Shown here piece by piece: positions 1 through 64,000 of a stretch of 64,000 nucleotides of DNA; positions within the stretch are counted from its first letter, which is position 1, and the number at the start of each line of letters is the position of its first letter. Origin of the DNA: Streptantibioticus silvisoli. GTDB lineage: Bacteria; Actinomycetota; Actinomycetes; Streptomycetales; Streptomycetaceae. Under the pieces are notes generated by a model. It searched no databases. It was not told where the DNA came from and was given only the letters and a program-made list of their open reading frames with translations. The DNA is taken from NCBI RefSeq assembly GCF_027947535.2, contig NZ_JAAGKO020000044.1:1-64000 (forward strand). The letters are read 5' to 3'. The translations under genes and the position numbers were made by a program.

Positions 1-352
1 GGACGGGGGTGGGCGGGGTGGCGGCGCGGGGTGGTGGTCGGCGGACGGCGGCGTGGTGGGCGGTGAGACGGCGGCCTGGTGGTCGGCGGACGGAGGCGTG
101 GTGGTCGGCGGGACGCGGGTGCGGCGGAGGAACGGAGTGGTGGACGGCGGCGTGGTGGACAGCGGGCGGCGGAGCGGCGAACGGCCGTGTGGCGGGGGGA
201 GAGTCCGGCGGCGCCCGATCCGTACCGGCGGTCGAACAGCGGGCCCCGGAGCCCGGTGCCCGGCGGCGGGCAGACCCGCCGACGTCAGCAGCGCGGCGGG
301 CGCTCACCGCAGCCCCGCCGGAACCGCACTCACCCCCGGAAAAGGGCCCGGA
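1..352. other. GC-rich intergenic sequence with degenerate direct repeats
   Basis: No gene is supported here; reading frames that stay open are low-complexity Arg/Gly/Trp strings created by extreme GC content. From about 30 to 115 a roughly 45-bp unit beginning TGGTGGTCGGCGGACGG recurs (copies start near 32 and 77), followed by further degraded copies to about 180. The region lies downstream of the minus-strand cobT gene. Whatever gene continues to the left is outside the window. Confidence 0.6.
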
Positions 353-385
353 CCCCGGCGGGACCGGGCAACCGTCCCGCCGGGG
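353..385 (-). terminator. Perfect hairpin terminator after cobT
   Basis: Positions 353-364 and 374-385 form a perfect 12-bp GC-rich stem around a 9-nt loop, starting 7 nt after the cobT stop codon. There is no T-tract, as is common for Streptomyces terminators. It most likely ends the cobalamin transcript. Confidence 0.7.
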
Positions 386-391
386 GCGCCG

Positions 392-3300
392 TCAGCCCTT
401 CTCCGTGACGCCCGCCGCGTCGAACGTGGCGACCTCGTGCATGACGCGGGCCGCGCTCTGCACGAGCGGGAGGGCGAGCAGCGCGCCGGTGCCCTCGCCG
501 AGCCGCAGGTCGAGGTCGACCAGCGGGCGCAGGCCGAGCTTGGTGAGCGCGGCGACGTGGCCCGGCTCCGCGCTGCGGTGGCCGGCGATGCAGGCGGCCA
601 GCGCCTCGGGAGCGATGGCCCGGGCGACCAGCGCGGCGGCGCCGGCGCTGACCCCGTCGAGGATGACCGGGGTGCGCAGCGAGGCACCGCCCAGCAGCAG
701 GCCGGCGATGGCGGCGTGCTCCAGGCCGCCGACCGCCGCGAGAACGCCGATCGGGTCGGTCGGGTCGGGGTTGTGCAGTTCCAGCGCGCGGCGCACCACG
801 TCGACCTTGCGGGCCAGCATCTCGTCGTTGATGCCGGTGCCGCGACCGGTGACCTCGGCCGGGTCGGCACCGGTGTAGACGGCGATCAGCGCGGCGGAGG
901 CGGTGGTGTTGCCGATGCCCATCTCACCGGTGAGCAGCACCTTGTTGCCGGCAGCCACCAGGTCGCGGGCGGTCTCGATGCCGACCTCTATGGCCCGCAG
1001 CACGTCCTGCCGGGTCATGGCGGGACCGACGGTGAAGTCGTCGGTGCCGGGCCGGATCTTGCGGGGCAGCAGGCCCGGGGTGCTGGGCAGTTCGCCGGCC
1101 ACGCCGACGTCGACCACGCACACCTCGGCGCCGACCTGGTTGGCGAAGGCGTTGCAGACCGCGCCGCCGCCGAGGAAGTTGGCCACCATCTGGCCGGTGA
1201 CCTCCTGCGGCCAGGCGGTGACGCCCTGGGCGTGCACGCCGTGGTCGCCGGCGAAGATGGCCACCACGGCCGGCTCCGGGATCGGCGGCGGGCACTGCCG
1301 GGACAGGCCGGACAGCTGCGCGGAGATGATCTCCAGCATGCCGAGCGCGCCGGACGGCTTGGTCATCCGCTTCTGCCGTTCCCACGCCTCGCCGAGCGCC
1401 TTGGCGTCCAGCGGGCGGATGCCGCGCAGCGTCTCGTCGAGCAGGCCGTGCGGCTCCTCGCCGGGCAGCGCCCGGTTGCCGTACGCCTCGTCGTGCACCA
1501 CCCAGGACAGCGGGCGGCGCTTGGACCAGCCGGCCTGCACCAGCTCGGGGTCCTCGGGGAACTCGTCGACGTACCCGACGCACAGGTACGCCACGACCTC
1601 CAGGTGCTCGGGCAGGCCGAGTTCGCGGACCATCTCGCGCTCGTCGAAGAAGCTGACCCAGCCGACCCCGAGGCCCTCGGCCCGGGCGGCGAGCCAGAGG
1701 TTCTCCACCGCGAGGGCGGAGCTGTAGGGCGCCATCTGCGGCTGGGTGTGCCGCCCGAGGGTGTGCCGGCCACCGCGCGTCGGGTCCGCGGTCACCACGA
1801 TGTTGACCGGGGTGTCGAGGATCGCCTCGATCTTCAGCTCGCGGAACTGCTTGGCCCGCGCCTTCGGCAGCGCGCTCGCGTATGCCTCGCGCTGCCGCTC
1901 GGCCAGTTCGTGCATCTTCTCGCGGGTCTTCTCCGACCGGATGACGACGAAGTCCCACGGCTGGGAGTGCCCGACGCTCGGCGCGGTGTGCGCGGCCTCC
2001 AGCACCCGCAGCAGCACCTCGTGCGGGATCGGGTCGGGCCGGAACCCGTTGCGGATGTCCCGCCGCTCCCGGATCACCTTGTGCACGGCGTCCCGCACGG
2101 CCGCGTCGTACCCGGGGCTCGGGGGCCCCTGCGGCGCCGCCACCGGCTCGGCCACCTCGGTTTCGGCCTCCGCCTCCACCGGGGCGGCAACGGGCTCGGC
2201 CGCGGTCTCCACGGTTTCGGCGACCGCCGCTTGCGGCCCGGTGTCCGCGCCGGTCCCGGACGGATCGTCCGCCGCGATCTCGGCCGCCGGCTCACCGTCC
2301 GTTGCGGGGGCCTCCGTTGCGGGAGCGTCCGTTGCGGGGGCCTCCGTTACGAGGTCCTCCGCCGCGGGGGACTCCGCCGCCTGAGACGGTTCCGTCGCCT
2401 CGGCAACGGAACCGGCCTCCGCGACCGGCTCCGGGTTGGTGACCGGGGCTGCGTCCTGCGGGTCCTGCGGCGCGGCGGCCGGGACCTCGTCCGGCAGTGC
2501 CTCGGCGACCGGCTCCGGCGCTTCGGCCTCCGCGACCGGCTCGGCGCCGGCTTCCGTCCCGGGGGCGGGCGCGGCGTCGGCCTCGGGCGCGGCATCCTCG
2601 GGGACGGGCGCGGCGTCGGGCTCCGGCGCGGCACCGTCGACGGCGACCGGCTCCGGCATCGGCTCGGCGTCCGGGACCGCAGCTTCTGGGACCGCGGCTT
2701 CCGGTGCGGGCGCCTCCGCCGGGACCTCCGCCGGGACCTCCGCCGGGACCTCCGCCGGGACCTCGGCGGGGATCTCCGCGACGGGCTCCGGCGCGGGCTC
2801 GGCAACGGGCTCCGCCACGGCCTCCGCCACGGCCTCCGGCTCGGCGACCTCCTGCGGCTCCGCTTCCGGCAAGGGCGCGGGCGCCAGCTGGACAACGTCA
2901 ACAGGCGCCCAGTCGACGGGAGTTGCCTCACCCGGCGCAGGCACCTCCGCGGGCGCCACGACCGGCACCCCGGCCACGTCCTCCGGCGCGGGGACGGCCT
3001 CCGGTGCGGGCACGGCCTCCGGCGCGGAAGCCACCTCCGGGAGCGGCGCGGCCTCCGGGAGCGGCGCCGCCTCCGCCACGGGCAGCGCCTCCGGCTCGGC
3101 GACGGGCCCGGCGTCGGCGGGAGTCGCCACCTCCGGCGCGGGTTCCTCCTCGGCGGGAACGGTCCCGACCGGTGCCGGATCAACGGCGACGGCCTCCGCC
3201 GGAACCGCTTCCCCGGCGGCAGGCTCGACAGCCGCCGGATCGACGACGGCCGGCCCGGCCGGTGCCGGGTCAACGGCGGCAGCCTCCACGGCCGGCTCCT

Positions 3301-4813
3301 CGGCGTCAGCGGGCTGGGCCTCGGCCACCTCGGCGGCGGATGCCTCGGCGTTCAGCACCTCGGCGGCGGGCGCCTCGGCGATCGGCGCCTCGGCGGCCGG
3401 CACCTGGACGTCGGCGACCTGGGCGCCGGCATCCGCGACATCGGCCACCGGGACGTCGGCCTCCGCGACGGCGGCGACCTCAGCCGCTGCCTCGGGCACG
3501 GCCTCCGGCTGCTCGGGCGCCGCGACGGCTTCCTGCTCGACGGCCGGCGTGGCGGCTTCCGCCTCGGCCGGCGCCGCGGCGGGGTCGGCGGCGGGCGCCG
3601 GTTCCGCCACGAGGGCCTCGGGCGCCTCAGGGACTGCGGACGCCTCGGGGATCTCGGACGCTTCAGCGGCCTCCGGCGCCGCGAGGGCCTCCGGCGCCTC
3701 GGGGGCCGGCTGGGACTGCGGGAGTTCGGCCGCCGGGTCTGCGGCGGCCTCGGGGGCGGGCGACGGCTCGGCGACGGCCTGGAGGGGGTCGCGGTCGAGG
3801 TCGGCGAGGCCGCCGGGCTCGTCGGCGGGCACCGGCTGCGGGTTCTCCGGCACGGCCGCGGCGTCGTCGGGCGTACCCCAGCCGGCGCCCGGCAGCGGGG
3901 CGTCGGTGGTCTGCTGGCCCGGGATGACGACGGGCTCGGCGAACGGCGGCGCGGGCGGGGCGGGCGCCGGCGTCGGGCCGCGGTCCGCCAGCGAACGCAC
4001 CGAGACGCCGGAGGTCGACTCCCGCGGGGTGCCGGGCGCCTGCGGGGGTCCGAGGTTCAGCGGGCGGCGCGGCGGCGGCGCCTGGTCGGCCGGTGCGGCC
4101 GGCTCCGGCACCCACGCGGCACCGGGCTCGGCGACGGCCGCCGCGTCCTGCGCCGGCGCCTCGGGCACCGGCGGCGGGCCGGCGGCCGGGTCGGGCATCG
4201 GGACGGCGGGGGGCGCGGCTTGGGCCGGCACCAGCGGTTCGAGGCCGACGTGTTCCATCGCCGGCTCCGCAGGCGGTGCGAACGGCTCGGGCGCCTGCGG
4301 GGCCTGCGGGAACGCGTCCGGCACGGCGGCGTAGGTCTGCGCGGGGTACCCCTCGGCCGGGTAGGCGTCCGCCGGACAGCCCTCGACGGGGTAACCCTCC
4401 GCCGGGTAGCCCTCCGCCGGGGCCGCCGGGATGCCGTCGGCGACGGGGGCCGGGTACTCGACGGGCTGCGGGGGCATCAGGTGCTCCGGGGACGGGGGTT
4501 GGGGCGCCGCGTGCTGCGGGGCCGAGGGCGGCGGTACGAACTGCGGGTCGGCCCAGCCGCCTTGCGGGCCGGGCATCAGCAGCTCCTCGTCCTCGTACTC
4601 GCCGGGCGGGGCGGCGGCGTCCGCGGGCTCCGGCTGGTCGAGGAAGGTGAACGCCGGGGTGGCGGGGGCCAGGAAGGCGTCGGTGCTCCAGTGGTGGCCG
4701 TGCGCCGCCGCGGCTACCGCTTCGCCGGGCTGTCCGGCGTGCGGCGGCCGCACCGCTTCCGTTCCAGCGCTCTCCGGCAGTCCCTCGCCGGGGACCGGGC
4801 CGGTGTCAGTCAT
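392..4813 (-). CDS. cobT: Fused 5,6-dimethylbenzimidazole synthase (BluB) - CobT phosphoribosyltransferase with long low-complexity N-terminus
   Basis: 1473 residues. Residues ~1-895 are low-complexity Ala/Pro/Glu/Val sequence containing tandem motifs such as PAEV and APATD. Residues ~900-1118 match BluB, the flavin-destroying nitroreductase-fold enzyme that makes dimethylbenzimidazole from FMNH2 (RRDIRNGF, APSVGHSQPW motifs). Residues ~1120-1473 are a full-length CobT with GEMGIGNTT and the LGEGTGA motif carrying the catalytic Glu; it transfers phosphoribose from nicotinate mononucleotide to the base to give alpha-ribazole phosphate. Making and activating the lower ligand are therefore on one polypeptide. 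It lies downstream of the cbiE-cbiT gene on the same strand. The start at 4813 overlaps the stop of a six-codon mini-ORF (ATGA). The long acidic/Pro-rich arm is unusual; its role is unknown and it could be a flexible tether. BluB/CobT assignment is strong, the start less so. Confidence 0.93.
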   Translation of the reverse strand: MTDTGPVPGEGLPESAGTEAVRPPHAGQPGEAVAAAAHGHHWSTDAFLAPATPAFTFLDQPEPADAAAPPGEYEDEELLMPGPQGGWADPQFVPPPSAPQHAAPQPPSPEHLMPPQPVEYPAPVADGIPAAPAEGYPAEGYPVEGCPADAYPAEGYPAQTYAAVPDAFPQAPQAPEPFAPPAEPAMEHVGLEPLVPAQAAPPAVPMPDPAAGPPPVPEAPAQDAAAVAEPGAAWVPEPAAPADQAPPPRRPLNLGPPQAPGTPRESTSGVSVRSLADRGPTPAPAPPAPPFAEPVVIPGQQTTDAPLPGAGWGTPDDAAAVPENPQPVPADEPGGLADLDRDPLQAVAEPSPAPEAAADPAAELPQSQPAPEAPEALAAPEAAEASEIPEASAVPEAPEALVAEPAPAADPAAAPAEAEAATPAVEQEAVAAPEQPEAVPEAAAEVAAVAEADVPVADVADAGAQVADVQVPAAEAPIAEAPAAEVLNAEASAAEVAEAQPADAEEPAVEAAAVDPAPAGPAVVDPAAVEPAAGEAVPAEAVAVDPAPVGTVPAEEEPAPEVATPADAGPVAEPEALPVAEAAPLPEAAPLPEVASAPEAVPAPEAVPAPEDVAGVPVVAPAEVPAPGEATPVDWAPVDVVQLAPAPLPEAEPQEVAEPEAVAEAVAEPVAEPAPEPVAEIPAEVPAEVPAEVPAEVPAEAPAPEAAVPEAAVPDAEPMPEPVAVDGAAPEPDAAPVPEDAAPEADAAPAPGTEAGAEPVAEAEAPEPVAEALPDEVPAAAPQDPQDAAPVTNPEPVAEAGSVAEATEPSQAAESPAAEDLVTEAPATDAPATEAPATDGEPAAEIAADDPSGTGADTGPQAAVAETVETAAEPVAAPVEAEAETEVAEPVAAPQGPPSPGYDAAVRDAVHKVIRERRDIRNGFRPDPIPHEVLLRVLEAAHTAPSVGHSQPWDFVVIRSEKTREKMHELAERQREAYASALPKARAKQFRELKIEAILDTPVNIVVTADPTRGGRHTLGRHTQPQMAPYSSALAVENLWLAARAEGLGVGWVSFFDEREMVRELGLPEHLEVVAYLCVGYVDEFPEDPELVQAGWSKRRPLSWVVHDEAYGNRALPGEEPHGLLDETLRGIRPLDAKALGEAWERQKRMTKPSGALGMLEIISAQLSGLSRQCPPPIPEPAVVAIFAGDHGVHAQGVTAWPQEVTGQMVANFLGGGAVCNAFANQVGAEVCVVDVGVAGELPSTPGLLPRKIRPGTDDFTVGPAMTRQDVLRAIEVGIETARDLVAAGNKVLLTGEMGIGNTTASAALIAVYTGADPAEVTGRGTGINDEMLARKVDVVRRALELHNPDPTDPIGVLAAVGGLEHAAIAGLLLGGASLRTPVILDGVSAGAAALVARAIAPEALAACIAGHRSAEPGHVAALTKLGLRPLVDLDLRLGEGTGALLALPLVQSAARVMHEVATFDAAGVTEKG
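2721..2768 (-). repeat. 12-bp tandem repeat encoding Pro-Ala-Glu-Val in cobT
   Basis: Four consecutive 12-bp units (plus-strand form GGGACCTCCGCC, last copy slightly diverged) encode PAEV repeats in the low-complexity arm of the BluB-CobT protein. A related 18-bp periodicity (APATDAPATE) occurs near 2299-2350. Such short in-frame repeats suggest the arm grew by slippage. Confidence 0.8.
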
Positions 4814-4830
4814 GCGTGCCCCTCGCCCAT
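4810..4830 (-). promoter_or_regulatory. Six-codon leader mini-ORF coupled to cobT start
   Basis: On the minus strand a perfect Shine-Dalgarno AAGGAG (4844-4839) sits 8 nt before an ATG at 4830 that opens MGEGHA followed by TGA at 4812-4810. That stop overlaps the cobT ATG (4813) as ATGA. The cobT ATG itself is 25 nt from the good SD, so ribosomes probably load at the mini-ORF and re-initiate at cobT. This is seen directly; the regulatory meaning is inferred. Confidence 0.5.
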
Positions 4831-5211
4831 CCGTATAGCTCCTTCCAGCCCCGTGACGCGCCGGTGGCCGCGACCCGGGTCCCGCCGGAACGGCACCTGG
4901 ACCACCCCGAGCGGTACGAGCACGCGCGGCAGGCGGCACGACCGGCTCCGGGACGTCCCATTGTCCCGGCCGGCCGCGCGGCGCGACCACCCGAACCCGT
5001 CCCTCGACGGGGGTGAACCACACCACGTCCCGGACCGGCGCTGTGCCCGCGGCCAGCGAAAACACGTCACTGACGGGCAGAAGACGCACGATCACCGGAA
5101 CACGGCACAACGGTCCGCCAGCCTACCCCGCGATCACCCGATCGTGTTGCGAGTCGGGCGGCGGTGGCAGCCTGCGGCCTCGAACAACCGTGGCCGGCAA
5201 CGGGGTTGGCG
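4831..5211. other. Intergenic region between cbiET and cobT
   Basis: About 380 bases with no supportable gene. It carries the cobT ribosome-binding site described at 4839-4844. I looked for a cobalamin riboswitch and did not recognise a B12 box or the expected multi-stem layout. The upstream open frame in phase with cobT has Arg/Pro-rich composition and no good start signal. Confidence 0.5.
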
Positions 5212-6462
5212 TCAGTTACGCCGCGCGTTCGCCGGATCGCCGGGCGTGCCGCCGCCGGGGACGGCCGGGGTGCCGGTCAGCACGAAGACGGTGGCCCGCT
5301 CGATCTCGGCCCAGTCGCCGTCCAGTTCGACCGCCTGGACCAGGGAGCGTTCCACCGTGTAACCGCCCTCGGCGAGGGCGCGTGCGACGGCCTCCGCCTC
5401 GTCGCGGGTGCCGGCGGTGACCACCAGGCGTTCCGGCCGGCGGGCCGCGCAGGCGGCGACGACCTCGGCGCCGCCGGCCGCGATCCGTACGACGTCGGGC
5501 TCGGGCAGGTCCTCCAGCACGCCGGGCGCGGTGCCGTGCACGACCTGTGCCTGGACGCCGTAGCGGCGGACGTTGGCGGTGGTCAGGGCGCAGGCGTCGA
5601 CGTCGTGGTCGACGGCGATGACCGCGGCGCCGAGCCGGGCGGCCTCGACGGTGAACTCCCCGCCGCCGGCGCCGATGTCCCACACCAGGTCGCCGGTGCG
5701 CGGTCCCAGGCGGGCGAGTTGCAGGGCCCGCGACTGCGCGGAGCGGCCGGGGGCGCCGGGGCCGCGTCCGTAGTCCTCGGCCGGCAGGGCCCAGCCGCGC
5801 AACGGGCCGTCGGCCGCCGGGTCCTGGCCGGCCAGCCAGCCGCCGGCGCCGGTCGCGGAGGTCGCGCCGATGACGATGACCACATTGGGATCACGCCAGA
5901 TGTGGTCGGCGACCTTGTCCGAGGTCAGGACGGTGACGCGTTCACGTTCGGTGCCCAGGGCCTCGCAGATGACGAACGTGCGGTGCACCCCGCCGAGCAG
6001 CAGCGCGAGTTCGGCCGGCCCGGCGCCCGGGGCGGTGAGCACCGCGACCTTGGGGCAGGCGCGTATGACGTTGACGGCGCGGCGCAGGGTGCGGCCGTGC
6101 GCGACGACGACCCGGGCGTCGTCCCAGGGCATGCCGGCCCGGGCGAAGGCGGTCGCGATCGAGGAGACGGCCGGGACCACCTCGATCTCCAGGCCGTGTT
6201 CGGGGGCGCGCAGGGCGCGGACCACGCCGAAGAACCCGGGGTCGCCGTCGGCCAGTACGACCGCGGTGCCGCGGTGCGCGGCGATCCGGCGGGCGGCGAG
6301 TTCGACGCTGCCGAGCAGGACGCGTTCGGCGCCTTCCGGGACCTCGCACAGCGTGAGATGGTGCCGGGCGCCGGCCACCAGCGTGGCGGCGCCGAGCGCG
6401 GAACGTGCCGCTTCCGTGAGCGGGGTGCCGTCCCAGCCGATCACCGTGACCCGGTCCGCCAT
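5212..6462 (-). CDS. cobL: Precorrin-6Y C5,15-methyltransferase (decarboxylating), CbiE-CbiT fusion
   Basis: 416 residues. The N-terminal half (~1-200) is a tetrapyrrole methylase (CbiE-type: starts DRVTVIGWDG, has VLADGDPGFFG and PAVSSIATAFARAG), the C-terminal half (~225-400) a class I SAM methyltransferase (CbiT-type: WDIGAGGGEFTVEAA, AVDHD). Together such CobL proteins methylate C5 and C15 of the corrin precursor and decarboxylate the C12 acetate side chain in cobalamin synthesis. The start ATG at 6462 was chosen because the tetrapyrrole methylase fold begins immediately after it; the open frame to 6567 is Arg/Pro-rich and carries no domain. It precedes the BluB-CobT gene on the same strand, separated by about 400 nt. 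A -10-like TAGTGT lies at 6573-6568 on the minus strand, about 100 nt upstream. Confidence 0.93.
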   Translation of the reverse strand: MADRVTVIGWDGTPLTEAARSALGAATLVAGARHHLTLCEVPEGAERVLLGSVELAARRIAAHRGTAVVLADGDPGFFGVVRALRAPEHGLEIEVVPAVSSIATAFARAGMPWDDARVVVAHGRTLRRAVNVIRACPKVAVLTAPGAGPAELALLLGGVHRTFVICEALGTERERVTVLTSDKVADHIWRDPNVVIVIGATSATGAGGWLAGQDPAADGPLRGWALPAEDYGRGPGAPGRSAQSRALQLARLGPRTGDLVWDIGAGGGEFTVEAARLGAAVIAVDHDVDACALTTANVRRYGVQAQVVHGTAPGVLEDLPEPDVVRIAAGGAEVVAACAARRPERLVVTAGTRDEAEAVARALAEGGYTVERSLVQAVELDGDWAEIERATVFVLTGTPAVPGGGTPGDPANARRN

Positions 6463-6567
6463 CCTCGTCCTTCGCGTCGTGTGCCGGCCGTGGGGCCGGC
6501 GGTGGGGTGGCCGCCCGGTGGGCCGGCGGCGCCGGTGCGTGAGCGGCGCGGGCCGTGGGCTGAACAC

Positions 6568-6573
6568 ACACTA
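6568..6573 (-). promoter_or_regulatory. Candidate -10 box for cobL
   Basis: Minus-strand TAGTGT matches the actinobacterial TANNNT -10 pattern and is about 100 nt upstream of the cobL ATG. The -35 region is not convincing, so this is only a candidate. Confidence 0.3.
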
Positions 6574-6736
6574 TCCCGCGCAGATTTTCAGACCGCCGCC
6601 AGCCGAGTCCGGACGTCCGGGGTCACCACTGACCGTCTCGACGCCGAACGCCTGGGCACCGGGCGTCCGGCGGGCGCCGCGAGCCCGGCAGGCGCCGGCG
6701 GCTCCGCTCACCGCCGGCGGTCCGCTCGCGGCACGG

Positions 6737-7375
6737 TCAGTGCCACTCCGGGTAGGCCGCCTCGGTGCGGCCGTCGGCGGTGGAGCCGGCCGGGGTCTCC
6801 AGGTCCTCCGGCAGCAGGCTCCAGACGATGAGGTCGGTCCGCACCGGGGACCAGCCGCTGTCCTCCTCGCGGTGCCGGACCACGCCGGCGTTCCGCAGGA
6901 CGCCCTCGCTGATGCAGCCGATCTTCTGCGCCACCTGCTGCGCCGCGGAGTTGCCGGCCGCGGTGCGCAGCTCCAGGCGTTCGAACTTCTGGTCGTGGAA
7001 GAGCCAGTGGGCGACGGCGAGCACCGCCTCGCAGGCGTAGCCCTCGCCGCGGGCCCAGTGCGCGGTCAGGTAGCGGACCTCCGCGCCGAGCGTGTCCCAG
7101 TCGGTGCGGTGCAACTGCACGGTGCCGACCAGCCGCTGGGTGAGGAACTCGGTGACGGCGAAGACGATCCCGGCGCCCGAGTCGCGCTGCCGCGGCGCAC
7201 TGGAGGTCACCCACGCGCGGGCGTCGGCCTCGGTGTACGGGTGCGGGGCGGGCAGCCAGGCGACGGCGGACTCGTCGTTCATCATCTCCACCAGCGCCGG
7301 GAGGTCGTCCTCGTCGTACGGGCGCAGGCTGAGGCGTTCGGTACTGACCGAGACGTCCGGGAAGATGGAAGTCAT
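6737..7375 (-). CDS. GNAT family N-acetyltransferase, RimJ/RimL type
   Basis: 212 residues. The opening TERLSLRPYDEDDLPALVEMMND, the central VGTVQLHR strand and the LELRTAAGNSAAQQVAQKIG segment (acetyl-CoA binding region and the asparagine typical of RimJ/RimL-like proteins) identify a GNAT of the RimJ/RimL group, which acetylate N-terminal amino groups of proteins or small amines. The substrate cannot be told from sequence. The ATG at 7375 has a GAGGAGC ribosome-binding site. It is divergent from the methyltransferase gene at 7569. Confidence 0.85.
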   Translation of the reverse strand: MTSIFPDVSVSTERLSLRPYDEDDLPALVEMMNDESAVAWLPAPHPYTEADARAWVTSSAPRQRDSGAGIVFAVTEFLTQRLVGTVQLHRTDWDTLGAEVRYLTAHWARGEGYACEAVLAVAHWLFHDQKFERLELRTAAGNSAAQQVAQKIGCISEGVLRNAGVVRHREEDSGWSPVRTDLIVWSLLPEDLETPAGSTADGRTEAAYPEWH

Positions 7376-7554
7376 GCGCCGCTCCTCGCCGAGTGGCCGT
7401 GCCCGTCCGCCTCCGGCGTCGCCGCCCGCCGGGTGAAAGGGCCAGCCCGTGTGAAAAACACAGCATGCAGCATCGGACGGACGGCGCGCAGGATCGGGCC
7501 GGGCGCGGACCGCGGCGGACGCCGCCCGTTCCCCCCGTCGTCACCCGGTCCTGC

Positions 7555-7571
7555 TAGCGTCTGCCCGCGTG
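7555..7571 (+). promoter_or_regulatory. -10 box and leaderless start of methyltransferase gene
   Basis: TAGCGT at 7555-7560 is followed 8 nt later by the GTG start at 7569, with no Shine-Dalgarno between. This is the arrangement of leaderless transcripts common in actinobacteria. Confidence 0.5.
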
Positions 7572-8339
7572 ACGGTCCACCACGCAGCAGGAGTCGGCTA
7601 CCAGCGTTCGGCGGGCGGATACGAGCGGTCCCGGCCGTCGTACCCGATGGCCGCGCTGAAGGAGCTGGCGGACGCGCTGCCGCTCCAGGGCGGGCGCACC
7701 GTGGTCGATCTGGGCGCCGGAACGGGCAAGTTCACCCGCCTGCTGGCGCTGACCGGCGCCGAGGTGATCGCGGTGGAGCCGGTGCGGGAGATGCGCGAGC
7801 GGCTGGCGGAGCTGCTGCCGGGGGTGGCGGTGACCGACGGGACCGCGGAGGACACCGGGCTGGCCGACGGCAGTGCCGACGCGGTGGTGGCCGCGCAGTC
7901 GTGGCACTGGTTCGACGCGGCCGGCGCGCTGGCCGAGGTGGAACGGCTGCTGCGGCCGGGCGGCGCGCTGGCGCTGGTGTGGAGCACCTACGACACGTCG
8001 GTGCCGTGGGTGCGCGAGTTCCAGGACATCTACTTCCGCCGCACCCCGCGCGACCTGCCCAGTCCGCTGGACGGCGGCTGGCGGGCGGCGTTCACCGGCC
8101 GGCCCGGCTGGTCGGCCCTGGAGGAGCGGCACTGGGCCAATCCGCACCCGACCACCGTCGACGACGTGGTCGAGCGGATGATGTCGTCCAGCCACATCGT
8201 GGTGCTCGGCGCCGCGGAGCAGGAACGGGTCCGGGCCGAGATGCTCGACCTGCTGCGCCGCCAGGGCGCCACCCACGGCGAACAGCGGCTGGAGATGCCG
8301 TACACCACCGACGTGTACTGGCTGCGCCGCACCCGCTGA
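7569..8339 (+). CDS. Class I SAM-dependent methyltransferase (methyltransferase type 11)
   Basis: 256 residues. Motif I VVDLGAGTGKF (residues 45-55), the acidic strand-2 end (VIAVEP) and the AQSWHWFD segment typical of the UbiE/type-11 group support a small-molecule SAM methyltransferase. The N-terminus (GYQRSAGGYERSRPSYP) matches a group of actinobacterial methyltransferases that begin the same way. The acceptor is unknown. It is transcribed alone, divergent from the GNAT gene, apparently from a leaderless promoter. Confidence 0.88.
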   Translation: MTVHHAAGVGYQRSAGGYERSRPSYPMAALKELADALPLQGGRTVVDLGAGTGKFTRLLALTGAEVIAVEPVREMRERLAELLPGVAVTDGTAEDTGLADGSADAVVAAQSWHWFDAAGALAEVERLLRPGGALALVWSTYDTSVPWVREFQDIYFRRTPRDLPSPLDGGWRAAFTGRPGWSALEERHWANPHPTTVDDVVERMMSSSHIVVLGAAEQERVRAEMLDLLRRQGATHGEQRLEMPYTTDVYWLRRTR

Positions 8340-8554
8340 CCGGGGCCGGCGCCGGCCCCGGACCGCCCACCCCGGATTCCCGTCCGGCGCCCGCCACGGA
8401 TTCCCTCTCCCGCACCCACCGCCGGTCCCCTTGCGGCGCCCACCCCGAACCGTCCTCCGGCGCCCGGGCCCGCGCCGCACGCCCCGGCCCGCGCGCACCC
8501 CCCGGCCCGGGCCGCACGCCGGGGGCACCGCGCGGGCGGGGCCGCGGCGCGTAC

Positions 8555-8632
8555 TAGAGTCACCGCATGCCCGTTTCACCCTGCCCGGCGGCCGGTCGCC
8601 ACCGTCGGCCCAGCCCGCGGAGGAGCCGGTGA
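8555..8632 (+). promoter_or_regulatory. Leaderless promoter with upstream mini-ORF overlapping next gene
   Basis: TAGAGT (8555-8560) lies 6 nt before an ATG at 8567, the spacing of a leaderless start. That ATG opens a 21-codon frame ending with TGA at 8630-8632, which overlaps the GTG start (8629) of the following membrane protein as GTGA. The mini-ORF is Arg/Pro-rich and may only serve to deliver ribosomes. Confidence 0.4.
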
Positions 8633-8997
8633 TCGGCGGTCTGACCGTGGCCGTGTCGGTGGCCGCGCTGCTGCTGGCCGCCTGGTGCGGTTACGCCACC
8701 GCCCGCGACCAGTCGACCAAGGACTGGCACTTCATCGGCATGGCCGTGGTGACCGTGCTGGCGCTGGCGCAGCTGGTGGTCGGCGTGGTCGAGCTGACCG
8801 GCGGGAAGGCCGCCGACGGCGGTGACGTGATCTTCGTGGCCTACCTGGCCGGCGCGGCCCTGGCGGTACCGGCGGCCGGCTTCATGTCGCTGCTGGAACG
8901 CACCCGGTGGGGGTCGGCGATCGTGACGGCGGGCGGTCTGGTGCTGGCGGTCCTGGAGATCCGCCTGTTCGACATCTGGGGAGGCGGCCATGGCTGA
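8629..8997 (+). CDS. Small membrane protein, unknown function
   Basis: 122 residues from the GTG at 8629. Four hydrophobic segments are visible (LTVAVSVAALLLAAW, FIGMAVVTVLALAQLVVGVV, VIFVAYLAGAALAVPAAGF and a final SAIVTAGGLVLAVLEI stretch), so it is probably a four-helix inner membrane protein. An AGGAG lies only 3 nt upstream, so translation may depend on coupling to the preceding mini-ORF. It overlaps the next gene by 8 nt. I do not recognise a named family. Confidence 0.7.
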   Translation: MIGGLTVAVSVAALLLAAWCGYATARDQSTKDWHFIGMAVVTVLALAQLVVGVVELTGGKAADGGDVIFVAYLAGAALAVPAAGFMSLLERTRWGSAIVTAGGLVLAVLEIRLFDIWGGGHG

Positions 8998-9550
8998 GAC
9001 CGGAACGCGCGAGGACGGCCGGACGCCCGGCGACGGCGACCTGCTGCGGCCCGCACCGGACGGCGCGGTGGCCGGTCATCCGGCGGACGCTTCTCCCCAG
9101 GACCGCTCCCCGCAGGACGGCTCCCCGGCCGGGGACGGCGAGCGGCGGCGGCCCGGGATCGGCGAGGGGCCGGGGCGGCTGATCGTCTCGCTGTACGGGC
9201 TGTTCACCGTCGCGGCCGGTTCGCGGTCGATCTACCAGCTCATCGCCCAGTACGACCGGGCACCGCTGGCGTACCTGCTGTCGGCGGTCGCCGCGGTGGT
9301 GTACGCGTTCATCCTGGTGACCCTGGTGCGCGGCGGGGAGTCGGCGCGGCGGATCGGCATCGCCTGCTGCGCGCTGGAGCTGGCGGGCGTGCTGGTGGTC
9401 GGCACCCTGACGATCGTGACGCCGTCGCTGTTCCACGACCAGACGGTGTGGTCGTACTACGGGGCCGACTACCTGTTCATCCCCCTGGTGCTGCCGATCA
9501 CCGGCATCCTGTGGCTGCGCCGGGCCGGCGCCGCGACGACCGCCGCCTGA
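8990..9550 (+). CDS. Membrane protein, unknown function, paired with upstream gene
   Basis: 186 residues. Residues ~1-60 are polar and Pro/Asp/Arg-rich, probably cytoplasmic; then four hydrophobic helices follow (LIVSLYGLFTVAAGSRS, LAYLLSAVAAVVYAFILVTLV, IGIACCALELAGVLVVGTLTIV and LFIPLVLPITGILWL). The ATG at 8990 overlaps the upstream gene by 8 nt and has a GGGAGG site, so the two form a transcription unit. It may be a two-component membrane complex. No catalytic motif is seen. Confidence 0.75.
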   Translation: MAETGTREDGRTPGDGDLLRPAPDGAVAGHPADASPQDRSPQDGSPAGDGERRRPGIGEGPGRLIVSLYGLFTVAAGSRSIYQLIAQYDRAPLAYLLSAVAAVVYAFILVTLVRGGESARRIGIACCALELAGVLVVGTLTIVTPSLFHDQTVWSYYGADYLFIPLVLPITGILWLRRAGAATTAA

Positions 9551-9728
9551 CCGCACGCCGCACGAGCCACCGCCGCACGAGCCACCGCCACGGCCGCACG
9601 CCGCACGCCGCACGGACGACCGTCGCACCGGCCACGCATCGCACCGGCCAGCGCCGCACGCCCGAGCCGCCCCACGCACCGCACCCCACGCGGCCCGGCG
9701 CGCAGGCCGCACCGCCCCCGGTATGGGA

Positions 9729-9762
9729 CCGGCCGCCCCGGGCCGGAGCCCGGGGCGGCCGG
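9729..9762. terminator. Bidirectional hairpin terminator
   Basis: A perfect 15-bp stem (9729-9743 with 9748-9762) and 4-nt loop lies between convergent genes. Upstream of it, 9551-9728 is a His/Arg-like CGCACGAGCCACCGC degenerate repeat with no gene. Confidence 0.75.
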
Positions 9763-9769
9763 CAGGGAG

Positions 9770-10291
9770 TCAGGCGGTCGCGGCCAGCGGCGGGATCTGC
9801 GCGGTCGGCAGCGGGACGACGGACTTTTCCAGGGTGACCTGGCTCAGGGTGCGGCTGACCTGCTCGGCACCGGTGCGCTCGTAGCCGAGGCGGCGGTACA
9901 GCCGCAGGTTGCCCTCGCTGCGGTGGCCGGTGAACAGCCGGAAGCGCTTGGCCTCCCGTTCGGCCGCGAGCCGGGCCTCGATGGCGCCGAGCAGCCGGCC
10001 GCCGAGGCCGTGGCGCTGCATGCGGGGGTGGACGATGAGTTTGCCTATCCGGGCGGTGCCGTCGGGGTCGACGGTGCCGCGTACCGAGCCGACGACCTCG
10101 GTGCCGAGCCGGGCCACCAGGACGCAGCCGTCGCCGAGTTCGGTCCGCAGGGCGGCGAGGGTCTGGGTGAGCGGTTCGATGCCGTAGTCGCCGTACAGCT
10201 CCGCCTCCCGCTGGTAGCAGAGGTACTGGAGTTTGAGGATGTTCTCGGCGTCCTCGTCGGTCGCCGAAGAGATGGTCACGCTCATGCCCAT
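9770..10291 (-). CDS. GNAT family N-acetyltransferase
   Basis: 173 residues from the ATG at 10291, chosen because GGGGAGG lies about 9 nt upstream; a second ATG 6 nt later is possible. GNAT motifs: VVGSVRG strand, IGKLIVHPRMQRHGLGGRLL (acetyl-CoA pyrophosphate loop, Q/RxxGxG/A variant) and the C-terminal LYRRLGYERTG. Substrate unknown. Confidence 0.85.
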   Translation of the reverse strand: MGMSVTISSATDEDAENILKLQYLCYQREAELYGDYGIEPLTQTLAALRTELGDGCVLVARLGTEVVGSVRGTVDPDGTARIGKLIVHPRMQRHGLGGRLLGAIEARLAAEREAKRFRLFTGHRSEGNLRLYRRLGYERTGAEQVSRTLSQVTLEKSVVPLPTAQIPPLAATA

Positions 10292-10526
10292 GTGCGCCGG
10301 CCTCCCCTGGAGTGGTCCCGGCCGCGAGTGGGTGAGGGTGCGCGTCCGGGAGGTTGCCCTGTCGCGGAGCGCGGCGTGGGCACCCCGCTCTCCGTGGCGC
10401 CGATGATGGCACAGGCGTTCCCACCCGCCGTTCCCGGTCGCCGTTGCCGGGTTCCGGCCCTGCGGGGTGTGTTCGCCCGGAGTGCCACCGGCCGCCACCC
10501 GCTGTTTTCCCCGTCGCCGCCGGGGC

Positions 10527-11090
10527 TCAACCCTCTGATCGCAGCAGGGTCCGCAGACAGCCCAGGCAGCGCGAGCGCAGCGGGCCCAGGCTGCCCTGTG
10601 AGATTCCCAACTCCCGGGAGATTTCGCGGTATGTGGGATCGGAACCGGACATCAGCGCCGAAAGCAGCTCAGGGCAGCGTCCGGGCAGCCGGCGCACCGC
10701 GTCGCGCAGCGCCCGGCCGCGTTCGGCGTCGAGGGCGGCGGCCTCGGCCGAGGCGACGGCGGGTACCGCGCCCGGGCCGTAGGGCACCTCGCGCCGGGCG
10801 CGGCGGCGGGCGGTGCGCGCCTCGGCCCGGACCGCGGCGCGCCGCCAGCCGGCGGCGGCCGCGGGCGGTGGACCGGGTCCCTCCATCAGCCGCAGCCAGA
10901 CGGCTTGTTCGAGGTCGGCGGCCTCCGTTCCGCCCGCGGCGCGGGCCTCCGCGGCGGCCTCGGCGGCGAGCAGCGGGGCCAGCAGCGGCATGAGCAGCAG
11001 CCGGGCGGGGCGGTCGGGGCCCGGCGGGAGGGACGCCGGGCCGGGTGGCGGGGCGGGGGCCGAAGGAGCGGTCGCGAGGGTCGGTGTCAT
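10527..11090 (-). CDS. RNA polymerase sigma-70-like protein with region 4 HTH
   Basis: 187 residues. The C-terminal ~60 residues carry a clear sigma region 4 helix-turn-helix (TYREISRELGISQGSLGPLRSRCLGCLR), preceded by AVRRLPGRCPELLSALM as in ECF-like sigma factors. Region 2 is reduced: an LEQAVWLRLMEG helix is visible but the usual aromatic -10 recognition stretch is not obvious. The first ~60 residues are Pro/Ala-rich. The ATG at 11090 has no ribosome-binding site. It could be a divergent ECF sigma factor or a sigma-like regulator. It is divergent from the acyltransferase gene at 11335. Confidence 0.75.
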   Translation of the reverse strand: MTPTLATAPSAPAPPPGPASLPPGPDRPARLLLMPLLAPLLAAEAAAEARAAGGTEAADLEQAVWLRLMEGPGPPPAAAAGWRRAAVRAEARTARRRARREVPYGPGAVPAVASAEAAALDAERGRALRDAVRRLPGRCPELLSALMSGSDPTYREISRELGISQGSLGPLRSRCLGCLRTLLRSEG

Positions 11091-11334
11091 ATCGGGTGAA
11101 CGGCCGGGCGGGGGCGTCGTGATCCCGGTGTCGCCGACGTTCACCCGCACGAGCGACCGGGGCAGGCAGCACCGGACGCGTTTGTCAACTCTGTGTTCCG
11201 GCTGGGTGAACCTTGCGTGGAACTCGCCGATAACCGCGAGTATCGTCCCCACGGAAGCCGCGCAGGCCGCTTCCCCCGTGAGGAACGGCTCAGGGCCGCT
11301 TCCCCGGGCCGGCCGATCACCGACGGAGGATCCG

Positions 11335-12027
11335 TTGTCCCGCATGTTGCTCAAGGTGCTGCTGCTGATCGTCATGCGGGTGCTGTTCCGCCCGCGCGTC
11401 GAGGGCGCCGAGAACATCCCGGGGACCGGCCCGGTCATCCTGGCCGGCAACCACGTCACGTTCCTCGACTCGCTGTTCCTGTCGCTGGTGGTCAAGCGGC
11501 AGGTGTACTTCATCGGCAAGGACGAGTACGTCACCGGGCGGGGCCTGAAGGGCCGTCTGATGGCCTGGTTCTTCACCACCGCGGGCATGATCCCGGTGGA
11601 CCGGGACGGCGGCCACGGCGGCGTCGCGGCGCTGATGACCGGCAAGCGGGTGCTGGAGGAGGGCAAGGTCTTCGGCATCTACCCGGAGGGCACCCGCTCC
11701 CCCGACGGCCGGCTGTACCGCGGCCGTACCGGCATCGCCCGGCTGGCGCTGATGACCGGCGCGCCGGTGGTGCCGTTCGCGATGGTGGGCACCGACCGGA
11801 TCCAGCCGACCGGCAGCGGCGTGCCGCGCATCAGCCGGTTCACCGTGCGGTTCGGCTCGGCGCTGGAGTTCACCCGTTACGAGGGCATGGACCGCGACCG
11901 GTACGTGTTGCGGGCGGTGACGGACGAGGTCATGTCCGACGTGATGCGGCTTTCGGGCCAGGAGTACGTGGACGTCTACGCGACGAAGGCCAAGGCGCTC
12001 GCCGCCGACCACGCCAAGGCGGCCTGA
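11335..12027 (+). CDS. plsC: 1-acyl-sn-glycerol-3-phosphate acyltransferase (PlsC family)
   Basis: 230 residues. The catalytic NHVTFLDS (H40-X4-D45), the YPEGTRSPDG substrate-binding motif and VVPFAMVGTDRI define a PlsC-type lysophosphatidate acyltransferase, which makes phosphatidic acid at the membrane. A hydrophobic anchor lies at the N-terminus. The TTG at 11335 is preferred over the ATG at 11344 because GGAGGA ends 4 nt before the TTG and 13 nt before the ATG, and because the resulting MSRMLL N-terminus fits Streptomyces relatives as I remember them. A hairpin follows the gene. Confidence 0.9.
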   Translation: MSRMLLKVLLLIVMRVLFRPRVEGAENIPGTGPVILAGNHVTFLDSLFLSLVVKRQVYFIGKDEYVTGRGLKGRLMAWFFTTAGMIPVDRDGGHGGVAALMTGKRVLEEGKVFGIYPEGTRSPDGRLYRGRTGIARLALMTGAPVVPFAMVGTDRIQPTGSGVPRISRFTVRFGSALEFTRYEGMDRDRYVLRAVTDEVMSDVMRLSGQEYVDVYATKAKALAADHAKAA

Positions 12028-12066
12028 GCCGACCCCGGCCCGCCGCAGCGCGGGCCGCACGCACGA

Positions 12067-12098
12067 ACGGGCGGACCGGGATCACCCGGTCCGCCCGT
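12067..12098. terminator. Bidirectional hairpin terminator between plsC and argH
   Basis: A perfect 14-bp stem (12067-12080 with 12085-12098) and a 4-nt loop lies between two convergent genes. Confidence 0.75.
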
Positions 12099-12117
12099 CG
12101 GCGTTTCACACGGCGGT

Positions 12118-14729
<2,612 letters not shown>

Positions 14730-14780
14730 GGCTTTCTCCTTAACTGTGCGTGGGTGCGAGGTACCGGCGTCACCCGGCGT

Positions 14781-14819
14781 CAGGCATAAGTATGCATGAG
14801 TCCGTATGGAAATCAAAAC
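14781..14819 (-). promoter_or_regulatory. argG promoter with candidate ARG box
   Basis: On the minus strand TTGATT, an 18-nt spacer and TACTTA form a plausible promoter about 60-90 nt before argG. The spacer contains CCATAC...CATGCATA, one good TGCAT-type half-site of an ArgR operator and a weak second half-site. ArgR is encoded next door. The half-sites are seen; operator function is inferred. Confidence 0.45.
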
Positions 14820-14989
14820 TCGTCGCGCTACGGGTTCGCGCGCCTACCCGGCGCCGGGGGTGCGAACCCACCCGGTGCGCCGACGGCGACGGCCCACGCC
14901 GGTGAGGACGTGGGCCGGGGGCCGGGCGGCGCCGGGGCGGCGGGGCCGGGCGGGGTGGGACACCGGCGGGGTCGGGCGCGGCGGGGCGG

Positions 14990-15523
14990 TCAGACCCCGT
15001 GGTCGCGTTCGGCCAGCCGCAGCAGGTGGGCGGCGACCGCCTGGCCGCCGGCGGGGTCGCGGCTGATGAGCATCAGCGTGTCGTCGCCGGCGATGGTGCC
15101 GAGGATGTCGTGCACCTCGGCGGCGTCGATCGCCGAGGCGAGGAACTGCGCGGCGCCGGGCGGGGTGCGCAGCACCACCAGGTTGGCGGACGCCTCGGCG
15201 GAGATGAGCAGTTCGGCGGCCAGCCGGGCCATCCGCTCCTCCTTGACCGACTCCCCCAGCGGCGCCATCGGGGTGCGGAAGCCGCCCTCGGAGGGCACCG
15301 CGTAGATCAGCTCGCCGCCGGCGTTGCGGATCTTGACCGCCCCCAGCTCGTCCAGGTCCCGCGACAAGGTGGCCTGGGTGACGGTCAGGCCGTCGTCGGC
15401 GAGCATCCGCGCCAGCTGGCTCTGCGAGCGCACCGGCTGCCGGTTGAGGATGTCCACGATCCGGCGGTGCCGTGCGGTACGGGTCTGCGGGACGGCCTGG
15501 CCCGCGCTGGGGGCATCGGTCAT
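14990..15523 (-). CDS. argR: Arginine repressor
   Basis: 177 residues. The N-terminal winged helix has the ArgR signature ([37 protein letters not shown]), with SQ..L and TLSRDL making DNA contacts in the family. The C-terminal domain has the hexamerisation and arginine-binding [11 protein letters not shown] motif. It is the last gene of argCJBDR; its ATG is 4 nt after the argD stop. It likely represses this cluster and argGH when arginine is abundant. It should bind the candidate ARG boxes near 14800 and 20410. Confidence 0.97.
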
Positions 15524-15527
15524 GTCG

Positions 15528-16721
15528 TCATTCTCCGGGTCGTCGGGACCGCCGGACCGTCTCCAGGACGCCCGGCAGTTCGCGGAGGAACGTCTCCACC
15601 TCGTGGTCGCCGAGCACCAGCGGCGGCGCGAGCCGGACCGTTCCCGGTACGGCGGCGTTCACCAGGAGCCCGGCGTCCTGAGCGGCCTGCTGCACCTGGG
15701 GGGCCAGCGGCTCGGTGAGCACGATACCGATCAGCAGTCCGGCCCCGCGTACCCGCTCGACCAACGGGTCCGCGAGGGCCTCGATCCCGGACCGCAGCCG
15801 CTCCCCGGTGCGCTTGACCCGGTCCAGCAGCCCGTCCGCCTCGATGGTGTCCAGCACGGCGAGCGCCGCCGCGCACACCACCGGGTTTCCGCCGAACGTC
15901 GTGCCGTGCTGGCCGGGGGTGAGCAGGTCGGCGGCCGGGCCGAAGGCCAGCGTGGCGCCGATCGGCAGTCCGCCGCCCAGGCCCTTGGCCAGCGTGACGA
16001 CGTCCGGCTCGATCCCGTCGGCCTGGTGGGCGAACCAGTGGCCGGTGCGGCCCACGCCGGTCTGGACCTCGTCGAGCACCAGCAGGGCGCCGGCGGCCCG
16101 GGTGATCTCGCGGGCGGCGGCCAGGTAGCCGGGTGGCGGCACCACCACGCCGTTCTCGCCCTGGATCGGTTCGAGGAAGACGGCGGCGGTCCGCCCGGTG
16201 ACCGCGGCGCGCAGCGCGTCGGCGTCGCCGAACGGCACGTGGGTGACCTCGCCGGGCAGCGGGCGGAACGGCTCCTGCTTGGCGGGCTGGCCGGTGAGCG
16301 CCAGCGCGCCCATGGTGCGGCCGTGGAACCCGCCGACGGCGGCGACGTTGTGGGTGCGGCCGGTGCGGCGGCCGATCTTGAACGCGGCCTCGACCGCCTC
16401 GGCGCCGGAGTTGACGAACAGCACCCGGCCGGGCCGCCCCGCCAGCGCGACGAGGCGTTCGGCCAGCTCGACCGGCGGTTCGGCGATGAACAGGTTGGAG
16501 ACGTGGCCGAGCCGGGAGATCTGCCGGGTGACGGCCTCGACGACGGCCGGGTGGGCGTGGCCGAGGGCGTTGACCGCGATGCCGCCGACCAGGTCGAGGT
16601 AGGCGTTGCCCTCGGCGTCCCAGACGGTGGCGCCGGCGCCGCGCACCAGGGGCAGCCGCGGCGTGCCGTAGTTGTCCATCAAGGTGCCCTGCCAGCGGCC
16701 GGTCAGGCTGGAGTTGGTCAT
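15528..16721 (-). CDS. argD: Acetylornithine aminotransferase
   Basis: 397 residues. PLP-dependent class III aminotransferase that converts N-acetylglutamate semialdehyde to N-acetylornithine. [12 protein letters not shown], the cofactor-binding [15 protein letters not shown] and the PLP lysine K246 in TLAKGLGGG are visible. The ATG at 16721 overlaps the argB stop codon by 4 nt (ATGA), so it is coupled to argB. Length and motifs are typical. Confidence 0.97.
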
Positions 16722-17818
16722 GCGGGCCCTCCGGGGTGGGTGGCGGACGGGTCGTCGGGGACGACCATGGTCCCGATGCCCTCGTCGGTGAAGATCTCCA
16801 GCAGGATGGCGTGCTGGACCCGGCCGTCGAGGACCCGGGCGGTGCGCACGCCGCCGCGGACCGCGTACAGGCAGCCCTCCATCTTGGGGACCATGCCGGA
16901 CGACAGCTCGGGCAGCAGCTTCTCCAGCTCGCTCGCGGTCAGGCCGCTGATGACCTCGTCGCTGTCCGGCCAGTCGGCGTACAGCCCCTCGACGTCGGTG
17001 AGCACGATGAGGGTCTCGGCGCCGAGCGCGACGGCCAGGGCGGCGGCGGCGGTGTCGGCGTTGACGTTGTAGACGTGGCCGTCGTCGGCGCTGCGGGCGA
17101 TGGAGGAGATCACCGGGATGCGGCCGTCGTCCAGCAGCGCGTTGACGGCGCCGGGGTCGATGGTGGTGATCTCGCCGACCCGGCCGAGGTCGACGCTCTC
17201 CCCGTCGATGCGGGCGTAGTGCTTGGTGGCGGTCATGGTGTGCGCGTCCTCGCCGGTCAGGCCGACGGCGAACGGGCCGTGCGCGTTGAGCAGTCCGACG
17301 ATCTCGCGCTGGACCTGCCCGGCCAGCACCATGCGGACCGCGTCCATGGCCTCGGCCGTGGTGACCCGCAGGCCGGCCTTGAACTCGCTGACCAGGCCGA
17401 GCCGGTCGAGGTGCGCGGTGATCTGCGGCCCGCCGCCGTGCACGACGACCGGCCGCAGCCCGGCGTGCCGCAGGAAGACCACGTCCTGGGCGAAGGCGGC
17501 CTTGAGCTCGTCGTCGACCATGGCGTTGCCGCCGAACTTGATCACGACGGTGCGCCCGTGGTGCCGGGTGAGCCAGGGCAGCGCCTCGATGAGGGTCCGC
17601 GCCTTCGGCAGCGCGGTGTGCTTGCGGGTGCCGGCGGCGGCCGCGGCGACCGGTTCGGTCACGGAACCGGCGGTCTCGGGGGCGGGCGCTACGGGGTCGG
17701 TCGCGGAAACGGGCGCCGCGGAGGCGGGCGCCGCGGAGGCGGGATGCGCCGCACCGGAGGCCGCGGCATCCGGCGTCGTGGAGGGGGGCGCCGAGGGGTC
17801 GGGGGGCGGAAGGCTCAT
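16718..17818 (-). CDS. argB: Acetylglutamate kinase with extra N-terminal extension
   Basis: 366 residues; the family is normally ~300. The kinase domain begins near residue 64 ([20 protein letters not shown]) and contains [20 protein letters not shown] and the [19 protein letters not shown] segments. It phosphorylates N-acetylglutamate, the committed step, and usually is feedback-inhibited by arginine through an N-terminal helix; here that helix is preceded by about 60 Ala/Pro/Ser residues. The ATG at 17818 overlaps the argJ stop (ATGA) but has no Shine-Dalgarno, so coupling is needed. An internal GTG near residue 53 would give a normal length but has no ribosome-binding site. Whether the extension is really translated is open. 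Confidence 0.93.
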
Positions 17819-18965
17819 GAGGAGTACGCGCTGTTCTCGTGGACGTAGTCGGCGGTCAGGTCGTTGGCCCAGATGACGGCGCCGGCGTCGCCGGCGGACA
17901 GGTCGGCGGTGATGCGGACCTCGCGGTAGCGCATGTCGACCAGGTCGCGGTCCTCGCCCACCGAACCGTTCCTGCACACCCACACGTCGTTGATGGCCAC
18001 GTTCAGCTCGTCGGGTTCGAAGGCGGCGGAGGTGGTGCCGATGGCGGACAGCACCCGGCCCCAGTTGGGGTCCTCGCCGTGCACCGCGCACTTGAGCAGG
18101 TTGTTGCGGGCGATGGAACGGCCCACCTCGACCGCGTCGTCCTCGGTGGCCGCGTTGACGACCTCGATGCGGATGTCCTTCGAGGCGCCCTCGGCGTCGC
18201 CGATCAGCTGCCGGGCCAGGTCGGCGCAGACCTCGCGGACCGCCTCGGTGAACTCCTCGCGCGGCGGGGTGACGCCGGACGCGCCGGAGGCCAGCAGCAG
18301 CACGGTGTCGTTGGTCGACATGCAGCCGTCGGAGTCGACACGGTCGAAGGTGGTGCGGGTCGACTCGCGCAACGCCTCGTCCAGCGCGGCGGGTTCGAGG
18401 TCGGCGTCGGTGGTGACGACCACCAGCATGGTGGCCAGGCCCGGGGCGAGCATGCCGGCCCCCTTGGCCATCCCGCCGACCGTCCAGCCGGTGCGCTCGG
18501 CGACCGCGGTCTTGTGCGTGGTGTCGGTGGTCTTGATCGCGATGGCCGCCTTCTCACCGCCGTGCGGGGACAGTTCGGCAGCCGCCTTCTCCACCCCGGG
18601 CAGCAGCAGGTCCATCGGCAGCCGCAGGCCGATCAGCCCGGTGGAGGCGACCGCGATCTCACCGGCGCTGTGGCCGTCGAGCACCTCGGCGGCCTTCTCG
18701 GCGGTGGCGTGGGTGTCCTGGAAGCCGAGCGGCCCGGTGCAGGCGTTGGCGCCGCCGGAGTTGAGCACCACCGCGCTGACGGTGCCGCCGGCCAGCACGG
18801 CCTTCGACCACAGCACGGGCGCGGCCTGGACGCGGTTGGAGGTGAAGACGCCGGCCGCGGACCGGCGGGGGCCGTGGTTGACGACGAGGGCGAGGTCGGG
18901 GGCGCCGCTCTCCTTGAGCCCCGCGGCGACGCCGGCCGCGGTGAACCCCTTGGCCGCTGTGACAC

Positions 18966-18969
<4 letters not shown>
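17815..18969 (-). CDS. argJ: Bifunctional ornithine acetyltransferase / N-acetylglutamate synthase
   Basis: 384 residues. It recycles the acetyl group from N-acetylornithine to glutamate. The self-cleavage motif [14 protein letters not shown] is present, with Thr180 as the expected nucleophile after cleavage into alpha and beta chains. The start is GTG at 18969, overlapping by 4 nt the stop of a candidate small ORF upstream. Length is typical. Whether it also does the first step with acetyl-CoA cannot be told from sequence. Confidence 0.96.
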
Positions 18970-20420
<1,451 letters not shown>

Positions 20421-20745
20421 ATGACCGCGTGGGCCTTTCCGACTCCGCCGGCGGACCACCCCGCGGGGTCCGCCGGCGCGGCGGAAGGGCATGACGGAAA
20501 GGCGCTCCGGAGCGTCACCGCAGGGCCCGCCGCCGACCCCCAGGACGCCGGGCGAAACGGGCGGGAAACGGGCGTCGGCGCGGGCGATCCGGGCAGGCGG
20601 GGTGCCCGGTGGTGGGGGAAGTCCATTTCATCACGGAATCCACTCCCGCTTTTATGATAGGACCCTCTGGCGTGTATCGGGCCGATCGGCTAGCGTAGAA
20701 CGTCGCACGAGCGGAAACGTTTGCGTCAGGAAGGACCGGCCAGAA
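20421..20745. other. Intergenic junction between arg operon and accessory cluster
   Basis: About 325 bases without a gene. 20421-20620 is typical GC-rich sequence; from about 20625 base composition becomes clearly more AT-rich (for example CTTTTATGATAGG), continuing into the oxygenase gene. TATGAT at 20653-20658 and TAGCGT at 20691-20696 are possible -10 boxes for the oxygenase. The change in composition may mark the boundary of an insertion. Confidence 0.5.
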
Positions 20746-21660
20746 ATGAACGGGTATTCGGGGCTCAGTTCCGAGGAAATTGCACTCCTCCCGACCGACG
20801 AGGATGTACGGAACTGGTCCGAGCGCGGTTGGTATCTGTCGGGGAAGTTGCTGACCGACGAAGAGGCCGACGCGATGACCGAGGCCAGTAAGCGCTTCTA
20901 CGCAGGTCAGGAGGATCGCCCCCTGGCCATGAATCCGCCGCGGCTCGACGACTGGAAGCCGAGCCACGGCGAGATCCAGCGCAAGACGGACTATATCCAC
21001 TACCGGGACAAGACCTTCGCGGAAATTCTCCGCAAACCCATCATCGGAGCGGTGGCGGCCCGGCTCGCACAGGCGTCGAGGATCTCGGTTTTCCAGACCA
21101 CGATGGTTTACAAGCCACCGGTCGCGGAAGAGACGTCGAATATCGTCTCGTGGCACTTCGATAAGTATTACTGGCCGACGTCGACCTCGGAGAACATGCT
21201 GACGGCGTTCATTCCGTTCCACGACTGCACCGAGGAGTTCGGTACCGTCACCATGGTCAGCGGAAGCCACCGGTGGAACTCGCGGCACGGCACGGTGCGC
21301 CCGCCGATCACCGAAGGGGACCGCAGGCGCGAGTACGTGCTGGAGGAGGACGCCGCGCGCAACGGGGTGGCCGTCCCGGAGAAGGCCGTGATCAACATCC
21401 CCAAGGGCCACATGTCCTTCCACCACTGCCTGCTCTACCACGGCAGCGGACCGAACGTCAGCGGGGTGCCGCGCCGCGCGGTGACGCTGCACATGCAGGA
21501 CGAGACCAACGGCTACCGCGACTGGCGGCAGTCCGACGGCCTCCAGCAGGACTACAAGCACGACTACCTCGTGCGCCGGACGCCCGAGGGGCTGCCGGAC
21601 TACACCGACCCGGAGTTCTTCCCGCAGATCTGGCCGGTTCCCGGCGACTCCGCCTCGTAG
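20746..21660 (+). CDS. Fe(II)/2-oxoglutarate-dependent oxygenase, phytanoyl-CoA dioxygenase (PhyH) family
   Basis: 304 residues from ATG 20746 (AGGAAGGA upstream). The facial triad is visible: H137 and D139 in SWHFDKYYW, and distal H232 in LLYHGSGPN, with R244 placed to bind 2-oxoglutarate. GTVTMVSGSHRWNS is the typical PhyH strand. Family members hydroxylate, desaturate or cyclise small molecules, often in natural-product clusters. It lies tail-to-tail with the minus-strand operon and shares a terminator with it, but has its own promoter region with lower GC than the neighbours. I infer it oxidises an intermediate of the adjacent pathway. The frame upstream of 20746 lacks start signals and domain similarity. 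Confidence 0.88.
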   Translation: MNGYSGLSSEEIALLPTDEDVRNWSERGWYLSGKLLTDEEADAMTEASKRFYAGQEDRPLAMNPPRLDDWKPSHGEIQRKTDYIHYRDKTFAEILRKPIIGAVAARLAQASRISVFQTTMVYKPPVAEETSNIVSWHFDKYYWPTSTSENMLTAFIPFHDCTEEFGTVTMVSGSHRWNSRHGTVRPPITEGDRRREYVLEEDAARNGVAVPEKAVINIPKGHMSFHHCLLYHGSGPNVSGVPRRAVTLHMQDETNGYRDWRQSDGLQQDYKHDYLVRRTPEGLPDYTDPEFFPQIWPVPGDSAS

Positions 21661-21669
21661 GCCGCGGGA

Positions 21670-21704
21670 CGTCCCGGCCGCCGCGTGGGCGGGCGGCCGG
21701 GACG
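21670..21704. terminator. Bidirectional hairpin terminator
   Basis: A perfect 13-bp stem (21670-21682 with 21692-21704) with a 9-nt loop lies 10 nt after the oxygenase stop and 6 nt beyond the stop of the convergent acyltransferase gene. It closes the accessory operon on one side and the oxygenase gene on the other. Confidence 0.75.
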
Positions 21705-21709
21705 CGCGG

Positions 21710-22903
21710 TCAGGCCGGCAGCCAGCTGTCGGCGTCGATGCCGCCGACGACGAAGCCGGCGTGCTCGTCCACGAAGGCCGCCGTGCGGGAGCGGTTGTAC
21801 TCGCGCACCGCGTCGGCGTCGGCGTCCAGCGGCCGGTCCACACCGACGAAGACGCTGTAGAGCGGGTTGGGCTGCGCGCCACGGACCATCTTGGCCTCGA
21901 ACGTGCCCAGGCCCAGGTGGATGGCGCGCACGTCGCGGCCCACGCCGGCCGCGATCGGGTGGTAGAAGACCAGGTTGAAGTAGTCGGCGAGGTTGGGCGC
22001 GGAGTAGTCGAAGCCGGCGACCCGGCCGTAGAGCATGTCGCCCTGGCGGTAGCGCAGCGCGAAGCCGACCGCCTTGCCGTCGTCCTCGCTGATCAGCACG
22101 GTGCTGGAGTCGCCGAGGAAGCGGCCCTGCCGGTCGTAGACGCTGGTGACGCGCTCCTCGTCGAACGCGGTGTGCCCGTGCTTGAGCATCAGCGCGCTGT
22201 TGAGCGGGGCGATCTCCTTGACCACCTGCGGCAGCGGCGACTCGCGCACCGTGCGGCCGCTGGCCAGGAAGCGGCGCAGCTCGCGGCGGGCCCGCGGGCG
22301 GCGGCCGGACGGCAGCCAGGCCACGTACTCGTCGAAGTCGTTCCACAGGCCGATCGGCACCACGGTCTCCACGTCGTGGAAGAGCAGCACCGCGCCGTCG
22401 CCGGCGTGCGCCCGCGCCACCTCCTGCGCCTCCTCCAGCGGCAGGTAGTAGTAGGCCAGCACGCTCGCGTCCGCCGCGTCCGCCAGCCGCATCGCCTGCG
22501 CGGTGAGGTCGCCGACGGCTGCCGCGCGCTGTTCGGCGGGGACCCCGGGGCGGCCGGGCACCTGGCCGCGGAACTCCGACCAGCCGGCGGCGATGGACAG
22601 CGGGCTGGCCGCCAGGTGGGCGAGCCGCTCCGCGCCGATGACGCCTTCCAGCAGGTCGGCGGGGGTGAACAGGCCGTGCGGGGGGCGCAGGAAGGTGTAG
22701 CTCTCCATACCGGCGACCACCTCGCCGGCGGCGTCCCGGGCCAGCAGGTAGCGGCAGCGCGCCCCCGGGGGGAGTTCCTCCTCGCGGACGCCCGCGAAAC
22801 CACTGGAGGAGTAGATGGTGGAACCGACGGTCAGGGCGTCCCAGTCGGCGGTGGGCAACTCGGCGAACGAGTCGTGGATGAAGACGGGCACGGGTAACTC
22901 CAT
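21710..22903 (-). CDS. GNAT/FemAB-like N-acyltransferase (peptidogalycan biosynthesis-type, COG3146-like)
   Basis: 397 residues. The layout suggests a double-GNAT protein: an N-terminal region with STIYSSSGFAGVREEELPPGARCRYLLARD and a C-terminal GNAT core (VGFALRYRQGDMLYGRV, LHLGLGTFEAK-MVRGA). Proteins of this type are annotated as predicted N-acyltransferases; relatives in antibiotic pathways are proposed to transfer aminoacyl groups, some from aminoacyl-tRNA. The donor cannot be told here. ATG at 22903; last gene of the six-gene operon, 43 nt after the kinase gene. I infer it attaches an acyl or aminoacyl group to the pathway product. Confidence 0.75.
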   Translation of the reverse strand: MELPVPVFIHDSFAELPTADWDALTVGSTIYSSSGFAGVREEELPPGARCRYLLARDAAGEVVAGMESYTFLRPPHGLFTPADLLEGVIGAERLAHLAASPLSIAAGWSEFRGQVPGRPGVPAEQRAAAVGDLTAQAMRLADAADASVLAYYYLPLEEAQEVARAHAGDGAVLLFHDVETVVPIGLWNDFDEYVAWLPSGRRPRARRELRRFLASGRTVRESPLPQVVKEIAPLNSALMLKHGHTAFDEERVTSVYDRQGRFLGDSSTVLISEDDGKAVGFALRYRQGDMLYGRVAGFDYSAPNLADYFNLVFYHPIAAGVGRDVRAIHLGLGTFEAKMVRGAQPNPLYSVFVGVDRPLDADADAVREYNRSRTAAFVDEHAGFVVGGIDADSWLPA

Positions 22904-22946
22904 GGCGGTCAAGAGGATGTAGCCGGCGGACACGTCCCGTGCGGGG

Positions 22947-23474
22947 TCAGTGTCCGCCGAAGCCGGCCGACGACAGCGCGTCGCCGCCCCGGACGTGGAC
23001 CAGTCGGACGCCGGCGTCGCGCAGCCGGTCGAACAGTTCGGCGTCCGCCTGTCGTTGGGAACGGTGCACCTGGAGGGCGTACCAGAGGATGGAGTGCGGC
23101 CCCACCACGGTCCAGAAGGTCTCGCGGGTGCCGCCCCACAGCGGTTCGCGGCGTATCCAGCGGCGCACGGTGCGCCGCAGCAGCCGCGACCACGACACCG
23201 CCAGCGGCGGGTCGACCCACACCACGCAGTCGGCCCGGTCGACGAAGCCCTCGACGGCCGCCGGGTACTGGCCGTCGACCACCCACCGGTCACCGGCGAG
23301 CAGTTCGGCGAGCCGGTCGGTGAACTCCTGCGGCTTGAGCGGCACGCCGCCCGGACCCCAGTAGACGGCGTCCAGTTGCACCTGCGGCGCGCCGGTGCGG
23401 GCGGCCAGCGCGCCGGCCAGGGTGGACTTCCCGGAACCGGGGGTGCCCACGACCCAGACGCGGGACGGCGCCAT
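22947..23474 (-). CDS. P-loop kinase, adenylate-kinase-like (FlaR/topology-modulation type)
   Basis: 175 residues. Walker A GTPGSGKS at residues 10-17; DAVYWGPGG and WVVDGQYPA match the small adenylate-kinase-like proteins often annotated as DNA topology modulation protein FlaR. Related proteins phosphorylate small substrates; here the context suggests a nucleoside or nucleotide. The ATG at 23474 overlaps the upstream TGA by one base (TGATG). The first possible start, a GTG 3 nt earlier, cannot be excluded. Confidence 0.8.
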   Translation of the reverse strand: MAPSRVWVVGTPGSGKSTLAGALAARTGAPQVQLDAVYWGPGGVPLKPQEFTDRLAELLAGDRWVVDGQYPAAVEGFVDRADCVVWVDPPLAVSWSRLLRRTVRRWIRREPLWGGTRETFWTVVGPHSILWYALQVHRSQRQADAELFDRLRDAGVRLVHVRGGDALSSAGFGGH

Positions 23475-24343
23475 CACACCGTTCCCACCGGGCACTTCGG
23501 GGTCGCTGGACACAGATGTTCCTCCAGCCATCGGGCCACTCCGTCGTCGTCGTGATGCGGCGCCACATCGTCGGCCACCGCGAGCACCTGGGGGGACGCG
23601 TTGGCCACGGCCACCCCGCGGCCCGCCGCGGTCAGCATGCCGAGGTCGTTGAGCCCGTCGCCGAACGCCAGGACCGACGTCCAGGGCGTGCCGGTGCGGT
23701 CCAGCAGCCACCGCACGGCCGAGACCTTGTCGGCGCCGGGCGCGGAGAACTCCAGCAGGCCCGGGGCGGACGAGGTCGCCACCACCGCGTGCCGGACGCC
23801 GAGCAGCGCCGCTGACCCGTCGTCACCTCCATGCACCATCAGACAGACGATACTCCGGCCGTCCGGCAGCTCGGTGACCGTCCGGGCATGGCCCGGACGG
23901 TCGGCGAGCACATCCGGCCAGCCCGGCCCGAGCAGCCGGTCGTGCTCGCGGTCGACCGCCCACACCGCGGCGGGGCCCAGATCCGCCACGACCGCGCGCA
24001 CGGTGGCCGGCGCCATCGGCCGCACCCGCTGGACGCGGCCGGTGTCGAGGTCGCCGATCACCGCGCCGTTGGACGACACCAGCAGCGCCCCGGTGCCGAC
24101 CGCGCCGGCCAGTACCGTTCGGGCTGACCAGGCGGGACGCGCGGTGGCGAAGACCAGCTGGACGCCGTGCGCGGCCACGTCGCGCAGCGCGGCCACCGAC
24201 CGCTCGCTCAGCTGCCCGTCGGTGCCCAGCAGCGTGCCGTCCAGGTCGCTCACCACGACCGCCGGGCGGCCGCCCGGCCACGGGCGGCGGCAGCCGCCCG
24301 GGCCGGGGCAGCCGCCCGGCGGCACCGGCTCCGCAGTGGTCAC
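23474..24343 (-). CDS. HAD-superfamily hydrolase, Cof/sugar-phosphatase type
   Basis: 289 residues. Motif I DLDGT with nucleophile D33 and acid D35, motif II VSSNG, and motif IV FGDGLNDLGML place it among Cof-type HAD phosphatases with a C2 cap, which dephosphorylate sugar phosphates and nucleotides. The first ~28 residues are Pro/Gly-rich. The GTG at 24343 overlaps the methyltransferase stop by 4 nt (GTGA). In a nucleoside pathway it could remove the 5'-phosphate of an intermediate; that is inference. Confidence 0.87.
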   Translation of the reverse strand: MTTAEPVPPGGCPGPGGCRRPWPGGRPAVVVSDLDGTLLGTDGQLSERSVAALRDVAAHGVQLVFATARPAWSARTVLAGAVGTGALLVSSNGAVIGDLDTGRVQRVRPMAPATVRAVVADLGPAAVWAVDREHDRLLGPGWPDVLADRPGHARTVTELPDGRSIVCLMVHGGDDGSAALLGVRHAVVATSSAPGLLEFSAPGADKVSAVRWLLDRTGTPWTSVLAFGDGLNDLGMLTAAGRGVAVANASPQVLAVADDVAPHHDDDGVARWLEEHLCPATPKCPVGTV

Positions 24344-25047
24344 GTCGCGGGGGTCGGCAGCGGCTTGCGGTGCACGATGGCCGCCGCATAACGGTGGTAG
24401 TGCCACTCCTCGTACCCCAGGTGGCTCTCGCCGTAGATGCCCAGGTCGGCGTTCTCGAACAGCTCCCAGCCCGGCCGGGTCAGGATCTTGCCCATCTCCG
24501 GGGTCTCCGGGTAGTAACCGCACTCGCGCTCTTCGTCGTTGAGGCCGATGAGGTAGTCGGCGAAGAAGATGCCGCGCGGCGCCACCATGTCCATCGCATG
24601 GGTCATCAGCGACTCCAGCGGGTGGACCCGGTTCGGCGGCTGCGACCACAGGCCGCTGCCCATGACCAGCTGGAAGTCGCCGTCGGCCGGCAGGGTCATG
24701 TAGTCGCTCTTCACGACCGTGCAGCGGTCCTCGAAGCCCTCCGAGGCCAGCCGGTCGTACAGGCCGACGATCTCGTGGTGGCCGTCGATGAGGTCGATCT
24801 CGCCGCCGTGCAGGAACAGCTCGTCGGTCTCGACCGCCACCACCTCCCAGCCGGCCCGCAGCAGCGGCAGGGCGAACTTGCCGTCGGAGGCGCCGATGAC
24901 GCAGGCCCGGGGCCGGACGCGCCGGGCGTACTCGCCCAGCGGGATGTAGCGGGCGAGCGCGGGGAAGTACGTGAAGTACTCACCCCAGTAGCTCTTGCGG
25001 TCGACGTCGAGCACTTCGCCTCCCGGCTGCGGGATCTGGATGGTCAT
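24340..25047 (-). CDS. SAM-dependent methyltransferase (class I, small-molecule)
   Basis: 235 residues. A Rossmann SAM site CVIGASDGKFALPLLRAG followed by VVAVETDE is clear, with the remaining sequence (SYWGEYFTYFPALARYIPLGEYARRV at the start) unlike the common families I know. The ATG at 25047 is chosen because GGAG lies 7 nt upstream; the GTG two codons earlier overlaps the radical SAM stop. It sits between the radical SAM gene and the HAD gene with essentially no spacing. The acceptor is unknown; O- or N-methylation of the nucleoside is one possibility. Confidence 0.82.
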   Translation of the reverse strand: MTIQIPQPGGEVLDVDRKSYWGEYFTYFPALARYIPLGEYARRVRPRACVIGASDGKFALPLLRAGWEVVAVETDELFLHGGEIDLIDGHHEIVGLYDRLASEGFEDRCTVVKSDYMTLPADGDFQLVMGSGLWSQPPNRVHPLESLMTHAMDMVAPRGIFFADYLIGLNDEERECGYYPETPEMGKILTRPGWELFENADLGIYGESHLGYEEWHYHRYAAAIVHRKPLPTPAT

Positions 25048-25049
25048 GG

Positions 25050-26900
25050 TCACGCTCCGGCTTCCGTCAGGGATTCGGCGGCACTGTTGCGCACGCTGCC
25101 CCACCTCTTGGCAGCGGCCTCATGGATGTACCAGATGTCGTCCTCCGTGAGGAGCTTGGAGATGACCTCCGGGTACGCCTCCTCGAAGTAGGTGAAAGGA
25201 GGCCGGTTGTCCTTGCGGGAGTGGTAGTCCAGCCGGTCCTGCCCGTGCTGGGCGGTGATGGCGGTACCGGGGTGGTAGGTGAGGATGTTGGGGCTGGCCA
25301 TGATCAGCAGCTTGTCGTCGATCAGGCGGCCGATCTCCTCGATCGTCTCCTGGATCGTCTCGCGGTTCTCACCGTCCAGGCCGAACAGCACCGAGCTGCC
25401 GACCCGGATGCCGTGGCTGCGGATGGTGTCCAGGGCCTCGCGGACCTTGCTGACCCAGGTCTCGGGGTTGCGGCGCAGCAGGTTCTTGCCGACGTGCGCC
25501 ATCACCCGCTGCGCCATGCTCTCGATACCGATGTAGATGTAACTGCACCCGGCCCGCGCCATCCGGTCCAGGCCCTCGGCGACCTCGTCGGACTTGGCCC
25601 GGTTCAGCACCACGTCGACGGTCAGCTGCGCGCCCCACTCGAACGGCCGCTCGTCGCCGCGTGCGGCCCGCAGCGCCTCGAAGTCGCGGCAGAAGTTGTT
25701 GATCGCCCGCCAGTTGCCGCCCCAGAAGACCGGGTCGTCGAAGAAGGCGGCCTCGGCCCCCCAGTCCATCATCTGGCCCAGCCGCTCCGCCGCGTGCTCG
25801 GTCTCGGTGACCGCGAAGCGGGTGGGCCGCTGGGAGACCTGGATGCTCTCCGAGCAGAAGGTGCACTTGAACGGGCAGGCGTCCAGGGTGAGCATGTGCG
25901 CGGTGCGGCTGCCCAGCGCCGAACTGTCGGCGCGGGTGAAGATGCCGAACCGGGCCCGCACGGAGAACGCCTCGTAGGGCGAGGGCAGTTCGGCCGACGA
26001 CAGCCGGCGTCCCTGGACGGGGACGGCGGTGTAGCCGTCGGGCAGGATGCCGACGACGGTGAACGCCCCCGTCAGGTCCGGCTGCGCGCCGGCCACCAGC
26101 GGCAGGGCGTCCAGGACGGCGGCGGTGTCGACGCACTCCTCGGCTTCCGCCGGCAGGACGAGGGAGACCGCCTGGAGCAGCAGGTCCAGGCCGGGGGCGC
26201 CGTCGCCGGCGACCACGAAGTCGATCACCCGCTCGGACCGGCCGTCGCCGATGACGGCGACGGTGCTGCTCCACGACAGGTCGAGGGTGTGCGAGGCGCG
26301 CTGGTAGCGGACGGTCTCGTCCGCGTGCCGGCCGCCGATCACCACCACACACCCGGGCGAGTGGGTCTTGGCCAGGGCGGCCATCTCCAGCGCGTAGCGG
26401 TGCCCGGCGGAGACCGCGCTGAGCAGGACCACCCGGGGCCGCAGCGCGATCAGTTCGGCGACGAACTGCTCGCGGGCCGGATCGTCCCAGACCCGGGGGT
26501 CGAAGACGTGCCCGTCGGTCGTCGGGTTGTCGGCGATCAGCGTGGTCCGGTAGCCGTGTTCGGCACGCCGGTAGTCGTCGTCGGGGTAGTGCCCCCAGTC
26601 CGGGAGCACGTCGTCGAGCGACGGCTCCCGGGCCAGCAGGGCGTCCGGTGCGGTGGCGGACCGCTGGATGGTGAGGGTCAGTGCCGCGTACAGGCACATC
26701 GGGTCGCCGGGGTAGGCGACCTCACCACCGCGGCTGGTCGCCACCGGCACCAGGGCCGCCATGACCGGGAAACGGTGCGCCGCTCCGCCCGGTACGAAGC
26801 CGAACCGCCGGCGCCGGCCGGACAGGCGGCGGTCCAGCTCGCCGGTGTCCGGGGGGCACGGTTCCAGGAGAGCGCGGATCGTGTTGCTCACTGTGCTCAC
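25050..26900 (-). CDS. Radical SAM protein with probable N-terminal cobalamin-binding-like domain
   Basis: 616 residues. The [4Fe-4S] cluster motif CPFKCTFC (C342, C346, C349) lies in a radical SAM core running to about 560 (IYIGIESMAQRVM, GSSVLFGLDGE). Upstream, roughly 115-245, is a Rossmann-like region (VVLLSAVSAGHRYALEMAALAK, VVVIGGRHADE) in the position and style of B12-binding domains of radical SAM enzymes such as methylases and OxsB-type proteins. The classical DxHxxG cobalamin-ligand motif is not seen, so B12 would be bound without that His, or not at all. GTG at 26900, with a second GTG at 26891; spacing does not decide. It is the second gene of the operon, 15 nt after the thymidylate-synthase-like gene. 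Likely methylation or rearrangement at an unactivated carbon. Confidence 0.85.
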   Translation of the reverse strand: MSTVSNTIRALLEPCPPDTGELDRRLSGRRRRFGFVPGGAAHRFPVMAALVPVATSRGGEVAYPGDPMCLYAALTLTIQRSATAPDALLAREPSLDDVLPDWGHYPDDDYRRAEHGYRTTLIADNPTTDGHVFDPRVWDDPAREQFVAELIALRPRVVLLSAVSAGHRYALEMAALAKTHSPGCVVVIGGRHADETVRYQRASHTLDLSWSSTVAVIGDGRSERVIDFVVAGDGAPGLDLLLQAVSLVLPAEAEECVDTAAVLDALPLVAGAQPDLTGAFTVVGILPDGYTAVPVQGRRLSSAELPSPYEAFSVRARFGIFTRADSSALGSRTAHMLTLDACPFKCTFCSESIQVSQRPTRFAVTETEHAAERLGQMMDWGAEAAFFDDPVFWGGNWRAINNFCRDFEALRAARGDERPFEWGAQLTVDVVLNRAKSDEVAEGLDRMARAGCSYIYIGIESMAQRVMAHVGKNLLRRNPETWVSKVREALDTIRSHGIRVGSSVLFGLDGENRETIQETIEEIGRLIDDKLLIMASPNILTYHPGTAITAQHGQDRLDYHSRKDNRPPFTYFEEAYPEVISKLLTEDDIWYIHEAAAKRWGSVRNSAAESLTEAGA

Positions 26901-26915
26901 CGTCCCTCGGGTGCG

Positions 26916-27908
26916 TCAGATCGCGGCGATCAGGTCTGCCACGGCACCCCTGGCGGCTGGACTGGTCACGAGCGAGGTGGTGTCGCCGAGCTTGCGGTAG
27001 GCGTGGGTGGCCAGGCACGCGCGGGCCACGTCGGCGAACTCGGTGTTCGCCTTGTGGGCGGCGATCTCGTCGACGACGGCGGTGTCGCCCGCCTCGGCCG
27101 CCTGACGCAGCCGCAGTTCGAAGTCGATGAGCTCGCGTGCCACCTCGCGTCCGCCGTCCGCCGTGGCGGGGAAGGCCGGCAGGACGGCCTCGGTCGCCGG
27201 CGAATCGACGATCTTGCGGGCGAGCGGTACCTCGTTGTCGTAGAAGTGGAAGGTGCCGGCCTGGTGGATGTACGGGCCGGCCGGGACGCCGAGGAGCGAG
27301 GCGGCGAACTGGTGCATCCCCATGAAGAGGAAGGCGTCGTACGGCAGCACGGTCAGCGCCTGCTGGGCCCGCATGACGGTGAGCCAGGTCAGGGCGCCGT
27401 CGCGCAGGAACAGGTGGACGCCCACCGCGCAGGGGTACTCGCGGGACTGGCGGAAGTTGTCCTGCGGCTCCAGCACCAGGGCGAACGCCCGGCGGTGCGC
27501 CGGGTCGCGCTCGATGCGGCCGACGACCTCCTCCAGCTGGTTGCCGTTGGCGGTGATCAGCCGGTGGCCGAAGGCGCCGCTGAGGGTGTGCTGGTCGTCG
27601 GAGTACTCGTGGGCGCCGCGGCGGTAGTAGGCCGGGGTGCCGACGTCGTTGCGGCCGTCGAGGGACCAGGCCAGCAGCCCGAAGCAGTACGACAGGTTGA
27701 GCGGCAGGTCCGGGGTGACCGCGAGGGAGGACGTCGGGTCCTCGATCCGGGTCTGGTAGCCGATCAGCTCCCGGTACGGCCGGTCGCCCTGACCGAACCC
27801 CGAAGCCTTGGACAGCGGATCCCGCACGGACGGTACGTCATGACCCTCTTCGAGGACCTCACGTAAGCCGCCGACGTAGGACTCCGCGAACGATCGATAG
27901 CTGGACAT
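26916..27908 (-). CDS. Thymidylate synthase-like nucleotide C5-hydroxymethylase/methylase
   Basis: 330 residues. The fold is shown by REYPCAVGVHLFLRDG (catalytic Cys160), VMRAQQ (phosphate-binding Arg180) and the HQAGTFHFY segment (His221, Tyr223), which align with Cys146, Arg166, His207 and Tyr209 of E. coli ThyA. At the position of ThyA Asn177, which selects uracil, this protein has Asp191 (LPYD). Asp at this site is what T4 dCMP hydroxymethylase has, so the substrate is probably a cytosine nucleotide. Family relatives MilA and BcmA make 5-hydroxymethyl-CMP for mildiomycin and bacimethrin. ATG at 27908 with AAAGG 5 nt upstream. First gene of the operon and so probably the first pathway step. 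It is not a housekeeping ThyA. Confidence 0.85.
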   Translation of the reverse strand: MSSYRSFAESYVGGLREVLEEGHDVPSVRDPLSKASGFGQGDRPYRELIGYQTRIEDPTSSLAVTPDLPLNLSYCFGLLAWSLDGRNDVGTPAYYRRGAHEYSDDQHTLSGAFGHRLITANGNQLEEVVGRIERDPAHRRAFALVLEPQDNFRQSREYPCAVGVHLFLRDGALTWLTVMRAQQALTVLPYDAFLFMGMHQFAASLLGVPAGPYIHQAGTFHFYDNEVPLARKIVDSPATEAVLPAFPATADGGREVARELIDFELRLRQAAEAGDTAVVDEIAAHKANTEFADVARACLATHAYRKLGDTTSLVTSPAARGAVADLIAAI

Positions 27909-28739
27909 GATGACCTTTCCGAAAAGGCATGCCGGAAGAGTGCCCGGACGCGGAACGTGGGGGAAGCGGCACGGAAGTCGGCTTTATCGGGAGGGGCATT
28001 TCTCCATTGGGGGAATGGATGGGGCGCCTGTGGTCTCGCGCCCCGAAAAGAGTGCGCAACAGCCCAACCCAGTGTCAAGACGTCAAAATCACGGGCTATT
28101 TCATGCACCCGTTACGCCCGGCATCCCGTTTGATTCTGCCCGTTCGGCGTGCGGCCGGCGCCGGGGTGCGGAACCTGTCATTCCGTCAACAGTACGCAGG
28201 TGCGGGGGTGTTGGGCTGACATACCGGTCCGCGCAGGACCTGCCTGGTGCGGGGACCGTGATGGGTCGCCGCGGACGGCGGCGCGGCGGAACGGGCCCCT
28301 CCGGCCCGGAAGCCCGCCGGAGCCTTCAGCGGGTCGCGCGCGGCGTGCTCGACCGCGGGGAGCGGTGTTTGTTTGCCCCGCCGCGCACCCCCGGACGGAA
28401 AGGAGCCGAGCCGGCGTTTGGCGGCGAAAACCCGGCCGCCGCCGGCGCGCGAAGCGCCCGCCGACCCGCCGTTCGCCCCGGCGCGGTCCGCGGGCGCGGC
28501 GGGGAGCCGGCGGTTCAGCGGGGCTTGCGGGGGTGCTCCGGAGGCGGGCCGGCGGCGGGTCGGTGGTGCTCCGGCGGCGGGTCGGCGGAGCACCGGAGGC
28601 GGTCCGGAGGTGCCTCGGAGGCGGTCCGGCGGTGCCTCGGAGGCGGTCCGGCGGCAGTCCGGTGGCGGTCCGGCATCGGGCCGCCGGTGGTCCGGCGGTG
28701 CTTCAGCGGCGGGTTCGGGGGGGCGGGTCCAGGGGTGCT
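27909..28739. other. Long intergenic region upstream of accessory operon
   Basis: No gene is supported in these 831 bases. The part nearest the operon (27910-28210) is relatively AT-rich and holds a minus-strand TTGACA at 28078-28073, a perfect -35 hexamer, with only weak -10 candidates (CACTCT) 18 nt further, about 140 nt before the start of the thymidylate-synthase-like gene; an activator may be needed. From 28210 on the sequence is very GC-rich, with a short tandem repeat at 28595-28660. Confidence 0.45.
28595..28660. repeat. 22-bp tandem repeat
   Basis: Three units of GGAGGCGGTCCGG-A/C-GGTGCCTC begin at 28595, 28617 and 28639, the last diverging at its 3' end, in a longer stretch of degenerate GGCGGTCCGG copies (28540-28740). 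Confidence 0.75.
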
Positions 28740-30026
28740 TCAGCGGCGGGCGAGTTCGGGTCGGGGGGCCTGCTGGACGGCGCGGCCGTCCTCGGCGGCG
28801 GTGAGCAGCGGGCGCAGCGACAGCGCCAGCAGCGAGGCGACCAGGGAGCCGGCGACGACCAGCACGACCCAGACCGTGCCGCGGTCCAGCTCCAGCAGCG
28901 GGCCGGCGGTGACCGGGCCGATGACCCCGCTCATGCCGAAGACCATGGAGCTGACGGAGTTGTACCGGCCGCGCAGCGCGTCGCTGGCCAGCGCGTTGGT
29001 GACCGCCGGCATGACGGGCGACAGCAAGGTCTCGCCGAAGCCGAAGACCGCGGCGCAGGTGACCACGCCCAGCACCGGCAGGACGCCGCCCCCGGCGTGG
29101 CCGCCGGCGCCGAGCGCGAGCCAGGCGACGGCGAAGAGCCCGCCGACCGCGGCCAGCACCGCCGACCGGCTGCGGTGCTCCAGCAGCCGGACCATGAGCA
29201 GTTGGGAGACCACGATGACCACGGTGTTGCCGGCCAGCGCCCAGGCGACGATCCGGGGCGTGACGTGGGTGAACTGGACCGCGTAGGCGGTGAAGCCGAC
29301 CTGGATCTGGGCGTAGCCGCAGGTGGCCAGGACCAGGCCGAACAGGATCAGCCGGCGGAACGGGCGGTCGCGCAGCACGGCCAGGTAGCCGACCGGCGAG
29401 CGGCCGGCGCGCGGTGCGGCGGAGGCGGCGGACGGGCCGGGCGTGGTGCGGCCGACCCCGCGCAGCATGAGCAGGATCACCAGGGGTGCGAAGAAGCTGA
29501 GCCCGTCGAGCAGGTAGATGGCCTGGAACGTCACCGGGCGGTGGACGTCGATGACCGCGCCCGACATCAGGCCGCCCAGTCCCATGCCGAGGTTGAGCAG
29601 GGTGAACTGGAGCCCGAAGACCCGCTGCCGCTCCCCCGGAGCGGTCAGCGAGGCCAGCAGCACCGACTGGCCGGCCCAGATCGCCGAACTGCCGATCGCG
29701 ATCACCGTCATCACCAGCAGGACGGTCCACAGCGACCCCACGAACGCCAGCCCCGCGGTGCCCACCCCCTCGATCGCCAGGCACGGCAGCAGGACCCGCC
29801 GCACCCCGATCCGGTCGATGAGCGACCCGCCGACCGGCGACAGCACCAGGCTGCCCACGCCGTACAGCCCGATCGCCAGCCCGGCGAGCGTGCCGGACAG
29901 GCCGCGGACCTCGGTCAGGTAGATGAACAGGAACGGCAGCGTGAGCCCGCGGCCCAGGGCCGACAGGGCGGCTCCGACAAGGATCCACCGTGCCTCCGGT
30001 CGGCGCGGCAGAACGGGATGCGACAT
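28740..30026 (-). CDS. MFS transporter
   Basis: 428 residues with about 12 hydrophobic helices and a central cytoplasmic Pro/Ser/Ala loop (around residue 200). The loop 2-3 motif GGSLIDRIGVRRVL is the MFS motif A (DRxGRR-like). It resembles MdtH/MdtG-type drug exporters. ATG 30026 with AGGAG 7 nt upstream. It is near the accessory operon in the same direction but separated by over 800 nt of repeat-rich DNA, so a role as exporter for that pathway is possible but not shown. Confidence 0.85.
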   Translation of the reverse strand: MSHPVLPRRPEARWILVGAALSALGRGLTLPFLFIYLTEVRGLSGTLAGLAIGLYGVGSLVLSPVGGSLIDRIGVRRVLLPCLAIEGVGTAGLAFVGSLWTVLLVMTVIAIGSSAIWAGQSVLLASLTAPGERQRVFGLQFTLLNLGMGLGGLMSGAVIDVHRPVTFQAIYLLDGLSFFAPLVILLMLRGVGRTTPGPSAASAAPRAGRSPVGYLAVLRDRPFRRLILFGLVLATCGYAQIQVGFTAYAVQFTHVTPRIVAWALAGNTVVIVVSQLLMVRLLEHRSRSAVLAAVGGLFAVAWLALGAGGHAGGGVLPVLGVVTCAAVFGFGETLLSPVMPAVTNALASDALRGRYNSVSSMVFGMSGVIGPVTAGPLLELDRGTVWVVLVVAGSLVASLLALSLRPLLTAAEDGRAVQQAPRPELARR

Positions 30027-30908
30027 GGTGGTTCTCCTGCTGATCCTCGGTGGTTCGGTGGACGTGGCCGCCACGGCCGGAGCGGTCACGGGCGGGCAGG
30101 GCGGTGAGGGCCGGCGGTGCGGTGCCCGGCGGCCGGGCCCGCGGCGGACCGCCGCCGGGCACCGGACGGGGCCATACGGGCGGCGTCCACCGCACAACGG
30201 ACATGTCCCTCGGCATACCGGGCCGTGCGTCCGGCGGCGTGCCGGCCGGCCGCGGCGGCCCGGGGCCCCCGCACCCGGCACGGTCGCGGCCCGCCGCGTG
30301 TGCGCGGTGCCCGTCCGGTTCCTGCGTGCAGTCCCATCCGCGTTCCCTCGCCCTCGGCGCCCCCGGTCGGGGCGCCGGCTGCCTTCGAGCGTAGGCGCTG
30401 CCGGTCGGGGGCCGGCGGAGCGAACGGGCGGCCCACGGGGGCGTGGCGGGCACGATCGGGCCTCAACTCGCCCCGAGGACAGGGACGTTGAGGCGGCGCG
30501 ATGTGTCGCGACCGGGGTGACGCCGGGTCAGGTGGCTGCGGCGCGCCGGGACTGACCGCAGGGGCCGACGGCCGGGGCCGACCGTGGCGAACGGCCCCCG
30601 CGTCGGGGAACGGTTCGCGGGGGCCGCAGCCGGGCGCCGGTGCAGGGGCCGAACGGGTGCACGGCAGCCCCGCCGGGCGCGGTTACCGAACGGGTTCACG
30701 GCAGCCCCGCCGGGCGCGGTTGCCGAACGGGTTCACGGAAGCCGCCGGAAGCCCCCGCCGGGTACCGGTGCCTCCACCGGGCGCCGTCGAGCCTCACCGG
30801 TGCCACCGGGCACCGTTACCGCCGCCGAACGCGCCGCGGAAGCCGCCGAAGCCCCGCACGGCACCGGTGCCGCCGCCCGGCGCGGTCGGCGCGGGGCGGC
30901 GGCGGCCG
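30027..30908. other. Gene-free GC-rich region with tandem repeats
   Basis: 882 bases with no supportable gene. 30027-30500 holds only GC-rich sequence in which I see no clear promoter for the MFS gene. 30600-30900 is made of degenerate GCCGAACGGGTTCACGG and CACCGGTGCC-like repeats, lying downstream of the methionine-salvage operon. Confidence 0.5.
30649..30740. repeat. 37-bp tandem repeat
   Basis: Units starting CCGAACGGGT at 30649, 30686 and 30723 give an exact 37-bp period; the first two copies are nearly identical, the third is partial and diverges. A more degraded copy lies upstream around 30607. Not CRISPR: units are contiguous with no unique spacers. Confidence 0.8.
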
Positions 30909-31676
30909 TCAGGCGGGGAAGGCCTCGGTGGCGGGGTCGGCGGTACGGTCGCCGGCGGCGGCCGGGGCGGGGGAAGCGCTCAGGTCGAGGCCCTCGAAGG
31001 TGGAGATCGTCCGGTGGCCTTCGATGTCGGCGCCGCGCGGGTCGTCGGGCCGGCGCACGCCCAGCGTCCGCCATCCCGCCGCCGCCGCCGCGTCCAGTTC
31101 CCCGGCCACGTCGCTGAGGAAGACGGTGGCCCGCGCCGGCACCGCCAGGGCCGCGGTGATCGCCCGGTAGGAGTCCGGCTCCCGCTTGGGGCCGGCGTTC
31201 TCCAGGTCGAAGTGGCCGTGCAGCAGCCCCGACAGGTCGCCGAGGTCGCTGTGCCGGAACCAGTCGCGCTGCGCGGCGGCCGAACCGGAGGAGTACACGT
31301 GCGCGGTCACGCCCGCCGCCCGCCAGCGGCGCAGCGCCGGCGGCACGTCCGGGTAGACGTGGCCGTGCAGCACGCCCTCGCGGTAGCCGCCGGCCCAGAT
31401 GCCGCCCTGTACGGCCTTCAGCGGTGCCGCCTTCGTGTCGGTGTCCGCCCACCCCTCCAGCGCCGCGACGGCGCCCGCCTCGTCCAGGGCCGGCTCACCG
31501 GTCTCGGCCCGCACCGCGTCCAGCAGCTCGGCGTGCTCCGGGCTGCCGCGCAGCGCCGCGACCCAGCCGGCGATGCGGGGCCGGGCGTACGGGAACAGCA
31601 CGTCCTGGACGTGGGTGAGCGAACCGGTGGTGCCCTCGATGTCGAGCACCACCGCCGTCACGCCGCCGTGGGTCAC
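30909..31676 (-). CDS. mtnC: Acireductone synthase (enolase-phosphatase E1)
   Basis: 255 residues. HAD-family bifunctional enzyme that enolises and dephosphorylates 2,3-diketo-5-methylthiopentyl-1-phosphate. The HAD nucleophile motif is the E1 variant LDIEGTTGS (D12, E14), with VYSSGS (motif II) and VFLSDVAGELDAA (motif IV). The GTG at 31676 overlaps the mtnD stop by 4 nt. Last gene of the salvage operon; length is normal. Confidence 0.94.
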   Translation of the reverse strand: MTHGGVTAVVLDIEGTTGSLTHVQDVLFPYARPRIAGWVAALRGSPEHAELLDAVRAETGEPALDEAGAVAALEGWADTDTKAAPLKAVQGGIWAGGYREGVLHGHVYPDVPPALRRWRAAGVTAHVYSSGSAAAQRDWFRHSDLGDLSGLLHGHFDLENAGPKREPDSYRAITAALAVPARATVFLSDVAGELDAAAAAGWRTLGVRRPDDPRGADIEGHRTISTFEGLDLSASPAPAAAGDRTADPATEAFPA

Positions 31677-32251
31677 GAACCCTCCGCCAGCAGGGCGTCC
31701 AACCGCGGGTAGTCCGCGCCCAGCTGGTCGCCGGTGAAGTCGCCGACCCAGCCGTCCTCGTCGCGGAAGAAGCGGATGGCGCAGAAGTCGGGGCGCGGTC
31801 CCATGTCGAACCAGTGCCGGGTGCCGGCCGGCACCGACAGCAGGTCGCCGGCCTCGCACACCACCGCGTACACCCGGCCGTCCAGGTGCAGGTAGAAGCA
31901 GCCGGTGCCGGCGGCGAAGTAGCGCACCTCGTCCTCGGCGTGCCGGTGCTCGTCGAGGAACGCCTTACGGGCCGTGGCGGCCTTCTCCCGCCACGCCTCG
32001 TCGTCGGCCGGGGTCAGCTGGGCCACGTCGACCACCCGCAGGTCCTCCGCGGCGCACAGCGCGTCGACCTCGGCCCGGTACAGCGCCAGCACGTCCTCCT
32101 GGCGGCGCTCGGCACCCAGCCCGTCGCGCACCGGCCAGTGCCGCAGGGACACGCCGCGCTCGGCGAGCTCCTTGGTGATCGTGTCGTCGTCGCGGGTGCG
32201 CAGCAGCACCGTGCGCGGCGCGTTGTCGGGCATTACCTGAAGCAGCGTCAT
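31673..32251 (-). CDS. mtnD: Acireductone dioxygenase
   Basis: 192 residues. Cupin enzyme giving the keto acid precursor of methionine plus formate with Fe(II) (or an off-pathway CO route with Ni). Metal ligands are visible: H102, H104 and E108 in EHRHAEDE, and H146 in GTRHWFD. ATG at 32251 overlaps the stop of the mtnA-mtnB gene by 4 nt. The longer open frame upstream is out-of-phase mtnAB sequence. Confidence 0.95.
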   Translation of the reverse strand: MTLLQVMPDNAPRTVLLRTRDDDTITKELAERGVSLRHWPVRDGLGAERRQEDVLALYRAEVDALCAAEDLRVVDVAQLTPADDEAWREKAATARKAFLDEHRHAEDEVRYFAAGTGCFYLHLDGRVYAVVCEAGDLLSVPAGTRHWFDMGPRPDFCAIRFFRDEDGWVGDFTGDQLGADYPRLDALLAEGS

Positions 32252-34065
32252 GACGCGTCGGTCCTCTCGTCCCGCCCGGCGGTGGGGTCCGCCACGGGCC
32301 ACACCGGGCGGGCGCCGAGCAACAGCAGTTGGCAGATGGATTCCAGGCATTCGAGGTGGTTGCGGGCCTGGGCCAGGTCGGCGCCCCAGGCGGTGACGCC
32401 GTGGTCCGCGATGAGCAGTCCCGGCGGCCCGTCCGGGTGGCCGGCCACGTACGCGGCCACCTCGTCGGCGATGTCGGCGACGCGGGCGTGGTTGGCGAAG
32501 ACCGGCAGCGCGGTGGCCGACGGATCGGCGAGCCGCAGCCCCTTGAGCAGTTCGAAGCCGGACAGCGGCAGGACCGCGGTCCGGGGGCCGCCCGTGCGGC
32601 AGGCTACCGCTGTCGCGTGCGGCGCGTGGACGTGGATGACCGCGCCGGCGTCCGTCGCCCGGTAGACGGCGGCGTGGATCGAGGTCTCCGCCGAGGCCCG
32701 CGGGCCGTCCGGGTCGACCGGGACGCCGGTGCGCGCGTCCACCTCCACCACGTCGTTCTCGGTCAGGTCGCCCTTGTCGCGCCCGCTCGCGGTGATCAGC
32801 GCCCGGTCGCCGCTCGTGCGCACCGACAGGTTGCCCGAGGTGCCCGGCATCCAGCCGCGGGTGTACATCTCCCGGGTGAACGCGGCCAGTTGGCGTGCCG
32901 CGTCCCGGCCGGCCGCGGGGGCGTCGCGGCGCGGGTCGAAGACGCGGTCCTCCGTGACGACGGCGGTGATCAGCTCGCCGGGGGTCACGTCGAAGGCCGG
33001 GTTGAACGCCCGGGCGTCGAGCGGTCCGACCGCGGTGCCACCGAAGCCGATCACCTCGGCGGCCGGGCGCTCCTCCACCTCGATCGCCTCGCCGCCGGCC
33101 GTCCGGGGGTCCCAGCTGGACTCGGGTGCCACGACCACGAACGGCACGCCGTGCCGCGCGGCGGCCACCGCCAGCCCGTAGGTGCCGATCTTGTTGGCGG
33201 TGTCGCCGTTGGCCGCTATCCGGTCGGCGCCGACGAGCACCACGTCGACCATGCCGCGCGCCATCGCGGCCGCCCCGGCGGAGTCCACGCACAGCCGGTA
33301 GGGCACGTCGGCCTGGTCCAGCTCCCAGGCGGTCAGCCGCGCCCCCTGAAGCAGCGGCCGGCTCTCGCCGACCAGGACCTCGGCGACGAGGTGCCGGGCG
33401 TGCAGTTCCAGGATCGCGCCGAGCGCGGTGCCCACGGCGGCGGTGGCCAGCCGGCCGGTGTTGCAGTGCGTCAGCACCCGCAGCGGGCGGCGCGGCACGA
33501 GGTCGCACACCAGGTCCGCCGCGCGCCGGGCCGCCCGCAGGTTCGTCGCCCGGTCCTCCGCCAGCATCGCGGTCGCCTCGGCCAGCACCGCCTCCGGTCC
33601 GCCCTCCAGCGCGGTCAGCACCCGGCGGACCGCCCAGGCCAGGTTGACGGCGGTGGGCCGCGCGGTGGCCAGCTTCTCCGCGTCCGCACGCACCAGCGGC
33701 TCGTCGCACGACCCGTCGGCACGCCGGTGCCGGTGGGCGGATATCGCCACGCCCAGTGCCCCGGCCAGCCCGATCGCCGGCGCCCCCCGGATCGCCAGGG
33801 TGCGGATCGCGCCGATCACCTCGTCGACGCTCTCCAGCCGCAACAGCTCGACCTTGTGCGGCAGTTGACGCTGATCGACGACGACCAGCGCGCCGTCGTC
33901 CCAGACGAGGGAGGATTCGGCGTCCGGGCCGGCCACCCGCGCGGGGGCGGTCACCGGCCGCTCCGGTCGCCGCGATCCGCCACCGGCGCGCCGCAGGCGC
34001 CCCGGCAGGTCCCGCTCGTACCGCGCCGGCGCCGTAGTGGCATGGTTCGCGTCATCGGACCTCAT
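32248..34065 (-). CDS. mtnAB: Bifunctional methylthioribose-1-phosphate isomerase / methylthioribulose-1-phosphate dehydratase
   Basis: 605 residues. Residues ~50-380 are MtnA (IRGAPAIG, catalytic Cys201 in THCNTG, Asp281 in GADRIAANGD, NKIGTYGLA). Residues ~385-600 are MtnB, a class II aldolase-fold zinc dehydratase (GTSGNLSVR, ETSIHAAVYR, VIHVHAPHAT). Two consecutive salvage steps are therefore joined in one chain. The ATG at 34065 gives a ~45-residue Arg/Ala-rich tail before MtnA and its ribosome-binding site (AGGAG, 1 nt away) is too close, so a later start cannot be excluded. First gene of mtnAB-mtnD-mtnC. MTA phosphorylase or MTR kinase is not in the window. Confidence 0.93.
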   Translation of the reverse strand: MRSDDANHATTAPARYERDLPGRLRRAGGGSRRPERPVTAPARVAGPDAESSLVWDDGALVVVDQRQLPHKVELLRLESVDEVIGAIRTLAIRGAPAIGLAGALGVAISAHRHRRADGSCDEPLVRADAEKLATARPTAVNLAWAVRRVLTALEGGPEAVLAEATAMLAEDRATNLRAARRAADLVCDLVPRRPLRVLTHCNTGRLATAAVGTALGAILELHARHLVAEVLVGESRPLLQGARLTAWELDQADVPYRLCVDSAGAAAMARGMVDVVLVGADRIAANGDTANKIGTYGLAVAAARHGVPFVVVAPESSWDPRTAGGEAIEVEERPAAEVIGFGGTAVGPLDARAFNPAFDVTPGELITAVVTEDRVFDPRRDAPAAGRDAARQLAAFTREMYTRGWMPGTSGNLSVRTSGDRALITASGRDKGDLTENDVVEVDARTGVPVDPDGPRASAETSIHAAVYRATDAGAVIHVHAPHATAVACRTGGPRTAVLPLSGFELLKGLRLADPSATALPVFANHARVADIADEVAAYVAGHPDGPPGLLIADHGVTAWGADLAQARNHLECLESICQLLLLGARPVWPVADPTAGRDERTDAS

Positions 34066-34299
34066 GCTCCTAGGAAGTGGTGAGGCGTTCGAATCGTCAA
34101 CGGGGGCCGGCCTGGGCGGTGGTGGGAGGGGTTCGGGGACGCGGGGCGGTGTCCGCCCGGCGCCGCGGGCCGACCGCGTGGCAACGGTATGTGAGCTACC
34201 CGGACCGCCCCTCACCCATTCCGTGACCCACGTCACGCGGACGGGGACGGCGTCGGCGCGTGACGCCGCGGCGGCGGGGGAACGCCCCGGCCGCACGCC

Positions 34300-34980
34300 T
34301 CAGTCGAGGTGGTGGCGGTGGGCGTAGTGGCTGGCGGCGACGCGGTCGCGGGAGCCGGTCTTGGTGAAGATGCGGTTGACGTGGGTCTTGACGGTGTTGT
34401 GGCTCAGGAAGAGGGCCGCGGCGATCTCGGTGTTCGTCATGCCGCGGGCGATCAGGGTGAGGATCTCCGTCTCGCGGGGGGTCAGCCCGTCGGGCGGGGT
34501 GTCGCCGGGCGGCGGTGCCACGGGGTCCGCCGGGGCCGGAACGGCCGTGGCGGCGGCCAGCAGTGCGGCCTGCACCTGGGGGTCCAGGACCGCGTAGCCG
34601 CCCGCGGCGCTGTGCAGCGTCCGGGCGATGTGGAGCTTGTCGGCGTCCTTGGTCAGGTAGGCGCGGGCGCCGGCCCGCAGGGTCTCCAGGACGGAGGTGT
34701 CGTCGGCGTAGGTGGTCAGCACGACGATGGCCACCTCCGGGTGCCGGGCGGTGAGTTGCCGGGTGGCCTCGATGCCGTCCATCACGGGCATGTGCAGGTC
34801 CAGCAGGATGACGTCGGGGTGGTGGCGGGCGACCTGTTCGAGGGCCTGGAGGCCGTTGGCGGCGGAACCCACGACGTCGATGTCGGGCATCAGGCCGAGC
34901 ATGATGACCAGCCCCTCGCGGATGGTGGCCTGGTCGTCGGCGACCACGATGCGCAGCGGCGGCGCGGCGGCGTCGGTCAT
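34300..34980 (-). CDS. NarL/FixJ-type response regulator
   Basis: 226 residues. Receiver domain 1-125 with ADDQ acidic pocket, phospho-acceptor D61 (LLDLHMP), conserved T and K109-like TKDAD; LuxR HTH at ~160-220 (LTPRETEILTLIARGMTNTEIA). Overlaps its kinase gene by 4 nt. It should be phosphorylated by the kinase encoded upstream. Targets unknown. Confidence 0.95.
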   Translation of the reverse strand: MTDAAAPPLRIVVADDQATIREGLVIMLGLMPDIDVVGSAANGLQALEQVARHHPDVILLDLHMPVMDGIEATRQLTARHPEVAIVVLTTYADDTSVLETLRAGARAYLTKDADKLHIARTLHSAAGGYAVLDPQVQAALLAAATAVPAPADPVAPPPGDTPPDGLTPRETEILTLIARGMTNTEIAAALFLSHNTVKTHVNRIFTKTGSRDRVAASHYAHRHHLD

Positions 34981-36314
34981 CGCGACACCCGGGCGGTGAC
35001 GGTCCAGCGCCGGTCGTGGGCGCCCGCGGTGAGGGTGCCGCCCAGGAGCAGCAGGCGTTCGCGCATCCCGGTCAGCCCGTAGCCGCCGTCGACGGTCGCC
35101 AGGCGGGGGGTGGTCGGGGCGCGGTCGCCCAGCGGGTTGCTGACGGTCAGGGTCACCTGGTGGTCCTCGTAGCGAAGGGCGATGTCCACGGCCTGGGCCG
35201 GCGCGTGTTTGGCCGCGTTGGTCAGGGATTCCTGCGCGACGCGGACCAGGCAGACGGTCCGCTCGGGGGGAAGCGTGGCGGGCCCGCCCTCCACCGAGAC
35301 GGTGACGGCGGCGTGGTGGTGCTGGCGGTGGGTCTCGGCGATGCCGGCCAGCGCCTGCGGGAGCGGGGGGACGTCGGTGCGCAGGGCCTGGACCGCCCGG
35401 CGGGTGTCGGCCAGGCCGTCGGCGGCCATCCGCTGGGCGACGCCGAGCAGGTCGTCGGCGCGGCGGGTGTCGTGGTCGATCAGGGTGCGGGCGGTCTGGA
35501 TCTGGATGCCGAGGGCGCCCAGGGAGTGCGCCAGGACGTCGTGGATCTCGCGGGCGATCCGGGCGCGCTCCTCCAGCACCGCGGCACGGCGCTGTTCGGC
35601 GCGCAGCTGTTCGACCTGGGCGAGCAGCGCGGCGGTCTCCTCGGCCCGGACCCGGTAGACGCGCCGGTTGTAGCCGATCAGCAGGCCGGCCAGCAGGGAG
35701 AGCGGGTAGCCCAGCAGGACGGCGCGGTCCGAACCGTTGAGCAGGCCGCCGGTCTCGACGGCCAGGACGCCGAGGCCGGTCACGGTCCACCCGGCGGTCA
35801 GGTCGGTGGCGCCGCCGGCGTCGATCACGGCGATGATCGCCAGCCCCAGCAGGGCCCCGGCGTGCGGCAGGGTGCACACCGCCGCCGAGGCCGTCGCGGT
35901 GATCGCCAGCAGGAACACCTGGGTGCCGCGCCGCAGGCCGTTCGCGCGGACCTCCAGCAGCCCCCACGGCACCAGCGTCAGCCCGCACAGCGCGTAGGCG
36001 CCCGCCGTCACCTTCATGCTCGCGGAACCGAGGCCGGGGCCGGCGAAGGTCTCGACGCCGATGAGGGTGAACGCGACGGCCCGGGCCAGCCAGGACAGCG
36101 CGCGCAGCGTGGTGCCGCGGTGCGGGGCGAGCCACTTCGGCGGCCACCGGCCGGCCCGCGGCGCGGTCGCCGCACCGGCCCGGTGACCGGCGGCCGGCGC
36201 GTCGGCCTCCCCGCGCGGGGCGGCATCGGCGGCCGGTCGTGCGGGGGCGCCGGACGCGGCCGGGGCGGCTCCGGCGGAGTCGCGGGCGGTCGGGCGGGGC
36301 TGGCGGTCCGTCAT
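34977..36314 (-). CDS. Sensor histidine kinase, DesK/HisKA_3 type
   Basis: 445 residues. Residues 1-60 are Ala/Pro-rich and cytoplasmic, followed by about five or six membrane helices (75-215), the HisKA_3 dimerisation helix with H258 in EERARIAREIHDVLAHSLG, and an HATPase domain (ESLTNAAKHAP, DGGYGLTGMRERL). No large sensor domain is present, so it likely senses a membrane-embedded signal. A minus-strand TAGCAT at 36393-36388 is a candidate -10 box about 75 nt upstream. Cognate regulator is the overlapping downstream gene. Confidence 0.94.
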   Translation of the reverse strand: MTDRQPRPTARDSAGAAPAASGAPARPAADAAPRGEADAPAAGHRAGAATAPRAGRWPPKWLAPHRGTTLRALSWLARAVAFTLIGVETFAGPGLGSASMKVTAGAYALCGLTLVPWGLLEVRANGLRRGTQVFLLAITATASAAVCTLPHAGALLGLAIIAVIDAGGATDLTAGWTVTGLGVLAVETGGLLNGSDRAVLLGYPLSLLAGLLIGYNRRVYRVRAEETAALLAQVEQLRAEQRRAAVLEERARIAREIHDVLAHSLGALGIQIQTARTLIDHDTRRADDLLGVAQRMAADGLADTRRAVQALRTDVPPLPQALAGIAETHRQHHHAAVTVSVEGGPATLPPERTVCLVRVAQESLTNAAKHAPAQAVDIALRYEDHQVTLTVSNPLGDRAPTTPRLATVDGGYGLTGMRERLLLLGGTLTAGAHDRRWTVTARVSR

Positions 36315-36578
36315 CGGTGATCGTCCGTGGGGATGGCGTGGGCAGCGGCTGATGGCGGCCGGTCGGCGGCCTTCCTGCGGTGACTCCATGCTAGGAGACG
36401 CCCGGCCGCCGGGCATCACCCCGCGGGTGACCGGCCGGCCGCGGCGTAGTACCGGGGACCACCCGGCGGCCGGGCGCGGTTCACCCCGCTGTCGCCTCCA
36501 GCGGCGACGCCCGGCCCCCGTCCCGTGGCGGAATCTGAGGAGGTCGCACCAACCGCCCCGACCGAAAGGCCACGCATC

Positions 36579-37127
36579 GTGTCCAGCCTCGACCAGGCCC
36601 TGCTGATCAACGCGCTCGTCCTGTTCACCGTCCTGGAGGCGGATCTGGGACCGCACCGCAAGATCGGCCCGTTCCGCATCCTGCGCCCGCTGCTGACCGC
36701 CGGCGCGATCGTGCCGATCTACCTGAAGGGCTTCACCACCCGGGGGGCCGGCCTGGCGCTGGAGATCGCGCTGACCGCGGCCGGCCTGCTGCTCGGCCTG
36801 CTCGCGACCCGGCTCACCCGGGTCTACCGCAGCCCCCGCACCGGCAAGCCGGTCAGCCGCGCCGCCTGGGGCTACGCCGCCGTGTGGATCGCGGTGATCG
36901 GCGCCCGTACCGCCTTCTCCTACGGCTCGGCGCACTGGTTCGGCCCGCAGCTGGGCAGCTGGATGGTCGCCCACCGGGTCACCGGCGACGCCCTGACCGA
37001 CGCGCTGCTGCTGATGGCCATCGCCATGACGCTCACCCGCACCCTGTCCCTCGCCGGGCGCGCCCACGCCCTGCCCCGCCGGCCGGCCGACGCCGTCACC
37101 GGCACCGGGAGCCACGCGGCGGCGTAG
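36579..37127 (+). CDS. Small integral membrane protein, unknown function
   Basis: 182 residues from GTG 36579. Hydrophobic helices at ~5-20, 33-48, 52-75, 100-115 and 145-160. The LTRVYRSPRTGKPVSRAA loop and AHRVTGDALTDALLLMAIAMTLTRT resemble DUF1453-like membrane proteins, but I am not sure. GAAAGG about 10 nt upstream supports the start; a longer frame from 36525 also has a GTG. It is divergent from the kinase gene, possibly related to it. Confidence 0.7.
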   Translation: MSSLDQALLINALVLFTVLEADLGPHRKIGPFRILRPLLTAGAIVPIYLKGFTTRGAGLALEIALTAAGLLLGLLATRLTRVYRSPRTGKPVSRAAWGYAAVWIAVIGARTAFSYGSAHWFGPQLGSWMVAHRVTGDALTDALLLMAIAMTLTRTLSLAGRAHALPRRPADAVTGTGSHAAA

Positions 37128-37184
37128 GCCGGGAAGCACGCCCGGGGGCGGGCGGCGCGGTCGGGACGCGGTCTGGGGCGCGGG

Positions 37185-37619
37185 TCAGGGACGCGGGCGG
37201 CGGGGCTGCTCGGACTTGGCGGCCTTGGCGGCGCTCTTGGCCTCGCTCTTGTCCTTGAGGTCCTTCAGGCGGACGGCTTCCTTGCGGACGTCGGCCTGGG
37301 TGGCGCGTTCCTGGCGGAGCCACTCGGGCTCCTCCTCGCGCAGTTCCTGGATCTGGTCGGTGGTGAGGGCGTCGGTGACGCCACCGCGGGCCAGACCCGA
37401 GATGGACACCCCGAGGCGCGCGGCGACCACGGGGCGGGGGTGGGGTCCGTGCTGGCGCAGCGCGCGCAGCCACTCGGGGGGATCGCTCTGGAGCGCGTTC
37501 AGCTCGTCGCGCGAGACGACACCCTCCTGGAACTCGGCGGGGGTGGCCTGAAGGTACACACCCAGCTTCTTGGCCGCGGTCGCGGGCTTCATCGTCTGGG
37601 TGGTCTGCTGCGACGTCAT
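37185..37619 (-). CDS. DUF5997 family protein
   Basis: 144 residues. Starts with TMKPATAAKKLGVYLQATPAEFQE, a conserved actinobacterial family with no known function; the central segment VVAARLGVSISGLARGGVTDALT looks like a short helix-turn-helix. The C-terminal ~40 residues are Lys/Ala/Arg-rich. The ATG at 37619 is preceded 6 nt upstream by minus-strand TACCCT, so it is probably leaderless. It is divergent from the LysR-type effector-domain gene, a pairing that suggests a functional link. Confidence 0.85.
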   Translation of the reverse strand: MTSQQTTQTMKPATAAKKLGVYLQATPAEFQEGVVSRDELNALQSDPPEWLRALRQHGPHPRPVVAARLGVSISGLARGGVTDALTTDQIQELREEEPEWLRQERATQADVRKEAVRLKDLKDKSEAKSAAKAAKSEQPRRPRP

Positions 37620-37625
37620 GGGTCC

Positions 37626-37679
37626 AGGGTATCGAGCGTGTGCGGCGGCCTCGACCACGACCGGTAGCCTGGCGGCGTG
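37626..37679. promoter_or_regulatory. Divergent pair of leaderless promoters
   Basis: Minus strand: TACCCT at 37631-37626, 6 nt before the DUF5997 ATG (37619). Plus strand: TAGCCT at 37665-37670, 6 nt before GTG 37677. Both genes lack Shine-Dalgarno sites. Only about 35 bp separate the two -10 boxes, so transcription of the two must be mutually affected. Confidence 0.55.
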
Positions 37680-38459
37680 ACAGGCTCGCACGTACCCCCT
37701 TCGTTCCGGCTCGCCTACGTCCCGGGGATGACGCCCGGCAAGTGGGTGCGGGTGTGGAACGAGCGGCTGCCCGACGTGCCGCTGGAACTCGTCGCGGTAC
37801 CCGCCGCCGAGGCCAACGGCGTACTGCGGGACGGCGGCGCCGACGCGGGACTGGTGCGTACGCCGTTCGACCGCGGCGCCCTCAGCGCGATCCCGCTCTA
37901 CACCGAGACGACGGTGGTCCTGGTACCGAAGGACCACCTGGTGACGGCGGTCGACGAGGTGTCGCTGGCGGACCTGGCCGACGAGATCGTGCTGCACCCC
38001 CTCGACGACACGCTGGAGTGGGAACACCCGCCGGGGCGCCCGGCGTTGGAGCGCCCCGCGACCACGGCGGACGCCGTCGAACTCGTGGCGGCCGGCATCG
38101 GCCTGCTGCTGCTCCCGCAGTCCGTCGCCCGCCTGCACCACCGCCGCGACCTCACCTACCGCCCGGTCCCGGACGCCCCCGGCTCCGGCGTCGGCCTGTC
38201 GTGGCCGCTGGCCGACGAGACCCCCGAACTGGTCGAGGAGTTCATCGGCATCGTCCGCGGCCGGACCGTCAACAGCACCCGCGGCCGCGGCCGCGCCCAG
38301 GGCGCAGAACCGGCGGCCGAACGCCCCGCGCCGGCCGCCGCCAAGCACAAGCCGGCCGGCGGTACCCCGAAACGGCCCACGCCACGCCGCGGCGCCGGCG
38401 GCTCGGGCGGCAGCGGCTCGGGCGGCGGCCGGCGCGGGAAGCCCCGGCGCCGGTCGTAG
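37677..38459 (+). CDS. LysR-type substrate-binding domain protein without HTH
   Basis: 260 residues. Residues ~10-195 match the periplasmic-binding-like effector domain of LysR regulators (RLAYVPGMTPGKWVRVWNERLPDVPLEL, DAGLVRTP, VAAGIGLLLLPQSVARLH) but the usual 60-residue N-terminal HTH is absent, and no room for it exists upstream. The C-terminus is a basic Gly/Arg/Lys-rich tail of about 60 residues that could bind nucleic acid. Could be a ligand sensor working with the divergent DUF5997 protein, which has an HTH-like segment. Confidence 0.85.
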   Translation: MTGSHVPPSFRLAYVPGMTPGKWVRVWNERLPDVPLELVAVPAAEANGVLRDGGADAGLVRTPFDRGALSAIPLYTETTVVLVPKDHLVTAVDEVSLADLADEIVLHPLDDTLEWEHPPGRPALERPATTADAVELVAAGIGLLLLPQSVARLHHRRDLTYRPVPDAPGSGVGLSWPLADETPELVEEFIGIVRGRTVNSTRGRGRAQGAEPAAERPAPAAAKHKPAGGTPKRPTPRRGAGGSGGSGSGGGRRGKPRRRS

Positions 38460-38673
38460 CGGGCAGCGGCAGCCGGGGTGCCGTAACGGGCTGCGGCAAC
38501 CGGTGAAGGTGTGCGGCGCCCCGGAACTCCGGAGGCGGGGGCCGGGCACCTCCGTCGGCCGGGCCGGCGCCGCACGGCCACCGCACGGTCCGGCTCACGG
38601 GGGCCGCGAGCAGGTCGCCGTTCCGGTGGCCCGCAAGCGTTCCGCAGGCGTCCGCCGGCGTGCGTCGAGGTGC

Positions 38674-38703
38674 GGGCCTCGCGGGTGCGGACCCGCGAGG
38701 CCC
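38674..38703. terminator. Hairpin terminator 1
   Basis: Perfect 13-bp stem (38674-38686 with 38691-38703), 4-nt loop, with extra flanking pairing GTCGAG/CTCGAC. Confidence 0.7.
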
Positions 38704-38714
38704 TCGACCGCTCG

Positions 38715-38751
38715 GGGCCGACCGGCGCTCCCCTCCGGCGCCGGTCGGCCC
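38715..38751. terminator. Hairpin terminator 2
   Basis: Perfect 14-bp stem (38715-38728 with 38738-38751) around a 9-nt loop, 11 nt after the first hairpin and 32 nt from the stop of the convergent gene. Confidence 0.7.
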
Positions 38752-38783
38752 GCGCGTCGCCCGGGGGAACTCCCCCGGGCCGT

Positions 38784-39242
38784 TCAGAGGGCCACCGAGC
38801 CCGCCTCCTGGCGGGTGACCACGTTGAGGCGGTTGAAGAGGTTGGTGACGCCGATCCACAGCACGAGCGCCGCCAGGCCGCGTTCGTCGTAGTGGCGGGC
38901 GGCCTCGTCCCAGATGGCGTCGGGGACGGCGTCCGAGCGGTCGGCGAGCCGGGTGGCGTACTCGGCGAGGGCGAGCGCGGCGCGTTCGGCGTCGGTGAAG
39001 TAGGGCGTGTCGCGCCAGGCGGCGACCGCGAAGAGGCGTTCGTCGCTCTCCCCGGCCTTGCGGGCGCCGCGGATGCCGAAGTCCACGCAGAAGCCGCAGC
39101 CGTTGATCTGGCTGACGCGCAGGTGGACCAGTTCCAGCGTGCCGGCCGGCAGACCGCCGGACCGGGCGACGTCCAGCAGGCTCATGATGGGCTTGACCGC
39201 CTCGGGCAGCACGACGGCCGGGTTCGTCATACGGGAGCGCAT
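38784..39242 (-). CDS. Carboxymuconolactone decarboxylase (AhpD-like) family protein
   Basis: 152 residues. CGFC at residues 49-52 follows the family pattern NGCxxC, typical of AhpD-like alkylhydroperoxidases. The His usually three residues after the second Cys (CxxCxxxH) is replaced by Gly56, so peroxidase proton relay may be altered. ATG 39242 with AAGGAG 8 nt upstream. It is divergent from an ECF41-like sigma factor, the classic partner arrangement; probably a target of that sigma factor. Confidence 0.88.
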   Translation of the reverse strand: MRSRMTNPAVVLPEAVKPIMSLLDVARSGGLPAGTLELVHLRVSQINGCGFCVDFGIRGARKAGESDERLFAVAAWRDTPYFTDAERAALALAEYATRLADRSDAVPDAIWDEAARHYDERGLAALVLWIGVTNLFNRLNVVTRQEAGSVAL

Positions 39243-39282
39243 CTCGGATTCTCCTTCGGTGGGGCCGCGGGACCGGCGGGCT

Positions 39283-39309
39283 CGTCACGTCCGCGCGGCG
39301 CGGTGCGTC
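39283..39309 (+). promoter_or_regulatory. Candidate ECF41-type promoter
   Basis: CGTCACG (39283-39289), a 16-nt spacer, then CGTC (39306-39309), 36 nt before the sigma gene start. This resembles the ECF41 target TGTCACA-N16-CGTC as I recall it, and suggests autoregulation. A CGTCACA also occurs on the minus strand (39319-39313), facing the decarboxylase gene, but without a matching -10. Confidence 0.4.
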
Positions 39310-39345
39310 ATACCTGTGACGGATGACGACGGGAGAATGTGACTG

Positions 39346-40254
39346 ATGACCGCGCAACAGGACGCGTTGGCGGCCCGCTTCGAGGAGCAGCGCGGCCGGC
39401 TGCGCTCGGTGGCGTACCGGATGCTGGGCTCGCTGAGCGAGGCCGACGACGCGGTGCAGGAGGCGTGGCTGCGGCTGAGCCGGTCCGGCGGCGAGGGCGG
39501 CGAGCGGGTGGACAACCTGGCCGGCTGGCTGACGACGGTGGTGGGCCGGGTCTGCCTGGACGTGCTGCGGGCCCGCACCCGCCGGGCGGAGGACCTGATC
39601 GGGGAACCGGTGCCGGACCCGGTCGCCGGCCGGGACGGCGCGGCCGATCCGCAGGCGGAGGCGCTGCTGGCCGACTCGGTCGGCCTGGCGCTGCTGGTGG
39701 TACTGGAGACGCTGGGCCCGGCCGAACGGCTGGCGTTCGTGCTGCACGACATGTTCGGCGTGCCGTTCGAGGAGATCGCGCCCCTGGTGGACCGCACCCC
39801 GGCGGCGGCACGCCAGCTGGCGTCGCGGGCCCGGCGCCGGGTGCGCGGTGAGAGCGCGGCGCCGGAGCCGGACCGGGACCACGGGCGGCAGCGCGCGGTG
39901 GTGGACGCCTTCCTGGCCGCCTCGCGGGACGGCGACTTCGAGGCGCTGCTGGCGGTGCTGGACCCCGACGTGGTGCTGCGGGCGGACACCGGCGCCGGAC
40001 TGCCCGGCCCGGTCCGGGTGGTGCGCGGCGCCCGGGAGGTGGCCGGCCAGGCGCTGGCGTTCCGCTCGATGGCGATGTTCGCCCGCCCGGCCCTGGTCGA
40101 CGGCTCGGTCGGCCTGGTCTCGGCACCGGGAGGGCGGCCGGCGGTGGTCATGGGCCTCACGGTGGCCGGCGGCCGCGTCGTCGCCCTCGACATCGTCGCC
40201 GACCCGGTCCGCCTGGGCGGTACGCGGCCGGCCTACCTGGACGCTGAGGGGTGA
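39346..40254 (+). CDS. ECF sigma factor with C-terminal SnoaL-like domain (ECF41/SigJ type)
   Basis: 302 residues. Sigma region 2 at ~10-75 (RSVAYRMLGSLSEADDAVQEAWLRL), region 4 at ~110-165 (FEEIAPLVDRTPAAARQLASRARRRV), then an NTF2/SnoaL-like domain ~180-295 (AVVDAFLAASRDGDFEALLAVLDPDVVLRAD) that in this group acts as a built-in regulator in place of a separate anti-sigma factor. ATG 39346 with GGGAGAA upstream. Divergent decarboxylase-family gene fits the group's known genomic association. Confidence 0.93.
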   Translation: MTAQQDALAARFEEQRGRLRSVAYRMLGSLSEADDAVQEAWLRLSRSGGEGGERVDNLAGWLTTVVGRVCLDVLRARTRRAEDLIGEPVPDPVAGRDGAADPQAEALLADSVGLALLVVLETLGPAERLAFVLHDMFGVPFEEIAPLVDRTPAAARQLASRARRRVRGESAAPEPDRDHGRQRAVVDAFLAASRDGDFEALLAVLDPDVVLRADTGAGLPGPVRVVRGAREVAGQALAFRSMAMFARPALVDGSVGLVSAPGGRPAVVMGLTVAGGRVVALDIVADPVRLGGTRPAYLDAEG

Positions 40255-40453
40255 CGGGTGCCGGCTGACGGCCCCGCCGGTGCCGGGGCGGCGACCTCTG
40301 GCGGGCCCGGCGGGGTTCGGCTGCCCCGGCGGGTTCGTTGAGCCCCCGGCGGGGTTCGGCGCCCCCGCCGGGGCCGGAGAACGCCGCCGCCCCGGCCGGT
40401 GCGTACCGGGCGGGGCGGGGCGTGGCGGGCGGGGGTGCCGGCCGCGGGGCGGG

Positions 40454-42673
<2,220 letters not shown>

Positions 42674-42697
42674 CAGGTGCTCCGCTCCAGGTCTGCA

Positions 42698-42718
42698 ACA
42701 TTACTCGACATCAAGATA
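42698..42718 (-). promoter_or_regulatory. icd -10 box with adjoining imperfect palindrome
   Basis: Minus-strand TAATGT (42703-42698) is a good -10 candidate 25 nt before icd. Immediately upstream, CTTGATGTCGAG (42715-42704) is an imperfect palindrome (4 of 6 Watson-Crick pairs), placed where a repressor would block polymerase. Seen in sequence; the regulator is unknown. Confidence 0.35.
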
Positions 42719-43985
42719 TCTCGTGTTCACCGGCTGCTGGCAACGGGTCGCCCGCGCCCACCACCGCCGCGGCGGCCTCGGCGTGGTGGCCGCCGGGGAC
42801 GCGCAGCACCGTCAGCACGGCCAGGCCGCAGCCGGCGGCGGCGATCCAGGCGGTCGCGGTGAAGCCCGCGCGGACGACCAGGAAGGAGCCGGCGAGCGCG
42901 CCGATGAGGCCGGCGGCGGCCTGCACGACGCCGTAGACGGAGGTCACGCGGCCCATCAGGCGGTCGGGGGTGTGCCGGGCGAGGTAGGTGTCGGCGGAGA
43001 CCAGGAAGATCACCGCGGGCGGGCCGATGAGGGTGGCCAGCGCCACGTCCCACAAGGCGACGTGCACGGTGAACAGCAGCCCGAACGCGACGGCGAGGCC
43101 GCCGAGCCCGACGGCGAACGCGGTGCGCGGGTCGAGGCGGGCCAGGACCGGCCGGGCGATCGGGCCGCCCGCGATGTACCCGGCACCGAGGGCACCCAGG
43201 ATGCAGCCCAGCAGTCCGGCCGAGGCGTGCAGCCCGCGGGCGGTGTACGGCACGAGCAGCACGGAGATCGCGGCGTTGGCGGCGAACAGCAGCCAGGCGG
43301 AGACCATCAGCGCGGGCAGGCCGGGGGCGCGTCTGGCGTGGCCGGCGCCCTCGCGCAGTTCCGCGGCGAACCGGCGCAGCGTCCCGGCGGCGTCCCGCAC
43401 CCGCCGGACGGGTTCGGCGCGGTAGCGGACGGCGCCGACCAGTGCGGCGGAGGCCAGGAAGCTGGCGGCGTCGGCGGAGACCACCGGGCGGAAGCCGAAG
43501 AACCCGTAGAGCGCGCCGCCGGCCGGGCCGCCGATCAGGCGGACGACGCCGGAGACGAGCGCGGCGAACGCGTTGGCCTCGGTGAGTTTGCCGCCCCGGC
43601 CGACGAGCACCGGGATCAGCGCCTGCCGCGAGGGGGTGAAGAACTGGCTGAAGGCCGCCTCGGCGACCAGCGCCGCGTAGATGATCCAGACCTGGCCCGG
43701 CCGGTGGACGCACAGCAGCACGGCGATGGCGGCGGCCCGCAGCAGGTCGGTGACGATCATGGTGCTCCGGCGGTCCCAGCGGTCGGCCAGCACCCCGGCG
43801 ATCGGTCCGATCAGCAGCGCCGGCACGGTCTCGGCGGCCATCGACAAGCTGGTGGCGAGCGTGGAGCCGGTCAGCTTCAGCACGTAGTAGGGCGCCGCGA
43901 TCAGCAGCAGCCAGTCCCCCAGCGTCGACAACGCCTGCCCCGATATGACAAGCGCGTAGTCCCTGTCGCGCAGCACCCCGAACAC
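42711..43985 (-). CDS. MFS transporter
   Basis: 424 residues, about 12 membrane helices. GVLADRWDRRSTMIVTD is the loop 2-3 MFS motif; the family resembles the enterobactin-exporter-like/MFS_3 group (FGVLRDRDYALVISGQALSTLGDWL start). GTG 43985 preceded by GGGGGG at 6 nt. It ends 37 nt before icd, in the same direction. Substrate unknown. Confidence 0.88.
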   Translation of the reverse strand: MFGVLRDRDYALVISGQALSTLGDWLLLIAAPYYVLKLTGSTLATSLSMAAETVPALLIGPIAGVLADRWDRRSTMIVTDLLRAAAIAVLLCVHRPGQVWIIYAALVAEAAFSQFFTPSRQALIPVLVGRGGKLTEANAFAALVSGVVRLIGGPAGGALYGFFGFRPVVSADAASFLASAALVGAVRYRAEPVRRVRDAAGTLRRFAAELREGAGHARRAPGLPALMVSAWLLFAANAAISVLLVPYTARGLHASAGLLGCILGALGAGYIAGGPIARPVLARLDPRTAFAVGLGGLAVAFGLLFTVHVALWDVALATLIGPPAVIFLVSADTYLARHTPDRLMGRVTSVYGVVQAAAGLIGALAGSFLVVRAGFTATAWIAAAGCGLAVLTVLRVPGGHHAEAAAAVVGAGDPLPAAGEHEIS

Positions 43986-44142
43986 GCTGTTCCCCCCGTC
44001 CCGGCAGCACCGCCACCGGTCCCCTGGCGCGCCCACACCGGGCGCGCAGGTACTGGATACCAGCGGGCGCGGGGCACAGCAAGACGACGAAACCCCCCGC
44101 AAAGCAACGGAGTTGACCGCCGGCGGCGCGACCGTGCGCGGC

Positions 44143-44604
44143 TCAGGCCAGCGTGACCTCCAGCAGCGGCAGTTCGCGTCCGGGGATGGAGCCGGACGCG
44201 GTCGCGCCGATCCGTACCGCGCCCATCGCGCGATAGAAACCCTCCGCGTTCGGGTCCGCGTCGATCGTCAGCGTGGTGAAGCCGGCGCGCCGGGCGGTGG
44301 CGATCATCCGGTCGTACAGCAGGCGTCCCACGCCCTGTCCGATGAACGGCGGGTCGACGAACAGCGCGCCCAGCTCCCCGGCCGGCGGCTCGCCGTCGAG
44401 TGCCGCGTACCCGGCCGGCTGCCCGTCCGGCGCCTGCGCCACCAGCGCCCGCCCGGCCGACAGGCGCTCCGGCCCGAACGTCAGCTCCGCCCGGCAGGCC
44501 GCCATGAACGCCTCGTCGTACCCCCAGTGGGCCTTCGACCGCAGCGCCAGCGCGCTCAGTACCGCCGCCTCGGCCGGCCGGGCCGCCCTGATCCGCATCG
44601 TCAC
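44143..44604 (-). CDS. GNAT family N-acetyltransferase
   Basis: 153 residues. LGALFVDPPFIGQGVGRLLYDRMIATARRAG is the acetyl-CoA binding core (Q/R-x-x-G-x-G/A variant QGVGR), and DADPNAEGFYRAMGAVRIG the C-terminal strand. The start is either GTG 44604, with a TAGAAC -10-like box 6 nt upstream (possible leaderless), or ATG 44598. Divergent from the VOC gene. Substrate unknown. Confidence 0.87.
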   Translation of the reverse strand: MTMRIRAARPAEAAVLSALALRSKAHWGYDEAFMAACRAELTFGPERLSAGRALVAQAPDGQPAGYAALDGEPPAGELGALFVDPPFIGQGVGRLLYDRMIATARRAGFTTLTIDADPNAEGFYRAMGAVRIGATASGSIPGRELPLLEVTLA

Positions 44605-44709
44605 GCATCCGTTCTACCGCGTTCGTACCGGGCGTGCCGGGGTACGCGGCCAGCGGTACCGCTACGGGCGGACGGGCCGGCGGTACCGCGACGAGGGGAC
44701 GGGAGCGCG

Positions 44710-45093
44710 ATGGCGATCCGGCTGGGCAGCACGGTGATCAACTGCGCCGACATCGAGGTGATGACCCACTTCTGGTCCGAGGCGCTGGACCTGACCCCGG
44801 CGAGCCGCGCGCCCGGTGACGACTTCCGGGTGCTGCACGGCGACCACGGCACCGTCTCGCTCCAGGTGGCGGCCACCCCGGTCACCGCCCGCGACCAGAT
44901 GCACCTGGACCTCTACACCGACGACCAGGCCACCGAGGTCCGCCGCCTGGTGCTGCTCGGCGCCCGCCACGTGCGGCACGTCGAGGACGACCCGGACGAC
45001 GACTACGTGGTGCTGGCCGATCCCGAGGGCAACGAGTTCTGCGTGTGCGCCAAGCCGACCGACATCGCCGAGCGGCCCGCGCCGCGGCCCTGA
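44710..45093 (+). CDS. VOC family protein (glyoxalase/bleomycin-resistance fold)
   Basis: 127 residues. Two beta-alpha-beta-beta-beta modules: VINCADIEVMTHFWSEALDLTP and a second half with MHLDLYTDD and VLADPEGNEFCVCA (conserved PxGN/D-EFC metal-side strand). Possible glyoxalase, dioxygenase or binding protein; no specific function assignable. ATG 44710 with GGGAG. Confidence 0.9.
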   Translation: MAIRLGSTVINCADIEVMTHFWSEALDLTPASRAPGDDFRVLHGDHGTVSLQVAATPVTARDQMHLDLYTDDQATEVRRLVLLGARHVRHVEDDPDDDYVVLADPEGNEFCVCAKPTDIAERPAPRP

Positions 45094-45118
45094 GGCCGCG
45101 GGACCCCACCGGTGGGGA

Positions 45119-45147
45119 CCGGGGCGATCGTCCGACCATCGCCCCGG
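45119..45147. terminator. Hairpin terminator between VOC and flavoprotein genes
   Basis: 10-bp perfect stem (45119-45128 with 45138-45147) and 9-nt loop between convergent genes. Confidence 0.6.
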
Positions 45148-45253
45148 CCGCCTGCACGATGGTCCGACGGTCCGCGCGGCCACCCGACCGTCCGCCCGGC
45201 GGTGCGCAACCGGTGCGACCGCCCGCCCGCGGTCCGACCACCCGCCCGGTGGG

Positions 45254-46909
45254 CTACCCCACCGCCTGCGCCGCCGCCCGCCCGGCCGCGCGGCCGGAGA
45301 AGAGGCAGCCGCCGAGGAAGGTGCCCTCCAAGGAGCGGTAGCCGTGCACGCCGCCGCCGCCGAAGCCGGCCGCCTCGCCCGCCGCGTAGAGGCCGGGCAG
45401 CGGTTCACCGGCCGCGGTCAGCACGCGCGAGGACAGGTCGGTCTCCAGGCCGCCGAGCGACTTGCGGGTGAGGATGTTGAGGCGGACGGCGATGAGCGGG
45501 CCGGCGGCCGGGTCGAGCAGCCGGTGCGGGGTGGCGACCCGGATGAGCTTGTCGCCGAGGTAGTGGCGGGCGCCGCGGATCGCGGTGACCTGGAGGTCCT
45601 TGGTGAAGCGGTTGGCGATCTCCCGGTCGCGGGCGGTGATCTCCCGGGCCAGGCCGTCCTCGTCGACGAGGTCCTCACCGGTGATCGCGTTCATGCCGCG
45701 GACCAGGGCGGACAGGTCGCGTTCCACCACGAAGTCGGCCCCCACGCGCATGAACGCGGCGACCGGTCCCGGGGCGCCCGCACGGGCCCGGCCCAGCACC
45801 TGGCGGACGCTCTTGCCGGTCAGGTCCGGGTTCTGCTCGGAGCCGGAGAGGGCGAACTCCTTCTCGATGATCTTCTGGGTCAGCACGAACCAGGTGTGGT
45901 CGTAGCCGGTGGTCATGATGTGTTCGAGCGTGCCGAGGGTGTCGAAGCCGGGGAAGAGCGGCACCGGCAGCCGGTTGCCGCGCGCGTCGATCCACAGCGA
46001 GGACGGGCCGGGCAGGATGCGGATGCCGTGCCGGTTCCAGATCGGGTTCCAGTTCTCGATGCCCTCGGTGTAGTGCCACATGCGGTCCGGGTTGACGACC
46101 CGGCCGCCGGCCCGCTCGGCCACACCGATCATCAGACCGTCGACATGGGCGGGGACACCGGAGAGCATGCGGCGCGGCGGTTCGCCCAGCCGGGCCGGCC
46201 AGTTGCTGCGGACCAGGTCGTGGTTGCCGCCGATACCGCCGGAGGTGACGATCACCGCCTGGGCGCGCAGCTCGAACGCGCCGGCCACCTCGCGGGAGGT
46301 GGCCGCCCCGCGCTCCACGTCGTGCGGCACCAGCACCTCGCCGCTGACGGTGTCCACCGCGCCGCCGGTGCGGCCGAGCGCGGTGACCCGGTGCCGGAAG
46401 CGCAGGTCGACCAGTCCGCTGGCCACGGCCGCCTCGACCCGGCGCACGAACGGCTCCAGCAGGCCGGGGCCGGTGCCCCAGGTGATGTGGAAGCGCGGTA
46501 CCGAGTTGCCGTGGCCGGTCGCGCCGTAGCCGCCGCGTTCCGCCCAGCCGACGACCGGGAAGAACCGCACGCCGCGCTGGTGCAGCCAGGAGCGCTTCTC
46601 CCCGGCCGCGAAGTCGACGTACGCCTCGGCCCAGCGGCGCGGCCAGTAGTCCTCCGGGCGGTCGAACCCGGCGCTGCCCTGCCAGTCCTGCCAGGCCAGC
46701 TCCCGGCTGTCGCGCACCCGCATCCGGCGCTGCTCCGGGGAGTCGACGAGGAACAGCCCGCCGAACGACCAGAACGCCTGCCCGCCCAGCGAGGACGGTC
46801 CCTCCTGGTCGAGCACGATCACCTTGCGCCCGGCGTCGGCGAGTTCCGCGGCGGCGGTCAGCCCCGCCAGCCCGGCCCCGATGACGATCACGTCCGCGTC
46901 GTAGGACAT
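45254..46909 (-). CDS. FAD-binding dehydrogenase, 3-ketosteroid/fumarate-reductase-like
   Basis: 551 residues. Dinucleotide loop VIGAGLAGLTAA (G11-x-G13-x-x-G16), VIVTSGGIGGNHDLV, and the C-terminal FAD segment PGLYAAGEAAGFGGGGVHGYRSLEGTFLGG, as in the FAD_binding_2 group annotated KsdD-like FAD-binding dehydrogenase. Likely a flavin dehydrogenase of hydrophobic substrates, not necessarily steroids. ATG 46909 with AAGGA. Minus-strand TACCCT at 46950-46945 is a good -10 with a leader of roughly 30 nt. Confidence 0.92.
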   Translation of the reverse strand: MSYDADVIVIGAGLAGLTAAAELADAGRKVIVLDQEGPSSLGGQAFWSFGGLFLVDSPEQRRMRVRDSRELAWQDWQGSAGFDRPEDYWPRRWAEAYVDFAAGEKRSWLHQRGVRFFPVVGWAERGGYGATGHGNSVPRFHITWGTGPGLLEPFVRRVEAAVASGLVDLRFRHRVTALGRTGGAVDTVSGEVLVPHDVERGAATSREVAGAFELRAQAVIVTSGGIGGNHDLVRSNWPARLGEPPRRMLSGVPAHVDGLMIGVAERAGGRVVNPDRMWHYTEGIENWNPIWNRHGIRILPGPSSLWIDARGNRLPVPLFPGFDTLGTLEHIMTTGYDHTWFVLTQKIIEKEFALSGSEQNPDLTGKSVRQVLGRARAGAPGPVAAFMRVGADFVVERDLSALVRGMNAITGEDLVDEDGLAREITARDREIANRFTKDLQVTAIRGARHYLGDKLIRVATPHRLLDPAAGPLIAVRLNILTRKSLGGLETDLSSRVLTAAGEPLPGLYAAGEAAGFGGGGVHGYRSLEGTFLGGCLFSGRAAGRAAAQAVG

Positions 46910-46984
46910 GCCCCGCGTCCTTCCCCTGCGCCAGTGGTCACCGCAGGGTACGGGGAGCACGGCCGGCGGCGCACCCGCGGTCCT

Positions 46985-46990
46985 AGACTC
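46985..46990 (+). promoter_or_regulatory. -10 box of DUF1918/DUF6314 unit
   Basis: TAGACT sits about 65 nt before the ATG at 47056, followed by a purine-rich leader. It is back-to-back with the flavoprotein promoter at 46945-46950. Confidence 0.4.
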
Positions 46991-47055
46991 GGAAGGAGGG
47001 CTCGAACGGAGAACTCGAACGCAGGGGCCCGACACCGAGGGCAGGAGGCCATCCC

Positions 47056-47253
47056 ATGAACGCGCACGCGGGCGACACACTGCTGACGCACGGGCGGACC
47101 GTCGGGGAGCCGGACCGGGCCGGGGAGATCGTCGAGGTCCTGGGCCGCCGGGGCGAGCCGCCGTACCGGCTGCGGTTCGACGACGGCCACGAGTGCGTCA
47201 TGTGCCCCGGCCCGGACTCGGTCGTGCGGCACGAACGCGGCGGACACCGGTGA
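47056..47253 (+). CDS. DUF1918 domain protein
   Basis: 65 residues. Single SH3-like DUF1918 domain (AGDTLLTHGRTVGEPDRAGEIVEVLG, PYRLRFDDGHE, DSVVRH). Common actinobacterial small protein of unknown function, sometimes linked to stress genes. ATG 47056; its stop overlaps the next start (GTGA). Confidence 0.92.
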   Translation: MNAHAGDTLLTHGRTVGEPDRAGEIVEVLGRRGEPPYRLRFDDGHECVMCPGPDSVVRHERGGHR

Positions 47254-47762
47254 GCGAGGCCGGCTCCTGCCCGGACCCGGCCCCCGCGGACGCGCTGCCC
47301 GTGGCGGACGCGCTGCCCGTGGCGGACGCGCTGCCCGTGGCGGACGCGCTGGGCTACCTCGCCGGACGCTGGCGGGTACGCCGGACGGTGCTGGACCTGA
47401 CCGCCGGCGAGACCGGGCGTTTCGAGGGCGTCGCGGACTTCACCGCGCACGGCGACGACGGCACGCTGGCGCACGCCGAACGCGGTGAGTTCCACTGGCG
47501 CGGCACCGCGCGGTCCGCCACCCGTGCGCACGCCTACGCGCCGGGGCCGGGCGGCACCGCGCTGGTGGGCTTCCCCGACGGGCGGCCGTTCCACGACCTG
47601 GACCTGCGCACCGGGCGGTGGCGGGCGGTGCACGGCTGCCCGCCGGACCGGTACGAGGGGCAGTTCACGGTACTGGGCCCGGACCGCTGGCAGGTGGTGT
47701 GGCGGGTGACCGGGCCGGCGAAGAACCTGCTGCTGACCACCGTTCACGACCGCTCCCGGTGA
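47250..47762 (+). CDS. DUF6314-like protein
   Basis: 170 residues from GTG 47250, coupled to DUF1918 by a 4-nt overlap. The conserved part starts LGYLAGRWRVRRTVLDL and ends RVTGPAKNLLLTTVHDR, resembling a small beta-barrel family (DUF6314); function unknown. Before it, three exact 18-bp repeats encode ADALPV three times, an unusual spacer that may vary between strains. Confidence 0.8.
   Translation: MSEAGSCPDPAPADALPVADALPVADALPVADALGYLAGRWRVRRTVLDLTAGETGRFEGVADFTAHGDDGTLAHAERGEFHWRGTARSATRAHAYAPGPGGTALVGFPDGRPFHDLDLRTGRWRAVHGCPPDRYEGQFTVLGPDRWQVVWRVTGPAKNLLLTTVHDRSR
47286..47351 (+). repeat. 18-bp in-frame tandem repeat
   Basis: GCGGACGCGCTGCCCGTG repeats perfectly at 47286, 47304 and 47322, with a partial fourth copy to 47351. 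It codes for ADALPV repeats. Confidence 0.9.
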
Positions 47763-47777
47763 GGGCCCGCGGCCGGT

Positions 47778-47783
47778 GTAGGG
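47778..47783 (+). promoter_or_regulatory. -10 box of 3-hydroxyacyl-CoA dehydrogenase gene
   Basis: TAGGGT lies about 90 nt before the ATG at 47873, between the DUF6314-like stop and the gene. Confidence 0.4.
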
Positions 47784-47872
47784 TCGGCCGGAGCCGAAGC
47801 GCCGACGCGTGCGACCGGCCGCCGAGCACCCCGTGACCCGGGGTCGTCGACACGAGAGAGCGGGACACCGGA

Positions 47873-48751
47873 ATGAGCGAGGACTCGGCGGCGGGCGACA
47901 TCCGCAACGTCGGCGTGGTGGGCTGCGGGCAGATGGGCGCCGGCATCGCCGAGGTCTGCGCCCGCTCCGGACTGGACGTGCGGGTGGCCGAGACCACCGG
48001 TGAGGCGCTGGAGCTGGGCCGCACCCGGCTGACCAACTCCCTGTCGCGGGCCGCCGAGCGCGGCAAGATCACCGCGGAGGAGCGCGACGCGACGCTGGCC
48101 CGGCTGACGTTCACCACCGACCTCGGCGAGTTCGCCGACCGCGACCTGGTCATCGAGGCCGTCGTGGAGAACGAGCAGGTCAAGACCGAGATCTTCCAGG
48201 TGCTCGACCAGGTGCTGACCCGCCAGGACGCGATCCTGGCCTCCAACACCTCCTCCATTCCGCTGGTGAAGCTGGCCGTCGCCACCTCCCGCCCGGACCA
48301 CGTCCTGGGCATCCACTTCTTCAACCCGGCCCCGGTGCAGAAGCTCGTCGAGCTGATCCCCGCGCTCACCACCGGCGAACAGACCCTGCTGCGCGCCGAG
48401 AAGCTGGTCACCGACGTGCTGGGCAAGCACGCGATCCGCGCCCAGGACCGGTCCGGCTTCGTGGTCAACGCGCTCCTGGTGCCGTACCTGCTGGCCGCAG
48501 TGCGGATGTTCGAGTGCGGCAGCGCGACCCGCGAGGACATCGACAACGGCATGGAACTCGGCTGCGCCCACCCGATGGGCCCGCTGAAGCTGTCGGACCT
48601 GATCGGCCTCGACACCGTCGTCGCCATCGCCGACAGCCTCTACTCGGAGTACAAGGAGCCGCTGTACGCCGCTCCCCCGCTGCTCCAGCGGATGGTCGCC
48701 GCCGGCCGGCTGGGCCGCAAGACGGGCCACGGCTTCTACGACTACGCCTGA
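47873..48751 (+). CDS. 3-hydroxybutyryl-CoA dehydrogenase
   Basis: 292 residues. NAD-binding loop VGVVGCGQMGAGIAE (GxGxxG at 17-22), the catalytic Ser/His/Glu region (SNTSSIP, GIHFFNPAPVQKLVEL) and the C-terminal dimer domain. FadB2/Hbd type, oxidising 3-hydroxyacyl-CoA in fatty acid or butanoate metabolism. Its stop is only 2 nt from the stop of the convergent phosphatase gene. Confidence 0.95.
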   Translation: MSEDSAAGDIRNVGVVGCGQMGAGIAEVCARSGLDVRVAETTGEALELGRTRLTNSLSRAAERGKITAEERDATLARLTFTTDLGEFADRDLVIEAVVENEQVKTEIFQVLDQVLTRQDAILASNTSSIPLVKLAVATSRPDHVLGIHFFNPAPVQKLVELIPALTTGEQTLLRAEKLVTDVLGKHAIRAQDRSGFVVNALLVPYLLAAVRMFECGSATREDIDNGMELGCAHPMGPLKLSDLIGLDTVVAIADSLYSEYKEPLYAAPPLLQRMVAAGRLGRKTGHGFYDYA

Positions 48752-48753
48752 CG

Positions 48754-49980
48754 TCAGCCCGGCAGGCCCGCACCGAAGGAGGTGCGGCCGGCCGGGTCGT
48801 CGCGGGCCGGCGGCACCACCGGCGCCGGGTCGCGGATCAGGGCGAGCAGGGCCACGTCGTCGGTCAGTCCGCGCGGCCCGGTGTGGGCGAGCAGCGCGGC
48901 GCGGACCGCGGCGACCAGGACGGCCGGGTCGACCACGCCGCCGGTGACCGCCTGGCCGGCCGCGCGGGTCAGGGCGTGGCGCAGGTCGAAGAACTGCCCG
49001 GCCGGATCGCGGGCCTCCTCGGCGCCGTCGGTGTACAGCAACAGCCCCTGGCCGGGCGCCAGCCGCACCCGCAGCACCACCGGCCGCCCGGTGCCCGGGT
49101 CGAGCACCCCGAGCGGCGGCAGCGGGTCGGCGGTGGTCAGCGGCTCCACGCGGGGCCGGACGCCGCCGGTGATCCGGTACGGGCCGGGGTGGCCGCAGTT
49201 GATGACCGACAGCGTGCCGTCCTCGCGCAGTTCCAGCAGGACCGCGGTGGCGAACTCCTCGGTGCGCGGGCCCGCCCCGTCGCCGGCCGGCGCGGGCTCG
49301 CGCAGGTGGCGGGCGAGCGAGCGGTCCAACCGCCGCAGCACACCGGCCAGTTCGGGTTCGTCGTAGGCCGCCTCGCGGAAGCAGCCCAGCAGCGCGGCCA
49401 CCGTGCCGACCGCGGACAGCCCGTGGCCGCGTACGTCGCCGAGCACCACGCGGATGCCGTACGGGGTGGCCAGCACCTCGTACAGGTCGCCGCCGATCCG
49501 GGCGCCGCGGCTGGCGGACAGGTAGTCGCAGGCCACCGTCAGCGGCCCGGTGCGGCGCGGCAGCGCGCGCAGCACGACGCCCTGCGCGACGACGGCGACC
49601 TCCCGCACCCGGTCCAGCTCGCGGCTGAGCCGCACCCGGCGGCCGGTGATGGGGTAGCTGGCCCCGATGACCGCGAGGATGGCCAGCACGTGGCCGAGTT
49701 CGGACTCCAGGTTGCCGGGCGCGCCGGCGTCGGTCAGCGGCAGCAGGCCGACGAGCGCGCAGCCGCCGCCCAGCAGGACGTACCGCGGCTGTCCGCTGCC
49801 GGCGCAGGCGATCACCGGTGCGACGGTGAGGAGTTGCACGACGTGGAACCGGCCGGGGACCACGAAGGCCAGCGCGACGACGGTGCCGGTCCACAGCCCC
49901 GGCAGCACCAGGAGCAGGAATCTGCCGACGGCCGAGCAGCGGTCGGCCGACCGGTGGGTCAGCGTGGGCATCAGATTCAT
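48754..49980 (-). CDS. Membrane-associated SpoIIE-type PP2C phosphatase
   Basis: 408 residues. Three or four membrane helices in the first 120 residues, then a PP2C/SpoIIE domain (RIGGDLYEV, VVLGDVRGHGLSAVGTVAALLGCFREAA, LYTDGAEEARD, LTDDVALL) with the metal-binding Asp residues. In Streptomyces such proteins dephosphorylate anti-anti-sigma factors; no sigma partner is adjacent. ATG 49980; a second ATG lies 9 nt on. Confidence 0.9.
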   Translation of the reverse strand: MNLMPTLTHRSADRCSAVGRFLLLVLPGLWTGTVVALAFVVPGRFHVVQLLTVAPVIACAGSGQPRYVLLGGGCALVGLLPLTDAGAPGNLESELGHVLAILAVIGASYPITGRRVRLSRELDRVREVAVVAQGVVLRALPRRTGPLTVACDYLSASRGARIGGDLYEVLATPYGIRVVLGDVRGHGLSAVGTVAALLGCFREAAYDEPELAGVLRRLDRSLARHLREPAPAGDGAGPRTEEFATAVLLELREDGTLSVINCGHPGPYRITGGVRPRVEPLTTADPLPPLGVLDPGTGRPVVLRVRLAPGQGLLLYTDGAEEARDPAGQFFDLRHALTRAAGQAVTGGVVDPAVLVAAVRAALLAHTGPRGLTDDVALLALIRDPAPVVPPARDDPAGRTSFGAGLPG

Positions 49981-50207
49981 CCCGACGGCTCCCGCTCGCG
50001 GCGGGGCCGCGGGTTGGCTCGACCCGCTTCCGGGGTGCCCCGCGCGGTGGCCGGGGTGAAGCGAATCCTGGTGGGTCGCGCACGATTCTGGCGAGCCGGA
50101 AGCGGTTTTTGGCGCAGCCGGGCGACTATTCACCCGAATCAGTGAGGAAAACGCGAAGGAGGCGCACCCCGCGTGTCGCGGAGCGCGCCCCCTGGGGACT
50201 GCGGTGG

Positions 50208-52711
50208 TTACGCGCCGCGCAGCACCGCGCCGGTGCGCTCGGCGGCGGCGCCGACCGCCGCGTCGCGGGCGGCGGACGCCTCGTCGGCGGTCAGCGTGCG
50301 GTCGGCGGCGCGGAAGCGCAGCGCGTAGGCCAGCGACTTCTTGCCCTCGCCGAGCTGTTCGCCGGTGAAGATGTCGAACAGCCGCAGGGACTCCAGCAGG
50401 GCACCGGCGCCGTCGCGCAGCGCGGACTCCACGTCGGCGGCCGGGACGCCGTGGTCGACGACCAGGGCGACGTCCTGGGTGGCCACCGGGAAGGTGGAGA
50501 CCCGCGGCGCGCGGACCGGGCCGCCGGCGGACCGCTCCAGCGCGTCGAGGTCGAGCTCCATCGCGCCGGTGCGCTCCGGGATGCCCAGGGCCTTCACGGC
50601 CCGCGGGTGCAACTCGCCGGCGTGGCCGACGAGTTCGTCGCCCACGTACAGCGCGGCGCAACGGCCCGGGTGCCACGGCGGGTAACCGCCCTGCCGGACC
50701 GTCAGCTCGACGCCGACCTCGGCGGCGACGGTACGGGCCGCCTCGACGGCGTCCGCCCAGCCGGCCCGGTGGCCCTCGCCCCACCAGCCGGCCCGCTCGC
50801 GGGCGCCGGTCAGGACGACGGCGAGGTGCCGGGGCTGGTGCGGCAGCGACGCGTTGAGCGCGGCGATCTGCTCGCCGTCGGGCCGGTGGTCGGCGGAGGG
50901 GCGCGGCGGGGCCGGCTCCTCACCGGTCGGCAGGAAGACCAGGCCGGTCTCGAACAGCGCCAGGTCGTGGCTGCCGCGGCCGACGTTGCGCCGCAGGGCG
51001 GTGAGCAGGCCCGGCAGCAGCGTGGTGCGCAGCGACGGTTCCTCGTCGGAGAGCGGGTTGACCAGCCGGACCGTGCGGCGGCGCGGGTCGCCGGGCTCGA
51101 CGCCGAGCTGGTCGAGGACGCCCTCGCCGATGAACGGGTAGTTGAGCGCCTCGGTGTAGCCGGCACCGGCCAGCGCCCGGCCGATCCGGCGCTGGAGCAG
51201 CTGGGACTCGGTGAGTCCGCCGCCGGCCGGCGCGGTGGGCAGCGTGGAGGGCAGGTTGGCGAAGCCCTCCAGCCGGATGACCTCCTCGGCGAGGTCGTTG
51301 GGCGCGGTGAGGTCGGGGCGCCAGCTGGGCGCGGTGACGGTGAGCAGGTCGCTGCCGGAGACCGCGCAGCCGATCTGCTGGAGCCGGCGCACGACCGTCT
51401 CGCGGCCGTACCGGGTGCCGGCGACCCGGTCCGGGTGGTCGGCGCGCATCAGGACGGTGCGCGGCCGGTACGGCTCGGCGACCTCGGTGACGCCGGCCTC
51501 GGCGGTGGCGCCGGCCAGCAGCACCAGCAGGTCCACGGTGCGCTGCGCCGCGGCGGCCGCCGCCAGCGGGTCGGTGCCGCGTTCGAACCGGCGGGACGCC
51601 TCGGAGGACAGCTTGTGGCGGCGCGCGGTGCGGGCGATGGAGATCGGGTCGAAGTGCGCGGCCTCGATGACGACCGCGGTGGTGGTGGCACCGGTGTCGT
51701 CGATCTCGGAGCTGGCGCCGCCCATGACGCCGGCCAGGCCGATGGGGCCGGCGGCGTCGGTGATCAGCAGGTCGCCGGCGTCCAGGACGCGCTGCGTGCC
51801 GTCGAGGGTGGTGAGCTTCTCGCCGGGCTCGGCGCGGCGCACCCCGATCGGGCCGTCGACGCGGGCCCGGTCGTAGGCGTGCAGCGGCTGGCCGATCTCC
51901 AGCATCACGTAGTTGGTGATGTCGACGGCGAGCGAGATGGGCCGCATGCCGGCCTTCTGCAGTCGGCGCTGGAGCCAGATCGGCGAGAGGGCGGCCGGGT
52001 TGACGTTGCTGACCGTGCGGGCCACCAGCCGGTCGCAGCCGGCCGGGTCGGCGATCCGCACCGGGTAGCCGTGGGCGTTGCCGGCCGGCACGTCGATCAG
52101 GGCCGGGTCGCGCAGCGGCAGGCCGTAGGCGATGGCGGCCTCGCGGGCCAGGCCGCGCATGGACAGGCAGTAGCCGCGGTCGGGGGTGACCGCGATGTCC
52201 AGCACCTCGTCGACGAGTTCGAGCAGCTCGACGGCGTCGGCGCCGACCTGGTACTCGGGCGGCAGCACGATGATGCCGGCGCCGCCGCCGAAGAAGTCGG
52301 ACTCGCCCATGCCCAGCTCGGAGGCCGAGCAGATCATGCCCTCGGAGGTGTGGCCGTAGGTCTTGCGGGCGGCGATGTGGAAGTCGCCGGGCAGGGTGGC
52401 GCCGGGCAGCACCACGACGACCTTGTCGCCGACCGCGAAGTTGCGGGCGCCGCAGACGATGTTCTGCGGCTCGCCGGTGCCGTTGGCGTCGCCGACGTCG
52501 ACCTGGCAGTAGCGGATGGGCTTCTTGAACTCGGTGAGCTCCTCGATCGCCAGCACCTGGCCGACGACCAGCGGGCCCTTCAGGCCGGCACCGAGCTGGT
52601 CGACGGTCTCGACCTCCAGGCCGACGGCGATGAGGCGTTCCTGCACGTCACGGCCGGTCTCACCGGCGGGCAGGTCGACGTACTCGCGCAGCCACGACAG
52701 CGGGGCCCGCA

Positions 52712-52712
<1 letters not shown>
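50208..52712 (-). CDS. pheT: Phenylalanine-tRNA ligase beta subunit
   Basis: 834 residues, normal length. N-terminal tRNA-binding OB domain ([14 protein letters not shown]), B3/4 editing domain, B5 and the C-terminal FDX-ACB anticodon-binding domain ([22 protein letters not shown]). With PheS it forms the alpha2-beta2 synthetase. ATG 52712 overlaps the pheS TGA by one base. Confidence 0.98.
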
Positions 52713-53917
<1,205 letters not shown>

Positions 53918-54033
53918 TCACCGCGAGGGGTGGCCGACGCGCCGATCACGGGTGGGCGCCGGCCGGCGGCGTCCACGGGGCGCTGTGTCCTGCCGGAGGG
54001 CCGCAGGACGGGCGTGGGGCGGGCCCGCCGGGG

Positions 54034-55206
54034 TCAGCCGAGAACGGCCGGCATGCCGACGGGCAGGATAAATCGGAAGCGGGCGCCGCCGCCGGGGGCC
54101 CGGTCCACGGTGATGAGACCGCCGTGCGCCTCGATGATGCCCTTGACGATGTACAGGCCCAGGCCGGTGCCGCCGCGCCGGTTGCCCCGCCAGAAGCGGG
54201 TGAAGACGCGGCCCAGCGACTCCTCGGGGATGCCGGGGCCTTCGTCGCTCACGGTGACGGCCGTTCCCTCCGTGTCGGGCTTTCCTCGCGCGCCGGGCAG
54301 GACTGCCGGCGACACGTCGATGGTGACAGCTCCGGCGCCGTGCCGCACCGCGTTTTCCAGCAGGTTGCCCAGGATCTGCTGCACCTTGTCGGGGTCGGCC
54401 CACAGCGCGGGCAGGGCCTCGGCGACGGTGACGCGGAACCGGTCGGCGCCGGTGCCGGCCGCGATGAGGGCCTCGACGCGGTGCCGGACGGCGGCGGTGA
54501 TGTCCACCGGCTGGCGGCGCACCTCCAGGCGTCCGGTGTCGATGCGGGAGATGTCGAGGAGCTCGGCGATCAGGCGGGTGACGCGGTTGGCGTCGGCGTC
54601 CACCGTCTGGAGCATCAGCTTCTTCTGGTCCTCGGTGAACCGCTCCCACTTGGCCAGCAGGGTGGCGGTGAAGCCCTTGACGGAGGTCAGCGGGGAGCGC
54701 AGTTCGTGGGCGACGGTGGCGATCAGCTCGACGTGACTGCGTTCGGTGCGGCGCCGCGACTCGGTGCCGCGCAGCGCGACGACCAGCCGCCGCACCGGTC
54801 CGCGCGGGTGGTCGCGGACGTAGCGGGCGGAGACCAGCACCTCCCGGCCGCCGGGCAGCAGCAGGTTGCGCTCCGGCTGGCCGCGCCGGATGGCCGGGCC
54901 CCGGTAGGGGTCGGTCAGCGTCCACCATCTGCGTCCGTCGAGGTCCTGGAGCGGCAGGGCGGCGTCGAGCGGCAGGCCGAGCATGTCGGCCTGCGTCACG
55001 CCGGTCAGCCGGGCGGCGGCGGCGTTGAAGCACACGATGCGGCCGGTCTCGTCGGCGACCACCAGGCCGTCGGGCAGGTCGTCGGGGTGCAGGACGTACG
55101 CGGCCGCCGGGGCCCGCGCCGGGGCACCGGACGGCGGGGGTAAGGCGGCGGCGGGGCGGGCCGGTGCGGTCGGGTCGTCCCCGCACGGCGCACTGGTGCT
55201 GTCCAA
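54034..55206 (-). CDS. PAS-domain sensor histidine kinase
   Basis: 390 residues, no membrane segment. PAS domain ~40-148 (LPDGLVVADETGRIVCFNAAAARLTG), HisKA with H167 in VAHELRSPLTSVKGFTATL, HATPase (NLLENAVRHGAG, DEGPGIPEE, GTGLGLYIVKGIIEAHGG). No response regulator adjacent, so an orphan kinase. Start is TTG 55206, preceded by GGGGGAG. In Streptomyces a kinase of this kind is typically found next to the pheST-SpoU block. Confidence 0.93.
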   Translation of the reverse strand: MDSTSAPCGDDPTAPARPAAALPPPSGAPARAPAAAYVLHPDDLPDGLVVADETGRIVCFNAAAARLTGVTQADMLGLPLDAALPLQDLDGRRWWTLTDPYRGPAIRRGQPERNLLLPGGREVLVSARYVRDHPRGPVRRLVVALRGTESRRRTERSHVELIATVAHELRSPLTSVKGFTATLLAKWERFTEDQKKLMLQTVDADANRVTRLIAELLDISRIDTGRLEVRRQPVDITAAVRHRVEALIAAGTGADRFRVTVAEALPALWADPDKVQQILGNLLENAVRHGAGAVTIDVSPAVLPGARGKPDTEGTAVTVSDEGPGIPEESLGRVFTRFWRGNRRGGTGLGLYIVKGIIEAHGGLITVDRAPGGGARFRFILPVGMPAVLG

Positions 55207-55380
55207 CCGTCTCCCCCTCCCGCCTGTCGCCTCCGAAGCCCGCCAGCCTACTAGGTCCTGTCCGGTGGATCGGGGTGGAACGGGGTCGATCGGAGCGGAT
55301 CGGAGCGGATCAGGCAGCGGCGCCCGGTGCGGTACGGGGAAGGCACCGGGTCCGACCGGGGAACGCGCCGGGTCCGCGGA

Positions 55381-56211
55381 TCAGTGCCCGGCGCCGCGGC
55401 AACCGCCGGGGGCGCGCTGGGCGCGGGCGGAGGCGTAGAGGCAGACGGCGGCGGCGGTGGCGAGGTTGAGGCTCTCGGCGTGGCCGTGCAGCGGGACGCG
55501 GACCACCGCGTCGGCGAGGTCGCGGGTGGCCTGCGGCAGGCCCCACGCCTCGTTGCCGAAGACCCAGGCGGTCGGCCCGCCCATCGCGCCCTCGTCCAGC
55601 TCGGCGTCCAGGTCCCGCTGCCCCGCGCCGTCGGCGGCCAGCACCCGGACCCCGGCGGCGCGCAGCCCGGCCACCGCCTCGGCGGCCGGCACGCCGACCG
55701 CGACCGGCAGGTGGAACAGGCTGCCGGCGGAGGCCCGGACGGCCTTGGGGTTGTAGATGTCGACGGAGGCGTCGGTGAGCACCACCGCGTCGGCCCCGGC
55801 GGCGTCGGCGCAGCGCAGGACGGTGCCGGCGTTGCCGGGGTCGCGGACCGAGGCCAGCACGGCGACCAGGCGCGGGCGGGCGCGCAGCACCTCGTCGAAC
55901 GGGGTGTCCAGGAAGCGGCAGATGCCGACGACGCCCTGCGGAGTGACGGTGTCGCAGACGTCGGCGACCACCTCGTCGGTGGCGGTGAGCACGGTGACCC
56001 CGGCCTGCCGGGCGGCGGCCACGATGTCGTGGTGGCGTTCGGCGGCCTCGGGGGTGACGTAGACCTCGACGAGGTGGCCGATGGCCTCGCGCACCGCCTG
56101 CGGGCCCTCGGCGACGAACCGGCGCTCCTTGCCGCGGAAGGACCGCTTGGCCAGCCGGCGGGCCGCGGTGATCCGGGGGGACCGCAGGGAGGTCAGCTCG
56201 GGGCTCGCCAT
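55381..56211 (-). CDS. RNA 2'-O-methyltransferase, SpoU/TrmH family
   Basis: 276 residues. N-terminal substrate-binding region (RRLAKRSFRGKERRFVAEGPQAVREA), SPOUT knot motifs: motif 1 around PGNAGTVLRCADAAGA, motif 2 VFGNEAWGLP, motif 3 LNLATAAAVCLY. Probably a 23S rRNA methyltransferase (TsnR/RlmB type); some relatives give peptide-antibiotic resistance. ATG 56211. Lies downstream of rplT. Confidence 0.93.
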   Translation of the reverse strand: MASPELTSLRSPRITAARRLAKRSFRGKERRFVAEGPQAVREAIGHLVEVYVTPEAAERHHDIVAAARQAGVTVLTATDEVVADVCDTVTPQGVVGICRFLDTPFDEVLRARPRLVAVLASVRDPGNAGTVLRCADAAGADAVVLTDASVDIYNPKAVRASAGSLFHLPVAVGVPAAEAVAGLRAAGVRVLAADGAGQRDLDAELDEGAMGGPTAWVFGNEAWGLPQATRDLADAVVRVPLHGHAESLNLATAAAVCLYASARAQRAPGGCRGAGH

Positions 56212-56364
56212 CGGGTGGGTTCGCTTCCAGGGGTGCGCGGGCGGGTCGGCGCCGTGGGGCGGGTCCGCCGGGGAACGGCGACGGGCGGACGTGGTGCCCG
56301 CCGGGGGGAGGGGACAGCGCGCGGCCCGCCCCCGCGGTGCGGGAAGGGCGGGCCGACAGCGGAC

Positions 56365-56391
56365 GGACCCGCAGGCGCGGCCTGCGGGTCC
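56365..56391 (-). terminator. Terminator of infC-rpmI-rplT operon
   Basis: Perfect 12-bp stem (56365-56376 with 56380-56391) with a 3-nt loop, about 20 nt after the rplT stop. Confidence 0.75.
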
Positions 56392-56409
56392 TTCACGACC
56401 GGGAGCGCG

Positions 56410-56793
56410 TCAGGCGGCCTTGGGGGCGTTGACGTCGTCCGGGAGCGCCTTGTGGGCGACCTCGACCAGCGCGGCGAACGCGGTGGCGTCGTTGACGGCC
56501 AGCTCGGCGAGGATCTTGCGGTCGACCTCGACGCTGGCGGCCTTCAGACCCTGGATGAAGCGGTTGTAGGTCATGCCGTTGGCGCGGGCAGCGGCGTTGA
56601 TGCGCTGGATCCACAGCTGACGGAAGTCGCCCTTGCGCTTCTTGCGGTCGTTGTAGTTGTAGACGAGGGAGTGGGTGACCTGCTCCTTCGCCTTGCGGTA
56701 CAGGCGGGAGCGCTGGCCACGGTAGCCCTTGGCCTGCTCGAGGATCGCCCGGCGCTTCTTGTGGGCGTTGACTGCCCGCTTGACGCGTGCCAC
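56410..56793 (-). CDS. rplT: 50S ribosomal protein L20
   Basis: 127 residues. [23 protein letters not shown] start and [34 protein letters not shown] are diagnostic of L20, an early 23S rRNA assembly protein and in other bacteria the autorepressor of this operon. ATG 56793. Last gene of the operon. Confidence 0.99.
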
Positions 56794-56891
56794 TTGGTAA
56801 CTCCTTGTAGGTGACCGCGGTGGGTAGTCACGCGGTCAGTGAGCGAATGGTCCCGGTGTACGGCTGCCCCTCCGGCGGGAGGGAGCGGCCG

Positions 56892-57086
56892 TCACTTGCC
56901 GAGGAGCTTCTTGATCTTCTTGGCGTCGCTGGGGGCCACCTCGACCGTGCCGGTCAGGGCGCGCGTCTTGGACGACGGCTTGTGCTCCAGCAGGTGGCGC
57001 TTGCCGGCCCGCTCGCGCAGCACCTTGCCGGAGCCGGTGATCTTGAAGCGCTTGCTGGTCCCGCTGTGCGTCTTGTTCTTCGGCAT
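56892..57086 (-). CDS. rpmI: 50S ribosomal protein L35
   Basis: 64 residues, full-length L35 ([21 protein letters not shown]). ATG 57086, between infC and rplT in the universal order. Confidence 0.99.
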
Positions 57087-57197
57087 GGCGCCGTTGTCTC
57101 CTCGTCGCTGGCCCTCCCGTCCGCCGTGACCGCGGGCGGGGAGCGTCAGACTTGCTTCTGTGTAGGACCCGGAGGCGAGCTCCGGGACGTCCTGACG

Positions 57198-57860
57198 TCA
57201 GCCGGCCTCGGGAGCGTCCTGCTCCGCGACGGCCTGCTCGTCGTGGGCCTCGGTCTGCTCGTCCTCGACCTGCTCGTCCTCGGAATGAGGCTGGCGACCG
57301 GCCTTGCGGGCGGCCTGCGCCTCGCGGGCCTCGGCCATCGCCTCGGTCTTCTTCTTGTGCGGACCGAGAACCATGATCATGTTCCGGCCGTCCTGCTTGG
57401 GGTTGGACTCGATGAAGCCCAGCTCCTGGACGTCCTCGGCAAGGCGCTGGAGCAGTCGGAAGCCCAGTTCGGGCCGGGACTGCTCGCGTCCGCGGAACAT
57501 GATCGTGATCTTGACCTTGTCGCCCTGCTTGAGGAACCGGACGACGTGACCCTTTTTGGTGTCGTAGTCGTGCGGGTCGATCTTCGGCCGGAGTTTCATC
57601 TCCTTGATGACCGTGTGCGCCTGGTTCTTGCGCGCCTCACGGGCCTTCATGGCCGACTCGTACTTGAACTTCCCGTAGTCCATGAGCTTGCACACGGGCG
57701 GACGGGCGGTCGCCGCGACCTCGACCAGGTCCAGGTCGTACTCCTGCGCCAGCTCCAGCGCCTTCGCAAGCGGCACGATGCCGACCTGCTCGCCGCTGGG
57801 ACCGACGAGTCGGACCTCGGGAACGCGAATCCGGTCGTTGATGCGGGGCTCGGCGCTGAT
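57198..57860 (-). CDS. infC: Translation initiation factor IF-3 (ATC start)
   Basis: 220 residues. IF-3 N-domain ([21 protein letters not shown]), linker, and C-domain ([24 protein letters not shown]), plus an acidic C-terminal extension of about 40 residues typical of actinobacteria. The conserved N-terminus requires the start to be upstream of the first GTG/ATG: an ATC at 57860 is preceded by GAGGAGG 4 nt away and gives [10 protein letters not shown], the standard beginning. Rare ATT/ATC/ATA starts are a known infC feature that lets IF-3 repress its own translation. First gene of infC-rpmI-rplT. Confidence 0.95.
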
Positions 57861-57950
57861 GGGGCCTCCTCGGTTCGGGCTACGCGGTCGCCTGGTTGAC
57901 GCCGCGCCTCAAGTCTTTTGCCTTTGTCGACCCCGTACCCTGAGCGCGAG

Positions 57951-57982
57951 AAAAAACGCCCCGAACGGGTCACAGGCGGGGC
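57951..57982 (-). promoter_or_regulatory. Intrinsic terminator/attenuator in infC leader
   Basis: On the minus strand GCCCCG (57982-57977) pairs with CGGGGC (57963-57958), followed by G and TTTTTT (57956-57951). It is about 90 nt upstream of the infC ATC. A T6 tract is exceptional in this GC-rich window, which argues for a true intrinsic terminator. Located within the leader, it suggests transcription attenuation of the ribosomal operon, as known for L20 leaders in Firmicutes; the antiterminator is not identified. Confidence 0.55.
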
Positions 57983-58429
57983 TCCACACAACCGGGAGCA
58001 CCGCCGCGACATTCCCGCGGGGCGCATCGGGCACCCGGCCCGTCGTGAAACGGGGGGCGCCTGACCGGGACCTGCCGTCCCGGGGGACGATCAGGTGGGA
58101 GTTGGAGCTCCACTTGTGGGCCGGGCACGCGAGTGTCCGGCCGGTCAAGCGCCAAGCATAACAGTCCCCGACAGCCGGTCGTACCGGCGGCGGGCGGGCC
58201 GGCCGGGCCGCTCCCCCGCAGCCCCCGCGTCCCGCGTCCCGCGCACCCAGCGTCCCGCGCACCCGACGTGCCCGGCGCCCCGCGCACCCGGCACCGCCGG
58301 CCGCCCAGCACTCCCGCATCCCGCATCCCGCGCGCACCGCGCACCCGGCCTCCCGGCGCCCCCGCACCCCGCGCACCCCGCGCCCCCGGTGCCGCGGAGG
58401 CCGGGCGCCGGGCGGGGCCGGCGGGACCT

Positions 58430-58445
58430 TAGGGTGTGGAGCATG
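58430..58445 (+). promoter_or_regulatory. Leaderless promoter of DUF1844 gene
   Basis: TAGGGT (58430-58435), then 7 nt and ATG 58443. The only purine run before the ATG is too close to serve as Shine-Dalgarno. A GC-rich low-complexity stretch (58200-58420) of GCACCCGGC-like repeats precedes it. Confidence 0.5.
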
Positions 58446-58808
58446 AGCGACACCTCCGCGAACGGCACGGCCGGCGACGACTTCTCCTCCATGACCCGCG
58501 ACATCGCGGACGTCCCCGCCGTCGAGGTGATCACCACGGTGGCGGTGCACCTGATGAGCGCGGCGGCGGTCAACCTGGGCCTCGCGGAGGAGGGCGACCA
58601 GCACAAGGACCTCGACGAGGCCCGCAAGCTGATCACCTCGCTGGCCGGCCTGGTCACCGCTGGCGCCCCGGAGATCGGCTCCTACCACGCCGGCCCGCTG
58701 CGCGACGGCCTGAAGTCGTTGCAGCTCGCCTTCCGCGAGCAGTCGTCCGTGCCCGACGAGCCCGGCCACGGCCCCGGCGAGAAGTTCACCGGCCCGGTCT
58801 ACGGCTGA
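58443..58808 (+). CDS. DUF1844 domain protein
   Basis: 121 residues. DUF1844 core from residue ~20: DIADVPAVEVITTVAVHLMSAAAVNLGLAEEG, DLDEARKLITSLAGLV. Conserved protein next to infC in actinobacteria, function unknown. Divergent from infC. Confidence 0.92.
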   Translation: MSDTSANGTAGDDFSSMTRDIADVPAVEVITTVAVHLMSAAAVNLGLAEEGDQHKDLDEARKLITSLAGLVTAGAPEIGSYHAGPLRDGLKSLQLAFREQSSVPDEPGHGPGEKFTGPVYG

Positions 58809-58881
58809 TCGCCCCTTCGTACGGCCCGCGGGCGGCGCGGCGACGCCGCCGCGGCCCCGGCGGGCCCGCACCGCAGGCCGC

Positions 58882-58912
58882 GGCGCCCGTCACCGGTGAG
58901 GTGACGGGCGCC
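58882..58912. terminator. Bidirectional hairpin terminator
   Basis: Perfect 13-bp stem (58882-58894 with 58900-58912), 5-nt loop, between the convergent DUF1844 and aquaporin genes. Confidence 0.75.
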
Positions 58913-58941
58913 GTTCGCCGTTGCCGGCGGGGCCGGGCCGC

Positions 58942-59796
58942 TCAGCGGTGGTGGCCCCAGCGCCGGCCGCCGCCCGCGCCCGCGGTGACGCCGGGGCCGG
59001 TGGTGGCGCCGGTACCGGTGCCCGTGCCGACTCCGGTGCCGGTGCCGGTCCCGGTGGTGTCGTCACCGGTGAGGCCGCCGACCGGGCCCTGCTGGCCCTC
59101 GTTCACCACCGGCACGGCGCCGTGCGGATGGGTGAGCATGCTGACGAGCGCGGCCAGGATGCCGCCGACCAGCGGGGCCACGATGAACAGCCACAGCTGC
59201 GACAGCGCGGCGCCGCCCGCGAAGACCGCCGGGCCCAGGCTGCGCGCCGGGTTCACGCCGGTACCGGTGAGCGGGATGCCGATCAGGTGGACGACGGCCA
59301 GGGTGAGGCCGACCGCCAGCGCCCCGAAGCCGTTGAGCGCCACCTTGCGGGTCACCGCCAGGTAGACCAGCACCAGCAGGAAGGTCATCGCGACCTCGAT
59401 CAGGAACGCGCCGCCGGTGTTGATGCCGACCGCCGACCGGGTGCCGTAGCCGTTGGAGCCGAAGGCGCCGTCGGTGCGCAGGCCGGGGATCTGCTTGGCG
59501 AGCAGGAGCAGCAGCGCCGCGCCCGCGATGGCCCCGACGAACTGCGCGACCCAGTAGCCGATCGCCGTCATCGGGCTCATCCGCCGGGCCAGCAGCGCGC
59601 CCAGCGTCACCGCCGGGTTGAGATGGCAGCCGGAGATCGCGCCGAAGACGTAGGCCAGTCCGACCAGGACCAGACCGAAGGTGAGCGCGACCCCGACGGC
59701 GCCGACGTACTGGGCCGCGACCACCAGGGAGCCCACGGCGAAGAAGACGTACAGCAGCGTGCCGACGAACTCGGAGACGATGGTCCGCCTGTCCAT
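58942..59796 (-). CDS. MIP family aquaporin/glycerol channel
   Basis: 284 residues. Six helices and both NPA half-helices: HLNPAVT (60-62) and GVNPARS (182-184). Arg after the second NPA is the selectivity-filter Arg. Probably an AqpZ-like water channel. The last ~40 residues are a Gly/Thr-rich repeat tail (TGTGTG) from a GGTACCGGTGCC-like DNA repeat, unusual for the family. ATG 59796 with GAGGAG 5 nt upstream; the longer frame to 59859 lacks this support. Confidence 0.94.
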   Translation of the reverse strand: MDRRTIVSEFVGTLLYVFFAVGSLVVAAQYVGAVGVALTFGLVLVGLAYVFGAISGCHLNPAVTLGALLARRMSPMTAIGYWVAQFVGAIAGAALLLLLAKQIPGLRTDGAFGSNGYGTRSAVGINTGGAFLIEVAMTFLLVLVYLAVTRKVALNGFGALAVGLTLAVVHLIGIPLTGTGVNPARSLGPAVFAGGAALSQLWLFIVAPLVGGILAALVSMLTHPHGAVPVVNEGQQGPVGGLTGDDTTGTGTGTGVGTGTGTGATTGPGVTAGAGGGRRWGHHR

Positions 59797-59955
59797 GAGT
59801 ACTCCTCGCGACGATTGCCCGATTACCTGGCCATTCTCGGCCGAAGCGACGTTCTTCACATCTTGGGCAATCCGGGTGACGGGCCGGGAGCGCTCGCCGG
59901 GCAGGTCAGCGGGGGTTCAGCGGGCAGGTCGGCGAGGGGTTCAGCGGGTGCGGGT

Positions 59956-60714
59956 TCAGCGGGTGTAGAGCGGTGCGCCGGGCAGCGCGACGCCGGCGGG
60001 CACGACGGCCAGTTCCAGGCCGCGCGACAGCCGGGCGCGCAGTTCCTGGTGGCCGGCGAGCGCGGTGGCCACCGCGCGGGCCACCCCTGCCGGGTCCGCG
60101 TCCGGGGCCGGGACCAGGCACAACGTGCCGTCGGCGGGGCGTTCACCGGGGCCGGCGGCCGGGCGGGGCGGGGCCAGGTGGGCGCGCAGCACGCCGTCCT
60201 GCGCGGCCAGGACCGCGCGCACCGCGTCGGCGACCAGCGGGTCGGTCAGCGGGTCGAGCCGGTCGCGGCCGGCGGCCAGGGCGTGCAGCGCCGGACCGGT
60301 CAGCTCGTACGTCACCGGCCCCGCCAGGTCGATCAGCAGGGTGCCGGCCTGCTCGTGGGCCAGCGCGCGCAGCGCCTGGCCGAGCGGTACGGCGACCGGG
60401 CGGGCGTCGGCGCGCCAGCGGGCCAGGCTGGCCACCGAGGTGAACGCGGGCAGGGCCCGGCGGCCGTCGGGCGCCTCGATGGTGGGCACCGCCATGTCGC
60501 TGGTCTTCTCCCGCGCCAGCCCGTCGGGACCGGTCTCGACCTCCCCCAGCACCGCGACGACCGGTACCAGCAGCCGGGCGGCGGGCAGTGCGGCGAGCAC
60601 CCGGTCCTCGGCGGAGCGGTCCGCGGCCCAGGCGGTCAGCGCGGCGGCGAGCCGGGGGTCGGCGGTCCCGTCGTCGTCGGAGAAGCCGGGCGCGGGGATG
60701 TTCTTGGAAGCCAC
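59956..60714 (-). CDS. SseB family protein
   Basis: 252 residues. N-terminal SseB domain (DPRLAAALTAWA, RLLVPVVAVLGE, AVPTIEAPDGRRALPAFTSVASLARW) and a C-terminal half with SseB C-like character (LSRGLELAVVPAGVALPGAPLYTR). Called enhanced serine sensitivity protein; actual function unclear. GTG 60714 lies 6 nt after minus-strand TACCCT (60726-60721), a leaderless arrangement. Confidence 0.9.
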   Translation of the reverse strand: MASKNIPAPGFSDDDGTADPRLAAALTAWAADRSAEDRVLAALPAARLLVPVVAVLGEVETGPDGLAREKTSDMAVPTIEAPDGRRALPAFTSVASLARWRADARPVAVPLGQALRALAHEQAGTLLIDLAGPVTYELTGPALHALAAGRDRLDPLTDPLVADAVRAVLAAQDGVLRAHLAPPRPAAGPGERPADGTLCLVPAPDADPAGVARAVATALAGHQELRARLSRGLELAVVPAGVALPGAPLYTR

Positions 60715-60720
60715 CCCTGG

Positions 60721-60726
60721 AGGGTA
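60721..60726 (-). promoter_or_regulatory. Leaderless promoter -10 box of SseB-like gene
   Basis: Minus-strand TACCCT 6 nt before the GTG start. Confidence 0.45.
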
Positions 60727-61119
60727 TCGGCGCCCGGTCCGCGCGTTTTCTCACGGTCCCTTCAGACCGGTCTCAGCCGAACGCCAGACTCGCCGCCCAC
60801 GGTGGACACCGGAGCGCAAGGGGTCGGGCTCCGGTACGTGTGCCGCGTACCGGAGCCCGAACGCTTTTCCGGCCCGGGTCCCGATCCGGGCCCCTGATCC
60901 CGACCGCGGCCCTGATCCCGATCCGGGCGCCGATCCCGTTGCCCGATCCGGCCCCGATCCCGTTGCCGGGCCGGCCCGGCTCCCGTTGCCCCGGCCCGCG
61001 CCGGTTCCGTTGCCCCGGCCCGCGCGTCGCTTCCGGCGCCCCGGCGTGCGCGGGGTCCGGCCCGGGGCCGTCGCAGCCGGGACCGTTGCCTGTTGGCCGT
61101 TACCCCTCGGCCGACGCCG
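60727..61119. other. Gene-free region with terminator and GATCCCGA repeats
   Basis: About 390 bases. It holds the hairpin at 60824-60860 and, from 60880 to 61030, degenerate repeats of GATCCCGATCCGGGC and CCGTTGCCCCGGCCCGCGC. No gene is supported. Confidence 0.55.
60824..60860. terminator. 15-bp hairpin terminator
   Basis: Perfect 15-bp stem (60824-60838 with 60846-60860), 7-nt loop, followed on the plus strand by ACGCTTTT. It separates the mycosin transcript from the SseB-like gene promoter. Confidence 0.7.
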
Positions 61120-62322
61120 TCAGCCGTGGCGGCGGGCGTCGGCGCGGCGGGCGCGCAGCCATACCGTGGCGGCGGCGGCGACCATCAGCAGGCCGCCGAT
61201 CGCGCTGTAGCCGGCGAGTCCCGGGCCGGAACCGCCGGAGCCGGCCGTGGCGGTGGGGCCGGTGCCGAAGTACTGCTTGGCGTAGGCGGCGGCGACCGGC
61301 GCCTGGGCGGCCGGGCGGAGCTTGGCGGCGGCGGCCAGCGCGGCGACCGGGTCGATCACGCCGGCGCCGATCGCGTCGTCACGGCCGCCGGACGGGCGGT
61401 CCTCGGCGGTGGACTCCAGCAGCGACCGGATCTGCGCCGGGCTGAGCGTGGGGTACTTCGCGCGGATGAGCGCGACGACACCGGAGGCGTACGCGCAGGC
61501 GGCGGAGGTGCCCCAGCCCTCGTAGTAGTGCTTGTCGGGGTCGGCGATCACCACGTCGACGCCGGGGGCGGCCACGTCGGCGTACCAGCGGCTGGTGGAG
61601 AACGCGGCACGCCGGCCGTCGTGGTCGACGGCGGCGACCGCGATGACGCCGGGGTAGGCGGCCGGGTAGGAGACGGGGTCGCCGTGCTGGCCGCTGTTGC
61701 CGGCCGAGGCGACCACCACGATGCCCTTGCGCAGCGCGTACTGGACGGCGTCGTCCTCGGCGGAGTCGGGGTGGGCGGTTTTGCTGTCGTCGCCGAGCGA
61801 GAGGTTGATGACGTCGGCGCCGTGGTCGGCGGCCCACCGGATGCCCTGGGCGAGGGCGCCGCCGCGGCTGGCGCGGGCCTGCTTGCGCTTGGGGTCGGTG
61901 TCCTCCAGGATCACCCGCACCGGCAGGATCTTGGCCTGCGGCGCGATGCCCATGACGCCGTCCGCGTCGCCGGGGCCGTGGCCGTGCCCGGCGATGATCC
62001 CGGCCATGGCGGTGCCGTGCCGGGCCCAGGTGGAGTCGCCGGGTTCGGCGCCGAAGCCGATGAAGTCCTTGGCGGGCAGCACGCTGCCGGTCAGGTCGGG
62101 GTGCTGGGCGTCGACGCCGGTGTCCAGTACGGCGACCGTGATGCCCTTGCCCTTGCTGGTCTGCCAGGCGGTCTGCGCGCGCAGGGTGGTCAGCGGCCAC
62201 TGCTGGTCGCGTATGGAGTCGGCGTACGCGGCCGGGGCTTCGGGCAGCAGCACTGCCAGCAGCGCGGTGAGCAGGGCGACGGCCAGGGCGGCGCGGCGGT
62301 GCCGGGCGGCGGGGCGGGTCAT
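61120..62322 (-). CDS. mycP: Type VII secretion-associated serine protease (mycosin, S8 subtilase)
   Basis: 400 residues. Signal peptide (1-34, AAYA before DSIRDQQW), catalytic triad D67 (VLDTGVD), H102 (RHGTAMAG) and S273 (GTSAACA), and a C-terminal membrane helix near 370-390 (YSAIGGLLMVAAAATVWLRARR) with a basic tail: the full mycosin layout. Mycosins are membrane-anchored proteases of type VII (ESX) secretion. ATG 62322 overlaps the stop of the preceding Pro-rich protein by 4 nt. No EccC/EccB/WXG100 genes are in the window. Confidence 0.94.
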   Translation of the reverse strand: MTRPAARHRRAALAVALLTALLAVLLPEAPAAYADSIRDQQWPLTTLRAQTAWQTSKGKGITVAVLDTGVDAQHPDLTGSVLPAKDFIGFGAEPGDSTWARHGTAMAGIIAGHGHGPGDADGVMGIAPQAKILPVRVILEDTDPKRKQARASRGGALAQGIRWAADHGADVINLSLGDDSKTAHPDSAEDDAVQYALRKGIVVVASAGNSGQHGDPVSYPAAYPGVIAVAAVDHDGRRAAFSTSRWYADVAAPGVDVVIADPDKHYYEGWGTSAACAYASGVVALIRAKYPTLSPAQIRSLLESTAEDRPSGGRDDAIGAGVIDPVAALAAAAKLRPAAQAPVAAAYAKQYFGTGPTATAGSGGSGPGLAGYSAIGGLLMVAAAATVWLRARRADARRHG

Positions 62323-63617
62323 GAGGTCTCTTCGGGGTGCGGGACGCCGGCCACCGAGGTCAGGTGGCGGTTGACGGCGGTGGCCAGGCCGGCGGCCTCG
62401 AAGCCCAGGCCGGCCCGCCCCGGGACGGTGTCGGTGCCGGGGACGTCGGCGGCGGACGCGGCCTGCGGCGCGGTGACGGCCCGGCCGTCGGCGAAGCCGC
62501 TGACGGCGTAGACCACGACGGGCAGCGTGCTGGAGACGTCGACCGTCCAACTGCCGCGCTGCACCGGGCCGAAGTGGGCCGCCGGGGTGCCGGGGAAGGG
62601 CACCGGCGACGGCATGGCGGCCGGCCCGCCCAGGTGGCTCAGCCGGGTGCGCAGCGCGGCCATGGCGGCCGGGGTGGCCCGGGTGGTGAGGATGCCCACG
62701 GTGGTGACGTCGGTGGAGGTGGCGTCGGTGTAGGTGGCGCGCAGCAGCCGTACGCAGCCGGCAGGGGCGAGCACCTTGGCCAGCGCCGGGTCGAAGGCGC
62801 CGGCGCAGCCGCTGTCCGGGGCGACGCCGATCCGGGTCCAGGTGCGGTCGGAGTCGCCTGGGCCGGCCTTGCGGCCCTGGACGGTGCGCGGGAAGAGGGT
62901 GTCGACCGGCTTGTCGTGCCACAGGTCGCGGGCGGTGGAGTAGGCGCGGGCGGCGTGGGCGGCCGGGGATTCGCCACCGCCGAGCAGGGCGCCGGCTCCG
63001 GCGCCGCACAGCAGGCCGATGCCGAGGACCAGGCAGACCGCGGCGGCCAGCGGCACACGGGCGGCGGCGCGGGCCCGGCGGCCGGCGGACGGCACCGGTG
63101 CCGGGGCGGGCGGCGCGTTGCGGCCGTAGGAGGGCGGCAGGGGGGCGGGCGGCGCGGCGGCGTAGGAGGTGCCGGGTGGCGCGGTACGGGGATCGACGGG
63201 CGGGGCGGTGGGCGGTACGGCGTAGGGATCGGCCGGCGGCGCGGTGGGCGGTACGGCGTAGGGGTCGGCCGGCGGCGCGGTGGGCGGTACGGCGTAGGGG
63301 CCGGCCGGCGGCGCGTAAAGGTCGGCGGGCGGCGCGGCGTAGGGGCCGGCGGGCGGCGCGGTGGTGTACGGCGACGCGGTGGGCGCGGGGCCGGGGTGGC
63401 CGGTGGCCGGCGGCCGGGCGTATCCGGTGGCCGGCGGCTGTCCCGGGTGGCCGGTGGGGTGGGCGGCCGGCTGGTGGCCGGGGTGCGGCGGCGCGGCGGG
63501 CCAGGACTGGTCGGACGGGGTCCACTGCTGCGGCGGGGCCGCGGGCTGCGGTCTCCAGGGCGGTCCCGGCGGCGGGGAGTAGGGCGGCGGCGCCCCGTTG
63601 TCGACTCCGGTGCCCAC
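62319..63617 (-). CDS. Proline-rich membrane-anchored protein coupled to mycosin
   Basis: 432 residues. Residues 1-180 are Pro/Ala/Gly/Tyr-rich, with three 12-residue repeats containing PYAVPPTAPP; a single membrane helix follows (~188-210, VPLAAAVCLVLGIGLLCGAGAG), then an extracellular domain of ~220 residues with two Cys (GCAGAF, GCVRLL) likely disulphide-bonded. Type II orientation with the Pro-rich arm inside. GTG 63617 with GAGGGGG at 8 nt. Coupled to mycP by ATGA, so probably its partner; I do not recognise the extracellular domain. Confidence 0.85.
   Translation of the reverse strand: MGTGVDNGAPPPYSPPPGPPWRPQPAAPPQQWTPSDQSWPAAPPHPGHQPAAHPTGHPGQPPATGYARPPATGHPGPAPTASPYTTAPPAGPYAAPPADLYAPPAGPYAVPPTAPPADPYAVPPTAPPADPYAVPPTAPPVDPRTAPPGTSYAAAPPAPLPPSYGRNAPPAPAPVPSAGRRARAAARVPLAAAVCLVLGIGLLCGAGAGALLGGGESPAAHAARAYSTARDLWHDKPVDTLFPRTVQGRKAGPGDSDRTWTRIGVAPDSGCAGAFDPALAKVLAPAGCVRLLRATYTDATSTDVTTVGILTTRATPAAMAALRTRLSHLGGPAAMPSPVPFPGTPAAHFGPVQRGSWTVDVSSTLPVVVYAVSGFADGRAVTAPQAASAADVPGTDTVPGRAGLGFEAAGLATAVNRHLTSVAGVPHPEETS
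63205..63312 (-). repeat. 36-bp in-frame tandem repeat
   Basis: Three copies starting at 63205, 63241 and 63277 (plus-strand form GCGGTGGGCGGTACGGCGTA...) encode the 12-residue repeats in the Pro-rich arm. Confidence 0.85.
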
Positions 63618-63977
63618 CCGTTGCCCCCTCCTGGTCGGCGTGGTCGCGCCGCACTGGTGCCCTCGGCGGTCCCGGGGGGCGCCGTGGTGTTCCGATGGTG
63701 TCCGTCACTGTACTGAGGGGGCGCGGTCGGCGCCCCGCTCTCGCGTGGGGTGGTGCTCCCTGGGGACGGCGGCCGGGGCGCGCGCGTCCGGCACCCTGGG
63801 CCGGGTGACGTCCGGCCGGGCTCGGTAAGCGGTCACTTTACGGGGTCCGGCTGTGCGGCGGTGCGCGGGTGATGTGTCGGTCCGACGGATGGTCAGGATC
63901 GCGTGTGATCGTCCGGCCGATGTCCGCGGCCGACGACGGGGGTTGTCGGGCCGCCGCGGGGCGGGCAAGCTTCCGGC
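63618..63977. other. Intergenic region at right edge
   Basis: 360 bases with no supportable gene; the open frame on the minus strand here is Arg/Pro-rich without start signals. It should hold the promoter of the Pro-rich protein/mycosin operon, but no convincing -10 is visible to me. Confidence 0.4.
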
Positions 63978-64000
63978 ATGGCTGATCACAGCGCGTTCCG
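63978..64000 (+). CDS. Possible start of a gene cut by the window edge
   Basis: ATG at 63978 opens MADHSAF and runs off the window. There is no clear Shine-Dalgarno. It could begin a divergent gene, perhaps another secretion component, but only 23 bases are visible. Confidence 0.25.

Follow-up and report, generated by a model that had tools for sequence, protein, structure and literature searches.

A conserved actinobacterial gene cluster, probably of nucleoside type, encodes a thymidylate synthase-like protein in which residues of the folate machinery are replaced

The locus analyzed here invites comparison with the mildiomycin and blasticidin S systems. MilA is the CMP 5-hydroxymethylase of mildiomycin, and the roles of its residues are given as they stand in PMC5175136: Glu68 is catalytically important, and the residue at Ala176 (here Ala181) admits ribose. 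For the thymidylate synthase (TS) family, PMC6400193 states that the Glu equivalent to Glu58 of E. coli TS (EcTS) activates methylene-tetrahydrofolate, that EcTS Asp169 binds the pterin, and that the Y96F substitution in T4 dCMP hydroxymethylase abolishes product formation. We analyzed a stretch of 64,000 nucleotides (the window) from Streptantibioticus silvisoli, whose 8.7-Mb genome is assembled in 130 contigs, and found at positions 20746–27908 a gene set of which, judged by titles and abstract openings, no description could be recognized among the open-access papers listed in literature searches. On balance, we favor the view that this locus forms the central part of a cluster conserved among actinobacteria, whose product, a compound built on a cytidine nucleotide, is exported, probably carries amino acids (peptidyl type) and is made through a non-standard first step.

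The locus comprises six tightly ordered minus-strand genes and one convergent plus-strand gene, all with open frames, in the arrangement given by the preliminary description. On the minus strand, the TS-like gene (26916–27908; 330 aa; PF00303 and MilA matches) is followed by genes for a B12-binding/radical SAM protein (25050–26900, with a GTG start at 26900 or 26891; PF04055, CxxxCxxC motif CPFKCTFC), a protein with a class I SAM-dependent methyltransferase fold according to its predicted model (MT; 24340–25053, start GTG 25053 or ATG 25047), a HAD (Cof-type) phosphatase (23474–24343; PF08282, DLDGT and GDGLND motifs), a P-loop kinase-like protein of the FlaR/topology-modulation type (22947–23477; GTPGSGKS motif, NCBIfam match) and a FemAB-like/GNAT acyl- or aminoacyltransferase (FemAB1; 21710–22903, start 22903; PF04339). 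The convergent plus-strand gene (20746–21660) encodes a PhyH-type Fe(II)/2-oxoglutarate (2OG) oxygenase (PF05721, HFD motif). The overlapping or touching gene ends noted earlier were also found: if GTG starts are used, three neighboring pairs share a four-base GTGA overlap (radical SAM/MT, 25053–25050; MT/HAD, 24343–24340; HAD/kinase, 23477–23474), and these genes may therefore be co-translated. The set is flanked by an argC-like gene on one side (19337–20365, named by eye) and, on the other, upstream of the operon, by a minus-strand gene for an MFS exporter-like protein (28740–30179; profile match), homologues of which (61–68%) lie near the related operons L042 and L055.

Of 297 genomes of the bacterial family searched, 48, including that of the window, matched the TS-like protein at E ≤ 1e-15, and four of these matches were close relatives (67–83% identity). 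A scan of named genomes yielded 18 related loci, on which the conservation counts are based; L042, L053 and L047 are taken to be the same contigs as G013, G034 and G219, respectively. The TS-like gene lies directly upstream of the radical SAM gene in 14 of the 18 loci (the latter gene being in pieces in L040 and L050), three lack the radical SAM gene (L051, L052, L056) and in one the contig ends (L044). As the contigs of L039 and L047 end after the MT gene, 12 operon loci are not cut short in this way, and all of them contain the MT, kinase-like, FemAB1 and PhyH genes. The HAD gene is present in 11 of these 12, not being found in S. cacaoi, and the oxygenase gene is convergent in 10, co-directional in L042 and upstream in the Saccharopolyspora locus L048. 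The gene order, for which the preliminary description had proposed a genome search, recurs across Streptomyces, Streptantibioticus and Saccharopolyspora, which is more than chance, and named carriers include S. griseofuscus, S. alanosinicus, S. cacaoi and S. diastatochromogenes. Most of the gene set is also found on a plasmid of Streptomyces sp. NBC_01591 (L073), with no kinase-like or PhyH match there at E ≤ 1e-10. The matched stretches lack the HAD DLDGT motif in three of 12 relatives (L042, L049, L053), the Walker A motif in two of 12 (L048, L050) and CxxxCxxC in one of 13 (L050); such stretches may be fragmentary or begin downstream of the motif. With other window proteins as queries, no match at E ≤ 1e-3 was obtained at 25 further MilA-like loci (flanks of about 1.5 kb) or in L036, L038, L051, L052 and L056, the sole match of this query set being the kinase at the C44 locus of the window genome (37%).

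A TS-like protein of the same type (65–67% identity) is encoded in genome G228 (L036), S. griseofuscus (L051) and S. natalensis (L052), and these three proteins group with that of the Saccharopolyspora operon (support 87). Like the mildiomycin and blasticidin S pathways, L036 has a relative of the CMP/hydroxymethyl-CMP hydrolases BlsM/MilB (E 1e-40), which lies with its TS-like gene and has homologues in L051 and L052; the radical SAM neighbor in L036 has BlsE as its best NCBIfam family (78.6 bits, below the cut-off of 400; tested on L036). L036 also contains genes for an Asp/Asn hydroxylase and a DegT aminotransferase, and homologues of its neighbors occur in L051 and L052. The company of the sister TS-like genes, homologues of CMP/hydroxymethyl-CMP hydrolases, speaks for CMP as the clade's substrate. 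By contrast, matches to the L036 hydrolase were confined to L036, L051 and L052: at E ≤ 1, none was obtained from the window, from the C24 locus described below, from L073 or from the operon loci as fetched. The window operon and the operon loci encode B12-radical SAM and FemAB-like proteins instead. The earlier statement that the locus has no CMP N-glycosidase gene thus holds at this threshold for the window, the C24 locus and the operon loci. This distribution suggests that the modified nucleotide can have two fates, with release of the base in the sister clusters and retention of the ribose here.

The assignment of the first gene product to the thymidylate synthase fold is upheld by its match to PF00303 (40.0 bits, cut-off 24.3), which places it in the TS family by profile, and by its best solved relative, MilA (PDB 5b6d, 5jnh; E 1e-26; 30.8% identity over 227 aligned residues). 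The residues, like the gene set and its conservation, can be read directly from the sequences. The TS-like protein keeps the nucleophile Cys160 (EcTS 146, MilA 155) as well as Arg139, Arg140, Arg180, Ala181, Asp191, His221 and Tyr223. It thus shares with MilA the catalytic Cys, the ribose Ala, the His and Tyr at the sugar, and a cytosine-type Asp (Asp191, MilA 186) in place of the uracil-type Asn; the catalytic Cys does not vary among the 21 TS-like members, nor do the phosphate and base residues. At four other positions it departs from MilA, with replacements that all 21 members share: the catalytic Glu (EcTS 58, T4 60, MilA 68) is Leu78, the equivalent of EcTS Tyr94 and T4 Tyr96 is Phe113, the folate Asp (EcTS Asp169) is Gln183 and the equivalent of Gly173 is Val187. 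Of the pair linked to ribose preference in MilA (Ala176 and Lys133), Ala181 is present and Lys133 is replaced by Arg139, the deoxyribose-type residue. The 21 members are the 18 of the first residue alignment plus three checked in a second alignment (L044, L050, L073). The alignment around the Glu position is anchored by a conserved Trp three residues downstream; EcTS Arg21 and Trp83, on which the two alignments disagree, were dropped from the comparison.

A further 25 MilA-like proteins from the bacterial family were compared, namely the best-scoring ones with a sequence rather than every match: 24 keep all four residues, and L008 is the exception. The MilA-like copy on contig C44 of the window genome also keeps all four. 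In an unrooted tree of 53 sequences, from which L044, L050 and L073 are omitted, the 18 TS-like members form one clade separate from MilA (bootstrap support 100), at the end of a long branch (0.88 substitutions per site). The clade is joined by the proteins of L008 (support 99) and mycobacteriophage Candle (94), which are likewise without the Glu and the Asp. In total, 758 phage records match the TS-like protein, and residues were examined in Candle, phage G and T4 gp42. TS-like genes of Sinorhizobium and Pantoea, which lie among TIR-domain and phage genes and keep the Glu and the Asp, were judged to represent a different use of the fold.

The preliminary description had the TS-like enzyme perform ordinary C5-hydroxymethylation with methylene-tetrahydrofolate, and the replacement of four residues with roles in folate activation, folate binding or catalysis counts against this. 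As an ordinary CMP 5-hydroxymethylase, the enzyme would supply 5-hydroxymethyl-CMP, which the remaining enzymes would elaborate with the ribose kept. Such a role would agree with the relationship to MilA, including the cytosine Asp and the ribose Ala, an acid retained at the T4 Asp145/MilA Asp152 position (Glu157), a C-terminal Ile in five aligned TS-like proteins (Leu in L048) and a BlsM/MilB relative in the sister cluster. However, the Leu, Phe, Gln and Val at the positions of Glu58/Glu68, Tyr94/Tyr96, Asp169 and Gly173 occur without exception, and the two papers assign to the first three of these positions the activation of methylene-tetrahydrofolate, the activity lost in T4 Y96F and pterin binding (PMC6400193), as well as the importance of MilA Glu68 (PMC5175136). 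Because the Glu, Tyr, Asp and Gly are replaced in all members, standard folate-dependent hydroxymethylation by this enzyme appears doubtful from its sequence, and we regard the explanation built on it as rather unlikely. The same four replacements, together with the long branch of the clade, would also agree with a non-catalytic or regulatory CMP-binding protein, or with an enzyme acting on a later intermediate, for example in the removal of a C5 substituent. We consider this improbable: all members keep the nucleophilic Cys and the same phosphate and base residues, and in 14 loci the gene immediately precedes that of the radical SAM protein.

The preferred cytidine-nucleotide pathway extends beyond the seven genes to which the preliminary description had limited it, and in the window genome it is split between two loci. 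A gene for an ECF S component adjoins the TS-like gene in 13 of the 14 operon loci (none in L042), and the ECF T and both ATPase genes are also present in 12 of the 14, L053 showing only a piece of the S gene. Among the 12 relatives, nine have a second FemAB-like gene (FemAB2), nine a second-type MFS gene and five an ATP-grasp ligase gene, and the S. malaysiense cluster (L054) combines ECF, FemAB2, MFS and ATP-grasp genes; no close second FemAB was found in the carriers G013, S. cacaoi and Saccharopolyspora. The window itself is without ECF, FemAB2, second-type MFS and ATP-grasp genes, and its genome carries them on contig C24, in one row and on one strand: FemAB2 (72% identity), MFS (76%), ATP-grasp (65%) and four ECF genes (EcfS 85%, EcfT 74%, EcfA 82% and 83%). 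At E ≤ 1e-30, an EcfS of this type was found in two of 150 genomes of the family, G000 and G034, both of which carry the operon (Fisher p 0.0003, with three known carriers in the 150-genome sample); the third known carrier, G013, has no EcfS. At E ≤ 1e-60, the ATP-grasp protein was found in one of the 150 genomes, that of the window, which also has a 40% paralogue on contig C1. The best profiles of EcfS are weak (NF045596 (CD3073), 91 of 180 bits; folate-S, E 0.019). Altogether, about fourteen genes occur as one set in many soil actinobacteria, whereas the window genome keeps them at two loci; the cluster is real, larger than first described and conserved, and is most likely of nucleoside type.

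The radical SAM protein matches PF04055 at 56.7 bits and a B12-binding domain at 31.3 bits, just under the cut-off of 32.1. It resembles the TIGR04434/OxsB class of cobalamin radical SAM enzymes in its motif, its weak B12 domain and its best NCBIfam family (TIGR04434, 127 bits), but lies far under the cut-off of that family (550) and has relatives beside NRPS-like genes. Its predicted model is poor (pLDDT 58), and the fold matches of this model, headed by OxsB, AprD4 and TokK, give a hint only. In a class sample of 394 genomes, with three candidates scored per genome, a match at E ≤ 1e-15 was obtained in the window genome only; in a family sample of 394 genomes, relatives at 47–51% were present in seven further genomes, as eight copies. 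Within the 14–20 kb around these eight copies, tblastn with the window proteins matched nothing but the radical SAM gene, and inspection by eye revealed NRPS-like genes in all eight surroundings and an aminotransferase-like gene in six. Because its 47–51% relatives adjoin NRPS-like genes, the enzyme may act on the amino-acid part of the product rather than on the nucleotide. Matches on rhizobial plasmids (24–27%) were set aside; the one record inspected was near nif, with no TS-like gene annotated.

The other core proteins are assigned with different degrees of precision. The MT has no Pfam family match, yet its predicted model (pLDDT 79) has the class I SAM methyltransferase fold and resembles ordinary methyltransferases, in keeping with its earlier identification; the modeled fold would leave the transferred group and the acceptor unspecified. 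The HAD protein matches PF08282 at 140.6 bits, and the oxygenase matches PhyH (PF05721) at 71.6 bits, with a WHFD motif in the window protein and in all 12 relatives examined. The kinase-like protein had been called adenylate kinase-like: it is indeed a P-loop protein with GTPGSGKS, but it is closest to the FlaR-type ‘DNA topology modulation’ family (63.9 bits, cut-off 215), and no Pfam family reaches its cut-off. FemXAB-type aminoacyltransferases occur in peptidyl nucleoside and streptothricin-like pathways (PacB and others). FemAB1, encoded within a nucleoside-like cluster, resembles them by profile match alone (FemAB_like, PF04339, 57.5 bits), and differs in that a sequence search at E ≤ 5 matched it to no solved protein. 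Both FemAB-like and FlaR-like proteins could serve in many roles.

Methionine-salvage genes lie immediately upstream within the window, also on the minus strand: mtnC (about 30909–31700; TIGR01691, 206 bits), mtnD (31673–32269) and a frame with mtnA- and mtnB-like parts (32251–34299), the last two named by eye from their translations. They are also found in S. alanosinicus, differently arranged and 42–48% identical. These genes would fit a release of methylthioadenosine, a correspondence noticed after the fact, and as neighbors picked after being seen they are suggestive of possible accessory genes. An amino-acid-based metallophore or signal with a minor nucleotide step, in which the MT-fold protein would move aminocarboxypropyl from SAM and release methylthioadenosine while MFS proteins exported and the ECF transporter re-imported the product, would draw on the ECF importer, which 13 of the 14 operon loci have, with MFS genes nearby, on EntS among the matches of the second-type MFS protein (89 of 324 bits) and on the mtn genes next to the cluster at two loci of different arrangement, but is very improbable, the MT model being like ordinary methyltransferases, mtnC exceeding its cut-off in five of 14 operon genomes (within 6 kb of the operon in two) against a base rate of 20 in 200 genomes, and no metal-binding group being readable from the sequence.

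In the cytidine-nucleotide pathway that we favor, the TS-like enzyme would bind CMP, and Cys160 would add to C6 and render C5 nucleophilic; both binding and chemistry are what we infer from the conserved residues. Because the residues of the methylene-tetrahydrofolate machinery are replaced, the enzyme would then install a C5 group, or catalyze some other reaction at C5/C6, with no folate activation of the usual kind. Alkylation would be the task of the class I MT and of the B12-radical SAM enzyme, the target of the radical SAM enzyme being the nucleotide or else the amino-acid part, the HAD enzyme would take off the phosphate, the FemAB-like proteins, with the ATP-grasp ligase where present, would attach amino acids, and the 2OG oxygenase would oxidize. 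MFS proteins would export the product and the ECF transporter would import a precursor, a cofactor or the product, the pathway here being divided between a core in the window and the second FemAB, second MFS, ATP-grasp and ECF proteins of C24. Several observations count against this reading: the loss of the Glu, Tyr, Asp and Gly could point to a protein that binds a nucleotide without catalysis, or to hydroxymethylation in which other residues take over, Arg139 stands in for Lys133, the radical SAM relatives point to NRPS-type chemistry, G013 is without EcfS, and L073 is without a kinase-like or PhyH match at E ≤ 1e-10.

We put forward a bolder version of this pathway only tentatively. The TS-like enzyme could found a folate-independent branch of the TS superfamily, alongside which the Candle and L008 proteins, also without the Glu and the Asp, may be cited. 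A Cys–C6 adduct on CMP would allow C5 to be joined to formaldehyde or a larger aldehyde in an aldol-like reaction, giving a new C5-alkylated cytidine nucleotide as the entry to a new peptidyl-nucleoside pathway, one that would have its own exporter and a vitamin-type importer. If our reading is right, an apparently unassigned nucleoside-type pathway gains named carriers, and the TS-like protein would be a natural relative of TS that keeps substrate activation but is without the residues of the textbook folate machinery. Since the mechanism of TS is a textbook case of a drug target, such an exception would be of interest to enzymologists and natural-product chemists.

The Glu-less clade of MilA-related, thymidylate synthase (TS)-like proteins is encoded in further genomic contexts. 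At L036 (genome G228), L051 (S. griseofuscus) and L052 (S. natalensis), the TS-like gene lies amid BlsM/MilB-like, radical SAM, Asp/Asn hydroxylase and DegT genes, gene sets that resemble those of the blasticidin and mildiomycin clusters. In S. hokutonensis (L056), a Glu-less TS-like gene (56% identity) is followed by an AMP-forming ligase-like gene and two ABC exporter-like genes, as assigned by eye; this locus is a third genomic setting for the clade. In the product of gene 74 of mycobacteriophage Candle (L079), annotated as "thymidylate synthase", residue alignment showed that Arg replaces the catalytic Glu and that the folate Asp is changed to Asn; the annotated function may be wrong.

The window's own genome carries a second, canonical MilA-like gene in a different cluster (C44; L037 positions 9374–10345), where residue alignment showed that, unlike in the window's TS-like gene, both the Glu and the Asp are retained. 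This second cluster also encodes a carbamoyltransferase-like protein (assigned by eye) and a FlaR-like kinase with 37% identity to the window kinase-like protein. Relatives of the window B12-radical SAM protein (47–51% identity) were found within NRPS-like clusters, recognized by eye, at L094–L101 in seven genomes of the family.

Methionine-salvage genes adjoin the cluster at two loci, the window (30909–34299) and S. alanosinicus L043 (3244–6324), in differing arrangements. Adjoining the Streptantibioticus rubrisoli operon, the ECF importer S and T genes (L053 8632–9588) appear to be shortened or broken, suggesting that the core operon may persist even where the importer is being lost through decay.
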